Shown: one piece after another, positions 1 through 54,212 of the stretch
Layout of the letters: the number at the start of each line of letters is the position of its first letter
Position numbering within the stretch: position 1 is the stretch's first letter
NCBI GenBank assembly: GCA_030065755.1
Contig: JASJDA010000010.1
Span: 1-54,212 of the forward strand
Direction of reading: 5' to 3'
DNA length: 54,212 bases
From: Prochloraceae cyanobacterium
Lineage (GTDB): Bacteria > Cyanobacteriota > Cyanobacteriia > Cyanobacteriales > JASJDA01
Position numbers and translations under genes: made by a program
The notes under the pieces: model-generated
Told to the model about the DNA's origin: nothing
What the model saw: only the letters and a program-made list of their open reading frames with translations
Databases searched by the model: none

Positions 1-564
1 ATGTTAATGAAAGGCACATCGAACTATAAAATGAATCTTCATCCTTTTACTTTACTACAAATTACTATCACTGATGAACAAGGGAATACTGTTTGGAAAC
101 CTATGTGGCTGATTGTAATTGGTTCTCGTCGTAATGAGTTAAATCTTGAAGATTGTTATGAGGCTTATCGACAACGTTATGATATGGAACACCTCTTCAG
201 ATTTGGAAAGCAAAAGTTATTAATGACTTCTTATTTAACTCCAGAGGTAAAACATGAAGAAAATTGGTTCAAGCTAACACTTTTAGCTTATGTAAACTTA
301 TGGGCTGCCAGAAATTTAGCTGTTGTTTTACCCCGAGAATGGGAACAGTATTTAAAGACAAATAAATCAGTAAAAATCACTCCTAGCTTAGTTCAAAGAG
401 ATTTTTATCGAATTATCTCACAGATTGGGAAAATCACTAAATCTCCCAAACCCCGAGGTTATTCTTCTGGACGTATCAAAGGATACAAAAAAGCTCCGCG
501 AACTCGCCATCAAGTTATCAAGAAAAGCAAAAAAAGTAAACAAGAAAAGCTAAAAGCTTCTTAG
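1..564 (+). mobile_element. IS4-type DDE transposase, C-terminal part
   Basis: The frame is open at the window edge, so this is the C-terminal part of a gene that starts upstream. The fragment shows the Y-(2)-R-(3)-E-(6)-K signature of IS4-superfamily transposases exactly: Y56, R59, E63 and K70. E63 would be the catalytic glutamate of the DDE triad; the two aspartates lie outside the window. The C-terminus is very rich in Lys and Arg, as expected for a DNA-binding tail. A hairpin with a T-run follows at 634-656. No terminal inverted repeat could be fixed from the sequence seen. The element borders the fdxH end of the nif cluster. Whether the full gene is intact is unknown. Confidence 0.8.
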
Positions 565-633
565 TTTTTCTTAATCAAAACTATTTCTCAGTAATTTTAT
601 TGCCTGAGTTAGAGAGATATTGTCTTATTTTTT

Positions 634-666
634 GTTAGCGTAAAATTAACGCTAACAATTTTTTCT
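634..666. terminator. Hairpin terminator between transposase and zeta-like gene
   Basis: A perfect 8-bp stem, GTTAGCGT (634-641) with ACGCTAAC (649-656), has a 7-nt loop and is followed by a T-run on the plus strand. It lies between two convergent genes and could stop transcription from the transposase. Assigned by inspection only. Confidence 0.6.
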
Positions 667-701
667 TTTGTCCAAAGTCCAATATTTCTGTGAATTGAAG
701 T

Positions 702-1277
702 TTATTCATTTCCTCTATCTATAATTTGATTCCAAACTACTGGTTTATAAATAATTGGTTGTCGATCGCTCAAAGAGGCAGCTATTAATTCAGGAGAAGA
801 ACTAGAATTATCATACACTATCCATCGATCGCATACAGGTAAATACAACTTCGATAAATTTCTACGCCCTCGATCGTAGCGTCTGCGAATAACTTCTTCA
901 GGAATATTATGTCCCCCACTTTCTACTCGTCTGGCTACTCGCTCTATAGCTAGCTCAGGACTTCGCAACCAGAAGTAGATAAGATTAATAGTATAACCCT
1001 TTGCTTTACATTTTCTTAAAAAACTAACAAAAGTACGAGCAGCTAGGGTAGTTTCAAAAGCAAAATCAACTCCTGATGAAGAGATAAATTCTAGTCTCTC
1101 TAACATCAAACGACCAGCTAAAATAGCTACTGACTCCGGATTGAAAGGAGATAGTCCTGCTGCTATTTCATCAGCATTTATATATTCAAAATTAGCAGAA
1201 AAACTGGGTAATAAACGTCGCGCTACAGTTGTTTTTCCCGAACCGTTAGCACCACCAATAACATAAAGATTGGTCAA
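702..1277 (-). CDS. Zeta-toxin-like P-loop kinase/ATPase
   Basis: This 191-aa protein opens with a Walker A loop, GGANGSGKTT (residues 8-17). It then has NADEIA and an FETTLA segment typical of the zeta-toxin/predicted ABC-type ATPase family, and an Arg-rich helix (EEVIRRRYDRGRRN) that would contact phosphate. Characterised zeta toxins phosphorylate UDP-N-acetylglucosamine and are held in check by an epsilon antitoxin. Many chromosomal relatives stand alone and have no known role. Only 80 bp separate its start from fdxH on the same strand, and no small antitoxin-like ORF is visible there. It could be read through from the nif transcript or be cargo at the edge of the island. Family assignment is good; toxin activity is inference. 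Confidence 0.75.
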   Translation of the reverse strand: MTNLYVIGGANGSGKTTVARRLLPSFSANFEYINADEIAAGLSPFNPESVAILAGRLMLERLEFISSSGVDFAFETTLAARTFVSFLRKCKAKGYTINLIYFWLRSPELAIERVARRVESGGHNIPEEVIRRRYDRGRRNLSKLYLPVCDRWIVYDNSSSSPELIAASLSDRQPIIYKPVVWNQIIDRGNE

Positions 1278-1357
1278 GACTCTAACTAAAAAAAATATTC
1301 TGCGAGAGTATTAAAAAACTCGCAGAGAAAAATAATTGAATTTCGATCGCTCCGCAC

Positions 1358-1669
1358 TTAGACCAGATAAGCTTCCTGGTGAGTTTTAATCGTGCAATCC
1401 GATCGAGGATAGGTAACGCATAGAAGAGCGTATCCTTTAGCCATTTGATCTTCATCTAAGAAGCTTTGATCTTCTTGATCGATTTCGCCTTCAATGACTC
1501 GACCTACACAACTAGAACAAGCACCTGCACGACAGGAGAAAGGTAGCTCAATACCTTCTTCTTCTGCGGCATCGAAGATATAAGTATCTTCATCAACCTC
1601 AATGGTAACGTCGATTTCGGGGGGCTTTTTCTTCTTACCTTTGATTAAGCGAACTTTGTAAGTAGTCAT
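1358..1669 (-). CDS. fdxH: [2Fe-2S] ferredoxin, FdxH type
   Basis: A plant-type [2Fe-2S] ferredoxin of about 103 aa. The cluster-binding motif reads CRAGACSSC, with the fourth cysteine in LLCVTYPRS. The C-terminal [11 protein letters not shown] is characteristic of FdxH, the ferredoxin that donates electrons to nitrogenase reductase in cyanobacteria. A Lys-rich stretch (KGKKKKPP) near the N-terminus is unusual and may affect partner contact. The start at 1669 is chosen because GGAGG lies about 10 bases upstream; an ATG at 1687 overlaps that ribosome site. It is the last gene of the nif cluster, behind hesB. Confidence 0.92.
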
Positions 1670-1700
1670 GGGAGTATTATCCTCCATTGTTAGTTTCTAA

Positions 1701-2066
1701 TTAGCTGCAAGTTGCAGCATTGGGGGTACAGCCACTCGCACCGAATGACTTACCACAGCCACAGGTTTGTGTGGCATTGGGGTTGCTAAAAATAAAGCCA
1801 CTTTGGGTTAAACTATCCGCAAAGTCGATAACAACCCCATCGAGCAAGGTCGCACTTTTTGGATCTACGTAGATACGTACTTTATCTTGCTCGAAGACTA
1901 GATCGTCGGGTTTTGGCTGTTTGGCTATTTTGAGGTCGTATTCATAACCGCTACAGCCGCCATTTACCACAGCCACCCGAATACCTTTTTCTGTTGCACT
2001 TTCTTCTTTTGCGCTCAAGAAAGTGCGAAGGTGAAATGCTGCTTTTTCTGTTAGTGTGACGCTCAT
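1701..2066 (-). CDS. hesB: HesB, A-type Fe-S carrier
   Basis: A 121-aa member of the IscA/HesB/ErpA family. It has the three conserved cysteines: one in GGCSGYEYDL and two in CGCGKSF. A short C-terminal tail adds two more cysteines (SGCTPNAATC), beyond the usual IscA end. A-type carriers bind and pass on iron-sulfur clusters; in cyanobacterial nif clusters HesB is thought to support nitrogenase maturation. It sits between hesA and fdxH, eight bases after hesA, so co-transcription is very likely. Confidence 0.92.
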   Translation of the reverse strand: MSVTLTEKAAFHLRTFLSAKEESATEKGIRVAVVNGGCSGYEYDLKIAKQPKPDDLVFEQDKVRIYVDPKSATLLDGVVIDFADSLTQSGFIFSNPNATQTCGCGKSFGASGCTPNAATCS

Positions 2067-2074
2067 TTTGTTAA

Positions 2075-2902
2075 TTAAACGTTGAGGAGTTTTTTTTCTT
2101 CTGTAGTCAAAAGCTCGATCGCCTGTTTTTTCCCTTGTTTTGCTTTTTCAGAACATACGGGACAGTCGGGATCGTGATATGGTCTGCGTTTGGCAAACTC
2201 CAAACGATTTAAGTCCATAGTCAGCAATTGACCTAAAAGTGGCTTACCAACTCCAGTTATTAACTTGATCGCTTCTAATGCAGCCAAACAAGCTAAACTT
2301 CCTGGTACCGCACCCACAACTCCAAAGCCTCGTTTGTCCCATTCTGGGGGTTTTTCGGGAAATATGCAGGACAAGCAGGGAGTTTCTCCAGGGACGATCG
2401 TGGTTAAATAAGCATCCATTCCGTCCATAGCTGCTTCTACCATCGGTTTATCCCACAATACGCAAGCAGCATTGAGGAGATCTCTTTCTGTGAAGCTATA
2501 AGCGCAACTTAAAGCAATATCTGCTCTTTGCACTATAGAATCTACGTTTTCTGCAGTTATGTAGTCAGCGATCGCCTCAATTTCTACGTCAGGATTGATT
2601 TTGCTGAGGGTTTCTTTAGCTTTAAAGACCCTCGGTTTACCTACCCAGTCGTCGGTCATTAAAATCTGGCGGTTCATGTCGTCGAGGCGCAAATCTCCAC
2701 CTCGGACTAAAATCAACTTGCCAATTCCAGCGACGGCTAAGTATAGTGCCACAGTTCCCCCCAACCCGCCGACACCACTGACGATCGCAGTTGAGTTTTT
2801 GAGATGGCGTTGTCCTGACTCCCCAAAACCAGGGAGCATAATTTGCCGCCGATAGCGTTCTAATTCTTTTGGCGTAAAATCAAATAACTCTAAATGGTTC
2901 AT
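2075..2902 (-). CDS. hesA: HesA, ThiF/MoeB-family protein
   Basis: A 275-aa ThiF/MoeB/E1-like protein. The nucleotide-binding loop is GVGGLGGTVALYLA (around residues 43-56), followed by the family's RRQIMLPGFG-type start. Two CxxC pairs (CLSC and CPVC) would form the structural zinc site. Family members adenylate a C-terminal carboxylate of a sulfur-carrier protein. In nif clusters HesA is linked to cofactor or molybdenum handling, without a settled reaction. Its ATG abuts the nifW stop codon with no gap, which indicates translational coupling. Confidence 0.92.
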   Translation of the reverse strand: MNHLELFDFTPKELERYRRQIMLPGFGESGQRHLKNSTAIVSGVGGLGGTVALYLAVAGIGKLILVRGGDLRLDDMNRQILMTDDWVGKPRVFKAKETLSKINPDVEIEAIADYITAENVDSIVQRADIALSCAYSFTERDLLNAACVLWDKPMVEAAMDGMDAYLTTIVPGETPCLSCIFPEKPPEWDKRGFGVVGAVPGSLACLAALEAIKLITGVGKPLLGQLLTMDLNRLEFAKRRPYHDPDCPVCSEKAKQGKKQAIELLTTEEKKLLNV

Positions 2903-3235
2903 TTATTCAGTTTCTATATCTTGGAGTAAAACAACGTTTTTTGGCCTGTCCTGAAACACTTTAAACAACTTAGTATCTAAAGAGGTTTTACTTTGAAATA
3001 ATTCATAAGCTTCTGCCAAAGCTTCGCCATATTTACTCAATTTTTCCTGTTCGTCGAGTGCGGCAAATGTCTCGTCGATCGCCTCAATTAATAAGGAAAA
3101 TTTCTTTAAAATATGTAGCCGATTTATATTAACAAATCTTTGGTCGTATTCTAACTCGAAAAACTGAAAATAACCTTCAGCATCAGTAATTTTTTTAAAC
3201 TCTTCTAAAGTTTTTGTCGAGCTTAAATTTGTCAT
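2903..3235 (-). CDS. nifW: Nitrogenase stabilising/protective protein NifW
   Basis: A 110-aa, highly charged, helical protein matching NifW in size, position and pattern (EGYFQFFELEYD near the N-terminus, then LHILKKF). NifW associates with the MoFe protein and is linked to protection from oxygen or to late maturation. It lies between the Rop-like gene (1 bp gap) and hesA (0 bp), the usual cyanobacterial order. No catalytic motifs are visible. Confidence 0.88.
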   Translation of the reverse strand: MTNLSSTKTLEEFKKITDAEGYFQFFELEYDQRFVNINRLHILKKFSLLIEAIDETFAALDEQEKLSKYGEALAEAYELFQSKTSLDTKLFKVFQDRPKNVVLLQDIETE

Positions 3236-3236
3236 T

Positions 3237-3467
3237 TTATTTTTTCTCCCAAGCTTTTAATTGTTGTTTTAATTCTGCTAATTGACAATAAATATCGTAA
3301 GTTTTAGCACTTTCTTCTGGCAGTTTTTGATAATCTGTAGGCAGTGCTTCTACTAGGTCGTGAAGATCCATCTTCATTTGACCTGCTTTACTGTTGAGGC
3401 GTTTAATTCTCTTTTTCAGCTCTTCAATTGCTTCGGGGGTAGGAGCTTGTTCTGTTACTTGTACCAT
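3237..3467 (-). CDS. Rop-like nif-associated small protein (PF05082 type)
   Basis: A 76-aa protein predicted to be an antiparallel helical pair: a Lys/Leu-rich helix from about residue 14, then a loop around LPTDYQKLPEES, then a second helix ending in AWEKK. This matches the Rop-like family found next to nifW/nifX in cyanobacteria and other diazotrophs. Its function is unknown. A TTAGTGG heptamer array lies directly upstream of its ATG, so no clear ribosome site is present and its expression may depend on upstream translation. Confidence 0.85.
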   Translation of the reverse strand: MVQVTEQAPTPEAIEELKKRIKRLNSKAGQMKMDLHDLVEALPTDYQKLPEESAKTYDIYCQLAELKQQLKAWEKK

Positions 3468-3469
3468 GG

Positions 3470-3511
3470 TTAGTAGTTAGTGGTTAGTGGTTAGTGGTTA
3501 GTGGTTAGTAG
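3470..3511. repeat. TTAGTGG heptamer array
   Basis: Six tandem heptamers (TTAGTAG, four TTAGTGG, TTAGTAG) fill the space between the DUF269 gene and the start of the Rop-like gene. Heptamer arrays of this type (STRRs) are common in cyanobacterial intergenic DNA. Confidence 0.9.
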
Positions 3512-3533
3512 TAACTAATCTAATAACGACGTA

Positions 3534-4010
3534 CTAAGCATCAGCAGCTTCAGGAAAACGTCGAACAGCTTCTATTCCAGATTTAACTAATCTTTCTCCT
3601 TGAGCTGCTAATTTGGCCAGAGAAACATAACCAAAACGATGTGCATCTCTCAAACTACGAGCAGTTACCATTAAGCGACCACTCCAAACTAAAGCCCAGC
3701 CAAAACCTTCGTGGTTTAAATCGATAACAACTTGACAAAGTTGACCTGTTTCTTTCTCAACTAGCATTGCAATAGTGCGGTAAAAACATAAAATTCTCAG
3801 TTGAGTTGCTGGATCTACTTCGCCTTCGAGAGAGATTTTACTTTTCCTTTCTTTACTAACAACAAAGGCAGCTAAAACTAATTCATCTGTCCATTTGCTA
3901 TAAACGCCAAAAGTGTCGTAAGCGCGCACTTGTCGAGCTAATTCTTGCAAAAAAGTGCTTTCAGCAACAATATCGCTAGGATTTTTAGAGTTAGTAGTTG
4001 TTGTGGTCAT
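3534..4010 (-). CDS. NifX-associated DUF269 protein, copy 1
   Basis: A 158-aa member of the DUF269 (NifX-associated) family. The core runs DPATQLRILCFYRTIAMLVE, then GQLCQVVIDLNHEGFG, then AQGERLVKSGIEAVRRFPE. This copy matches the usual cyanobacterial gene that follows nifX. Its role is not established; the conserved position suggests FeMo-cofactor assembly or trafficking. It lies 22 bp after nifX on the same strand. A second, divergent member lies on the other side of nifX (4453-4878). Confidence 0.88.
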   Translation of the reverse strand: MTTTTTNSKNPSDIVAESTFLQELARQVRAYDTFGVYSKWTDELVLAAFVVSKERKSKISLEGEVDPATQLRILCFYRTIAMLVEKETGQLCQVVIDLNHEGFGWALVWSGRLMVTARSLRDAHRFGYVSLAKLAAQGERLVKSGIEAVRRFPEAADA

Positions 4011-4032
4011 AGTAATTACTGGTTAGTTATAT

Positions 4033-4440
4033 TTACTCTTCTTCGTCTTCAAAATCAAATTCTTGTTTCGAGTCTTTTTGCAGTGCTTTACGCAACCAAG
4101 GTGGAGGATTTCCTTTGAGTGTTTTTACCAAATTTGTGAGAATCTGTTCGATTTCTTCCTCTTCACTTCTCGCCTTAATTGGAGTTACTTTTCTGTTAAT
4201 TAAACGAGCTGCTGCACTCCCACCGATCGCAGCGACATAGACAATAGTACAGTCAGAAAGTGCCTCTATTTTTGGTACTAATTTATCTTCATTACCATCT
4301 TGTTTGAGATTCCCGTTAAACTCTAGGGTATTGACAAAGTTGTACCCTTCGGTAGAGACATCATAAACATCTATTGTTTTTGCCGAACCAAAGTGAGCAT
4401 TTATATGCACTTTGTCCTGAGTAGTAAATGCAATTTTCAT
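4033..4440 (-). CDS. nifX: FeMo-cofactor carrier NifX
   Basis: A 135-aa NifX/NifY-superfamily protein. It starts MKIAFTTQDKVHINAHFGSA, where the HFG segment matches the cofactor-binding loop also seen in the C-terminal domain of NifB. NifX binds the NifB cofactor precursor and the VK-cluster and passes them between NifB, NifEN and apo-MoFe protein. The acidic C-terminus ends DFEDEEE. It is 12 bp downstream of the second DUF269 gene and 22 bp upstream of the first, within the nifN-to-fdxH part of the cluster. Confidence 0.92.
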   Translation of the reverse strand: MKIAFTTQDKVHINAHFGSAKTIDVYDVSTEGYNFVNTLEFNGNLKQDGNEDKLVPKIEALSDCTIVYVAAIGGSAAARLINRKVTPIKARSEEEEIEQILTNLVKTLKGNPPPWLRKALQKDSKQEFDFEDEEE

Positions 4441-4452
4441 AGCGACATACCT

Positions 4453-4878
4453 TTAATTTTGTTGAAAACTAGGATTTATTTCCTGAGAAAAATCTAGATA
4501 ATGACCTGCTTTAGCCAAAGCATTTTGTATTAATCTTTCTCCTTCCCATGCTAAGTTCTCTCTAGATTCAAAGCCAAAATCTTCAGCTTTTTTTATAATG
4601 TCGTAAACTACTAAAACTCCACCGCAAAAAACTAATGCCGAGCTTAGTTTTTGATTGGCGATGTTCACAAAAGTTTCAGTGATGTGGCCAGTTCTTTTTT
4701 CAATTATTGCCGCAACCGCAGAGTAAAAAGCCGAAATTCGCAAGCGAGTACTCGGATTTATGTCGCTGCTTTTTCCACTTTCTGAAGACGGAACAATAAA
4801 AGATTCTAAGGTAACTTCTTGGGGATGATAGTTAGGCTCTTGAAGACGAATTTGATTAAGAAATTCCTGTAAAAACAT
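4453..4878 (-). CDS. NifX-associated DUF269 protein, divergent copy 2
   Basis: A 141-aa protein with the same core as the DUF269 protein at 3534-4010: NPSTRLRISAFYSAVAAIIE aligns with DPATQLRILCFYRTIAMLVE, and AWEGERLIQNAL with AQGERLVKSGI. It differs in most other positions, and the central region (VFCGGVLVVYDIIKKAEDFG) is clearly diverged. A single DUF269 gene next to nifX is the arrangement I know from cyanobacteria. A second copy between nifN and nifX therefore suggests an old duplication or an acquired paralogue. Function unknown; co-transcription with nifX is likely (12 bp gap). Confidence 0.8.
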   Translation of the reverse strand: MFLQEFLNQIRLQEPNYHPQEVTLESFIVPSSESGKSSDINPSTRLRISAFYSAVAAIIEKRTGHITETFVNIANQKLSSALVFCGGVLVVYDIIKKAEDFGFESRENLAWEGERLIQNALAKAGHYLDFSQEINPSFQQN

Positions 4879-4962
4879 ACTAGAAAACTCCTGTTTTTCT
4901 GGTGTTTTAAATGTCGTTACTTAACTGGTTAGGTTCTCTAAAATTTCAATATTTCGATTAAA

Positions 4963-6333
4963 TTAATGAACCCCTGATTCTTCTCGATCGAGGAAAATAT
5001 TGCCTACCTCAAACAGAAATTCCATTGCACCGCGATAGCCTACTGAACGTCGCTGACCGTTACCCAGGCGATCGAAAATGGGATAACCCATAGGATAGAA
5101 AGGAATTCCTAATTTCTGTGCAATTGGTTTGCCGTGAGAATTAGTAATTAATAAGTCCGATCCCACAGCCATCTCTTCAAAATCCCCCAGATCGCCGATC
5201 GTCACGCTATCTACGGGAAGTTTCTCTAGAAGAGGTGATTTAGTCGTAGTCACCGCAGCTTGAATTTGCGCCCCCATTTCGTGCAATAACCAACTAGTTT
5301 GGTAAAGTAAATCTGGTTCTAGAGCTAAGGATACCCGCTTGCGACCAAAATAGAAATGGGTATCGAGCATAGCATCTTGCAATTGGCGACGCTGACGAGA
5401 ATATTTTTGAGGTACTACAGCCGAAGAATTGACAAAGTGGCGATCGCAGTGCTGACTGGCAAGTTGAGACAGTCGCCAGATAAATTGATCTACCGTCGCT
5501 AAACTAGACAAGCGAGGAAATACCTCGTAATTAGTGCCGAACTTTTCCTTTAAAATTTCAGCAGCACCCCGCACGCTTTCCCCGATCGCCAGGGTATATT
5601 TAGAGTCGCATAACCTGCGCAAATCTTCTAAAGTAGTACCGCCACAAGCAGTAGCATTATATTCGTCTTCTAAATGTCCGTCTAAAGAGTCGGAAATATC
5701 TGGCACTACTAAAGGATAAAAGCCAAAAGCCTCGACAATGTCTTTAATTTCGTCTATATCGCCAGGAGAAAGCAGACAACTCCCTAAAATAGTCACTATT
5801 GGTCTAGTAATTACCGAAGCTATATTATCTTTCGCTCGATCGCCCTCCTGGCTGGGGGGATAGTCAGTAGCTACAATTTGCTCTAAAGCAGCCGCAAAAC
5901 CATCTTGCATCGATCCCTTATAATCTGGAGTAGAAACGAAGACGATCGGCAGATAATCTAACTCTGGGTGACGCTGGCGAAACACTCTGAGGATACCTTC
6001 CATATCCTCTCCCCTAGTTTCGGTCAAAGCTGTGGTGAAAAGACCGATTATTTCTGGTTTTGCTTTTTCAACTAGAGTCAAAATTGCTTGTTCGATATTA
6101 TCTTCACCGCCTAATATAGTACTCACTTCATTCATTGCTGTGGTCGCTAAGGGGATCGCCTCGCGGAAGTGACGCACCAAAAGAACTTTGGCAAAAGCAG
6201 TACAGCCTTGGGAACCGTGAAATAACGGGATCGTACCTTTCAAACCCAAAAAGGCTAAAGATGCACCAAAAGGCTGACTCGTTTTGAGGGGGTTAATGGC
6301 GACAGATTTTTTCGGAATAGTTACGGTTGTCAT
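4963..6333 (-). CDS. nifN: FeMo-cofactor scaffold NifN
   Basis: A 456-aa NifK-like subunit of the NifEN scaffold. It starts with the NPLKTSQPFGASLAFLGL segment, equivalent to the NifK N-terminal cluster region, and keeps the SQGC cysteine; later blocks include FTTALTETRGEDMEG and VVPDISDSLDGH. With NifE it forms a heterotetramer on which the NifB product is matured with molybdenum and homocitrate. It is preceded by 92 bp holding two short-repeat arrays and follows nifE. Confidence 0.95.
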   Translation of the reverse strand: MTTVTIPKKSVAINPLKTSQPFGASLAFLGLKGTIPLFHGSQGCTAFAKVLLVRHFREAIPLATTAMNEVSTILGGEDNIEQAILTLVEKAKPEIIGLFTTALTETRGEDMEGILRVFRQRHPELDYLPIVFVSTPDYKGSMQDGFAAALEQIVATDYPPSQEGDRAKDNIASVITRPIVTILGSCLLSPGDIDEIKDIVEAFGFYPLVVPDISDSLDGHLEDEYNATACGGTTLEDLRRLCDSKYTLAIGESVRGAAEILKEKFGTNYEVFPRLSSLATVDQFIWRLSQLASQHCDRHFVNSSAVVPQKYSRQRRQLQDAMLDTHFYFGRKRVSLALEPDLLYQTSWLLHEMGAQIQAAVTTTKSPLLEKLPVDSVTIGDLGDFEEMAVGSDLLITNSHGKPIAQKLGIPFYPMGYPIFDRLGNGQRRSVGYRGAMEFLFEVGNIFLDREESGVH

Positions 6334-6338
6334 AGTTG

Positions 6339-6420
6339 TTTGCTATTTGCTGTTGGCTGTTGGCTGTTGGCTGTTTGCTATTCTCCCCCTCTCCCCCTCT
6401 CCCCCTCTCCCACTCTCCCA
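6339..6420. repeat. Paired short tandem repeats between nifE and nifN
   Basis: Six heptamers (TTTGCTA, TTTGCTG, three TTGGCTG, TTTGCTA) occupy 6339-6380. Immediately after them, 6382-6420 holds a C-rich array with an 8-base period (TCTCCCCC). The reverse complement of the first family recurs at 46024-46076 and 52584-52632; the second resembles the G-rich array at 45914-46018. The array sits in the nifE-nifN spacer and would be transcribed. Confidence 0.9.
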
Positions 6421-6425
6421 AACTA

Positions 6426-7838
6426 CTAATTAGCTTCCTTAGAAAGAAGACTTTCCTCCTGCTGTTGCCAAATTTCCCAGGGTGCGGGTTGGCGAACTTG
6501 TTCCCAAATGGGGCTGTAGATAGCTTCTTCTAGTTCTTTAGCCATCTCTACTAGCCCTGAGTATCCGGCATAGGGGTGATGGCGTTCTTGGTTAATATCT
6601 AAGAAGGGAATTCTAGCTTTAAGCGCTGTATACTGATTGCGTCCTCCAGCTACGAGCAAATCTGCTTTAGTTTTCTCTACTACCTTCAATATCTCTGTTG
6701 CGCCACCTTTTTCTAAAGCGATCCCGTCCTTACCCAGTAACTCTTTGATGCGTGCTTTATCTTCTTCGGTACTCTTTCTCGTACTGGTAGCGACAACTTC
6801 TATACCTAAATCTTGAGCCGCCGAAATTATCGACCAACTCTTAACACCACCTGTATAAAGTACCATCCGCTTGCCTTTGAGTCTCTTTCTGTAAGGGTCT
6901 AAAGCTAAATCGAGGACCGCATTTTCTTCGGCAATTAGCTTTTCTACCCTCTCTTGCAAGTCTGGATCGCCCAATTTAGCAGCAATATTGCGCAAACAGC
7001 GATTCATGTCGGCGATCCCGTAAAATGATTCTTCTATATAAGGGGTGCCGTGTTTCTCCTCCAACTTCCGCGCCACGTTAATTAAAGCTTTGGAACATAT
7101 AACCACGTTTAGTTTGGCACGGTGAGCGTAGCAGATTTCTTCGTAGCGAGCATCACCCGTCATTTTAGACAGTACCCGAATGCCCAATTTCTCAAACAAG
7201 GGCAAAACGTTCCACATTTCCCCTGCAACGTTGTATTCTCCGATCAGATTAATATCGTAAGGAGTAGTATATTCTGGTTCTGCAGTGCCTATTACGTGTT
7301 CGAGTAAGGCTTCCCCTGCTAATCTGTTGCCCAGGTTTTTACTGCCGACAAAACCAGCAGAATGTACTGGAATCACGGGTTTATTAAATTTCTTTGCTGC
7401 AGCTTTACAAACTGCATCTAAATCGTCTCCAATTAGAGCGGTAACGCAAGTAGAATAGACAAAAACGGCGGCAGGTTGATATTTTTTAATAACTTGGGAG
7501 ATAGCCTTATATAGTTTCTTCTCGCCTCCGAAAATGATATCATTTTCGCTTAAGTCGGTAGTAAATCCCGTTTTGTAGAGAGTGGAGCCAGAAGAAAGAC
7601 TGCCGCGACTGCCCCAAGAATTGCCAGAACAAGCGATCGGCCCGTGGACTAAGTGAGCCGCATCGGTAATTGGCACTAAAGTAATAGAGGCACCGTCAAA
7701 GGCACAACCACCTTGAGCCGCTCCTGGTTTCGCTTGTTGTTTGCAGCCTTGTTTTTTCTCTTTTTTGCCTTTTTTGTGGTTGTGTTCGCAACCTGGTTCG
7801 TCGAGCAGTTTGGCAATTTTATTTTTATTAAGTGTCAT
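6426..7838 (-). CDS. nifE: FeMo-cofactor scaffold NifE
   Basis: NifD-like subunit of the NifEN scaffold. Cluster-binding regions are visible: [23 protein letters not shown] and [15 protein letters not shown]. The start at 7838 gives the usual NifE opening with EPGCEHN soon after; the longer frame would need a TTG inside the upstream gene. Between the first Cys-containing segment and GCAFDG there is a Lys/Gln-rich linker ([14 protein letters not shown]) that looks longer and more basic than in typical NifE. It works with NifN in cofactor maturation. It lies downstream of the Mo-nitrogenase-associated ORF, 35 bp after its stop. Confidence 0.94.
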
Positions 7839-7873
7839 AGTATTTTTCTGAATCCCGCGATCGTTAATAACAG

Positions 7874-8176
7874 CTAGCAAATATACTTAGTTACGTCCTC
7901 GCCACAAACATCGGTAAGGTAGCTCAAAGCTTTAAAGCGCAAACCCATAAACTGTTCGTATAGAGGGTTTAACTTGCACAAAGGTGGAATATGAAATAAT
8001 TTTTTGCCAAAAAAAGTGACATCGCGCTCGAAAGGACAATTGCAAGAAATAACACTGCAAATAAGATGAGCCATTTGGGGATTTTCGATTTCGATATTAT
8101 TCACCCAATGGCGTAACGGATATAGTAAAAGGTCGAAAATAGAATTTTTTTTGTAGCGATCGCTTGTAACAGTCAT
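7874..8176 (-). CDS. Mo-dependent nitrogenase-associated protein (PF06967 type)
   Basis: A 100-aa protein matching the small Mo-nitrogenase-associated family found between nifK and nifE in cyanobacteria. Visible features are [17 protein letters not shown], a pair of cysteines in [10 protein letters not shown], and a C-terminal [14 protein letters not shown]. The start at 8176 is preferred because GGAGG lies eight bases upstream; the longer frame begins upstream of this site. No enzymatic motif is seen; the four or five cysteines could bind metal. Function unknown. Confidence 0.82.
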
Positions 8177-8258
8177 AAAAACGCCTCCGTTTATTAAGAG
8201 GAATGGGGAAAACAAGGTAGAAAAACTTTCTCCTTGTTCCCTTATTCCTTTATTCCTT

Positions 8259-9794
8259 TTAACGAACTAAGTCGTAGGAAATATCGGTCTTAGATGGGAT
8301 GATGGTGTTACGATCTAACTCATCGAGAACGGAATTAACAATCCAGTTGAGTAGATTGATAGCGCCGTTGTAACCGATAGTGGAATAGCGGTGTAAGTGA
8401 TGGCGATCGAATAGAGGATAGCCAATGCGGATCAGAGGAGTTTTAGTATCGCGCCAGAGGTATTTACCGTAGGAGTTACCGATTAGGAAGTCTACGGGTT
8501 CGGTGAATAGCAAGGAGCGCAAGTGCCACAAGTCTTTACCACCCCAAACAGTAGCTTGTTGTCCGTAGGGGCTAGATTCTAGCAGTGCTTTAGCTTCTGC
8601 TTCAAACTCTTTGGTGCTATTAGTTACGAGAACGTGAACGGGTTCAATACCTAGTTCGAGCATGAATTGCAACATACCCATCACTAAGTCGGGATCGCCG
8701 TAAATAGCAGCTTTTTTACCGTGAACCCATGCTTGAGAATCAGTCATCGCATCAACTGCGCGACCTCTTTCGAGTTCTAATTCTGCAGGAATTGGGTTAC
8801 CAGTAGCTTCAGATAGAGCCATTAAGAACTCGTCAGTTGCTTTGATACCCCAAGGACGGAAAGCTGCAGTTTTTTGTCCCCATTCTTTCTCAATATATTG
8901 GAGAGTTTTAGGAGTAGTATAAGTTTGGAGAGCAAAAGTAGCTTCAGCATTAATAGAATCTGCTGCTTCTGCTAGAGGAGTGCCGCCGTGATACATTTTG
9001 TACTCGCCGGTGTTAGCAGAATCGAGATTGTGTTCGTTATCAGCTAAAACAGTTGCATTTACACCCATTGCACCAATTAAGTGCTTGAGTTCGCGCAAGT
9101 TGCCGCTATAAGTTTCAAAGCCAGGGATGAAGTTGATTTTACCGTTAGTGGTTTCTTTCTTCTGGTCTTTAGTCAAGTTAGAAAGAATCCCTTTCATCAT
9201 GTTGTCGTATCCAGTGATGTGAGATCCGACAAAACTAGGAGTATGAGCGAAAGGAACGGGGAAATCTTTAGGAACAGCGCCTTCGTTTTTAGCGTTTCCA
9301 ATAAACGCACCCAAGTCATCTCCAATTACTTCTGCCATACAAGTAGTGCAGACAGCAATCATTTTGGGTTTGTAGAGGGTGTAGCTGTTAGCTAACCCGT
9401 CGATCATGTTTTTCAGTCCGCCGAAGACCGCAGCATCTTCAGTCATGGAGCTAGAAGCCGCGTTAAAAGGCTCTTTAAAGTGGCGAGAGAAGTGGGTGCG
9501 GAAATAAGCTACGCAACCTTGAGAACCTTGTACGAAGGGAAGAGTTTCTTCAAAACCAACAGCCGCTAAAATAGCACCTAAAGGCTGACAAGCTTTAGCA
9601 GGGTTGATAACTGAATGTTCGCGAGCGAAGTTCTTTTCGCGGTATTCCCAAGTTTTAGTCCATTCCGCATATTTGGCTACTTCTTCAGGAGGAGCCATTC
9701 CCTCGCATTTTTGTTTTCTTTCAAAAAGTTCTTGATATTCTGGTTGGTGAAATAACTCTACGTGGTCTTTAATATTATTAGGATCTTGAGCCAT
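8259..9794 (-). CDS. nifK: Nitrogenase MoFe protein beta chain
   Basis: A 511-aa NifK. P-cluster ligands lie in NPAKACQPLGA, VQGSQGCVAYFR and CTTCMAEVIGDDL. With NifD it forms the alpha2beta2 MoFe protein, which reduces N2 using electrons from NifH. AGGAGTT lies seven bases upstream of the ATG. It follows nifD after 169 bp that carry two clear hairpins, and precedes the PF06967-type small gene. Length and motifs are normal for the family. Confidence 0.98.
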   Translation of the reverse strand: MAQDPNNIKDHVELFHQPEYQELFERKQKCEGMAPPEEVAKYAEWTKTWEYREKNFAREHSVINPAKACQPLGAILAAVGFEETLPFVQGSQGCVAYFRTHFSRHFKEPFNAASSSMTEDAAVFGGLKNMIDGLANSYTLYKPKMIAVCTTCMAEVIGDDLGAFIGNAKNEGAVPKDFPVPFAHTPSFVGSHITGYDNMMKGILSNLTKDQKKETTNGKINFIPGFETYSGNLRELKHLIGAMGVNATVLADNEHNLDSANTGEYKMYHGGTPLAEAADSINAEATFALQTYTTPKTLQYIEKEWGQKTAAFRPWGIKATDEFLMALSEATGNPIPAELELERGRAVDAMTDSQAWVHGKKAAIYGDPDLVMGMLQFMLELGIEPVHVLVTNSTKEFEAEAKALLESSPYGQQATVWGGKDLWHLRSLLFTEPVDFLIGNSYGKYLWRDTKTPLIRIGYPLFDRHHLHRYSTIGYNGAINLLNWIVNSVLDELDRNTIIPSKTDISYDLVR

Positions 9795-9841
9795 TAGATA
9801 ACTCCTGTCGTGGTGATTCTCGTTGTGACTAAATTAATGAT

Positions 9842-9953
9842 GGCGATCTCGAAGAGATCCACGCCGTTGGGATTAGGGATGAGAAGAAAACGATCCCCTT
9901 ATCCCCTCCGGTCAGCATTCTCTTGCGTCTTACGCCGACGCGGGGTCTGACCG
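9842..9953 (-). promoter_or_regulatory. Hairpins in the nifD-nifK spacer
   Basis: Two stems are visible in the spacer. The first is GATCTC (9845-9850) with GAGATC (9854-9859). The second is nested: CGGTCAG (9909-9915) pairs with CTGACCG (9947-9953), enclosing GCGTC (9925-9929) with GACGC (9937-9941). Such structures can stabilise processed mRNA ends or attenuate read-through; which applies here is inference. Confidence 0.55.
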
Positions 9954-9963
9954 TTCCCGTGTT

Positions 9964-11400
9964 TTACTTCTTCCAGGGAGCTTTAATTAAATCCCAGGTG
10001 GGGCTATTTAGTGCTAAATCCATGTCGCGAGCGAAGATAGCAAAACCGTCATAGCCGTGATAAGGGCCGGAATAATCCCAGGAGTGCATTTGGCGGAAAG
10101 GTAATCCCATTTTCTGGAATACATATTTCTCTTTAATACCAGCAGCAACTAAATCTGGTTCTAAAGCTTCGGCGAATTTCTCGAATTCGTAGCCAGTTAC
10201 GTCATCGTAAATAACGGTGCTGTCTTTAACGTAGTTAGTAGTACGTTTGTAGTCGTCACCGTGAGCGAATTCGTAACCAGTAGCAACGATTTCCATGCCT
10301 AAATCTTTGAAAGCAGGAACGACGTGGCGAGGACGAAGTCCGCCAACCATCATCATCACTTTTTTGCCTTCTAAACGAGGACGATATTTAGCAACAATTT
10401 CGTTAGCAGTAGGTTCGTATTTAGCAATAACTTCCTCTGCTTTTTCTTGAATAGTTTCGTCGAATTGTGCTGCGATCGCTCTTAAAGATTCAGCAATTTT
10501 AGTGGGGCCGAAGAAATTGTATTCTAACCAGGGAATACCGTATTTTTCTTCCATGTAACGGCTGATATAGTTCATGGAACGATAGCAGTGAATTAGATTT
10601 AGCTTAACGTTAGGAGTAAGCTTCATCTCTTCTAAAGTACCGTCACCAGACCATTGAGCCACAACTCTCAAGCCGATTTCTTCAAGTAAAATTCTTGAAG
10701 ACCAAGCATCACCACCGATATTGTAGTCACCGATGATAGCTACGTCATAAGGAGTGGAATCAAAATCAGACTCTTGACCGTCTTGTGGTTTGAAAACCCA
10801 GTCGCGAATAGTATCGTTAGCGATGTGGTGTCCCAAAGATTGAGAAACGCCTCTAAAGCCTTCACAACGAACGGGAACTACAGTTTTACCAATATCTTTA
10901 GATTTTTCTCTGGCAACAGCTTCAATATCATCCCCAATTAGACCAATAGGACATTCAGACTCAATGGTCATCCCGTTGTTGAGGGGGAATAGTTCGTCTA
11001 ATTCGTCGATGATTTTTTTGAGTTTTTTGTCGCCACCGAAAACGATATCTCTTTCTTGGAAGTCGGAAGTGAACTGCATGGTACCGAAGGTATCAACTCC
11101 AGTGGTACCGATGTAGTAGTTACGACGACCAGACCAGGAGTAGTAACCGCAACCAACGGGTCCGTGGGAGATGTGGATCATATCTTTGATCGGACCCCAA
11201 ACAACCCCTTTAGCACCTGCGTAAGCACAACCGCGAGCGGTCATTACACCAGGAAGAGATTTTTTATTGGATTTTACGCCGCAATCGGATTTACCTTCTT
11301 CGTATACTCCGAGGTGCTTTTCGCGTTTCTTGCGAGCTTTCTCTGGATAAGTGTCCAGAACCTCCTTGATCAGTTGCTTCCTTTCTTCTACAGTAGACAT
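9964..11400 (-). CDS. nifD: Nitrogenase MoFe protein alpha chain
   Basis: A 478-aa NifD. P-cluster ligand regions are [22 protein letters not shown] and [12 protein letters not shown]. The FeMo-cofactor cysteine is in [10 protein letters not shown] and the cofactor histidine in [14 protein letters not shown]. The start at 11400 gives the normal [11 protein letters not shown] opening, with AAGGGA nine bases upstream; the longer frame adds 22 unrelated residues. It is not interrupted by an excision element. It follows nifH after 165 bp. Confidence 0.98.
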
Positions 11401-11565
11401 AAGCGATCCCTTATGATTTTTAGATTTTAGAGTATAGAAATCCCTAGTTGTCGGATCGGACGACAACTGAAGATTACGAGCGGATCTAGCAGATGGGGAG
11501 GGGAAAAGATCGGTTATCAGTTATTGGCAGTAACAGTTAACTCTACTTTTCTCCCCAATTTTTTT

Positions 11566-13124
<1,559 letters not shown>

Positions 13125-14024
13125 TTATCGAACTTCTTCTACTACTAAGCTGGGGGATACCCGCTCTTGTAACCTAGCTTCAATGGCAACTTTGAGGGTT
13201 TGGGTGGAAGAAGCGCAGCCACTGCAAGCTCCTTTTAAGATAACTTGGACTCGATCGCCATCTACGTCGTAGAGTTCGATGTCCCCCCCATCCTCCGCCA
13301 AAACTGGTTTTACTTCTTCTTCTAATACCCTTTCAATTAGAGTGATTTTTTGCAAATTAGTGAGTGATTTTGCAGGCTGGGAGCTGCTGGGTAACTGGAC
13401 ATTATCAATTTCGACTGCCACCTCCACTGTCGTCGCCTTTTCTTGGTTAACTTCGGCAAGGATATCGTCGATATCTGCCAAGCAGGAACTGCAGCCACCT
13501 CCTGCTTTAATGTAGTTAGTAACTTGTTCGCTACTGGTGAGGTTATTCTCCCGAATAATCCTTTTGATTTTTGTATCGCTGACTGCAAAACAGCGACATA
13601 CAATTTTTCCTTCATCTTCTTCACAATTGTTTACAGGTATTCCTTTGTAGTTGAAAATTGCTGCTTCTAATGCTTCTGCCCCCATTACGGAACAGTGCAT
13701 TTTTTCTTCTGGCAATCCTCCTAAAAACTCGGCTATATCGCGGTTAGTTATCCGCAGGGCTTCGTCTACCTTTTTGCCTTTGAGCAATTCTGTCAAAGCT
13801 GAAGAAGAGGCGATCGCGCTGGCACAACCAAAGGTTTGAAATCTAGCATCCATTATGGTTTGAGTTGCTTCCTCAATTTTTAAGTGCAACCTCAGAGCAT
13901 CACCACAAGCGATACTACCTACTTCCCCAGTGACGATTTTCTCTCCTTCCTCTTTTTCGGTAATCGTCCCCTGATTTCGCGGATTGTAGAAGAATTCCAT
14001 TACTGTATCTGTATATTCCCACAT
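13125..14024 (-). CDS. nifU: Fe-S scaffold NifU
   Basis: About 299 aa with the full three-domain NifU layout. The N-terminal IscU-like scaffold has cysteines in SIACGDAL, FGCASAIA and HCSVMGAEAL. The central [2Fe-2S] domain has CRCFAVSD and GGGCSSC. The C-terminal Nfu domain has KGACSGCASS. It receives sulfur from NifS and builds clusters for NifH and NifB. The start at 14024 gives the canonical MWEYTDTVMEFFYNPRN opening; the longer frame needs a TTG. It is 58 bp after nifS. Confidence 0.96.
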   Translation of the reverse strand: MWEYTDTVMEFFYNPRNQGTITEKEEGEKIVTGEVGSIACGDALRLHLKIEEATQTIMDARFQTFGCASAIASSSALTELLKGKKVDEALRITNRDIAEFLGGLPEEKMHCSVMGAEALEAAIFNYKGIPVNNCEEDEGKIVCRCFAVSDTKIKRIIRENNLTSSEQVTNYIKAGGGCSSCLADIDDILAEVNQEKATTVEVAVEIDNVQLPSSSQPAKSLTNLQKITLIERVLEEEVKPVLAEDGGDIELYDVDGDRVQVILKGACSGCASSTQTLKVAIEARLQERVSPSLVVEEVR

Positions 14025-14082
14025 GGCTGCCCCCAAGTCAAAAGTAAATTAGTCAAAATTACGGAGAAAAAAGTCAGGTTTT

Positions 14083-15285
14083 TTACTTAGCTAGTACCGC
14101 TTGTTCTTGTTCTTGCAACCATTCTGCCTCGTCGCTATTGAAAGGAGACAGCGCGCGCAAGCGATCGATAATGCCAGGAAGTACTTCTAAGACGCGATCG
14201 ATCTCTGTCGAAGTAGTGTAACGAGAAAGACTAAACCGAATGGAACCGTGCAGTACGCTGTAGGGCAGTCCCATTGCTCCTAATACGTGGGATGGTTCTA
14301 AAGATCCCGAAGTACAAGCCGAACCAGAAGAAGCGCAAATACCTTGACGATCTAAGTAAAGAAGAATCGCTTCTCCTTCAATGTATTTAAAGCCGATATT
14401 GCTAGTGTTCGGCAATCTTTGAGTAGGATGTCCGTTAACAACAGTATGGGGAATAGTAGATAGTATGCCTTCCTCGAGTCGATCGCGAAGTTTTCTTTCT
14501 TGGTCTATATTGGGTAAGTGCTGGCACGCTAGTTCTGCCGCTTTACCCAAAGCTACGATCCCAGGTACATTTTCCGTCCCACCTCTGCGACCTCTTTCCT
14601 GGTGTCCGCCAACTAAGAAGGGGCGGAATTTAGTGCCTCGACGCACGTACAATGCTCCAATTCCTTTGGGACCGTGGATTTTGTGACCGGATAATGCCAA
14701 TAGATCCACAGTGCTATTCTTCATATTCAAGGGTATTTTACCCACCGCTTGAACTGCATCGACGTGAAAGATAGCACCGTATTCTTTAACCATCTGCCCA
14801 ATTTGTTCTACTGGGAAAACTACACCCGTTTCATTATTTGCATACATCAATGAAACTAAGGCAGTGTTTCCAGTCAGAGAGGCTTGTAGTTCGTCGAGAT
14901 CTAGCTGTCCCTGGCTATTTACTGAGAGATAGGTAACAGTGTAACCCTGTTTTTCCAGTTGCTTAAACGGGTTCAGCACCGCAGGATGCTCTACTTGAGT
15001 AGTAATTAGGTGCCGCTTGTTTGGTTGCGCTAGCAAGGCGGCTTTAATAGCTGCATTGTCTCCTTCAGTGCCACAACTGGTAAAAACAATTTCCGAATCA
15101 TTTGCTCCTAGTAAAGATGCTACTTGTTCTCTTGCCGTTTTGACAGCTTTACTCACCTGACCGCCAAACTTGTGCATGCTGGATGGATTGCCGTAGTAAG
15201 TAGTCAAATAAGGTAACATTGTCGCCACGACTTCTTCATCTATTCGGGTTGTGGCATTGTTGTCAAGATATATGCAGTCTCTCAT
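14083..15285 (-). CDS. nifS: Cysteine desulfurase NifS
   Basis: A 400-aa PLP-dependent cysteine desulfurase. It opens with YLDNNATT, carries the PLP lysine in LSGHKIHGPKG, and has the active-site cysteine loop ASSGSACTSGSLEPSH. It releases sulfur from cysteine for Fe-S cluster assembly on NifU. The ATG at 15285 is preferred over a TTG three codons upstream. It sits between fdxN (49 bp gap) and nifU, the standard order. Confidence 0.97.
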   Translation of the reverse strand: MRDCIYLDNNATTRIDEEVVATMLPYLTTYYGNPSSMHKFGGQVSKAVKTAREQVASLLGANDSEIVFTSCGTEGDNAAIKAALLAQPNKRHLITTQVEHPAVLNPFKQLEKQGYTVTYLSVNSQGQLDLDELQASLTGNTALVSLMYANNETGVVFPVEQIGQMVKEYGAIFHVDAVQAVGKIPLNMKNSTVDLLALSGHKIHGPKGIGALYVRRGTKFRPFLVGGHQERGRRGGTENVPGIVALGKAAELACQHLPNIDQERKLRDRLEEGILSTIPHTVVNGHPTQRLPNTSNIGFKYIEGEAILLYLDRQGICASSGSACTSGSLEPSHVLGAMGLPYSVLHGSIRFSLSRYTTSTEIDRVLEVLPGIIDRLRALSPFNSDEAEWLQEQEQAVLAK

Positions 15286-15334
15286 CACTCTCAACTCTTA
15301 ATCCTATATAATCTCTATCTCGATCGATAAATGT

Positions 15335-15895
15335 TTACGAAAAAGCGTTAGCTTTAGTTTCCATTCCTATTGAGGAAGTGTCTAAAAGTGGCTTCAATTT
15401 TGAAGCGTAAAGGTCAAACCAACGCTCCCAATACTTTGCTTGTTTTTTAGTTCTAAGGGTCTCGACGAGACTGTTATAGGTATTAAACCAAGACTCCCAA
15501 TAATCTGCTTTGCTTTCTTGAGTTCTAAGCTTTTCGATAAGACTGTTATAGGTAGTAAACCAGGATTCCCAATAATCTGCTTTGCTTTCTTTAGTTCTAA
15601 ACTTTCCGATAAGGCTGTTATAAGTAATAAACCAGGAGTCCCAATAATCATCGCCTTTGCTTTCTTGAGTCGGGACGATCGTAGTTGTTTGGGCTGTGAG
15701 ATTCGAGCTAGAAACGCATCCATAATTTGTAGGACAGCCTGCGATACATAGAGCAATTCCGTAGTAACCGACGCAATCGTTGCACAGGTTAGGATTGATT
15801 TTTAGAATGCCGTTTACTATTTGAATAGCATTGGTAGGACATTGAGAACGACATCGATCGCAATTTATGCATTCAGTGGTCATTGTATAGCTCAT
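15335..15895 (-). CDS. fdxN: FdxN ferredoxin with expanded C-terminal repeats
   Basis: A 186-aa protein. Residues 1-60 are a bacterial ferredoxin: C9, C12, C15, C19 form one CxxCxxCxxxCP motif, and C38, C41, C50, C54 form a second with eight residues between C41 and C50, so two [4Fe-4S] clusters are expected. From about residue 78 a 24-residue unit (ESKADYWESWFTTYNSL core) is repeated: the YW pairs fall at 84, 108, 132 and 155. FdxN proteins I know are about 116 aa with two such units, so this one appears expanded. FdxN is linked to NifB electron supply. AAGGAG lies eight bases before the ATG. It is 65 bp after nifB. Confidence 0.93.
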   Translation of the reverse strand: MSYTMTTECINCDRCRSQCPTNAIQIVNGILKINPNLCNDCVGYYGIALCIAGCPTNYGCVSSSNLTAQTTTIVPTQESKGDDYWDSWFITYNSLIGKFRTKESKADYWESWFTTYNSLIEKLRTQESKADYWESWFNTYNSLVETLRTKKQAKYWERWFDLYASKLKPLLDTSSIGMETKANAFS

Positions 15896-15960
15896 AATTC
15901 TACTCCTTGGGTTTATTTACTCATTCTTTCCTTTCTCTTATTCGATCGTTACTTTGCTTG

Positions 15961-17394
15961 TTATTTTGTAACGTATTTTTCGTAGAAATCTAGAGCCACC
16001 GTATCGATCGACTCGTAAGCCTCAACAGTTTCTATTCCTCGTGCGTTTAACTTTTCTTGAGGACAGCTACCAATCTTAGAGACTAAAACTGCTTTGCAAT
16101 CAGAAATCGCTTCAATAATTTGGTCTAAGGTGGCTTCTTCTCCATATCCGCCTTGACAGTAGTGGTCTATTTTGCGGTGTCCGATAAACTTCGCTTCTCT
16201 ACCGTCAACTTCGTAGATTTGGAATTCTTTGGCGTGACCGAAGTGCTGGTTGATTACTCCCCCGCCTTTAGTAGCTACAGCTACGAGAATTTTTGGTGCA
16301 TTATTTACTTGTTTTCGAGCAGCTTTTTCTTCTTTAGCTTTTTGTAGTGCAGCTTTGAACTTCTCAATACCAGCGTGAACTTCTTTGCGTTTTTCTGCAT
16401 CGTACTCTGGGGTCATTTGGGCGAATTTATCTTTAGTAAATTCCAGAGAACGATCTTCTCCTAAGAGTCCCACTGCATCAGCGCGACATTGACGGCAGTG
16501 GCGCATCATTTTCATATTGCCAGAACAACCATCTTGCAAGGCTTTTAACTCTTTAGGAGTGGGACCTCTTTGTCCAGTCAAACCAAAGTGAGTTCCGTGT
16601 TCGGGAGCGGAAATTAGGGGCATAATATTGTGGAGAAATGCACCTTTGGATCTAATGACTTCGTTAACTTCTTTTAAGTGCTGGTCGTTAATTCCAGGAA
16701 TCATCACCGAATTCACTTTGCACAGAATATCTGCTTCTTTGAGTGCCTGTAAACCTTCCATTTGGCGCTCGTGCAGAATTTTAACCCCTTCAATACCTTT
16801 ATAGCGCTTGCGGTTGTAGCGAACCCAGGGATAGATTTTTTCTCCCACTTTCGGGTCTACCATGTTGATGGTAATAGTAACGTGATCGATATTGAGTTGT
16901 TTGATGCGATCGACGTATTCTGGGAGCATTAACCCATTAGTAGACAAACACAGTTTAATATCTGGAGCTTTGTCAGCAATTAATTCAAAAGTGCGAAAAG
17001 TTTGTTCTGGGTTAGCTAGGGGATCCCCAGGACCCGCAATGCCTAAAACAGTTAATTGGGGTATTTTTCCAGCAATTACAAGTGCTTTGTGCGCTGCTTC
17101 TTCTGGAGTCAGTAATTCGCTAACAACTCCAGGACGGCTTTCATTGGCACAGTCAAACTTGCGATTGCAATAGTTGCATTGAATGTTGCAAGCAGGAGCC
17201 ACAGCAACGTGCATTCTGGCATAATGGTGATGTGCTTCCTCACTGTAACAGGGGTGATTAGCAATTCTCTGTCTGAGTTTTTCGTCTTGGATTTGTGTTT
17301 TTGTAGAACCACAGCCAGAAGATGCACAACCACCAGATATTTTTTCGATGGGGGTTACATCTGTTGTAGTGACAGTATCGTTAGTTTGCAACAT
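15961..17394 (-). CDS. nifB: FeMo-cofactor biosynthesis radical SAM protein NifB
   Basis: A 477-aa NifB. The radical-SAM cluster motif is CNIQCNYC (C69, C73, C76). A Cys-rich N-terminus ([10 protein letters not shown]) and [19 protein letters not shown] supply further cluster ligands. Residues from about 365 form a NifX-like domain ([17 protein letters not shown]). The enzyme fuses two [4Fe-4S] clusters with carbide and sulfur to make the NifB-co precursor. It is the first gene of the cluster. Its upstream region is over 1 kb and unusually repeat-rich, which suggests that control is exerted here. Confidence 0.97.
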
Positions 17395-18230
17395 TGAATG
17401 AATTCCGTGAAATAATTTAATATAAATTGGACTTTAGTGAATGATGGTTAAAGTTAAAGCGTGAAGTGGAAATTTAAAAACAAGTTGCCTACCTTATTTT
17501 CCCAACACCAAAAAAGATACATCGCTTCACTTTACCTTCCCGTTATAAACACTTATATCATTGGCTATATGGTGAGTGAATTGAGTTGCACTCAGTTAGA
17601 TTTATTAGATTGATTAAAGTTGTACTCAAAATCTCAAACCCCCACGTGGCGGGAAAAAATTTTTTTTTGGAGGATGGGGTTCTAGTATTTTTTAGGTAGG
17701 GCTCTAGTATTTTTTCTCAGGGGGTCTGGTATTTAAGTACTCAGATCTAAATCACATCAGAATCACATCAGAGTCAATATTCTCAGTGATTTTGGACGGT
17801 TGGGATTGGGAAAAAAGACTGGGGTAGGTAGGTTTGTCCCCCAGTACCGTCACGGAATTCAAATTCTGTAGCTAATTTAACATTTTTTTGGGGGAGTATT
17901 TGCTAAATCAGAAAAGATAGTTGTTTGACTTAATAGTAAAACAAGCTAAAAAGCTCGGCTTATATAGGATTGAGTCTGACAAAATCCCCCTCAATCTTAA
18001 GTACAAAATTTATCTGAGACCAAAAACAACCCCATCTATTTAAATCTCTAGCTAATTTACCTTGAAAGACGAGTACAAAAAGACAAGCCCCCTGTCCCAT
18101 TAATACCCAAACCCTTCCAGAAAAATACCAGCCCCCCTACCCTAAAAAATTTTTTGAGTTTTTCTATATCCTGCTATATCTAGATTTGGGGGTTTGAGTA
18201 CAAAAGTAAGAAAAAATAATAAATATAATA
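17395..18230. promoter_or_regulatory. nifB upstream control region with repeated motifs
   Basis: No gene is seen here. Three direct copies of a TCT(A/G)GTAT core preceded by G-runs lie at 17681, 17703 and 17725, exactly 22 bp apart; an inverted GC-flanked copy (ATACCAG) is at 18125-18131. An 11-mer, AATCACATCAG, is repeated in tandem (17750-17771). A motif AGTACAAAA occurs near 18001, 18070 and 18197, with an inverted version (TTGTACTCAAAA) near 17612. T-runs followed by G-runs occur at 17660-17673 and 17883-17894. The position upstream of nifB and of the divergent 18518 gene suggests binding sites for a nif regulator. Confidence 0.5.
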
Positions 18231-18328
18231 GGGAATGGGGAATAGGGAATGGGGAATGGGGAATGGGGAATGGGGAATAGGGAATGGGGAATAGGGACTG
18301 GGGAATAGGGAACAGGGAACAGGGAACA
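18231..18328. repeat. GGGAATG/GGGAATA heptamer array
   Basis: Fourteen tandem heptamers, drifting from GGGAATG and GGGAATA to GGGAACA at the right end. The same family appears at 36405-36446 and, in reverse, inside folC at 38339-38366. It lies between the nifB control region and the 18518 gene. Confidence 0.95.
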
Positions 18329-18517
18329 CTCTATTGTTTTTCTAGCTTCTTTAACAATCTAAAAAATGTGCTTAGCTAACTTAATCTGAATAAAACCATT
18401 GTTAGCCTAGAGGTACAAGAGTAAAAAATCACGCTCTCGATCGACTCAACAACCTTGTCAAAGTAAAAGATCGAGCTGTCAGTAAGTGAGAATGGCATAC
18501 TGTAAGAGGAGCAAAAT

Positions 18518-18817
18518 ATGACTCACAAAAACTCTCCACTCAATTGTACGAGTGCCGAGTTCGAGAAAGCAGCGATCGCGCGATTCTGCTCTCTGATAAC
18601 CTCCATTCCTAGAAATTGTAAAGTGTTTCGAGAACCTTGGGGCTGTTCTACTGTGTTGTGCGTTGATTGTGCAGCTTGTCCGGAATTGCTCGGAAAGATT
18701 AGAGAACAAGCCCATCTATTACTAATATCAGCTCAGGACTTAGGATTGGCAAACTCAGTAATTTTTAAAATTGGTAATCAGGTCAAAGGATGGAGTAATA
18801 TAAAGAATTACAGTTAA
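18518..18817 (+). CDS. Cys-rich small protein divergent from nifB
   Basis: A 99-aa protein I do not recognise. It has seven cysteines (positions 10, 24, 34, 43, 48, 51 and 54), with the last four in the segment GCSTVLCVDCAACPEL, so a metal or Fe-S site is plausible. The C-terminal part is helical and basic (GNQVKGWSN). AGAGGAG lies about eight bases before the ATG, which supports real translation. It is the first gene on the far side of the nifB upstream region and points away from it, so shared control with the nif cluster is possible but unproven. Confidence 0.65.
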   Translation: MTHKNSPLNCTSAEFEKAAIARFCSLITSIPRNCKVFREPWGCSTVLCVDCAACPELLGKIREQAHLLLISAQDLGLANSVIFKIGNQVKGWSNIKNYS

Positions 18818-18923
18818 ACTGTCACTATTTTGGCACCCTAACAACTCAAATAAATTCTTTTTGTTGTTAATATGATACATCGATGCCAAAAATCTAGGTA
18901 ATTTGAAGAACTGGTAGATTGGC

Positions 18924-19922
18924 ATGACGATCCAAACAAAACCGACCCAACAAGTCAAAACTTTTGGTGATTGGGCAAATTTGGCGATAGCCAAACACTA
19001 TAAAAAAATAATCAAAACCGAAAGTGGAGTAATTCAAGACAAAGATCCAGAAGAATTACACCAAATGCGAGTGGGGATGAGACGTTTGCGATCGGCAATT
19101 GCTGGGTTTGCTCCCGCACTCGACCTACCAGAAACAGTAAGCGATAAGAATATTGGGAAAATAGCCAGAATTCTAGGAAAACTAAGAGATTTAGACGTTC
19201 TTCAACAGACTTTGACCGATCCAGAAGGGCTTTTCCTATTAAAAGAAGAGCAAAAAAGCTCTGTCAAAATCTTAAAAGAATTGAGAAAAAAACGCCGAGA
19301 GGCACTTGATGAAGTCAGAAAAACTCTGAAAAGGAATTGCTATCAGAATTTTAAAAAAGATTTAAAAGACTGGTTAGAAAAACCTCAGTACCAAAAAATC
19401 GGGAAAATCTCGATTTACGAAGTTTTACCCGATCTATTATTGCCTGAAGTAAGTAAATTGTTAATTCATCCTGGTTGGCTAGTAGGAGTAACAATAGAAG
19501 AAGAGAAAATTAATATTCCAGAAGAACTCGATCGAGAACAAGTACGAGAGTTATTAGAAACTGAAGAAAAAAATTTACACAGTTTGCGCAAACAAGCCAA
19601 GCGATCGCGCTACAATATGGAACTATTTACCCAGTTTTATGGGGATAGTTATGAAAAATTTCTCAAACAGATAAAACAAATTCAGGAAGTATTAGGAGAA
19701 ATACAAGATTGTGTCGTATTAGCCAACTTCGCGAGCAAAATTTTTGGCAGCGCAGATATTAACAAGGAAATTCCAACTTTAGCCGCACAATTGGCAACAA
19801 AACGTTACCAGAAATGGTCGGAATGGATAGTTCTACAACGACAATTTCTCGATCGACAGACCAAACAAGATTTAAGACTAGTTTTACAGCAACCTAATAG
19901 TGATATTATTTTGACATACTAA
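18924..19922 (+). CDS. CHAD domain protein
   Basis: A 332-aa protein with a CHAD (conserved histidine alpha-helical) domain over most of its length. The family's basic helices are visible: EELHQMRVGMRRLRSAI near residues 47-62, KIARILGKLRDLDVL, and LRKQAKRSRYNMELF. CHAD domains bind polyphosphate through such Lys/Arg/His-lined helices. No adjoining CYTH triphosphatase domain is present. It stands alone, followed by a dispersed repeat element. Family assignment is firm; cellular role is inference. Confidence 0.88.
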   Translation: MTIQTKPTQQVKTFGDWANLAIAKHYKKIIKTESGVIQDKDPEELHQMRVGMRRLRSAIAGFAPALDLPETVSDKNIGKIARILGKLRDLDVLQQTLTDPEGLFLLKEEQKSSVKILKELRKKRREALDEVRKTLKRNCYQNFKKDLKDWLEKPQYQKIGKISIYEVLPDLLLPEVSKLLIHPGWLVGVTIEEEKINIPEELDREQVRELLETEEKNLHSLRKQAKRSRYNMELFTQFYGDSYEKFLKQIKQIQEVLGEIQDCVVLANFASKIFGSADINKEIPTLAAQLATKRYQKWSEWIVLQRQFLDRQTKQDLRLVLQQPNSDIILTY

Positions 19923-19930
19923 TTCAATCA

Positions 19931-20070
19931 GTTAACAGTTAACAGTTAACAGTTATCACGGTTTCGGATTTTAGATTTAAACCACTACCTAGACTGCAAC
20001 TATAGAGTTGGGGGACTTTTTATCCCACTCACAACTGATAACTGGTAACTGGCAACTGATAACTGTTAAA
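19931..20070. repeat. Dispersed repeat element, copy 1
   Basis: A core of about 75 bp (roughly 19957-20034, with segments such as TTTAAACCACTACCTA and GACTTTTTATCCCACTCA) is flanked on both sides by heptamer-like runs of GTTAACA and AACTGAT. The same core in opposite orientation, with the same kind of flanks, lies at 36706-36862. It fills the gap between the CHAD gene and the next CDS. Confidence 0.9.
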
Positions 20071-20122
20071 GTAGTGTTTTTTTTTCTTCTTCGTACTCTG
20101 GAAGCATAGATTTTTCTCACAA

Positions 20123-21250
20123 ATGAATCCGCAAATTTCCACTATTGATTTACTTCAACTAGCCTCTGGCGATCGCCTTTCAATTCAAGTATATAAATTT
20201 ATTGGTGCCAAACCAGGTAAAAAAGCCTATATACAAGCTAATCTTCACGGTTGTGAAATTGTCGGAAATGCAGTTATTTATCAGTTAATTGAATTTTTAC
20301 TTAATCTAGATACCAGTCAAATTAAAGGAGAAATCTGGTTAGTTCCTGTCTGCAATCCATTGAGTGCCAATCAGAGAGATCATTTTTTTTCCACTGGAAG
20401 ATTTAACAGTTATGACGGTAAAGATTGGAATCGAATTTTTTGGGATTATGAAAAAGAATGCGATCGGTTAGAATCTTTTGCAAAATCTCAGATAGACATG
20501 CCTCAATTAACAATAAGAAAAAACTTTTTGCAACAAATAAAACAAGCTCTAAAACAACAATTAAAACAAATAGAAAGTCAGACTAGCTTACCTTATTATT
20601 TTCATTATCGATATCAATTACAATCTCTATGCTTAGATGCTAATTATGTCCTCGACATTCACAGTTCCAGCAATCAAGGAATAGACTATATATACTGTTT
20701 TAAAACCAGAGAAGATAGCGCTAAATATTTTTTGCTCGACCGAGGAATTCTCATGAGCGAATACGATGGAGATGCTTTCGACGAAGCATTTATGAAATCT
20801 TGGCTAGCTTTAGAAAGAAAATTAGCAGAGTTAGGCAAAGAAATTAAATTCGACATCGAATCTTGGACGATAGAATTGGGATCTGGCATGGAAATGAAAC
20901 CAGAATCGGTCAAAACAGGAGTTAAAGGGATTAAAAACTATTTAATAGCCAAAGAAATGCTAGAAATTCCCGATTATTCCCCGATCGAGTCTCAAATCAA
21001 ACTAGTAGCAAAACATCAGATTGCTAAATATTACGCTCCGGCAGGAGGAATGATTCAAGAAAGAGCTTGTTTGGGAAGTATAGTAAAGTCAGGGGATAGA
21101 CTATATCAAATTCTCAGTTTTAACAAAAGAGGAGAACTACCAACTGTCAAAGAGATTAGCGCCGAAAAAGATGGATTAGTATTCGACGTATCGACCAACC
21201 AGGCTGTGAATCAAGGAGAATACGTAATATCCACGATCGATGATGAATGA
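20123..21250 (+). CDS. Aspartoacylase/succinylglutamate desuccinylase-like peptidase
   Basis: A 375-aa M14-type zinc hydrolase of the AstE/AspA group. Zinc ligands are seen in ANLHGCEIVGN (His and Glu) and LDIHSSSNQG (His), and the probable catalytic glutamate in TIELGSGMEM. VPVCNPLSANQRDH is a typical substrate-loop segment. The C-terminal part (from about 290) resembles the beta-barrel domain of the family. Substrate cannot be read from sequence; an N-acyl amino acid is the family norm. The stop overlaps the start of era by 11 bp, so the two are likely co-translated. Confidence 0.8.
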   Translation: MNPQISTIDLLQLASGDRLSIQVYKFIGAKPGKKAYIQANLHGCEIVGNAVIYQLIEFLLNLDTSQIKGEIWLVPVCNPLSANQRDHFFSTGRFNSYDGKDWNRIFWDYEKECDRLESFAKSQIDMPQLTIRKNFLQQIKQALKQQLKQIESQTSLPYYFHYRYQLQSLCLDANYVLDIHSSSNQGIDYIYCFKTREDSAKYFLLDRGILMSEYDGDAFDEAFMKSWLALERKLAELGKEIKFDIESWTIELGSGMEMKPESVKTGVKGIKNYLIAKEMLEIPDYSPIESQIKLVAKHQIAKYYAPAGGMIQERACLGSIVKSGDRLYQILSFNKRGELPTVKEISAEKDGLVFDVSTNQAVNQGEYVISTIDDE

Positions 21251-22199
21251 CGTAAAAAATAACCAACAACCAACAACTAATAACGTTATTATTCCAGTTG
21301 CTCCCCAAGGTTTTAAATCTGGTTTTGTCGCCATAGTAGGAAGACCAAATGTAGGAAAATCAACCTTGATGAATCAACTGGTAGGACAAAAAATAGCCAT
21401 TACCTCTCCAGTAGCCCAAACCACCCGAAATCGTTTGCGGGGTATACTAACAATAGATAAAGCACAGTTAATATTTGTAGATACTCCAGGAATTCACAAA
21501 CCACACCACGAATTAGGTAAGGTTTTAGTGAAAAACGCTCGTAATGCTATTGAATCAACAGATGTAGTGCTATTTGTCGCCGATAGTTCATTAGAAGCAG
21601 GAGGGGGCGATCGATATATAGTAGAATTGCTCAAACGCAGTCAAACACCAGTTATTTTAGGACTGAACAAATGTGACTTACAGCGATCGGATTGTCAAAA
21701 GCTCGATAATAGTTACTTAGAAATAGCCAAGGCAAATAACTGGCAAAATGTCAAGTTTTCTGCCCAAACTAAAGAAGGACTAGAAAGATTGCTAAATTTA
21801 TTAATAGAAAATCTAGAACCAGGACCGTACTATTATCCTCCAGATTTGGTAACAGATCGGCCAGAACGATTTATCATGGGCGAGTTGATCAGAGAGCAAA
21901 TTCTCTTACTGACTCGTGAGGAAATTCCTCACTCTGTTGCTATTACCATCGAGCGAGTTGAAGAAACCCCTAAACTGAGTCGGGTTTTTGCTGCTATTAA
22001 CGTAGAGCGCGACTCGCAAAAAGGAATATTAATAGGTAAAAAAGGCAGTATGCTCAAAGAAATAGGAACAAGAGCGCGTCAGCAAATTCAAAAACTGATT
22101 GCTGGGGAAGTATATTTAAAATTATTTGTTAAAGTACAACCAAAATGGAGACAGTCTCGGAATAGCCTAGCAGAATTAGGTTACAGCCTGGAAGATTAG
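21240..22199 (+). CDS. era: GTPase Era
   Basis: A 319-aa Era GTPase. G1 is GRPNVGKST, the switch region is TTRNRLRG, G3 is DTPG, and G4 is NKCD. The C-terminal KH domain holds GILIGKKGSMLKEIG, which binds the 3' end of 16S rRNA during 30S assembly. An N-terminal extension of about 27 residues rich in Asn, Gln and Thr precedes GFVAIVGR; its codons look like short AACCAAC repeats, suggesting repeat drift into the gene start. Confidence 0.95.
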   Translation: MMNDVKNNQQPTTNNVIIPVAPQGFKSGFVAIVGRPNVGKSTLMNQLVGQKIAITSPVAQTTRNRLRGILTIDKAQLIFVDTPGIHKPHHELGKVLVKNARNAIESTDVVLFVADSSLEAGGGDRYIVELLKRSQTPVILGLNKCDLQRSDCQKLDNSYLEIAKANNWQNVKFSAQTKEGLERLLNLLIENLEPGPYYYPPDLVTDRPERFIMGELIREQILLLTREEIPHSVAITIERVEETPKLSRVFAAINVERDSQKGILIGKKGSMLKEIGTRARQQIQKLIAGEVYLKLFVKVQPKWRQSRNSLAELGYSLED

Positions 22200-22281
22200 A
22201 AGAATTACTTCCTGTTAAAAAATAAAAATCATATCATAAACAAATAGGAGCGCTAGCTATCTAGATGGGGGAAATCGGGGT

Positions 22282-25200
22282 ATGTCAGAAGAAAAATTAC
22301 ATCAAACAAACAACTCAAATCGAGAAAATCAAGGAATAGAACAAAGTTTCCACAGAGAAGTATTGCAAAAGCTGTGGGAAATGGTAAAAGTATTAAAACA
22401 AGAAGATCGACCAGAATACCGCAGCCAATTACAAGAATACTGTCAAGATCTAGCTAAGATGGGGAAAGAAGCTAATTTGTCCCTATCTTGGCTCGAATTA
22501 TTAGAAACAGCAGAGCAAGCATTGGTAGATGAAAACAATACTTATAGAACCTCTGGAAAACAAATAATAAAAGAAATAAAACAAGCAGCAGATCTGGTTT
22601 TAGCAGGTCGAAGTGAAGAAATAACGGTAAGTGATAAATTAAAAGAACTAGCTCACATCGAATCAAATGCGATCGCCACAGATCTCCCAGAAATAGAAAA
22701 CTCCGATCCAGCAAAAGGCGATGATGAAGCCATACTAGATTTAGGTGGAGAGGATTGGCAACAATTAGAAAGCTCTTCAACTAATAGTGAAGAAGTATTA
22801 GATTTAGGTGGAGAAGATTGGACCAAATCGGAAAGCTCTTCAGCTAATGGAGAAAGCCTACTAGATGAAGAAATATTAGATTTAGATGGAGAAGATTGGA
22901 CCAGATCGGAAAGCTCTTCAGCTAATGGAGAAAGCCTACTAGATGAAGAAATACTAGATTTAGGTGGAGAAGATTGGACCAAATCGGAAAGCTCTTCAGC
23001 TAATGGAGAAAGCCTACTAGATGAAGAAATATTAGATTTAGGTGGAGAAGATTGGATCGGATCGGAAAAATCTTCAGCTAATGGGGAAGAAGCCATACTA
23101 GATCTAGATGGAGAAGATTGGTCTGAAGCTGGGGAAGAAAATAATTTAGATCTCCTAGGAAACATAACAGATACCCCAGAAATACACGAAGACGACCCAA
23201 CCAAAGATTTATTTAGTTTATTAGACTTGCCAACATCAGAAGTATCAGAAGAGTTGTCTGACAAAGTAAGTGACGATCTGTGGGGGACGATCGAAGAAGA
23301 TCACTCAGATAGAGAAAAAGAACAAGAGAAGATAGGAGCAGTATTAGCAACCGAGAGCGAGATAGATGAAGAACTGGACTTGGAAACTCTGGCAACAGGT
23401 ACAGATCTTTGCGATACAGATTTAGAAGAAATTTCCACCTCGTCTCTAGAAGTTAATGCTGTTAACGAACTAGAGGAACTATTAGAAGCCGATCGCAGTG
23501 CAGAAAAAATTGCAGTAGGAATAGCAACAGAAACAAATGGAGTTGTTAAAGACAATAACTTCATACCACCATCTATCTACGAGCAATTTGAAGAGTTAGA
23601 TAACCTCATAGAAAAATCATCAGCAGTAGTTGCCACAGAAATTAACGGAACTGTTTCCTTTGAAGAACTAGAAGTAGCCTTAGGCATGATGGCTGCTCCA
23701 GAAAAGATCGGCAATTCCTATACAGTAATTAATAATGAAACAACACAGATTATTGGCGAAGACCAAAACGCGACAGAGTTCTTAAAAGAGACAGAACAAG
23801 CAACTACTCCAAGTTCCATCGATCGAGAAATCGAAACTCTAACCGGACAACTACAACCCAAAGAAAAAGCCAAAGCCAAAACCTCAGACCGAAAGCAAAA
23901 AGCTCCCAAAAAAGCTTTGGAACAAACCATGCGGGTGCCAGTCAAGCAACTAGACAACCTCAATAATCTAATTGGGGAACTAGTGGTAAAACGCAATAGC
24001 CTCGAACAAGACCAAGAAAGACTGCATAGATTCCTAGATAACTTACTCAACCAAGTCCAGAGTTTGAGCGACGTAGGCGGCAGAATGCAGGAATTGTACG
24101 AGCGCAGTCTTCTAGAAGGAGCCTTGATGAATAGTCGTGGCAGCGGTGGCGGTGGGGACAACCGCTCTTCATCCTTGGGAGTTAATGAATCATCCTCCTC
24201 AGATATGAATGAAGATGATGATGACTTCGATCCATTTGAGTTAGATAGATTCACCGATTTCCACCTGCTCTCTCAAGAAATGATCGAGCTCATTGTGCGG
24301 GTGCGAGAATCAGCTTCCGACATTCAGTTCTTAGTAGACGAAACAGAACAAGTATCGAGAACTTTACGGCAAGTCAGCACTCAGTTGCAAGAAGGAATGA
24401 CCAAATGCCGCATGGTTCCCTTTTCTCAAACTTCCGAACGTTTGCCAAGAGCAATACGAGACATCTCCCTCAAGTTAAGCAAACAAGCTAAATTAGAAGT
24501 CGAAGGCAAAGATGTATTGATTGACAAGATGATTCTTGACAGTCTTTACGATCCCATGACCCACCTAGTAAACAATGCAATCACCCACGGCATTGAAACA
24601 CCAGAAGAAAGACAAAAAATAGGAAAAAACATCCAAGGAAAGATCCAAGTAAAAGCATACTTCCAAGGAAACCAGACAGTTATTTCGGTTGCAGACGACG
24701 GAGCTGGAATTAACCCAGAAAAAGTAAAATCCAAAGCAATTCAAAAACAACTCGTAGATCCAGTAGATGCCAAACACCTATCCAGGCAAGAAATATACGA
24801 GTTTTTGTTCCACCCAGGTTTTAGCACCAGAGACAAAGCAGATGACTTCGCAGGTCGAGGCGTGGGGATGGACGTGGTTCGCAGTAAACTAAACGCCATT
24901 CGAGGCACAATTAGTATTGACTCGACCATCGGTAAAGGAACAAATTTTACCATTCGCTTGCCTCAAACCCTCAGTATTTGTAAAGCGCTGCTGTGCATTA
25001 ACGATCGCGGTTTGATAGCCTTCCCCATCGACGGTGTAGAAGATACCCAAGAGTTTGCGCCCACAGACGTACGAATTAACTCAGAAGGCAAAAAATGCGT
25101 TATGTGGCGCGATAGTTTGATTCCTTTCCAACCCCTAACAAACTTGCTATGTTTCAACCGTCAAATAAGTCGCGGAAGCGTCTACGGGGGCAAACAAAAT

Positions 25201-26379
25201 GACGACAGCGTTTCGATCGTAGTGCTGCGCGGTGCTGGAAAAATACTGGCGGTGCAACTAGACCAAGTTGAAGGAGAACAAGAAATTGTAATCAAACAAA
25301 TTCAAGGGCCACTACCTAAACCGCCAGGGATAGCAGGGGCTACAGTATTAGGGGACGGTCGCATTATGCCCATTGCTGACGTACTCGAACTAATAGAAAT
25401 TTCTCAAGGTATCAGAAGCATTGATAGCGCCTCCTGGGGCAACACAATGCTATCGAGAGCAGCAGCAACACTGGCAGCGAAAAAAGATCCAATGGTGCTG
25501 ATCGTAGACGACTCGATTACAGTAAGAGAGTTGCTATCTTTGAGCTTCAGCAAAGTAGGTTATCGAGTAGAACAAGCCCGCGACGGTCAAGAAGCTTGGG
25601 AAAAACTCAAGTCAGGATTGCCCTGCGATCTGATTTTCTGCGATATCGAAATGCCGAGAATGAACGGCTTAGAGCTACTGTCAAACATACAAAAAGACGA
25701 AGAGCTAAATGAAGTGCCAGTAGCCATGCTCACTTCTCGCGGTGCAGAAAAACACCAACAACTAGCAGCTAAGCTCGGAGCAAGCGCCTACTTCATCAAG
25801 CCATATACGGAAAAAGACCTGCTAGATGCAGCCCAGCGAATGCTCGATGGTGAAATTCTACTTGCCAACAGCAGCAAAGCACCTAAAGTGTCCGTCTCGG
25901 CTGGAGACAATACTATTAGTGAAGAGGAAGTTACACAGCCAAAACAACCGGAAAAATCTCGATCGCGAGCTAAATTAGACCCCAGGGTTCTCATCGTAGA
26001 TGATTCAGTAATAGTAAGGGAAATGGTTTCCATGACCTTCAGCAAAGCAGGATATATAGTAGAACAAGCTCGCGACGGTCAAGAAGCTTGGGAAAAAATT
26101 AGGTCGGGATTGCCCTGCGACCTGATTGTCTGCGATATCGAAATGCCGAGAATGAACGGTTTAGAATTCCTCTCTCACGTTCAAGAAGATCCCAATCTCG
26201 CTGAGGTACCAGTGGCGATGTTAACTTCTCGCGGAGCGCAAAAAATGAAAAAAATAGCAGCACAGCGAGGGGCAAAAGCATACTTTGTTAAACCTTATGT
26301 TGAGGAAGTATTAATAGATTCAGCTAAACGCTTACTTAATGGAGAAGTTCTGTTAGAAAATAGCAACAGTGACGAATAA
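22282..26379 (+). CDS. CheA-like hybrid kinase without Hpt, with two receivers
   Basis: A 1365-aa chemotaxis-type kinase. Residues 1-130 are helical but show no HxxKG phosphotransfer motif. Residues 150-280 hold six copies of an acidic LDLGGEDW repeat. A CheA dimerisation region starts near 550 (VKQLDNLNNLIGELV), the ATPase near 762 (LVNNAITHGIE), then a CheW domain (about 893-1040), REC1 (1071-1190) and REC2 (1233-1353). Both receivers keep DDS and CDIEMPRMNG and are nearly duplicates. The layout resembles Synechocystis Slr0322 (PilL-C/Hik43), whose Hpt lies on a separate protein, so control of type IV pilus motility is plausible. No pil or che partner genes are adjacent. Confidence 0.85.
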   Translation: MSEEKLHQTNNSNRENQGIEQSFHREVLQKLWEMVKVLKQEDRPEYRSQLQEYCQDLAKMGKEANLSLSWLELLETAEQALVDENNTYRTSGKQIIKEIKQAADLVLAGRSEEITVSDKLKELAHIESNAIATDLPEIENSDPAKGDDEAILDLGGEDWQQLESSSTNSEEVLDLGGEDWTKSESSSANGESLLDEEILDLDGEDWTRSESSSANGESLLDEEILDLGGEDWTKSESSSANGESLLDEEILDLGGEDWIGSEKSSANGEEAILDLDGEDWSEAGEENNLDLLGNITDTPEIHEDDPTKDLFSLLDLPTSEVSEELSDKVSDDLWGTIEEDHSDREKEQEKIGAVLATESEIDEELDLETLATGTDLCDTDLEEISTSSLEVNAVNELEELLEADRSAEKIAVGIATETNGVVKDNNFIPPSIYEQFEELDNLIEKSSAVVATEINGTVSFEELEVALGMMAAPEKIGNSYTVINNETTQIIGEDQNATEFLKETEQATTPSSIDREIETLTGQLQPKEKAKAKTSDRKQKAPKKALEQTMRVPVKQLDNLNNLIGELVVKRNSLEQDQERLHRFLDNLLNQVQSLSDVGGRMQELYERSLLEGALMNSRGSGGGGDNRSSSLGVNESSSSDMNEDDDDFDPFELDRFTDFHLLSQEMIELIVRVRESASDIQFLVDETEQVSRTLRQVSTQLQEGMTKCRMVPFSQTSERLPRAIRDISLKLSKQAKLEVEGKDVLIDKMILDSLYDPMTHLVNNAITHGIETPEERQKIGKNIQGKIQVKAYFQGNQTVISVADDGAGINPEKVKSKAIQKQLVDPVDAKHLSRQEIYEFLFHPGFSTRDKADDFAGRGVGMDVVRSKLNAIRGTISIDSTIGKGTNFTIRLPQTLSICKALLCINDRGLIAFPIDGVEDTQEFAPTDVRINSEGKKCVMWRDSLIPFQPLTNLLCFNRQISRGSVYGGKQNDDSVSIVVLRGAGKILAVQLDQVEGEQEIVIKQIQGPLPKPPGIAGATVLGDGRIMPIADVLELIEISQGIRSIDSASWGNTMLSRAAATLAAKKDPMVLIVDDSITVRELLSLSFSKVGYRVEQARDGQEAWEKLKSGLPCDLIFCDIEMPRMNGLELLSNIQKDEELNEVPVAMLTSRGAEKHQQLAAKLGASAYFIKPYTEKDLLDAAQRMLDGEILLANSSKAPKVSVSAGDNTISEEEVTQPKQPEKSRSRAKLDPRVLIVDDSVIVREMVSMTFSKAGYIVEQARDGQEAWEKIRSGLPCDLIVCDIEMPRMNGLEFLSHVQEDPNLAEVPVAMLTSRGAQKMKKIAAQRGAKAYFVKPYVEEVLIDSAKRLLNGEVLLENSNSDE
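22730..23125 (+). repeat. In-frame 78-bp repeats in the CheA-like gene
   Basis: Six copies of a unit encoding ILDLGGEDW plus a SESSSANGESLLDEE linker; the central three or four are nearly identical at DNA level with a 78-bp period. Such tandem identity favours slippage or recombination, so copy number may vary between strains. Confidence 0.9.
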
Positions 26380-26391
26380 GTAATGCCTTAG

Positions 26392-28176
26392 ATGATGTTC
26401 GACAAGGTATTTGAGTTTTTACAAAGATTCGCGGAGGTTCATTCCGTCAAGTCCCGTGACGAGATAAATCTCCCTTCCTCCGACAGCATTCCTTATGCCT
26501 CCTGCCCTCTTCCCTCTGCCTTTCCCGATAATTCATCATTCCTTCTTAATTCTTCCTCTTTTGTCAAAGACCCCATAACTCAAAGGTCGATCTCCCCCCG
26601 CAGGCGCTGCGCGATCGCAATTGTGTCGGCTGCTATTTGCCTTATCGGTGTAACAGAGCGAGCAGATGCCAAAGAAATAGAGTTAAAGGTAGGCATTGTT
26701 CAAAGATTTGGGGAGGAAGCAAATGAGACGATTTCCATTAGCAGCCAAGGTGGCTCTCTAGATCTTCGATTCACCACAAAAAATGGAAAAGCGCAAGCCC
26801 TAAAAACTAAAAGCGTCAAGCTAGAAATAGTCCAGCAACCAATACCCACCCCAATAGTAGAAGAAAAATTGGTGCTGAGCGATCGCGCTACTTTTGAAAC
26901 GGCAGAACACAGTGCCGAAGCCTGGAAAAAACTGGGAGTTGAAATTGAAATCACTCAGCCAGGACGCTGGCAAGTATGGGCAAAAAGAGACGTTTACAAT
27001 ACCCCCCTTCTCCGTCTTTGGCTCCTGCAAAGTCTCCAGCAAAAAGGCTACACCAGACCCCATTTACAAACCAAAACCAAGTCAACTCAGCCAGAAGTAT
27101 CTTTTATTGTTGCTGGAAATACATATCAGGTCACTCAGCTACAAATTAGCTCCCCTTCTAACCCTATTTTGGTAAATAAAGGAAAAAATAATTCCTCCCG
27201 TCTCCTCTATGAAGGTGGTTTAAAAATTCAGCCCAACGCTTATGGTAATTTTACTGTAGTCAATCAGGTTCCTCTAGAAACCTATCTGCGCGGAGTAGTT
27301 CCCTACGAAATAGGGCCAGGAGCTCCCCAAAAAGCGATAGAAGCTCAGGCTATTTTAGCTCGAACCTATGCCTTGCGAAACCTGCGCCGCTTTCAGGCAG
27401 ATGGCTACGAATTGTGCGCTACAGTCCACTGTCAAGTATATAAGGGTTTGAGTGGGGCTACTCGCCGTACCGACAAAGCGATCGCCGCCACTAAAAATTT
27501 AGTTCTTACCTACGATCGAGAATTAATAGACGCTCTCTATCATTCTACCAGTGGGGGAGTAACTGCCCCTTTTAGCGATATTTGGGACGGTGCAGAACGT
27601 TCTTATCTTCAACCTAGAATTGACTCTCCAGCTAGAATTTGGGATTTATCGAAGCTGTCTTTGGCAGACAAAGGTAATTTGCGCCGTTTTATTGCCACAA
27701 AAGCAGGATTTAATGAAACTCGCACTAGTAGAGTCTTTCGTTGGAGTAGGGTAAAGAGTCTCAAACGAATTAGTAAAGATTTACAAGAATATTTAGAAAT
27801 AACTAACCATCCCTTGGCCGATCTGTCTGCTGTTAAACGCATGGAAGTGAGCGAAAGATCTCCTTCAGGGCGAATTCTTACCCTCGTAGTAGAAACCGAT
27901 CGAGGAATTGTAGAGTTACATAAAACTGAGGTGCGCAGTGCTTTAAGTGGAACTCTCAGTACTCTTTTCTATCTCGAACCAATATACAGTGCCTCTAAGG
28001 TATTACAAGGATATAAATATATCGGCGGCGGTTTCGGGCATGGAGTAGGGATGAGTCAATATGGTTCCTATAACTTAGCTAGACTTGGCTGGTCTGCACC
28101 AAAAATTCTCGAGTTTTATTACCCAGGTACTACTCTCGAACCAGTTGACGATCGTATTGTTTTTTGGCAAGAATAA
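26392..28176 (+). CDS. SpoIID/LytB domain protein
   Basis: A SpoIID/LytB-family protein. The domain runs from about residue 290, with QVPLETYLRGVVPYEIG, AQAILARTYALRN, HSTSGGVTAPFSDIW and a C-terminal GGGFGHGVGMSQYGS. SpoIID proteins are lytic transglycosylases acting on peptidoglycan; cyanobacterial members are presumed to act in cell-wall turnover. A signal-like hydrophobic stretch (CAIAIVSAAICLIGV) lies near residues 77-91, behind about 75 residues of low-complexity sequence. The true start may therefore be further in than 26392; an internal GTG in that stretch is one candidate. It follows the CheA-like gene by 12 bp. Confidence 0.82.
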   Translation: MMFDKVFEFLQRFAEVHSVKSRDEINLPSSDSIPYASCPLPSAFPDNSSFLLNSSSFVKDPITQRSISPRRRCAIAIVSAAICLIGVTERADAKEIELKVGIVQRFGEEANETISISSQGGSLDLRFTTKNGKAQALKTKSVKLEIVQQPIPTPIVEEKLVLSDRATFETAEHSAEAWKKLGVEIEITQPGRWQVWAKRDVYNTPLLRLWLLQSLQQKGYTRPHLQTKTKSTQPEVSFIVAGNTYQVTQLQISSPSNPILVNKGKNNSSRLLYEGGLKIQPNAYGNFTVVNQVPLETYLRGVVPYEIGPGAPQKAIEAQAILARTYALRNLRRFQADGYELCATVHCQVYKGLSGATRRTDKAIAATKNLVLTYDRELIDALYHSTSGGVTAPFSDIWDGAERSYLQPRIDSPARIWDLSKLSLADKGNLRRFIATKAGFNETRTSRVFRWSRVKSLKRISKDLQEYLEITNHPLADLSAVKRMEVSERSPSGRILTLVVETDRGIVELHKTEVRSALSGTLSTLFYLEPIYSASKVLQGYKYIGGGFGHGVGMSQYGSYNLARLGWSAPKILEFYYPGTTLEPVDDRIVFWQE

Positions 28177-28335
28177 AGATTAAGGATGTATTAACTGAAA
28201 GTTAAAAAAAAGTTAAGAAATAATAGTTAAATAATTAATAATAATTTTTTATTAATGAAGATTAAGAAAAGTAAACGCTAAGGTGAGAAATTTAAGTTAA
28301 ACTGACAAAGAACCACTATCATAGCAAAAATAAAG

Positions 28336-31300
28336 ATGGAATTGCCAGAATTGGTTGCCTCCAGAGCAATTAATTTGACCTATGGCGAAAAAGAACATAT
28401 AGATGTAGATTTAACCAGTCAAATTCAACCTCATGGGGTACTTTTAGTACTGCAACAAAATACACTCGAAATCATACAGGCAAGCGAAAATACAGGCCCA
28501 TTTTTTGGTATAACCTCAGAGTCTTTAATTGGTGAAAATTTAAGCAGCTTATTTGAAAAAAATGGGGTTAAGGAAATTGAAAATATCCTCAAACAAGAAA
28601 ATATAAAACTGTCCAACCCATTTCCCCTGAAGTTAATTGATAAGGGCAATTGTAGAGACGACAATGGTAAAAAGTTAGCTAAAAATTTTTTAGGAAGCAT
28701 CTATAAAGCTCAAGAAAAAGCAATAATTTTAGAGATAGAACCAAAAACAGCTAAAAAAACAGTATTAAGTTTAAAAGGTTATCATATCCTCAACAAAGCC
28801 ATTGAAAATATCAAAGGGCAATCGAGCGTATCAATTCTCTGCCAAAAATTTGTCAAAGAAATTAGAAAAATTACTGGGTTCGATCGGGTCATGGCTTATA
28901 GATTTGAACCCGACAATAGCGGCGAAGTAATTGCCGAAGATGCTAGCGAAAATTTACCGAGCTACTTGGGATTGCGCTATCCAGCCTCAGACGTAGATCC
29001 TAAATCGAGAGAATTCTACCTCAAAAATTGTCTGCGAATTATCCCCGACGTTAATTATCAACCCGTTAACCTAATTCCGACAAACAATCTTTTAAGTGCT
29101 CCCTTAGATTTGAGCGATTCACTATTGAGAAGCGTATCGCCCTGTCACCTGCAGTATCTCAAAAATATGGGCGTTACAGCAACTATGGTGATTTCCTTAA
29201 TCGAGGACGATAAACTTTGGGGTTTAGTGGTATGCCATCATTTTGCCCCCAAATATATCGATTGGGAAAGCCGCAAAGCTTGCCAATTGCTAGGACATTA
29301 TATGTCTGCGGAACTATTTCGCCAGCAAGAAAAAGAATACCAACTTTATCAAGAAAAAGTTAAATCAATTCAAGAACAAATCAGAGCTGACTTATCGAGA
29401 GAAACAACCTGTATCTCTAAAGTATTAGAGCGCAATCAGAACAGTTTGCTAGATTTAGTTGGGGCAGAAGGAGCGGCGATCGCTCTGGGAGAAGAAATTA
29501 ACCCGATCGGCGAAACACCTTCTCAAAGAGAAACCCAAGCTCTAATTACTTGGTTGCAAAACCAACGAAAAGAATTTTTTTATACTGATTCTCTAGTAGA
29601 TTGCTATCCAAAAGCCAAAAATTTTAAAGACAAAGCTAGCGGTATTTTAGCAATTTCCATTTTTCTTTCTCCCACCTCATACCACCTGATCTGGTTTAGA
29701 CCAGAGCAAATTCATAACGTTAATTGGGCAGGAAATCCCGCAGAATCAGTCTCTTTAGATGAAGATGGAACGGTCATATTATCCCCAAGAAGCTCCTTTG
29801 AACTGTGGAAAGAACAGGTACGAGATAAATCCCTTCCCTGGGAACCAGTGGCAATTGAAGCAGCACAAGAGCTGAGAAATAGTTTGTTGCTAGCAGCCCT
29901 AGAATTCTCCCAAACAGCCCTTAAAGAAGCAGCAGAGCGAGCGCAGGTTGCCAATCGCGCTAAGAGTCAATTTCTCGCTAAGATGAGTCACGAGTTGCGC
30001 ACTCCTCTCAACGCGATTATCGGATTTACTCAAATCATGAATCGCTTCAACCAATTATCTGCAACTCAAAAAGAACACGTAGAGATTATCAATCGGAGTG
30101 GAGAGCATTTATTAGGACTGATTAATGACGTGCTAGACGTAGCAAAGATTGAAGCTGGTCAGTTAACTCTCAAGGAAAATTGCTTCGATCTACATCGTTT
30201 GATTCGCTGCATCGAAGAAATGCTACAATTAAAGGCAAACCAAAAAAGCTTAGAGTTAATTGTCGAGAAAGACTCTGAGGTTCCTCAGTATGTCTGTGGG
30301 GACGAGAGTAAGTTACGGCAAATAATTATTAATCTGGTCAATAATGCGATCAAGTTCACCAATGTCGGTAGTGTTAGGCTAGGAGTATTCTGCCCCACAC
30401 CTGTTTCTCTTACTACTACAGATAAAATCGAAGTTCATTTTGAAGTCCAAGACACTGGAGCAGGTATTGCTTCTGAAAATTTCACAGCAATTTTTGAGCC
30501 ATTCCAGCAAACTGAACTCGGAAAAGCTGCCGAAGAAGGAACGGGGCTGGGACTTTCTATTAGTCGTCAATTTGCTCGTTTAATGGGAGGGGATATTAGC
30601 GTTAGATCGGAATTAGATCGCGGGACTACTTTTACCGTCAGCGTAGAGCTAGCTTTAGCAGAAGAAATTGCTCTACTTCCCGATCGCTCCAGTAAACGAG
30701 TTGTTGGTTTAGAGCCAGGACAGCCTAAGTATCGCATTCTAATTGTCGAAGACGTACCAGAAAATCAGCAACTCATGCTTAAATTGTTAGATTCGGTTGG
30801 ATTTGAGGTACGGTCTGCTGCCAATGGTTTAGAAGCGATCGCTCTATTTTCTGAGTGGGAACCTCATTTGATCTGGATGGATATGCGCATGCCAGTGATG
30901 GATGGATATCAAGCAACTAAAAGAATAAAAGCTACTCCCAAAGGCAAACAAACCTCGATTATCGCCCTAACTGCTTCTGTTTTAGATCGAGAAATTTCGG
31001 TAGTCAGAGAAGCAGGCTGCGACGATTTTGTCAGAAAACCTTTCCAAGAACACGAAATCTTCGATAAGATGACTCAATATTTAGGAGTTCGCTATATTTA
31101 CGAAGATAAAAAAGAGTATTCTAAAACTTTTTCAAAAGCTAGTGAAACATGTAATGACCAACAACTAAGACTCCAACTCCAACAGATGCCTAAAGATTGG
31201 ATCGAGAACATATATGCAGCCGCACTCGGTGCTAGAGAAAAACGTATTATCGAGTTTATCGAGGAAATACCTGTTGAATCTACTTGCTTGACTGGGACTC

Positions 31301-31371
31301 TCACCAAGATGGTTGAAAATCTCGATTTTGAATTAATCGCTAATATAGTCGAACCATATATACAAACTTAG
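28336..31371 (+). CDS. Cph1-type phytochrome hybrid histidine kinase
   Basis: A 1011-aa photoreceptor kinase. The PAS domain starts with SQIQPHGVLLVLQ; the GAF domain (about 155-330) has the bilin-binding Cys270 in SPCHLQYLKNMGV, as in Cph1. The PHY domain carries the tongue motif PRSSF (484-488). A HisKA domain follows with H552 in SHELRTPLNAI, then HATPase (N-box near 670, GTGLGL 735-740), a receiver with D849, and a helical tail of about 80 residues. The usual PASDIP motif reads PASDVDP here, a change near the chromophore. It should sense red/far-red light through phycocyanobilin. The next gene starts nine bases after its stop and is probably co-expressed. Confidence 0.93.
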   Translation: MELPELVASRAINLTYGEKEHIDVDLTSQIQPHGVLLVLQQNTLEIIQASENTGPFFGITSESLIGENLSSLFEKNGVKEIENILKQENIKLSNPFPLKLIDKGNCRDDNGKKLAKNFLGSIYKAQEKAIILEIEPKTAKKTVLSLKGYHILNKAIENIKGQSSVSILCQKFVKEIRKITGFDRVMAYRFEPDNSGEVIAEDASENLPSYLGLRYPASDVDPKSREFYLKNCLRIIPDVNYQPVNLIPTNNLLSAPLDLSDSLLRSVSPCHLQYLKNMGVTATMVISLIEDDKLWGLVVCHHFAPKYIDWESRKACQLLGHYMSAELFRQQEKEYQLYQEKVKSIQEQIRADLSRETTCISKVLERNQNSLLDLVGAEGAAIALGEEINPIGETPSQRETQALITWLQNQRKEFFYTDSLVDCYPKAKNFKDKASGILAISIFLSPTSYHLIWFRPEQIHNVNWAGNPAESVSLDEDGTVILSPRSSFELWKEQVRDKSLPWEPVAIEAAQELRNSLLLAALEFSQTALKEAAERAQVANRAKSQFLAKMSHELRTPLNAIIGFTQIMNRFNQLSATQKEHVEIINRSGEHLLGLINDVLDVAKIEAGQLTLKENCFDLHRLIRCIEEMLQLKANQKSLELIVEKDSEVPQYVCGDESKLRQIIINLVNNAIKFTNVGSVRLGVFCPTPVSLTTTDKIEVHFEVQDTGAGIASENFTAIFEPFQQTELGKAAEEGTGLGLSISRQFARLMGGDISVRSELDRGTTFTVSVELALAEEIALLPDRSSKRVVGLEPGQPKYRILIVEDVPENQQLMLKLLDSVGFEVRSAANGLEAIALFSEWEPHLIWMDMRMPVMDGYQATKRIKATPKGKQTSIIALTASVLDREISVVREAGCDDFVRKPFQEHEIFDKMTQYLGVRYIYEDKKEYSKTFSKASETCNDQQLRLQLQQMPKDWIENIYAAALGAREKRIIEFIEEIPVESTCLTGTLTKMVENLDFELIANIVEPYIQT

Positions 31372-31380
31372 CATTTTGCC

Positions 31381-32676
31381 ATGAAAAAAAAAAACACTCC
31401 AGCAACCAAAGGAGATCTCTTAATTGTTGATGATAAGATAGATAATCTGCGCCTTTTATTTACTACTCTGAGCCAAGAAGGGTATGAAGTTCGTCGGGTG
31501 CTGAGTGGGAAACAAGCATTAAAAGTAATTGAATTCGAGCCGCCAGACTTAATTTTACTCGATATTAAAATGCCAGATATAGACGGCTACGAAGTCTGTA
31601 CCTTGCTCAAAAAAAATGAGAAAACTGCAGAAATTCCAGTTATTTTCTTGAGCGCTCTCAGCGAAGCGATCGATAAAGTTAAAGCCTTTGAAGTAGGCGG
31701 TATAGATTATATTACTAAACCTTTTCAATTATCTGAAGTACTTGCTCGTATAGAAAATCAATTAAAAATCAAAAGACTGCAAAAAACAATTCAAGAACAA
31801 AATCATACTTTACAAGAATTAAATCACGATTTAGAAGCTCTAGTTGAAGCTAGAACCCAAGAATTAAAGCAAAAAAACCAAAAGTTAATTGAATATCAAG
31901 ATAAGCTATCTGAAGCACTGGCAAAAGAAAAAGAAATTAGCAAGTTTAAGAGTAATATTATTAGGATAATTAACCACGAGTTTAGAACTCCCCTGACTAT
32001 TATTTTTGCTTCTGTAGAACTGCTAGAACGCGCTATTAATAAATTAGATCGAGAACAGCAAGCTCGCGTATTTACAAGAATTATAGAAGCAGTTAGACAA
32101 CTCAAATATTTATTTGAAGAGGTATTATTTTTTGATAAAGAAAAAATAGAAAAATTAAATTTAGAAGTGCAATCGCTCGATTTGATTGCTTTTTGTCGTA
32201 ATTTAGTTCGGGAGTTTGATTCGAGAGATCGCAGCCCCACGATTAAATTTGAATGCGAACGGGATTTCGGGCAAGTGAAATGGAATGAAAAACTCTTGCG
32301 ACAAATATTGGCTAATTTGCTTTCTAATGCTATTAAATTTTCCCCAGAAAATAGCGAGAGAACTTTCACCATATTAGGTGAAGCAAACCAAGTAAAATTT
32401 ATTGTTAAAGACCGAGGAATTGGTATTCCACACAGCGATCGAGAGAGAATGTTCGAATCTTTTTATCGCGGCAGTAACGTAGGTAATATAGGAGGAACTG
32501 GTCTGGGATTGTCAATTGTTAAGAAATGTGTAGATTTATACCGAGGTCAAATTGAGTGTCACAGTGAAGTTGGAGTGGGTACTGAATTTATTGTTACTTT
32601 ACCAATATCCCAGCCTGTCTGGGACAACCCAAAATTAGAAAGCTCAAATTCAAACAGTATATCTCACTCTACTTAA
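31381..32676 (+). CDS. Receiver-histidine kinase (REC-HisKA-HATPase)
   Basis: A 431-aa protein. The N-terminal receiver has the acidic pocket IVDDKIDN and phospho-acceptor region LILLDIKMPDIDGYE. A coiled coil follows (about 130-190), then HisKA with INHEFRTPLTII and an HATPase with NLLSNAIKF and GGTGLGLSIV. It has no sensor domain, so its input is probably phosphate from another kinase. Only nine bases separate it from the phytochrome gene, whose own receiver could feed it. Output partner unknown. An A-run (11 A) follows the start codon closely and is a possible slippage site. Confidence 0.9.
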   Translation: MKKKNTPATKGDLLIVDDKIDNLRLLFTTLSQEGYEVRRVLSGKQALKVIEFEPPDLILLDIKMPDIDGYEVCTLLKKNEKTAEIPVIFLSALSEAIDKVKAFEVGGIDYITKPFQLSEVLARIENQLKIKRLQKTIQEQNHTLQELNHDLEALVEARTQELKQKNQKLIEYQDKLSEALAKEKEISKFKSNIIRIINHEFRTPLTIIFASVELLERAINKLDREQQARVFTRIIEAVRQLKYLFEEVLFFDKEKIEKLNLEVQSLDLIAFCRNLVREFDSRDRSPTIKFECERDFGQVKWNEKLLRQILANLLSNAIKFSPENSERTFTILGEANQVKFIVKDRGIGIPHSDRERMFESFYRGSNVGNIGGTGLGLSIVKKCVDLYRGQIECHSEVGVGTEFIVTLPISQPVWDNPKLESSNSNSISHST

Positions 32677-32865
32677 TCAAACTTATTAATCTTTCTCATA
32701 AATATTTCACTAGAATGAAAATGAAATAAATAAAACAAGGAATTTCTGTTTTATTGGATTCCTCGATCGTTCCTCGTTACGCTCTCTGAGGAGAATTTTG
32801 TTCAACTGTGGTGAAGTGAGGGTTAAAAAAATCGATATTAGCTTTATTGCAAGGATTTTAAAGCC

Positions 32866-32973
32866 ATGTTGAAAATTATCATCTTTACAGGTTTTATTGT
32901 GTTATTTATTTTGTTTTGGCGTTGGATCTTGTCTAATCCTGGTGACGTAACTCATCCCCCCGAACGTATTTGA
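32866..32973 (+). CDS. 35-aa single-span membrane protein candidate
   Basis: A short frame encoding MLKIIIFTGFIVLFILFWRW followed by a polar tail SNPGDVTHPPERI. It would be one transmembrane helix with a 15-residue tail. AAGGA lies about ten bases before the ATG. It sits between the receiver-kinase gene and a structured repeat element, in an otherwise gene-free stretch. No family is recognised; conservation would decide whether it is real. Confidence 0.45.
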   Translation: MLKIIIFTGFIVLFILFWRWILSNPGDVTHPPERI

Positions 32974-33002
32974 AGCATTACAAGACAAAAAATAACGAAC
33001 AA

Positions 33003-33226
33003 CTATTAGTTAGTTTACCCCTTCGTAAACCCCCCAGGACTAGACTGCTCAACTCAAGCGGTCTGTACCCCTATACGCTTCATTCATTTCTCGGAAGTTA
33101 CACCGGAATAGCGTATAGGGGTGCTAGACCGTACAGTCGCGAGCAGACTAGTGATGCTTGCTCTAGCTTAACTCACAGACGGCGATCGCACCGTCCAAAT
33201 TGCAAGGTTGTTTCCCTAACTAATAG
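33003..33226 (+). repeat. Structured repeat element, copy A
   Basis: A 224-bp element closed by an 11-bp perfect inverted repeat (CTATTAGTTAG, 33003-33013, with 33216-33226). Inside: hairpin GTTTAC/GTAAAC, and ACTAG (33039-33043) pairing with CTAGT (33148-33152). This encloses a long arm with a 13-bp perfect stem, ACCCCTATACGCT (33067-33079) with 33110-33122, plus CGGTCT/AGACCG and GACTG/CAGTC. A 3' hairpin GACGG (33178-33182)/CCGTC (33191-33195) follows. A related element is at 34258-34519. No coding capacity is evident. After the closing stem comes CCTTTTTCTT. It could be a structured RNA or a non-autonomous mobile element. Confidence 0.8.
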
Positions 33227-33395
33227 GTGTCCTTTTTCTTACTTCTAGGGAAGTAATATTGTATTTTCTAAGTACTTCTGTATCGTAATCTTTTTAGTTT
33301 CTTTCGTCAAGTGGGTCGATCGTTTTTTTATTTTTCTGAGAAAAGAAAGAAAATTACACGCTTAAAATTGTCAAGAGGAAAGAAACAGGGTTGTT

Positions 33396-33890
33396 CTATA
33401 CTAGACTTGCGTAACCGAAACTAACGTTAAACTGTTTGCACCAAATTACTACGGATTGAAAGTCATCGATGTTAACATTACTAGGTATAGCGTAACGTTG
33501 CGCGCCTTTAAAGCTCTTAATACGAGCTAAAGTAATGTAATCGCCTCCATTTAATTTGACTGGTACTTGAGAATTGCGGTGAAGTAAGACTCGAACTTGA
33601 GGACCTGTAGCCGTTGTAAAAGCGTGATTGAATTCTACAAAACGTTTCCCATCTTCCTCAACAATTCTTGCTTGTCCCTTAGTCGGTTTTTCTTGTTCGA
33701 CGGTAACGAAATTTCCTTCTCGAAGTACATTTCGACTAGCACTTTTTAGACTTATCAATTCTGTTTTTGCTTCACTGCGAGAAATTTTATCCTCCATTTT
33801 TGCTGTGCTAGGAAGAATGAAAACTGTTCCTAAAGCGACAGTGGTAAGTGTTCCTACAATAGTTGCTGCGGTTAATTTGTTAAGTTTCAT
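33396..33890 (-). CDS. DM13 domain protein, exported
   Basis: A 164-aa protein with an N-terminal signal-like segment (IVGTLTTVALGTVFILPSTA) and a single DM13 domain from about residue 55. Family features are GPQVRVLLH, ARIKSFKGAQRYAIP and the C-terminal SVVIWCKQFNVSFGYASLV, with one conserved cysteine. DM13 domains are proposed to act in redox reactions at the cell surface or in the periplasm; no activity is proven. It is flanked on both sides by copies of the structured element. Upstream, 641 bp separate it from the SWIM gene's stop. Confidence 0.85.
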   Translation of the reverse strand: MKLNKLTAATIVGTLTTVALGTVFILPSTAKMEDKISRSEAKTELISLKSASRNVLREGNFVTVEQEKPTKGQARIVEEDGKRFVEFNHAFTTATGPQVRVLLHRNSQVPVKLNGGDYITLARIKSFKGAQRYAIPSNVNIDDFQSVVIWCKQFNVSFGYASLV

Positions 33891-34257
33891 AGTTGGTAGC
33901 TCCTTGAATGTTTCTTAATTCGTTTCTTAATTATTAAGATCCACTTTTAAACTGAGAAACCTATGAGGAGTTTCTGAGGAGCTACTTGAAAAAGAATAAG
34001 AAAATTAATTTTTTAGACTCAACGAGATTTAAGATCGGATAGAAGCGATCGCCCCTAATATCAAGCTTTTTCTAAAGCAGACGTTTCAAAATCTAACTCG
34101 ATCGCGCCCTCGAAATTAGGTTTGGCTGTAATATTGTTAATGCTATAAATATTTAATAAGCCACATTAATAATGTCCTCAATTTGTTGTGGCTCGATCGG
34201 ATTATTTGCAGTTAAAAAATAATACAGAAATAGAAATCGGGCAATAAAAGTTGTGAG
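33891..34257. other. Gene-free stretch upstream of the DM13 gene
   Basis: This stretch holds the DM13 promoter region on the minus strand and A+T-rich DNA up to structured element copy B. GAGCTACC and AGGAGC segments just before the DM13 start look like its ribosome site. No further gene or repeat is seen. Confidence 0.5.
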
Positions 34258-34519
34258 TGGTTAGTTAGTTTTCCCTTCGTAAACTTCTAAGGACTAGACG
34301 GCTCATCTCCGCGAAGCCACCCCCTCGCTCAACAATTAGAGTCATTAGGTTTATGAACCTAGCAACTACAGGTATTTTACCATTACGGTTTGGAAACCCA
34401 AACCGCAATACTCAGGTGGCTTCGCTGAGTAAAGAGACGACTAGTGATGCGTGTTGGAACTCAGTACGCAGACGGCGATCCACCGTCCATAATTCGCAAG
34501 GTTATCAACCAACTAACCA
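34258..34519 (+). repeat. Structured repeat element, copy B
   Basis: A 262-bp relative of the element at 33003. The closing stem is TGGTTAGTT (34258-34266) with AACTAACCA (34511-34519); several bases differ from copy A yet pairing is kept. The shared core is CCCTTCGTAAAC, GGACTAGAC, GACTAGTGATGC, CAGACGGCGATC, CACCGTCCA and GCAAGGTT. ACTAG (34293-34297) again pairs with CTAGT (34441-34445), and GACGG (34471-34475) with CCGTC (34483-34487). The inner arm is different: an 11-bp stem (34311-34321 with 34415-34425) encloses hairpins at 34346-34361 and 34386-34405. Same orientation as copy A. Confidence 0.8.
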
Positions 34520-34531
34520 AGTAGTCTCAAC

Positions 34532-36172
34532 TTAATATTGACGATTATACTGCATTCGCAGTGCGAGAATGTGTTCGCAAGGGCCTTTGTACAGCTTATT
34601 TTGCTGGTGCCAGTTACAACTACATTCTGCTTGTATAATACGCTCGTCAGCATCTACAGTCAAGGAGGGGTTAAAGATTCTTTGCTTGTCGGAGACACTT
34701 CCTTTGATTATGTAAGTGCGATCGCTATCTCCCGTCACTGAAGTTACTTTTACTTTGTTGTACTCCAAAAAACGAGTAGCTTTTTCTTCCCTTTGGTTAG
34801 CAAAACGCAACCTATCCATTGGTAGAGGTTCGCGACTCAATTCTCTCACGCGATATACTTGCTTGTTAAGGTCGTAAATTGCTCGTCCTGCTTGGGTATA
34901 TGCGCCTAAAGCACCCAATACAACAGCGCGGTTAAGATTGAGACGTTTGGCAAGATCTTCGGGAGTTTCGAGCCAATTTTGCTTGAGTGCGTCGAATATT
35001 TGTTGAGAAGTCCAGCGATCGATCTGCGCGCGAGGTGCCATAAGATCGAAATTACCGGAGTTAGACCAATCATTAGCAGTCCATCCCGACAAACCGAGAG
35101 TAAAGGACATATCCCCCAGATCGGCGACGTAAAATGAAGGCAGACCCGTACCGAGAAGGTGGACGGTAAACTTCTTAGCGATCGGGATGAGTCTTTCTAA
35201 AATGTGGATGCGACGACGACCCCAGACGCGAATAACCTGTTCAGTAGAACCAATATAGAGCGATCGAGGACAAACTAATTCTGTTTCCCAGGGTTCAAAG
35301 ACTACTTTTATTGGTTCTCCTGGTTTGAGATGATAGCACATTCCTCGCGGCCCTTTTTTTTCTTTATGGCGACGTAGAATAAAACATATATTGTAAATAT
35401 CCATAGGATGTAGGTCGAAGCGTGTCGCGGGTAGAGACATCGCAGAAGAGACTTGTAAAAACCCTCTCACCCAACTATCTGGCAGATCGATTTTGACTTC
35501 TTTATAGGTCTCTTCGTGAGTGGTTTGGACTTCAAAACCGGAAGGGTCTACTTGAAATTGAGTTGTTTTGTAGGTGCGGATTTTTTGAAACTCGTCGTAG
35601 AGTGCTGCTGAATAGTCTATATTGGTCGTACCGCAGGAAAATTCGCTGATATTTTTGAAGACTTCGTAACTCGCACCCAGTCTTCCATAACTAGACTCGT
35701 CCTGACTGAAACACTCGAAAAATACTTCGTCGGGATGGACTGTGATAACTGGATCTAAAACAAACCAAGCATCGTAGTCTCGCTTATAAAGGTAATTGTA
35801 ATAGCTGCGTTGTGCTTTGTAGAAAGGTTCTCTGCGCTTGTAACTATTGCGGTTAAGTGCGTTTAATTCTTGTTGTAGGGTTTGGATGCGATCGGTTACT
35901 TCTTTGCTTTGTGCTGCTACCAATTGCCAGTCTATATCGTCTTGTTTGGCGCGCCATTCTTTATATTCGGTTCGATCTTTTGGTTTGAAGCGCAGATCGG
36001 AAACAACTACGTCGTGTAACGCGCTAATTGCTTCGCGAAAGGCGATCGGTTTGCTCAATTCTCCGATAAAGTATGTCGGTTGGCGCTTGGTATCGGGAGA
36101 AAATGACATTTGAGTGTTTGCACCACTTTCGCTAACAGCAGTGCTTCCTTTATAAGAGTAGTTAAATTCCAT
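34532..36172 (-). CDS. SWIM zinc-finger protein
   Basis: A 546-aa protein with a C-terminal SWIM finger: CSC and then CEH, in the pattern CxC-x(n)-CxH (AECSCNWHQ ... GPCEHILALR). SWIM domains bind zinc and mediate DNA or protein contacts. The rest (residues 1-500) has no recognised catalytic motif; residues around 385-440 resemble a helix-turn-helix (TPEDLAKRLNLNRAVVLGAL). A 57-aa gene lies 26 bp upstream on the same strand. Related SWIM genes occur in bacterial gene sets with MoxR/VWA proteins, but none are present here. Function unknown. Confidence 0.78.
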   Translation of the reverse strand: MEFNYSYKGSTAVSESGANTQMSFSPDTKRQPTYFIGELSKPIAFREAISALHDVVVSDLRFKPKDRTEYKEWRAKQDDIDWQLVAAQSKEVTDRIQTLQQELNALNRNSYKRREPFYKAQRSYYNYLYKRDYDAWFVLDPVITVHPDEVFFECFSQDESSYGRLGASYEVFKNISEFSCGTTNIDYSAALYDEFQKIRTYKTTQFQVDPSGFEVQTTHEETYKEVKIDLPDSWVRGFLQVSSAMSLPATRFDLHPMDIYNICFILRRHKEKKGPRGMCYHLKPGEPIKVVFEPWETELVCPRSLYIGSTEQVIRVWGRRRIHILERLIPIAKKFTVHLLGTGLPSFYVADLGDMSFTLGLSGWTANDWSNSGNFDLMAPRAQIDRWTSQQIFDALKQNWLETPEDLAKRLNLNRAVVLGALGAYTQAGRAIYDLNKQVYRVRELSREPLPMDRLRFANQREEKATRFLEYNKVKVTSVTGDSDRTYIIKGSVSDKQRIFNPSLTVDADERIIQAECSCNWHQQNKLYKGPCEHILALRMQYNRQY

Positions 36173-36198
36173 AATTTACCTCTAGTTTTGATTGGATT

Positions 36199-36372
36199 TT
36201 ATGAATAAAGATATTGGCGCATCCATACCCATTGAGAATTGCTGACACAAGCATTGTCGATCGTAAATTCCTGTGGTAAATGGTCTGAGGGTAGTTCAAA
36301 TGTATGTATATTATGAATTATAACTCTTAATTCTTTGCTTAAATTTTTGATAAGAGGAGTTATTTTAGTCAT
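36199..36372 (-). CDS. 57-aa small protein upstream of the SWIM gene
   Basis: A short frame encoding a protein that begins MTKITPLIKNLSKELRVII and continues with FELPSDHLPQEFTID, NACVSNSQWVW and a C-terminal RQYLYS. The C-terminal half is clearly related to the reading of 36569-36690 (KLPPEYLPQQFTIADACISN), so the sequence has been duplicated as protein-coding DNA. It ends 26 bp before the SWIM gene start on the same strand and could be co-transcribed with it. No family recognised. Confidence 0.6.
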   Translation of the reverse strand: MTKITPLIKNLSKELRVIIHNIHTFELPSDHLPQEFTIDNACVSNSQWVWMRQYLYS

Positions 36373-36404
36373 GATACCAATTCTCGAAAATAACGAGAGA
36401 CTTA

Positions 36405-36446
36405 GGGAATAGGGAATAGGGAATAGGGAATAGGGAATAGGGAATA
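36405..36446. repeat. GGGAATA heptamer array
   Basis: Six perfect tandem GGGAATA heptamers, same family as 18231-18328, upstream of the 57-aa gene. Confidence 0.95.
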
Positions 36447-36568
36447 GAGAAATTTGAGTTTTTTTTATTAATAAAAAGTATTTCTTATCTCTCTAGTTAC
36501 TTTTGAGAAATGGTATAAGACAGAGATTTGTTATTAGATAAATACGAGCAGATACATCCCAATCTAAT

Positions 36569-36690
36569 TTACATATAAAAATATTTATGAAACCAGACAA
36601 AACTACAATTACTGATGCAAGCATCTGCGATCGTAAACTGCTGCGGTAAATATTCTGGGGGTAGTTTCAAAGAGAACAATTTTCAAGGAA
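36569..36690 (-). pseudogene. Truncated paralogue of the 57-aa gene
   Basis: Read on the minus strand this encodes LKLPPEYLPQQFTIADACIS followed by NCSFVWFHKYFYM and a stop at 36569-36571, matching the C-terminal half of the 57-aa protein at 36199. Upstream there is an in-frame TGA and no ATG; the N-terminal half is missing and a dispersed repeat element begins at 36706. It looks like a duplicate that lost its 5' end. Confidence 0.6.
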
Positions 36691-36705
36691 CCCAAGAGTT
36701 TTTAA

Positions 36706-36862
36706 TACAGTTATCAGTTATCAGTTACCAGTTAACAGTTATCAGTTGTGAGTGGGATAAAAAGTCCCCTAATTCTATAGTTGCAGTTTAGGTAGTGGTT
36801 TAAATCTAAAATTCGCGCACCGTGATAACTGATAACTGTTAACTGATAACTGTTAACTGATT
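36706..36862. repeat. Dispersed repeat element, copy 2 (inverted)
   Basis: Reverse-oriented copy of the element at 19931-20070: core segments GAGTGGGATAAAAAGTCCCC and TAGGTAGTGGTTTAAA are complementary to copy 1 with a few changes. The flanks are arrays of GTTATCA/GTTAACA type. It lies between the YdcF-like gene and the truncated small-gene copy. Confidence 0.9.
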
Positions 36863-36934
36863 TAACCTTTTCCCTTTGCTTAATAAATTACCTTGACAAA
36901 ACTGTCCTAAAATATATTAGAGATAAAGCCAATT

Positions 36935-37735
36935 TCAAAGCCAACCTCGGAGACGATAAACGACGATACCTATATATTCTTTGATAGCTTTGGTACTGAC
37001 TTCTAGATTGCGAACATCTGGTAAAAGATTGAGGATTATTGCCTCAGTGCTGACAGTTAATTCTTCTAGATCTCCTTCGCTAACTAAAAAATCTGTAGGT
37101 GCTGGAATAGCTTCTATTCCCTGTTTTTTAAAAATCATCAGCGATCGCGGCATGTGCATGGCAGAAGTTACTAATAAGACTTTTTCAATCTTTTTTTCTT
37201 CTAAAATTTTGCGCACGTTAACAGCATTTTGATAGGTGTTGAGAGACTTTGAATCTTGAGAAATTGCCCAAGGAGGAACCCCCATTAATTCGAGTAATTG
37301 TTCCATATCTTTCGATTCTGGTTGTCCGCTACCTCGCCAAGCAATGCGACCTCCAGCAGCAATAATTAGAGGAGCCTTACCGTCCTGATATAATTTAGCA
37401 GCGTAAATAATGCGATCGCCTTCTTCAGAGATATCGACCATTGGTCGGGGGAAAGAAGCGGATTTAGTTGCACCTCCTAATAATACAATTGCCTCGGCGT
37501 TAGGAATTTCTTTTTGTGGAATATTTTGCCACTCCAATGATAGCGCCAAAAATTTACTCACCCAACCATTACTAGCTAAAAGCAAAACTAACACCGACGT
37601 TGCTACTAATATTTGCTGGACGACAAAGTAGCGTTTGAGCAACATCAAAATTAAAGCAGCGATCGACAGTACGCAAGCTAACCCTATGGGATATAAAAAT
37701 AGGGGTATTAACTTAGACAGAAAAAGAAAACTCAT
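36935..37735 (-). CDS. YdcF/ElyC-like DUF218 membrane protein
   Basis: About 266 aa. Two hydrophobic spans lie at the N-terminus (LIPLFLYPIGLACVLSIAAL and ILVATSVLVLLLASNG). A DUF218 domain follows, with AEAIVLLGGAT and VLLVTSAMHMPRSLMIFKKQG. Family members such as ElyC affect envelope or peptidoglycan precursor metabolism; the reaction is unclear. The ATG at 37735 overlaps the folC stop in an ATGA arrangement, so it is translationally coupled to folC, and this start is chosen over one 14 codons upstream. Confidence 0.85.
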   Translation of the reverse strand: MSFLFLSKLIPLFLYPIGLACVLSIAALILMLLKRYFVVQQILVATSVLVLLLASNGWVSKFLALSLEWQNIPQKEIPNAEAIVLLGGATKSASFPRPMVDISEEGDRIIYAAKLYQDGKAPLIIAAGGRIAWRGSGQPESKDMEQLLELMGVPPWAISQDSKSLNTYQNAVNVRKILEEKKIEKVLLVTSAMHMPRSLMIFKKQGIEAIPAPTDFLVSEGDLEELTVSTEAIILNLLPDVRNLEVSTKAIKEYIGIVVYRLRGWL

Positions 37736-39042
37736 CTTTGCTTGAGAAAGTAACCGATTAAATATAGTGAACCGCACAAAACTACTAATTCAGAAGAATT
37801 ATTTTTATTTTCAAATGCTAATTCCAATGCAGTAAAAAGTTCTGAAAAAGTTTGACAATCTTCCAATTCAGGAGAAATATTTTTTGCTATGTTTGCCAAA
37901 GCTTCTGGCGTAGCGGTATCGCGATCGGGTACTGGTACTAATAATAGTCGATCGCCAGGTCTGAGTATTGCTTTTAAAATCTTGCTGTGGTCTTTGGTAG
38001 AAAGAATGCCTATTACCCAGCAAACTGGTTTATTGAGAGTATCGATATATTGACGAAGAGCAATAGCAGCAGCCTCATTATGAGCACCATCTATGAGTAT
38101 AGGACGATCGCCCCAAGTCGTCCATTGCAAGCGTCCCGACCAGCGAGTTTTTGCCATTCCTGTTTTTATAGCAGAAAGGGGAATTTTCCAGCCTTTTTGT
38201 TGCAAAATCTTTATAGCAGCGATCGCGATCGCGGAATTCATCAATTGCACTTCTCCCAACAAGGGTAAAGGATACTCTCTCCCTTCATATTCCCCCCATC
38301 TTTCTGTTGTATCTGAAGAAACAGTATCAAGCTGTAACTGTTCCCCGTTCCCTATTCCCTGTTCCCTTTGAATGTTGCTTTCAATAGCTGGTTTTACCCA
38401 CACTACAGGACAATTTAACTCGTCGATCCGAGAAGCCACAACTGCTTTAGCTTCGGCTGGTAATTTGCCAATGACAGCAGGACAGCTAGGTTTGAGAATA
38501 CCAGCTTTTTCTCTAGTAATATCTGCTAAAGTAGGGCCGAGGCGCTGCCAATGTTCCCTACTAATAGAAACAATAATACTGACAAGGGGACGAGAACAAA
38601 CATTAGTTGCATCTAAGCGTCCTCCTAATCCTACCTCCATAACTGCTACGTCTACTTTTTGCTGTGCAAAATATAACCAAGCAGCAGCCGTAACAATTTC
38701 AAATAGAGTGGGAGTTTCTACTGTTGGATCGATTACCTGTTGTATTTGCAGTAAGGTTGCTTCTAAATCTTTGTTAGATATCGATCGAGAGTTGATACAA
38801 ATTCTTTCTGTCCAATCTACTAAATGAGGTGAGGTGTAGCGTCCTACTTTATAGCCTGCTTCTGCCAGTATAGAAGATAAATAGGCGCAAACAGAACCTT
38901 TTCCGTTAGTCCCTGCTACGTGAATTATCGGTACGCGCTGGTGGGGGTTATCTAACTTTTCTAAAAGTCGTTCAATTCTTTCTAAACCGAGATTAACTCC
39001 GAAATATTGAAAAGGTTTGAGAATAGAGTCGATTTTGCTCAC
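37732..39042 (-). CDS. folC: Folylpolyglutamate/dihydrofolate synthase FolC
   Basis: A 436-aa Mur-ligase-family enzyme. The ATP loop is GTNGKGSVCAYLS, followed by GRYTSPHLVDWTERI; EVGLGGRLDATN and DGAHNEAAA are further family blocks. It adds glutamate to dihydropteroate and folates. A segment around residues 225-235 (IQREQGIGNGEQ) is encoded by four GGGAAxx heptamers (38339-38366), so an intergenic-type repeat appears inserted in the coding frame. The following SSDTTERWGEYEGREY may be part of the same insertion. The frame is kept, suggesting a tolerated surface loop. Confidence 0.94.
   Translation of the reverse strand: MSKIDSILKPFQYFGVNLGLERIERLLEKLDNPHQRVPIIHVAGTNGKGSVCAYLSSILAEAGYKVGRYTSPHLVDWTERICINSRSISNKDLEATLLQIQQVIDPTVETPTLFEIVTAAAWLYFAQQKVDVAVMEVGLGGRLDATNVCSRPLVSIIVSISREHWQRLGPTLADITREKAGILKPSCPAVIGKLPAEAKAVVASRIDELNCPVVWVKPAIESNIQREQGIGNGEQLQLDTVSSDTTERWGEYEGREYPLPLLGEVQLMNSAIAIAAIKILQQKGWKIPLSAIKTGMAKTRWSGRLQWTTWGDRPILIDGAHNEAAAIALRQYIDTLNKPVCWVIGILSTKDHSKILKAILRPGDRLLLVPVPDRDTATPEALANIAKNISPELEDCQTFSELFTALELAFENKNNSSELVVLCGSLYLIGYFLKQR
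38339..38366. repeat. Heptamer repeat inside folC
   Basis: Four heptamers read on the minus strand: GGGAACA, GGGAATA, GGGAACG, GGGAACA. This is the same family as the intergenic arrays at 18231 and 36405, but here it lies in frame inside folC. Confidence 0.9.
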
Positions 39043-39122
39043 AATTAGTATATGGTAGGCGATCGCTATGTCTTAATTTAAGATGTTAGTAATTAATTTG
39101 TTGCTTCCTACTAACCTTCCCA

Positions 39123-39581
39123 ATGTTATCCTTACCACAAGGTTGTAATCTTCGCCGCGCTACGGCTAAAGATATCTGGTCAATTCGCAAATTAGTCTTT
39201 AGTGCCAAATTAGATCCTACCCAATTACGCTGGGAACAATTTTGGGTCATTGAATGCGATGGCAATATAATCGCTTGCGGACAATTACGTAAATTTTCAG
39301 GGGCGCAAGAATTAGGTAGTTTAGTGGTAGCATCTGCTTGGCGTGGAAAGGGTTTGGGAACTTATTTGAGTCAGCATTTGATTCAAGAAGCGATCGAACC
39401 GCTTTATGTGGAATGTTTGGGCAAAAAACTAGCTCAATTTTACAGTCGTTTAGGCTTTGTACCTGTAGCTTGGCAAGAATTACCTCGATCGCTCAAATTC
39501 AAGTTTGGCATTACTCAACTTGGCAAAATTTTCTTGGGAATTCCCATGGAAATTATGTACTACAAGAGCGATCGAGGTTAA
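39123..39581 (+). CDS. GNAT-family N-acetyltransferase
   Basis: A 152-aa GNAT protein. The acetyl-CoA loop is visible as SLVVASAWRGKGLGTYLSQH (around residues 69-88), followed by IEPLYVECLGKKLAQFYSRLGFVPV, the usual C-terminal strand-helix. Substrate unknown. It is divergent from folC with 80 bp between them. Confidence 0.88.
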   Translation: MLSLPQGCNLRRATAKDIWSIRKLVFSAKLDPTQLRWEQFWVIECDGNIIACGQLRKFSGAQELGSLVVASAWRGKGLGTYLSQHLIQEAIEPLYVECLGKKLAQFYSRLGFVPVAWQELPRSLKFKFGITQLGKIFLGIPMEIMYYKSDRG

Positions 39582-39589
39582 GCGATCGG

Positions 39590-40660
39590 TCAAGATCGAT
39601 CGAAAATAGCTCCTCTTTCAATCAATTTGAGTTTCATCTCCTCCGATATACCTGGGTTATTGGCAAATTGTGCTTGAGATACTGTAGCACCAGTCAAATT
39701 AGCATAACTCAGGTTAGTATTTCTGAGATTAGCACCACTTAAGTCTGTACAAATGAGATTGGCTACTGCTAAACTACCGTTGTGAAAGTCTGCATGACTT
39801 AGATTAGCATTTTCGAGATAAGCACCACTTAGGTCAGCACCACTAAATTTAACATAGCTGAGATTGGCCTCACTCAAATCTGCATCGGTTAAATCCGCAC
39901 CTCGAAAATTCATGTCGTAGAAATTAGCGCCACTAAGATTTAAACCGCTTAAGTCAGTCGCGACAAAGTTACCCCCAGCAAAAGATGTTGCTGGGTCGAG
40001 ATCTGCCATTTCTGCTAGTTCCAATATATTTTTAGTTCTAGCTTGATAGATTTTTTCTATTAGCTGTTTTAGTTCTATTTGCGCTTGAGGAGATATTCGC
40101 TCTTTTTCTCCTTCTCTACTTCTCGACCTGAATTTTCCTTCTTCAGAGTCCAATTTTACCCATTCTAGATAGGGTTTAAATTTGTTTTCGAGAAGAAAAA
40201 GAGCGATTTTTCTTTCTAAAACTGCGTGTTTATTGGGACTTATATCGTGTCGCCATAAGTCCTCAATATCAGTTAAACAGATATTTTCTCCAGAAACTTC
40301 AAAAATAGCTTCTAGATAAAAAGGCCGTGCAGTCACCTGAAAAGTTCCTAGTTTTGCTCTTTCCAGTACGCGGTTGAGAAGCGTTTCTCCTGGGGAGACG
40401 GTAAAAATCCAAGTTTGAGTTTCATCAGCTTGGGTTTGAGAATTAGCGCTTGTTAGTGCCAATTCTTTACCTAAATGGGAAGCGATCGAAACCGCCTTTA
40501 GGTTTTGCGACCTAAGTTTTAGTTTGCCTCCCTTGAACCCGAACTTAATGCGACCCTCTAGGAGTGATTCCCATTGTTCGTTGAAATTAACGTTTAAATA
40601 CAGCTCAAACTGTTTTATGTTGGTTTTAGCTGAGGATACTGGAATCGCTTCTAACTCCAT
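39590..40660 (-). CDS. Pentapeptide-repeat protein
   Basis: About 356 aa. The N-terminal 160 residues are a non-repeat domain with no recognised motif (VSPGETLLNRVLERAKLG, VTARPFYLEAIFEVSG). From about residue 235 there are pentapeptide repeats of the A(D/N)LSx type (LSGLNLSGANFYDMNFRG and on), forming a right-handed beta-helix. The family has many roles and no function can be assigned. The start at 40660 is preferred to one 23 codons upstream that overlaps the neighbouring gene. Confidence 0.85.
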   Translation of the reverse strand: MELEAIPVSSAKTNIKQFELYLNVNFNEQWESLLEGRIKFGFKGGKLKLRSQNLKAVSIASHLGKELALTSANSQTQADETQTWIFTVSPGETLLNRVLERAKLGTFQVTARPFYLEAIFEVSGENICLTDIEDLWRHDISPNKHAVLERKIALFLLENKFKPYLEWVKLDSEEGKFRSRSREGEKERISPQAQIELKQLIEKIYQARTKNILELAEMADLDPATSFAGGNFVATDLSGLNLSGANFYDMNFRGADLTDADLSEANLSYVKFSGADLSGAYLENANLSHADFHNGSLAVANLICTDLSGANLRNTNLSYANLTGATVSQAQFANNPGISEEMKLKLIERGAIFDRS

Positions 40661-40709
40661 AGTCAAGCTTTTTGAATGTGAGTAAGTATTTCTTTTAAGA
40701 TCAGTATAC

Positions 40710-41198
40710 TTACTTTTTATGTACCCCATTATGAGAATTAATTGGTTCGAGGGAGTGAGTGATTAGAGGTTGACCTCCTACTAATAAACCTCGTTTGGAG
40801 TCGTATTCTATTTGCGATTGTCCTGGTTGTCCTATATCTACCACCTCTGTTCCGGTTTTATTTGAAGGAAGCAACCGAACTGGAATGCGCTGATTGTCAA
40901 CCCGATTAATCAAGTAGTGGGTGGGGTTGAAGCCAGGAGGTAATTGTAGTGGAGCGTATATGGGTTGTATATTGACGTTGCTGCTAGTTCTCCTCGCTAA
41001 GGTATTATTCTTAGCAGACGGAGCTTTTCTTTTCTTGGGGGGACGACAAACATCGCAATACTCTGGTTTTCCGCCAAAGGTCTCTCTGACAGTTGCCTGC
41101 TTGCATTGCTTGCAGATAAATTTATAAGTACGAGTATGAATCAATCGGTGGTGGGCTCTAACAGTATATTCTTTAACGTGAACGTACTTGCTGGACAT
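40710..41198 (-). CDS. Zinc-ribbon protein of unknown function
   Basis: About 162 aa from the preferred start ([19 protein letters not shown]). A zinc ribbon is visible as CKQC and, 18 residues later, CDVC. A basic linker ([13 protein letters not shown]) follows, then a non-basic C-terminal half ([20 protein letters not shown]). The N-terminal basic ribbon suggests nucleic-acid binding. It is divergent from the HTH-like gene at 41282, so the two may be a regulatory pair. The longer frame to 41270 adds 24 residues of less typical sequence. Confidence 0.65.
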
Positions 41199-41281
41199 AG
41201 AATATAAAAAACATTTAATTGCTATTCTTTCAAGTATGCCACTAATACTTAAATTAAGTCTATTTTTCAATAAAAACTAAT

Positions 41282-42403
41282 ATGTCACAATCAATTTTTT
41301 CACCCCAAGATGACAACAGTTCCCTAGCTTCTATGAATAATGAGTTTGAATTAAGTTCGCCTCCAGATAATTTGCAATTCTCACTGCTTCAAATACGAGA
41401 TTACTACGCAGGACTAGCAGAAAAGTACACTCGGCTTGCTGAAATTGCCAAAAATAAACTAGCTCATGCTGAAGCTTTATTGACAAGTTGGGAAACAACA
41501 CAAAACGATTTAGAGTTTTCTACCTTATCTGAAAGTTCGATCTCTTCTTCTGAAAAAGCAACTGGGGAAATTAACGGTCAGTTTAAATCCTCTGAGAATA
41601 TTCCCATTCCTGCTGACAATATTCCCACAGATATCGAAAGTGACTCGTCAAATCAGACCTGGACGACTTCGGAAGTTGCATCCAAATTAGACTGTGCGGT
41701 TGAATGGTGTAACAATCAAAGATATCAACATCCCGACCAGTTTAATTATGGAGCTCATTATCTCAAAGATGAGAAAGGTTTTATCAAATGGACTGTTTTA
41801 GGCTTTGAAAAACTATTAAAGTTCAAACAAGCCGGTACCAATATTCCAGACGATGTCATTCCTACTAAAGAAATTAGCGATATGTTAGATGTCTCTACTA
41901 AGTGGATAAGTAGAGCCAGAATTAAGTATGCCCCTTTCTTTAGGGAAGGAACTCACTACTACTACCATTCTAGACAAGGGTATCTTTGGACTGAGTTAGG
42001 TCTGCAACAATTGCGACAAGTCCAAGCTAACATTTTACCTGTCCCTGATGCAGAAACCCTCGAAGCCTCCCCACCGACAAGCCACTTACAAACAACTTAT
42101 CCTGAAATGTTACCCCCTTATCAGGGACTTTCTCAAAGTGCTGCGGTGGAGAAACTGCTAAAAGAAAATGAAGGCTGCATTCTAGAACTGGATTACATTG
42201 CGCGCATCCTCTATGGAGAGTTGAGAATGGAATTGTTAAAACTAGTAAAAAATCGCTTAGTTAAAACTATTTCTGTAGGAAAACGGCGAGGAAAGTGGGA
42301 TGGTGTACCCAATGAGGTAGGATGTTATACCTTAAATTGGAAAGCACTCGAACAAAGAGGAAAAGAAAAAGCCCGACAATTGGCTCTCTCTGAAGAAGGT
42401 TGA
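41282..42403 (+). CDS. Protein with two HTH-like modules
   Basis: A 373-aa protein I do not recognise. Residues 1-120 include a helix (YAGLAEKYTRLAEIAKNKLA) and a Ser-rich linker. Two similar modules follow: WTTSEVASKLDCAVEWCNNQ with GAHYLKDEKGFIKWT (about 120-172), and IPTKEISDMLDVSTKWISRA with GTHYYYHSRQGYLWT (about 188-240). Each looks like a helix-turn-helix plus wing. The C-terminus (from 280) has a further compact domain with basic residues (SVGKRRGKWDG). A DNA-binding role is likely but unproven. The IS607 element lies directly after it. Confidence 0.65.
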   Translation: MSQSIFSPQDDNSSLASMNNEFELSSPPDNLQFSLLQIRDYYAGLAEKYTRLAEIAKNKLAHAEALLTSWETTQNDLEFSTLSESSISSSEKATGEINGQFKSSENIPIPADNIPTDIESDSSNQTWTTSEVASKLDCAVEWCNNQRYQHPDQFNYGAHYLKDEKGFIKWTVLGFEKLLKFKQAGTNIPDDVIPTKEISDMLDVSTKWISRARIKYAPFFREGTHYYYHSRQGYLWTELGLQQLRQVQANILPVPDAETLEASPPTSHLQTTYPEMLPPYQGLSQSAAVEKLLKENEGCILELDYIARILYGELRMELLKLVKNRLVKTISVGKRRGKWDGVPNEVGCYTLNWKALEQRGKEKARQLALSEEG

Positions 42404-42435
42404 GTCATTAGAGATTAATAGCGTATTTCAAACCG

Positions 42436-43953
42436 CTAATTAAAATCTACACAAATCTGTGCAGTCGCATTTCTAGCGGTTAAAATGCTAGCTTGTGGCA
42501 TTGAACCACTTTTAGAAGTGCGCCTTTGACGCTTGCTACGAGACCCCTTCTTGAGCTTTGATGACAAAGCTAAAAATTCATCTCGTAGCTTGACCTCCAA
42601 CTGTCCGTTAGACAAGCTAAAATAACTATGTCGTGGTAGACACAATTTCTTATTCAGTTTTTTGTTAAGCGCGCTCCATGCAGTCCACACGTGCTTTCCA
42701 CCCGTCAAAAGTGGATAGGCGTTATGGAGAGGAACGCGCTCTGAATTGCTCATAGCTCGACGAGCTAGAACTAATGCTGCGGCAGTATGGTCACTCAATC
42801 CATAACGCCGCATATATTTAACCAATCCCATAAGTGAACTATATGCTGGATTGACGAGTATTAATTCAATTCCAGTATCCTCACTTTTTTGGGTTAAAAA
42901 ATCTATTAACTTACCATAAGTGAAGTTTGATAACATTCTGCTGTATTTTCTACCGCCCTCTTTCATTTGTGCTTTTTTGGTAGAAAAATCTAGTTTTTCA
43001 ATAACAATAGGACACTTATACTTTTGAGCTAAATCTACTATCTTTTTAGTAGCATCATGAAGTATGGCTAATTGCTGATTTTTCCTTTTGCTATGCAGAT
43101 TTAGCTTGATTTGACCTTGGGCTTTTAAATTACCATCTGGGTCACAATAAGTCCATCCTAATATACCTGGATTGATATCAACTCCTAAACAACCATATTG
43201 TCTTGGGTAACTTATTCGAGTTGCCTTGGGTACATCAGTAGAACAAGCAATAAACCATCTTAAATCTTTAGCATAAATGCGATAGGTTAAAGCTCTATTA
43301 TTCTCAATAGCATCTTCAAGCCATTTTTGTCCTTTTTCGTACTCGAATCTTAAGGAGGCATGAATATATTTGCCATATTTTTTTTCGAGGGCATAAGGAA
43401 CTCTAAAAACGATGTTTTTACCATCATACTGTGCTATTTGATTGCCTAAAGTTTCTCTTTTACTGCCAACGGTGTAATACTGAGAATTTTTGGCTCCTAG
43501 TGTTACAGTAATTTCTTTATTCTTGAGGTGTTCTACTTTTTGAGCTAGTAAGTGTAGTTGGCGTTTTTTCTGATGAATAGCAAATCTTCTGTTAACTCGA
43601 ACGTTTCTTTTACTCCTGATATCGCAGGCCTTGGGGAGTTTTTTTAACTTTTTTTGATTCTCCTTTATCCAGTTTTTTAAAGATTTAATTCGCTCTTTAA
43701 TATTTTTGATATGATGGGCTCGACATTCAGTCGCTGAAGATATTGCTCCTTTTACTTCACTTCTAATGGCATTAGCAACTCTTTTATTAATTCCATATTT
43801 GGGCTGAATTTCTTTAATAATTAAACTGTCTTTTTCTCCGTTCAGCAGCCGATTTAAATACTCTAGTCTAGCTGGATATACTAGGCGAGAAACGTCACTA
43901 GCAAACTGATGTAGCTCTATTGGCAGTTCTGTCGTGACGGTTCTTTGTGGCAT
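42436..43953 (-). CDS. tnpB: TnpB-like RuvC nuclease lacking a zinc ribbon
   Basis: A 505-aa TnpB-related protein. RuvC residues are D259 in GVDINPGILGWT, E319 in VIEKLDFS, and D388 in GLSDHTAAALVLARR. Between E319 and D388 the usual CxxC...CxxC ribbon of TnpB is missing; the segment VNPAYSSLMGLVKYMRRYG has no cysteines. TnpB proteins are RNA-guided DNA nucleases using an RNA from the element's end. This subtype is usually annotated as a TnpB-related accessory protein. The catalytic triad is intact, so activity is possible. C-terminal 60 residues are basic and low-complexity. Confidence 0.85.
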   Translation of the reverse strand: MPQRTVTTELPIELHQFASDVSRLVYPARLEYLNRLLNGEKDSLIIKEIQPKYGINKRVANAIRSEVKGAISSATECRAHHIKNIKERIKSLKNWIKENQKKLKKLPKACDIRSKRNVRVNRRFAIHQKKRQLHLLAQKVEHLKNKEITVTLGAKNSQYYTVGSKRETLGNQIAQYDGKNIVFRVPYALEKKYGKYIHASLRFEYEKGQKWLEDAIENNRALTYRIYAKDLRWFIACSTDVPKATRISYPRQYGCLGVDINPGILGWTYCDPDGNLKAQGQIKLNLHSKRKNQQLAILHDATKKIVDLAQKYKCPIVIEKLDFSTKKAQMKEGGRKYSRMLSNFTYGKLIDFLTQKSEDTGIELILVNPAYSSLMGLVKYMRRYGLSDHTAAALVLARRAMSNSERVPLHNAYPLLTGGKHVWTAWSALNKKLNKKLCLPRHSYFSLSNGQLEVKLRDEFLALSSKLKKGSRSKRQRRTSKSGSMPQASILTARNATAQICVDFN

Positions 43954-43959
43954 TGGTTA

Positions 43960-44607
43960 TTATTCTTTATTTCCTGATTTATTCTCTAGTTTATCATATA
44001 TTTTGTCAGCTTCTTGTTGTAAAGTTTCCATTAGCTTTCTATTTTTCTTACTTCGACTTCCATATAACCTAGCACTAAAAACAGTGATAATCTCTAATAC
44101 ATCTGTAGCTAATTCTTCCTCAAAACTAGGTTGTTCCCCTTTATGAATAATTATTATTTCTATTCCTTGTAATTCACATAAAGAGAATACTAACTCACTT
44201 CCAAACCTCAATAATCTATCTTTTGTTGTTAGGACTAAGCGCTTCATTTTTCGGTGGAGAATCATTTCTAAAAGCCTTTGTAGACCTTTTTTTCTCTAAT
44301 TCATTCCCGAACCCAGATCTCTAATTGTTTGAGTTCGCCAGCCTTTTGCTGCACAATAAGCTTCTAGTAATTCTTGTTGTCTATCTAAGTCTAACTTTTG
44401 GTCGTTACTGCTAACTCTGGCATAACAAACAGTTGCATAGTCGTTATTTTCTGCGTTGAGTAGCTTACCTACTTCATAGTATCTTGTGCCTCCTTTAGTT
44501 TTACGATCTCGAACTAATTCCCCGCTCTTTTCCCAACGTCGTAGTGTTTCTATCGATACCCCTAACAACTCAGCAGCTTCACCTATCTTGACGAATCTTT
44601 TAGTCAT
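43960..44607 (-). pseudogene. tnpA: IS607 serine recombinase TnpA split by in-frame amber codon
   Basis: Two pieces in the same reading frame form one IS607 TnpA of about 215 codons. The first (44296-44607) has the MerR-like DNA-binding domain (KIGEAAELLGVSIETLRRWE) and the catalytic serine region YARVSSNDQ. The second carries LVLTTKDRLLRFGSELVF and SFEEELATDVLEIITVFSAR. They are separated by a single TAG at 44296-44298, after GSGMN; the codons after it read on as RKKGLQRLLE. The second piece could restart at ATG 44265, but it would lack the catalytic serine. Either a pseudogene or read-through of the stop. Confidence 0.85.
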
Positions 44608-44663
44608 AACACAAGATTATACAAGATATGTAGAGATTAGTCTAGATTATTAGCGACTGTTAC

Positions 44664-44939
44664 TTACCCTTCTATTCCTTCAGGTTCGATCGTCTCGATC
44701 GCCATATCTCGCACGACAGCAGCAGATGGACCTACATTACACCATTGAACCATTTGCTCGACTGCTTTTGCTTCTCCTTCAAAAACTGCCTCTACTCCAC
44801 CGTCAAAACGATTTAGCACCCAGCCGTTAATTGCTAATTTCCTGGCTTGGTGCAAGGTAGAGATGCGATAGCCAACTCCCTGAACTTTACCAGAAATAAG
44901 GACGCGAATGCATTTAAGTTTTGGGGTCTTGTCTTCCAT
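44664..44939 (-). CDS. acyP: Acylphosphatase
   Basis: A 91-aa acylphosphatase. The signature GKVQGVGYR holds the phosphate-binding loop and catalytic arginine, and the catalytic asparagine is in INGWVLNRFDGGVE. It hydrolyses carboxyl-phosphate bonds. FxxR is more usual than YR at the loop end, a conservative change. It is 15 bp from the HdrB-like gene on the same strand, which it follows. Confidence 0.92.
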   Translation of the reverse strand: MEDKTPKLKCIRVLISGKVQGVGYRISTLHQARKLAINGWVLNRFDGGVEAVFEGEAKAVEQMVQWCNVGPSAAVVRDMAIETIEPEGIEG

Positions 44940-44954
44940 TTTGGCAGGTGTTAT

Positions 44955-45851
44955 TTATGTAATCCTTAATTTTTCTAAAACTGGTTTGGTGGATACTACG
45001 TGACGGTCTAAGCCTAGTTTTTTGGGTTCTATTCCTAAAGCCAAACCAATTAACTGAGGTAAATGTAGCACGGGAATACCTAAAGAGTTGCCAATTACCT
45101 TTTCTACTTCTGGCTGCCTAGAATCGAGATTGAGGTGGCACAGAGGACAGGGTGTTACCATACAATCAGCACCAGCATCTTTTGCTTCTTGGATGTGGTT
45201 TCCTGCCATTTTAAAAGATTGTTCGGTTGCATAACTAGCTAAAGGCCAACCGCAGCATTGAATCCTTCCTCGATAATAAATGGGATTTGCACCGAGAGCA
45301 GAGAAAACATTTTCCATCGATCGCGGGTTAAAAGGATCGTCATATGGTAATGATTTTTGCGCTCTGAGCAGGTAACATCCATAAAAAGCAGCACAATTTA
45401 AGTCTGTAAGTTGGTGCTGTACTTTTTCTCGCAGCTTATCTAGTCCGTAGTCTCCTACTATAGCCCAGAGAAGATGTTTGACTTCGCTACTACCTCGGTA
45501 GGGAGAGCAATTTTCTTTGCTTAAAAAACTGTTAACTTTTTCTAAATAGTCAGGATCTCGTTCTTTGGCTTCTTTGAGGCGATCGTCTACGTGACCGATA
45601 ACTCCCTGACAGGTGCTACAGTGGGTGAGCAGGGGAAGATTGAGAGATTCGGCTAAGGCGATATTGCGCGCGTTAACTGTATCTTCTAGTAGCTGAGAAT
45701 CTTCTTTATAAGTACCCGAACCGCAACAAGCTGCTTTTTTTAGTTCAATTAATTCAATTTCTAGCCTTTCGGTTATTGCTGCTGTAGATTGATATAATTC
45801 TCGACAGGCTCCTTGAGCGACGCAACCAGGATAATAAGCGTATCGAAGCAT
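44955..45851 (-). CDS. HdrB-like CCG-domain protein
   Basis: A 298-aa protein with two CCG (cysteine-rich) domains. The first has YYPGCVAQGAC, KKAACCGSGTY and THCSTCQG; the second has FYGCYLLRAQ, IQCCGWPLASYA and TPCPLCHLNLD. In HdrB each such motif binds a non-cubane [4Fe-4S] cluster used in disulfide reduction. In cyanobacteria, relatives are annotated as heterodisulfide reductase subunit B or linked to an unusual succinate dehydrogenase. No partner subunit is adjacent, so its reaction is not settled. Confidence 0.88.
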   Translation of the reverse strand: MLRYAYYPGCVAQGACRELYQSTAAITERLEIELIELKKAACCGSGTYKEDSQLLEDTVNARNIALAESLNLPLLTHCSTCQGVIGHVDDRLKEAKERDPDYLEKVNSFLSKENCSPYRGSSEVKHLLWAIVGDYGLDKLREKVQHQLTDLNCAAFYGCYLLRAQKSLPYDDPFNPRSMENVFSALGANPIYYRGRIQCCGWPLASYATEQSFKMAGNHIQEAKDAGADCMVTPCPLCHLNLDSRQPEVEKVIGNSLGIPVLHLPQLIGLALGIEPKKLGLDRHVVSTKPVLEKLRIT

Positions 45852-46181
45852 TTTAGATTTTTACAATTCAAACGGTGTGATTCTCGCTAATTAAGCTAAT
45901 TTAGCACACTCTTAGGGGAGTGTGGGGAGAGGGGGAGAGTGGGGAGAGTGGGAGAGGGGGAGAGTGGGAGAGTGGGAGAGTGGGAGAGTGGGGAACAGGG
46001 GAGCAGGGGGAGTAGAGGAGAATAACAGATAGCAAACAGCTAACAGCCAACAGCTAACAGCCAACAGCAAATAGCCAGATGTTTAAAAAAATATATTTGT
46101 ATAGCATAGTTGCTTACAATTTGTCGCTAACCTATAGTTAGATTTTCATAAAAAAATTGAACTAGCTTTACTGTTTAATAG
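45852..46181. repeat. Repeat-filled spacer (two heptamer-type arrays)
   Basis: No gene in these 330 bp. A G-rich array (GGGAGAGT/GGGGAGAG units, mostly 7-8 base period) covers about 45914-46018. A second array, of AACAGCC/AACAGCT/AACAGCA type, covers 46024-46076; it is complementary to the array at 6339-6380 and matches the one at 52584-52632. The remaining 100 bp upstream of the NfeD-like gene are A+T-rich. Confidence 0.88.
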
Positions 46182-46868
46182 ATGCTATTTAACCCAGCTA
46201 ACGCAACCTACTGGATTTTTCTGGCGATCGGAATTATCTTGTTTTTGTTGACGATTTTTTCTGGCGGAAGCGGCGAAGATATAGAAATTGATATGGACGC
46301 AGACGCAGATATAGATGCAGAGGCTGAATTAGGTTCTGTAGAGATTTTAGGATGGCTAGGAATTGGTAAAGCACCTCTGATTTTGTTATTGGCTGTAGAT
46401 TTTAGCCTCTGGGGAGCGATCGGCTGGATGCTCAATGTTGGGGTTGGAAATCTTATAGGTACTATTCCCACGGGTTTTTTGGGGTTGGGAGGAGTTATTC
46501 TCATATCTTCTGCTGCTGCAAGTTTATTTGTGGGAAGTGTCATATCTAACCCTCTGGGGAAAATTTTCGCTTCTTTTTCAGACGACACTAGCAGCGATCG
46601 CTTTATAGGTTGCGTCGGTACGGTCACTTCTAAACAAGTACCCTATGTTAATTCTCGCCGAGTGGGTCAAGTAGACGTGTTCGATCGCGCGCGTAATTTA
46701 GTCACCATTAGCGTTACTTTACCTCAATGGGCGGAGATAGTGCCCGAACGAGGAGAAAGAGTTTTGATCGTCGATCGAGAAAAAAATCATTATGCAGTCA
46801 TCGCTAAAGATAGTTCTGACGAACAGCGATGGCTAGACGATCGCAGCCAAATAAGAAATTCGCAATAG
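46182..46868 (+). CDS. NfeD/YqiJ-like membrane protein
   Basis: A 228-aa protein with transmembrane spans near the N-terminus (YWIFLAIGIILFLLTIF), in the middle (APLILLLAVDFSLWGAIGW) and again (FLGLGGVILISSAAASLFVG). An acidic linker (DIEIDMDADADIDAEAE) lies between the first two. The C-terminal 80 residues form an OB-fold NfeD-type domain (GCVGTVTSKQVPYVNSRRVG, VPERGERVLIVDRE). It is paired with the flotillin gene 12 bp downstream, as YqiJ is with YqiK. The pair is thought to organise membrane microdomains. Confidence 0.83.
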   Translation: MLFNPANATYWIFLAIGIILFLLTIFSGGSGEDIEIDMDADADIDAEAELGSVEILGWLGIGKAPLILLLAVDFSLWGAIGWMLNVGVGNLIGTIPTGFLGLGGVILISSAAASLFVGSVISNPLGKIFASFSDDTSSDRFIGCVGTVTSKQVPYVNSRRVGQVDVFDRARNLVTISVTLPQWAEIVPERGERVLIVDREKNHYAVIAKDSSDEQRWLDDRSQIRNSQ

Positions 46869-46880
46869 GAACTCAAAATT

Positions 46881-48959
46881 ATGCTGTTTTGGCTAACTTT
46901 TATTCAATCATTACCCCCAATTTATTTTACTGAAATAACCACAAGCGATCGAGAAATAAAAGGTAATTATTCTATGAATACTCAACAAGATTTAATAGCA
47001 CAAACCGCCCAAAGTTCATCTTTTCAGATCGATTTACCCCAAATTAGTGGCATGGGTGGAGCGCTTTTCTTTCCTGGTCTGATTGGAGGTTTAGTTGTTT
47101 TATTACTTCTTGCTATTTGGGCTTATACGAGGGTTTATGTAATTACTCCCAACAACGAAGCCTTTGTGAGAACGGGGGGAGTAGTGCTTAAAAATAAAAC
47201 AGTAATTCTCAACGGCGGTTGTGTGGTTTTACCTGGATTTCACGAAATAACTCGCGTACCTTTGCGAGAGATTTATATTGACGTCGAACGCACTGGAAAA
47301 CTAGCAGTTCGCACCCAAGACTATTTGCGTGCCAATATGCGCGTAACTTTTTACGTTTGTATTAATGCTAAAGAAGAAGATGTTTTAGTTGCTGCAGCTA
47401 GATTATCCAAACAAGGAAAAATTTCAGAAAATGATATTAAAGAAGCACTAGAGAAGCGGGCTGACGATGCCATTCGCGCTGCGGCAAAACGCAAGAGTAT
47501 TGCAGAAATTGATTCGGATAAATTAGGCTTTGCCGATGAAGTTTTAAACTTGATTCAGCAAGATTTGAAAAAAGTCGGTCTGACTTTAAACAATATTGCT
47601 ATTTCGGAAATAGAAGAAAGCGACACTTACGACGAAAATAATTTCTTCGACGCTCAAGGAGTCAAACTCAGAACCGAAACTATTCAACGTTCCATCAAAC
47701 AAAAGTTAGATGTAGAACTAAAAACAGAGCAAGAGAAAAAAGAACTAGAATTGACTACAAAAGTAGCGATCGAACAGCGAGAACTAGAAGCAGAAAAAAA
47801 ATCACTAGAAATTAGTCAAGAGAAAGAAGAAGCCAAATTAAACCAAGAGAAAGAAATTGAATTTCTCAAAGCACAACAAACAAGAGAAATTCAAGAGTCT
47901 CAAGACCAAGAAGCAGCAAAAATAGAACGCAATAAAATTTTGCAGGAAAAAGCAGTTGAAGAAGAAAAAATTCAACAGACACTAGCAGTAGAACAAAGTC
48001 AAATTCAAGCAAATATTGCTCTAGAAGAACGAAATAAAGAATTCAAAGTAGCACAAATTCAGCAAAAACAAGAATCAGAGGTTGCAGAAATTAATCGTCA
48101 AAAAACCATCGACGCATCCCGTTTAACAGCGCAGATAGAAATAGCCGAAGCAGAAAAAGAATCCCAAATAGCCAAAGAAGACGCAGCGATCGCCATAGCT
48201 GAGAAAAGTCGCGATCGCTTCGTTGCTGAAGCAGAAAGAGCGCAAGCAGAAGCTGCAGTAGTCACAGCTACAGAAGTAGAAAAAGCCGAAAGAGATCAGC
48301 GTCTGTCTACGATCGCAGCTCAACAAGAAGCACAAAAAATTCGCATTAAAGAGCAAAACGTCGTCGAAATCGATCTATTTCGTCGCAAGCGTCAAGCAGA
48401 AATAGCTCGTCAAGCAGCAGAATTAGAAGCTCAATCTATCCGCACCCTTGCCGAAGCCAATCAATATAAAGTATTGGCTGAAGCGGAAGGTAAAAAGGCT
48501 CTGATTCAGGCTGAAAATGCCCTCTCCGACGCAAATCGCAATGCGGAACTCATAAAAGCCATTTGGCCTGATTTAGCGCCTCAAATGCCAGAAATAATCA
48601 AATCTCTAACACCTCAACCTGGAGTTTTAGGGGATGCGCGGATTTACTCTTTTCCTGGTGCTAATGGGAATGGCAGCAATGGAGCAGGAAATGGCAGCGA
48701 GATTAGTAAACTGCTACTTTCTACCAGCGGTCTGTCTTTAGTTAATACCTTGCTAGATGAAGGAAAATTAGCAACTCTGATTAGTCAAATTAAGCGATCG
48801 CTCAGTTCGGAGAATGAAGTAGCTGAAGATGTCAAGAAAGTAGAATCAGCAAAAGTTTCTCCCTCTCAAAAGGTTCAGAAACCTTCTCAGATATCTAAAA
48901 CTCCGTCTTTACCTAGGACAAATACAGAAAGACGGGGAGATGTTCCACCAGCAAGTTAA
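46881..48959 (+). CDS. Flotillin/SPFH-family protein
   Basis: A flotillin-type protein (692 aa from this start, 661 from the ATG at 46974). One transmembrane span (FFPGLIGGLVVLLLLAIWAY) is followed by an SPFH domain (VYVITPNNEAFVRTGG to about residue 280). A long Glu/Lys/Ala-rich coiled coil runs to about 560, with EAEGKKALIQAE near its end. The C-terminus has a Gly/Asn-rich stretch and a basic tail. AGGAA precedes the upstream ATG and AAGGTAA the inner one, so the start is unresolved. It probably oligomerises at the membrane with the NfeD-like protein. Confidence 0.9.
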   Translation: MLFWLTFIQSLPPIYFTEITTSDREIKGNYSMNTQQDLIAQTAQSSSFQIDLPQISGMGGALFFPGLIGGLVVLLLLAIWAYTRVYVITPNNEAFVRTGGVVLKNKTVILNGGCVVLPGFHEITRVPLREIYIDVERTGKLAVRTQDYLRANMRVTFYVCINAKEEDVLVAAARLSKQGKISENDIKEALEKRADDAIRAAAKRKSIAEIDSDKLGFADEVLNLIQQDLKKVGLTLNNIAISEIEESDTYDENNFFDAQGVKLRTETIQRSIKQKLDVELKTEQEKKELELTTKVAIEQRELEAEKKSLEISQEKEEAKLNQEKEIEFLKAQQTREIQESQDQEAAKIERNKILQEKAVEEEKIQQTLAVEQSQIQANIALEERNKEFKVAQIQQKQESEVAEINRQKTIDASRLTAQIEIAEAEKESQIAKEDAAIAIAEKSRDRFVAEAERAQAEAAVVTATEVEKAERDQRLSTIAAQQEAQKIRIKEQNVVEIDLFRRKRQAEIARQAAELEAQSIRTLAEANQYKVLAEAEGKKALIQAENALSDANRNAELIKAIWPDLAPQMPEIIKSLTPQPGVLGDARIYSFPGANGNGSNGAGNGSEISKLLLSTSGLSLVNTLLDEGKLATLISQIKRSLSSENEVAEDVKKVESAKVSPSQKVQKPSQISKTPSLPRTNTERRGDVPPAS

Positions 48960-49089
48960 CAATAACTCTCTTTTGTCACGGTTAACGTAGAATCGATAGA
49001 CGACTGCCAAGCGAAGCTGAGTAGGAATATGCCTGTCGTGCTGGAACTATTACTCCCTTGCATTTTGGCAAATCTATCCCTCGAAATAA

Positions 49090-49117
49090 AAAACCTCAGT
49101 TTGATAGCTGAGGTTTT
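49090..49117. terminator. Bidirectional terminator after flotillin
   Basis: AAAACCTCAG (49090-49099) pairs perfectly with CTGAGGTTTT (49108-49117) around an 8-nt loop. A-run and T-run edges allow function in both directions, for the flotillin message and for pgr5 on the minus strand. Confidence 0.75.
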
Positions 49118-49238
49118 GTATGAGGAGAAATTTAATGTCAATGGGAGATACCGATGCTGATGTTAGAAAAAATCTATCTTAAAAGTTTTTGTTAACACTT
49201 ACGCATAGAAATTCAATCTGCTCGTAATCCGATAAAAC

Positions 49239-49436
49239 TTAAGCGAGAAAACCTAACTTCTTACCGTTGTCGCGAGCCGTTCTGATGAGGTTCTGTCTGG
49301 TAGTGCGCTCTATGCCAATGCTATTGCAAAAATTAGTAATTGCCTTAGAGTGCAAAGCAATAGCCTGACCGCGAAGCTTGTTGAATTTGGCTTTTCCTGT
49401 AAAAGTGCGAGCTAGTACGACGATAGGTGCAAACAT
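49239..49436 (-). CDS. pgr5: PGR5-like cyclic electron flow protein
   Basis: A 65-aa protein matching cyanobacterial PGR5 over its full length: MFAPIVVLARTFTGKAKFN, KLRGQAIALHSKAITNFCNS, then TTRQNLIRTARDNGKKLGFLA. In plants and Synechocystis PGR5 takes part in cyclic electron flow around photosystem I; the plant protein has the same core after a transit peptide. AAAGGAAG precedes the ATG. A promoter is visible upstream: TATACT (49469-49474, complement) and TTGCGT (49492-49497) with a 17-bp spacer. No PGRL1-like partner is nearby. Confidence 0.9.
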   Translation of the reverse strand: MFAPIVVLARTFTGKAKFNKLRGQAIALHSKAITNFCNSIGIERTTRQNLIRTARDNGKKLGFLA

Positions 49437-50040
49437 TCTTAACTTCCTTTTGTTACCTTATGTAAATAAGTATAACAGTTTTGTTACATTGACGCAATAA
49501 AGGTTGACACAAAAAGTTAATAGTAGTAATAAAATGTGCTTATCAGAGTTGGTTTGTGGAGTCAGAAGAGAACAATTATGAAATTAGTTTAAAAGTTTTT
49601 TTATTACTTAAAATACCTTAAACACGAACCTGAAGGGAAAGTCCAGGCGCAGTGACAATTTGGAGCTTTAATCTTTTAAGATTTCTTCGTAGTTAGTTGC
49701 TTAAGTTTGAAGTTTATTTAAAGCAAAAGCATCTAGCTTTAACAAAAAAATATGAAAAATATGTAGCAATATATTTAATTCAAAGAGTAAAGTAGAATTA
49801 CCTAGTTGAGCAATAGCTTATAAACAAAAGGATATTAATCTGGCAATATTCGTTGCCAAAATGAATGATTGCTGTATCGAAATAATCGAAACACAAATCT
49901 GGATACAATTTGTTAAAGTTTTTTTAGTCAGATAAAGGAGTCATAAAAATATTCTCAGATTCGGGAATATATCAATTTTTTTTGGGCTTTACAAGATTTT
50001 TCTTAATTAAAATAACCGTATTTAAATAATTTTTAAACAC
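49437..50040. promoter_or_regulatory. Divergent promoter region between pgr5 and the Cache kinase
   Basis: Besides the pgr5 promoter on the minus strand, a plus-strand TTGACA (49504-49509) is followed after 17 bp by TAATAA (49527-49532). It lies about 500 bp before the kinase start, so the kinase would have a long leader, or the promoter may drive a separate RNA. The leader contains GGGAAAGTCCAGGC (49636-49649) in otherwise A+T-rich sequence. No coding frame is convincing. Confidence 0.5.
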
Positions 50041-52356
50041 ATGAAAATACTATTCTTTAATAGTTTAAGATTTCGCATGCCAACTCTGGTTTTAGCAGGG
50101 ACAGTTCCTTTAATGTTAGGAATGATGTTTTATGCCAGAGAACGGGGCATCGAAAAAATTCGCATTGAAGCTGAAGAAAATTTAATTTTAAAAACTGATT
50201 TATTATCTGAAGGTGTATCAAGATGGAACGAATCCAATATTTTAGCTCTAACTAATCTCAGCGATCGATCTGATATTATTAGCATGAAACCTGAACGACA
50301 AAAAGAAGGACTAAGGAAACTAACTAAAAACTATCAGCATATTTATCTAGCTATGACCATAGATAAATCTGGTTGGAATGTAGCTCGTAGCGATAATAAA
50401 ACATCTAAATATTACGGAGATCGTCAGTATTTTCAAGCGGCAATAGCAGGTAATAATATTAGTTATCAAACTCTTATTAGTCGTACCAGTAAAAAACCAG
50501 CTTTATGTATTTCTACACCTATTCGCTCAGAACAAATAGTGCTTATCGGAGTAACAACAATATGTACTAGTCTCAATGTTTTAAGCAAGCAAGTAGGTAA
50601 ACTTAGATTTGGTCAAACTGGTTATGCTTTTGTTGTCGATCGTGATGGTCAAGTATTAGCTCATGGAAATCCCAAATATCTTTCGGGAGAGGGACTAACT
50701 GATTTGAGCAATTATCCACCAATTAAAAATGCTTTAGAAAATAATATTGGAGAATTACACTTTAACGATCGCCAGAGAAAATGGGTTTCAAATACTACTC
50801 GTTTAGAAAATGGTTGGATAGTCGGGATTATTCAAGAAGAAGCCGAATTTTTCCAAAGTAAAAGAGACTTTCAACGTTTAGTTTTGTTTGTGGTTTTGAT
50901 TGCGGTTGGTGGTGTGAGCATTGTCACTTGGTTTGTAGCAGAGCGTCTGATTAAACCAATTAGTAATTTAACTAAAGAAGCCCTGGCAATTAGTAATGGC
51001 CAATTAGATCGCAAAGTACAAATTAATCGTAATGATGAATTAGGAATTTTAGCTAATTCTTTTAATCACATGGGGACTCAACTCAAACAATCTTTTTCTA
51101 CTTTAGAGCAGCGCATTGAAGCACGGACCATCTCACTTGAACTCGCTGTAAAAGAAGCTGAAACTGCAAAAGAAGAAGCTCTCGCCGCTAATCAAGCTAA
51201 AGATGATTTTTTAGTGAACATTTCTCACGAACTTCGCAGCCCTCTTAATAGTATTTTAGGTTATACAAAATTAATTTTGGGGGGTAACAATCTCCATACT
51301 TCTCAAATACTCAGTTTACAGATTGTCAAACAAAGCGGAACTCATTTATTGACCTTAATTAACGATCTTTTAGATTTTTCTAAATCTAAAGCTGGCAAAA
51401 TGCAACTCAATTTTACTCAATTTAACTTGTTGGAATTTATCGAAGTTGTCACAGGTATCGTCGAGATGCAAGCCAGAGAAAAAAGCTTACCATTTAAATA
51501 TCAAGTTATTGGGGATCTACCTAGGGGAATAAGAGGTGACGAACAAAGATTGCGACAGATTTTGCTGAATTTGTTAACTAATGCCGTCAAATTTACCGAG
51601 CGGGGTCAGGTGTTTTTAAGAGTTAAGCAGATCCATAGGCAAAACAATCGCTCTGAAATACGTTTTGAAGTAATTGACAGTGGGGTAGGAATAAGTTCGA
51701 GTAAGTTAGAAAAAATTTTTCAACCTTTTGAACAAGTTGGGGATTCAGAAACTTTTAGAGCTGGCACGGGTTTAGGGTTATCTATTAGCCAAGAATTAGC
51801 TCAGCTGATGGGGAGCAAAATCCAAGTTAAAAGTGAGTTGGGTCAGGGTTCTGTTTTTTCTTTTGATGTTATTTTCGATGTGGTTGAATTAGGAGATTTT
51901 GAAAATATTAAAGCAAAGAATAGTCAAATCATCGGTTATAAAGGCCATCAACAATCGAAAATTTTAGTAGTAGACGATCGCAAAGAAAATCGTTTATTAT
52001 TACTAAATCTTCTCGAAGCAAAAGGTTTTAAAGTTTTTGAAGCCCAAAATGGTAAAGAAGGTTTAGAGATGGCTTGTGAAATTCAACCCGATCTGATCTT
52101 GACCGATTTACTAATGCCTGTCAAAACTGGCTTAACTATGGTTTTAGAACTAAGAGAAATATCAGAATTTAAAAATCTCCCGATTATTAGTCTTTCTGCA
52201 AGTGCCGAAATAATGTCTAAGCAAAGCTTGAGTGTCGGCTGTAATGCCCTTTTACCTAAACCTATTGAAGAAGAAAAATTATATGCTTTGTTACAAAAAT
52301 ATTTAGATCTCAAGTGGATTTTTGAGTCTGAATCTATTGCCGATTCTATAGTTTAA
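50041..52356 (+). CDS. Membrane hybrid histidine kinase (Cache-HAMP-HK-REC)
   Basis: A 771-aa sensor kinase. TM1 is near residues 13-30 (PTLVLAGTVPLMLGMMF). A periplasmic double-Cache-type sensor follows (about 35-275, with YFQAAIAG and GQTGYAFVVDRDGQVLAH). TM2 is near 277-298, then a HAMP domain, HisKA with ISHELRSPLNSIL, HATPase with NLLTNAVKF and GTGLGLSIS, and a C-terminal receiver (VVDDRKENR, LILTDLLMPVKTG). Cache domains often bind small organic ligands; the signal is unknown. No response regulator gene is adjacent. Confidence 0.9.
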   Translation: MKILFFNSLRFRMPTLVLAGTVPLMLGMMFYARERGIEKIRIEAEENLILKTDLLSEGVSRWNESNILALTNLSDRSDIISMKPERQKEGLRKLTKNYQHIYLAMTIDKSGWNVARSDNKTSKYYGDRQYFQAAIAGNNISYQTLISRTSKKPALCISTPIRSEQIVLIGVTTICTSLNVLSKQVGKLRFGQTGYAFVVDRDGQVLAHGNPKYLSGEGLTDLSNYPPIKNALENNIGELHFNDRQRKWVSNTTRLENGWIVGIIQEEAEFFQSKRDFQRLVLFVVLIAVGGVSIVTWFVAERLIKPISNLTKEALAISNGQLDRKVQINRNDELGILANSFNHMGTQLKQSFSTLEQRIEARTISLELAVKEAETAKEEALAANQAKDDFLVNISHELRSPLNSILGYTKLILGGNNLHTSQILSLQIVKQSGTHLLTLINDLLDFSKSKAGKMQLNFTQFNLLEFIEVVTGIVEMQAREKSLPFKYQVIGDLPRGIRGDEQRLRQILLNLLTNAVKFTERGQVFLRVKQIHRQNNRSEIRFEVIDSGVGISSSKLEKIFQPFEQVGDSETFRAGTGLGLSISQELAQLMGSKIQVKSELGQGSVFSFDVIFDVVELGDFENIKAKNSQIIGYKGHQQSKILVVDDRKENRLLLLNLLEAKGFKVFEAQNGKEGLEMACEIQPDLILTDLLMPVKTGLTMVLELREISEFKNLPIISLSASAEIMSKQSLSVGCNALLPKPIEEEKLYALLQKYLDLKWIFESESIADSIV

Positions 52357-52583
52357 GTAGTCGGGAGAGCCAGAAACTAAAATGTCAAGTTGGTGCCCCA
52401 CTCAATACTGTTCGGTTAAGCCACAATTCTTTGGGGCAGGGATTAATGGGGGCATTGGTGTGGAATTTCCATCCCTATGGAGCTAAACCCCGTTCACAAA
52501 ACTCTGCACAGATCTCACGTTTATGGATCGATGGCGACTTTTGTTATCATAACAACTGGCTGCAGTTGAGTACCGAGATTTTG
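52357..52583. other. Spacer before the IscB element
   Basis: No supported gene. A frame at 52431-52634 runs into the heptamer array and has no ribosome site. Short coding-like stretches in two frames (for example SRLWIDGDFCYHNNW near 52505-52560) may be the remains of a decayed gene, but nothing is recognised. Confidence 0.4.
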
Positions 52584-52632
52584 AGCAAACAGCAAACAGC
52601 CAACAGCAAACAGCCAACAGCCAATAGCAAAT
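52584..52632. repeat. AGCAAAC/AGCCAAC heptamer array abutting the IscB RNA
   Basis: Seven tandem heptamers (AGCAAAC twice, AGCCAAC, AGCAAAC, AGCCAAC, AGCCAAT, AGCAAAT). The same family is at 46024-46076 and, in reverse, at 6339-6380. The structured RNA region of the IscB element begins within a few bases of the array's end. Confidence 0.92.
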
Positions 52633-52637
52633 AACAA

Positions 52638-52886
52638 GTCAGCACCCCGCACTCTTCGTGACGGGGCTTCGTGCCTCGAAACAATAGTTAGCTGACCAGC
52701 TTAAGCTCTTTTTAGAACTACGTTATTGGCAAGAGTTAAAGACCTACCTTGGAATGCGTGCCAGTTTCAAGCTCTAGAACCGAAAAGTTAAACAGTTGTA
52801 CGAGGGGTAAAACAGTGCTTTTTGGATAGTACCGACCAATAACTTTAGCGAGGCAAACATTACACGAAAGTAGAAGAGACAAAACC
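52638..52886 (+). ncRNA. Probable IscB omega-RNA (HEARO-type)
   Basis: The 249 nt directly upstream of iscB are rich in pairing. GTCAGC (52638-52643) pairs with GCTGAC (52691-52696), enclosing a strong hairpin, CCCCG-CAC (52645-52652) with GTG-A-CGGGG (52658-52666). Further on, GCTCTT and AAGAGT segments can pair. IscB proteins use an RNA encoded just upstream of their gene, with the guide at its 5' end; position and size fit. Boundaries are inferred, not measured. Confidence 0.7.
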
Positions 52887-54188
52887 ATGTCTAACTTTGT
52901 TTTTGTTCTAGATACCAACAAGCAACCATTAACTCCTTGTACTCCAGGAATGGCTCGTAGCTTGCTAAAAGCGGGTAAAGCTGCGGTATTTAAACAGTAT
53001 CCATTTACAATTATTCTTTATAAGGTAGTCAACAAACAAGAAGTTAAACCATGCCTACTTAAATTAGACCCAGGTAGTAAAACCACAGGGTTAGGAATCT
53101 TGCAAGGGAACAAGCTTATCTGGGCTGCTGAATTAACACATCGCGGACAACAAATAAAAGACGATCTAGAATCGCGTCGTTCTTTGAGAAGAGGTCGTAG
53201 GACTAGAAAAACTAGATACAGACAACCTAGATTTCTCAATAGAACCAGACCAAAAGGTGGCTCTGCTCCTAGTCTAGAGCATCGGGTTTTAACTACATTA
53301 ACTTGGGTAAATAAATTAATTAAATTCTGTCCTATTAATTCAATAGCGACAGAATTAGTCAGGTTTGATACTCAGAAAATAAACAATCCTGAGATATCAG
53401 GAACGGGGTATCAGCAAGGAACACTCTATCAATACGAAGTTAGAGAATACTTGTTAGAAAAGTTTAATCGTACCTGTGCTTATTGTGGTGTTAAAGATGT
53501 TCCTTTAGAAGTTGAGCATATAGTACCCAAGTCAAAAGGTGGAAGTAATCGAATATCTAACTTAACTATTGCTTGTGTACCATGTAATCAAACTAAATCT
53601 AACAGAGATATTAAAGACTTTTTAGCAAATAAACCATCTTTGCTTCATCGAATATTATCCCAAGCCAAAGCTCCATTAAAAGATGCCGCAGCAGTTAACT
53701 CTACTCGTTGGAAATTATTTAATAGTCTTAAAGAAACTGGTTTACCTGTAACAACTGGTACGGGAGGACAAACTAAGTTTAATCGCACTACTCAACAACT
53801 AGAAAAACGTCATTATTTGGATGCTGCTTGTGTGGGGAATACTCCTGATTTAGAGATACTGACCCAACAACCATTACTAATAAAATGCGCTGGTCATGGT
53901 CAACGACAAGTTATTCATGTCAATAAACATGGTTTTCCCAGACTAAACAAAACAGGAACCAAGGTGAGAAAAGCAGCTTTAATTAAACAAGTTAAAGGCT
54001 TTCAAACTGGAGATATTGTTAAAGCTGTTGTCACTCGCGGAAAAAAAGTTGGTTCTTATTTAGGGAAAGTAGCTGTTAGAAGTAGTGGGTCATTTAATAT
54101 CAAAACTCTAAACGAAACAGTACAAGGAATTAGTTATAAATACTGCATTTCTATACACCGAAAAGATGGTTATGTTTATGGATTTTAA
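52887..54188 (+). CDS. iscB: RNA-guided nuclease IscB
   Basis: A 433-aa IscB, related to the ancestor of Cas9. The PLMP domain is at the N-terminus (residues 1-45). RuvC-I has D61 in KLDPGSKTTGLGI, and an Arg-rich bridge helix follows (SRRSLRRGRRTRKTR). RuvC-II has E156 in IATELVRF. The HNH domain has C197-C200, H211 in EHIVPKSKGG, and C230-C233. RuvC-III has H309 and D312 in KRHYLDAACVG. All catalytic residues seem present, so the enzyme is probably active. The gene stands alone, with no transposase in the window, and is preceded by a probable omega-RNA. Confidence 0.95.
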   Translation: MSNFVFVLDTNKQPLTPCTPGMARSLLKAGKAAVFKQYPFTIILYKVVNKQEVKPCLLKLDPGSKTTGLGILQGNKLIWAAELTHRGQQIKDDLESRRSLRRGRRTRKTRYRQPRFLNRTRPKGGSAPSLEHRVLTTLTWVNKLIKFCPINSIATELVRFDTQKINNPEISGTGYQQGTLYQYEVREYLLEKFNRTCAYCGVKDVPLEVEHIVPKSKGGSNRISNLTIACVPCNQTKSNRDIKDFLANKPSLLHRILSQAKAPLKDAAAVNSTRWKLFNSLKETGLPVTTGTGGQTKFNRTTQQLEKRHYLDAACVGNTPDLEILTQQPLLIKCAGHGQRQVIHVNKHGFPRLNKTGTKVRKAALIKQVKGFQTGDIVKAVVTRGKKVGSYLGKVAVRSSGSFNIKTLNETVQGISYKYCISIHRKDGYVYGF

Positions 54189-54195
54189 TTTCACA

Positions 54196-54211
54196 GCGGT
54201 TAAAACCGCTC
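54196..54211. repeat. Palindrome after iscB
   Basis: AGCGGTT, two bases, AACCGCT: a perfect 7-bp inverted repeat seven bases after the iscB stop. It may be the right-end hairpin of the mobile element or a terminator; the window stops here. Confidence 0.6.
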
Positions 54212-54212
54212 G

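What the first reader, a model, noticed from the sequence alone, without database searches (positions are those of the whole stretch)
33003..34519. Two related structured elements with a conserved core and interchangeable arms flank a DM13 gene
Copies A (33003-33226) and B (34258-34519) lie in the same orientation. They share short blocks (CCCTTCGTAAAC, GGACTAGAC, GACTAGTGATGC, CAGACGGCGATC, GCAAGGTT). In each the ends pair: 11 bp in A and 9 bp in B, with different bases but preserved complementarity. ACTAG/CTAGT and GACGG/CCGTC stems are present in both. The central arm differs completely: one long hairpin in A, a multi-branched arm in B. Kept pairing with changed sequence points to selection on structure. 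It fits no RNA family I can name. It could be a structured ncRNA, a non-autonomous mobile element, or both.
Basis: partly seen in the sequence, partly recalled or inferred. Interest (0 to 1): 0.75.

Follow-up and report, generated by a model that had tools for sequence, protein, structure and literature searches.

The report
Split retron with two template RNAs
The two elements look like template RNAs of a retron, a bacterial reverse-transcription system usually linked to phage defence; here the reverse transcriptase lies elsewhere in the genome, and the two RNAs carry different template arms.

Summary
A and B belong to the RNA family that accompanies type XIII retrons (RT + SWIM + WGR/HEAT proteins). 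The SWIM_XIII gene lies 7 bp from B on that strand. A covariance model from 34 relatives finds strong matches in 59 of 291 genomes of the order; the full-length RT_XIII is in exactly those 59. RNAs near an RT (39 of 39) or SWIM (47 of 47) share its strand. Ten non-cyanobacterial records hold the RNA with SWIM, nine with the RT. Unusual: in this genome and 30 others the RT is not within 6 kb, and 22 of these 31 assemblies hold enough sequence to exclude a contig break there. Eleven of 59 genomes carry two RNAs; in four, this one included, one has a longer arm of a shared type. The SWIM protein is predicted to hold a PCNA-like clamp domain, at mixed confidence. No transcript or msDNA was tested.

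The parts
33001..33230 (-).
   Evidence: R1 match 195.4 bits, E 4.9e-54; A is one of the 34 sequences in the model, so this match is by construction. BLASTN with B alone gave 58 of 291 genomes.
34255..34524 (-). Copy B: second retron RNA with a longer, branched arm; B was not used to build the model
   Evidence: R1 match 118 bits, E 2.5e-31; long arm shared with G061, G003, G275
33216..33226 (-). a1-like 5' end of A (pairs with 33003-33013)
33003..33013 (-). a2-like 3' end of A
34507..34519 (-). a1-like 5' end of B (pairs with 34258-34270)
34258..34270 (-). a2-like 3' end of B
33202..33207 (-). Conserved CCTTGC of A (CCTT pairs AAGG near the end stem); its G (33203) is the inferred priming guanosine
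   Evidence: CTTGC in 64 of 64 relatives; role inferred from the rule in PMC6868368 (passages)
34496..34501 (-). Conserved CCTTGC of B; inferred priming G at 34497
   Evidence: role inferred
33177..33196 (-). msr-like hairpin of A (GACGG/CCGTC)
   Evidence: helix 2: 8 pairs, 99.2% of cells paired, 5 pairs changed on both sides
34470..34488 (-). msr-like hairpin of B
33039..33152 (-). Arm of A from ACTAG to CTAGT: inferred msd template, long hairpin
34293..34445 (-). Arm of B from ACTAG to CTAGT: inferred alternative msd template, branched
34532..36172 (-). SWIM_XIII protein, 546 aa, upstream of B on the same strand; residues about 134-366 predicted sliding-clamp-like
   Evidence: PADLOC SWIM_XIII E 2.8e-246; Pfam SWIM
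33396..33890 (-). DM13 gene between B and A; probably a passenger
   Evidence: another gene lies at this place in G061

Best explanation
A and B are the template/primer RNAs of a type XIII retron whose parts are scattered in this genome. SHOWN by computation: both are homologous, structure-conserved RNAs, most likely on the minus strand, beside the SWIM_XIII gene; one intact RT_XIII (contig C250) and one intact WGR_XIII (C317) lie elsewhere in the same genome; strong RNA matches and the full-length RT occur in the same 59 of 291 genomes; outside cyanobacteria the same RNA sits in loci with SWIM and RT on one strand. INFERRED: the RNA is transcribed with or after SWIM; its ends pair (a1/a2); the RT, acting in trans, binds the conserved core and primes on the invariant G of CCUUGC; it copies the arm into msDNA, so A and B would give two different msDNAs; the RNA-DNA-RT complex holds or licenses the SWIM (clamp-like) and WGR/HEAT proteins as sensor and effector, probably in phage defence as in other retrons.
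For: PADLOC names the three proteins RT_XIII, SWIM_XIII, WGR_XIII at E<1e-190 (that XIII means retron type XIII is recalled). RNA (E<1e-20) in 59 of 291 genomes, RT_XIII (>=630 bits) in the same 59, Fisher 3e-63; SWIM in 58 of the 59, WGR in 58 of the 59. 39 of 39 RNA copies within 6 kb of an RT and 47 of 47 within 1 kb of SWIM are on the gene's strand. Ten non-cyanobacterial records: SWIM in the held stretch in 10 of 10, RT in 9 of 10, WGR in 5 of 10; over the 65 RNA-bearing loci all 110 RNA-to-domain-hit pairings within 3 kb are on one strand. Covariation. End pairing: own ends -22.5 kcal/mol, permuted -12.2, none of 5000 permutations as low. RT has NAxxH, YADD and VTG invariant in 18 of 18 aligned, own genome included. 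Own RT and WGR have no internal stops.
Against: In this genome the RT is not near the RNAs: C182 holds 33 kb beyond A without it. The CAGC-type priming motif of other retrons is AACC in both A and B; 39 of 64 relatives have AGC there, so the priming G is uncertain. No transcript or msDNA was seen. The strong/weak cut-offs were set after seeing gaps in the scores. G137 has RNA and RT but no SWIM or WGR match (82% complete genome), G188 has SWIM and WGR but neither RNA nor RT, and G090 and G179 have WGR alone of the proteins. RT_XIII-like proteins of 450-530 bits without any RNA match exist in 5 of 291 genomes (G037, G059, G147, G160, G206), and two weak RNA matches (G179, G213) lack the RT.
Confidence: 0.92

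Rival explanations
1. Decaying remnant: A and B are orphan RNAs left behind when the retron was broken up, no longer used.
For: RT and WGR are on other contigs; both copies lack the AGC motif; copy B scores low (118 bits).
Against: RT, SWIM and WGR have no internal stops. Terminal stems of A and B are paired with different sequences. RNA copies within 170 nt of an RT also lack AGC (G232, G197, G275). RT and RNA occur together in all 59 genomes with a strong match, including 22 where they lie apart with contig breaks excluded.
Confidence: 0.12
2. Structured 3' element of the SWIM mRNA with a regulatory role, not a reverse-transcription template.
For: 47 of 80 RNA hits lie within 1 kb downstream of SWIM, 40 of them within 57 nt of the end of the SWIM profile match.
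Against: RNA follows the RT where SWIM is absent: six genomes with a divergent RT and no SWIM_XIII have a weak RNA match within 400 nt of it (G108, G110, G127, G190, G208, G280). Closed ends, msr-like hairpin and variable arm are retron-like.
Confidence: 0.04
3. Non-autonomous transposon (MITE) or IS end.
For: Two copies, terminal inverted repeats.
Against: No other copy found in an 8.46 Mb genome; position beside SWIM kept across families; compensatory changes inside stems; no match in 72,556 plasmid records.
Confidence: 0.01

Closest known systems
Type XIII retrons (known here from the PADLOC models RT_XIII, SWIM_XIII, WGR_XIII; Mestre et al. 2020 recalled, not readable here)
   Same: Same RT, SWIM and WGR/HEAT families; RNA with closed ends, short hairpin and long arm; SWIM-RNA-RT order on one strand outside cyanobacteria
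   Different: RT not within 6 kb of the RNA in 31 of 59 genomes, RNA often linked to SWIM instead; two RNAs with different arms in some genomes. I could not check whether this was already described
Myxococcal-type retrons (Mxa1, Sau1)
   Same: AGC just before the core in 39 of 64 copies, as CAGC is reported for those retrons; the review groups cyanobacterial retron RTs with them (PMC6868368, passages)
   Different: Other accessory proteins; RNA beside the RT (recalled)
HEARO/omega RNA with IscB
   Same: Structured RNA beside a gene; one lies in this window
   Different: No match of A or B to RF02033; partner gene differs

Membership tests
Retron (type XIII) | RT of the retron clade with NAxxH, YADD and VTG | tested here: met
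   Own genome RT (C250:9085-10506) and 17 relatives, all invariant; RT_XIII 650.9 bits
Retron (type XIII) | Template RNA whose 5' and 3' ends pair | tested here: met
   A 11 bp, B 13 nt at 92%; permutation test on 50 relatives
Retron (type XIII) | Priming guanosine at the inner end of that stem | tested here: inconclusive
   Invariant CTTGC in 64 of 64 gives a candidate; the common AGC is in 39 of 64 and not in A or B
Retron (type XIII) | msr-like hairpin and long msd-like arm | tested here: met
   Helices 2, 4, 5, 7 with covariation
Retron (type XIII) | SWIM and WGR/HEAT partners | tested here: met
   SWIM beside B; WGR on C317
Retron (type XIII) | Usual but not defining: RNA immediately beside the RT | tested here: not met
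   Not in this genome; within 6 kb in 28 of 59 genomes and in the same stretch in 9 of 10 non-cyanobacterial records
Retron (type XIII) | Production of msDNA | not testable with these tools
   needs wet-lab work
HEARO/omega RNA (RF02033) | Match to the covariance model | tested here: not met
   No match of A or B even at E<=10; 21 hits elsewhere in the genome
MITE/IS | Dispersed similar copies in the genome | tested here: not met
   Only A and B
DNA sliding clamp (SWIM protein residues 134-366) | Two-domain clamp fold | tested here: inconclusive
   Predicted models only: VIA Z 12.3, 179 aligned, 6.0 A; residues 120-389 alone, one domain well modelled, clamp rows at Z about 11 and mostly 2.3-3.0 A over about 110-120 residues, the other domain below pLDDT 50. 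Mean pLDDT 59.7 and 56.7

The most novel reading that the evidence does not exclude
A trans-acting, two-template retron: one reverse transcriptase copies two RNAs encoded far away, which share its recognition core but carry exchangeable arms, giving two kinds of msDNA that are read by a sliding-clamp-like SWIM protein and a WGR/HEAT protein. Dispersal arose repeatedly, so the parts work without a shared operon.
Probability: 0.35. Interest if true: 0.8.

Novelty: new variant of a known kind. Interest (0 to 1): 0.6.

Why it matters
Retron RNAs are commonly sought beside the RT. This family suggests that they can sit beside an accessory gene with the RT elsewhere, so RT-anchored searches would miss them. 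The covariation-backed RNA gives type XIII retrons a testable template, offers a candidate priming site, and provides natural pairs of RNAs with a shared core and different arms for asking what the DNA part senses. A clamp-like SWIM protein, if confirmed, would suggest a link to replication or to DNA ends.

Tried and rejected
Rfam: no family at gathering score for A or B, and the matches up to E 10 are miRNA/snoRNA families that I judge chance. HEARO: rejected. MoxR/vWA/bpX conflict systems suggested by SWIM: a listing and passages of PMC7159879, which hold no mention of WGR, gave no link. Mobile element: rejected. Viral carriage: one pattern match in viral contigs, not confirmed by the model. 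AGC as general priming site: not general. SWIM protein against PDB by sequence: nothing below E 0.15. In the two VIA lists the 50 rows shown are clamps, plus one designed protein that ranks first in the second list (8w97, Z 11.7); other folds are not excluded. I first took G015's second RNA for B-type because of its length; it has an enlarged msr hairpin and not the B arm. G-U against A-C counts as strand evidence are weak: the structure folded on the plus strand also has more G-U than A-C, 71 to 10.

Full report
OBSERVATION. Rfam 15 has no family for them at gathering score and only chance-looking matches up to E 10. In the 8.46 Mb genome of the window only A and B are found.

A CONSERVED RNA. 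BLASTN with B alone gave matches in 58 of 291 genomes of the same order. Thirty-four relatives of A length, A included, were aligned and made into a covariance model, R1. On 65 matches in the fetched loci, 95.8% of paired cells are standard pairs against 84.5% in shuffles, 28 of 40 pairs have changes on both sides, and sliding the structure by 1-3 columns leaves 32-48% paired; this alignment was fitted to the model and leans towards it. In 50 sequences the two ends of one RNA pair at -22.5 kcal/mol on average, against -12.2 when ends of different RNAs are combined.

STRAND. The consensus fold is better on the minus strand (-38.05 against -32.34 kcal/mol). The stronger evidence is position: 39 of 39 copies within 6 kb of an RT and 47 of 47 within 1 kb of SWIM share the gene's strand. 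On the minus strand of the window the order is SWIM, B, DM13, A.

WHAT IT IS. The gene 7 bp from B is SWIM_XIII; recurrent neighbours in other genomes are RT_XIII and WGR_XIII, which I take as the proteins of the type XIII retron (class name recalled). Across the same 291 genomes the RNA (E<1e-20) and the full-length RT (>=630 bits) occur in the identical set of 59; 58 of the 59 have SWIM and 58 have WGR, and one further genome has SWIM and three have WGR. The cut-offs were chosen after seeing gaps in the scores. Eight further genomes have weak RNA matches (E 4e-13 to 6e-4); six of them have a divergent RT within 400 nt, upstream of the RNA in five and downstream in one, and no SWIM/WGR_XIII. 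In a scan of 84,980 species genomes, a pattern from the core gave 70 stretches; with one viral stretch, 65 of 71 have an R1 match at E 5e-8 or better; the pattern lies inside the model, so the weakest of these are partly circular. Ten of the 65 are titled as Anaerolineales, Desulfobacterales, Blastocatellia (2), Undibacterium (4), Burkholderiales and Bacteroidia. All ten have SWIM in the held stretch and nine the RT (in the Bacteroidia record the contig ends at the RNA); five have WGR, four end before the place where it would be expected, and one Blastocatellia record (L191) has none in the 4.1 kb held beyond SWIM. In the Anaerolineales record SWIM lies about 4 kb from the RNAs. Of the 65 RNA loci, 56 hold at least one component; the six unconfirmed stretches hold none.

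DISPERSAL. In 28 of 59 genomes an RNA lies within 6 kb of the RT; in four it is on the same contig but 28 kb to 5.7 Mb away; in 27 on another contig. Of these 31, contig lengths were known for 28, and 22 hold at least 6 kb beyond the RNA on the side where the RT would be; the other nine may be assembly breaks. On an RT tree of 66 rows the linked/far state needs at least 10 changes, 5 of them forced by well-supported branches (a quick tree with some long branches, and the nine unsure cases were counted as far). In the window's genome the RT is on C250 and the WGR protein on C317, both without internal stops.

TWO RNAs. Eleven of 59 genomes have two strong RNA matches. In G000 (A and B here), G061, G003 and G275 one of them has an arm of 145-154 nt with shared blocks; G187 has a 103-nt arm with similar blocks. 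In the 5' core, the two copies of one genome are 75% identical on average (0.73, 0.88, 0.87, 0.66, 0.64) against 67% between genomes; in the arm they are 47%, against 60% among the four long B arms and 65% among A arms. So the core tends to follow the genome and the arm the type, on only five pairs, two of which do not show it in the core.

MECHANISM. By the general retron scheme (PMC6868368, passages read) the ends pair, a guanosine at the inner end of that stem primes, and the msd arm is copied. Here CCTT can pair with AAGG near the end stem and is followed by a G that is invariant in 64 of 64; I take it as the likely priming site. The commoner AGC motif is in 39 of 64 and in neither A nor B. 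That the RT acts in trans, that two msDNAs form and that SWIM and WGR act as sensor or effector are inferences.

SWIM PROTEIN. An AlphaFold2 model (mean pLDDT 59.7) matches PCNA and bacterial clamps at residues 134-366: Foldseek best E 1e-5, VIA Z 12.3 with 6.0 A over 179 residues. A separate model of residues 120-389 (mean pLDDT 56.7) gives one clamp-like domain at high confidence, with clamp rows at Z about 11, mostly 2.3-3.0 A over about 110-120 residues; its first row is a designed protein, and the other half is below pLDDT 50. Sequence search against PDB shows no relative. This is a predicted fold, not a function.

LITERATURE. Searches for retron with type XIII, SWIM, WGR, cyanobacteria, in-trans RNA and sliding clamp listed no paper whose title or abstract describes this RNA, a dispersed type XIII retron, or a clamp-like retron protein; some searches found more papers (48, 6,113 and 1,313) than the 20 that each listed. 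The paper that defines the types is not held, so the RNA may already be predicted there or in PADLOC's own RNA models (PMC9252829, passages read).

Noticed in passing
window 52638-52863 (+) and 52887-54188 (+): HEARO/omega RNA (Rfam RF02033) directly before a 433-aa ORF that looks like IscB (name recalled, not scanned); 21 HEARO matches in the genome at E<=0.001, 14 over the gathering score.
   Followed up: partly
window 49089-49176 (-): PsrR1 photosynthesis regulatory sRNA (Rfam RF02701).
   Followed up: no
L150:6910-8987, L153:7157-9225 and the like (G108, G127, G190, G208, G280): Divergent RT_XIII-like proteins (open frames of about 590-625 aa), with TPR repeats at the N-terminus in the one scanned (G108), and a weak match to the same RNA 200-360 nt downstream of the RT, in genomes without SWIM/WGR_XIII: a possible sister retron type with the RNA after the RT.
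   Followed up: partly
L088, L091, L103, L104 between RNA and RT: An NYN-domain gene and an RNase III gene sit between the retron RNA and the RT in four genomes of one group (one of each scanned by Pfam, the others by sequence cluster).
   Followed up: no
L175, L190, L207, L210: RT_XIII of Undibacterium and a Burkholderiales record is 622-650 aa, longer than the usual 465-480 aa; Pfam sees only RVT_1 in the one scanned (L210).
   Followed up: no
L193:2684-3177: Tandem pair of the retron RNA directly before the RT in an Anaerolineales record.
   Followed up: no
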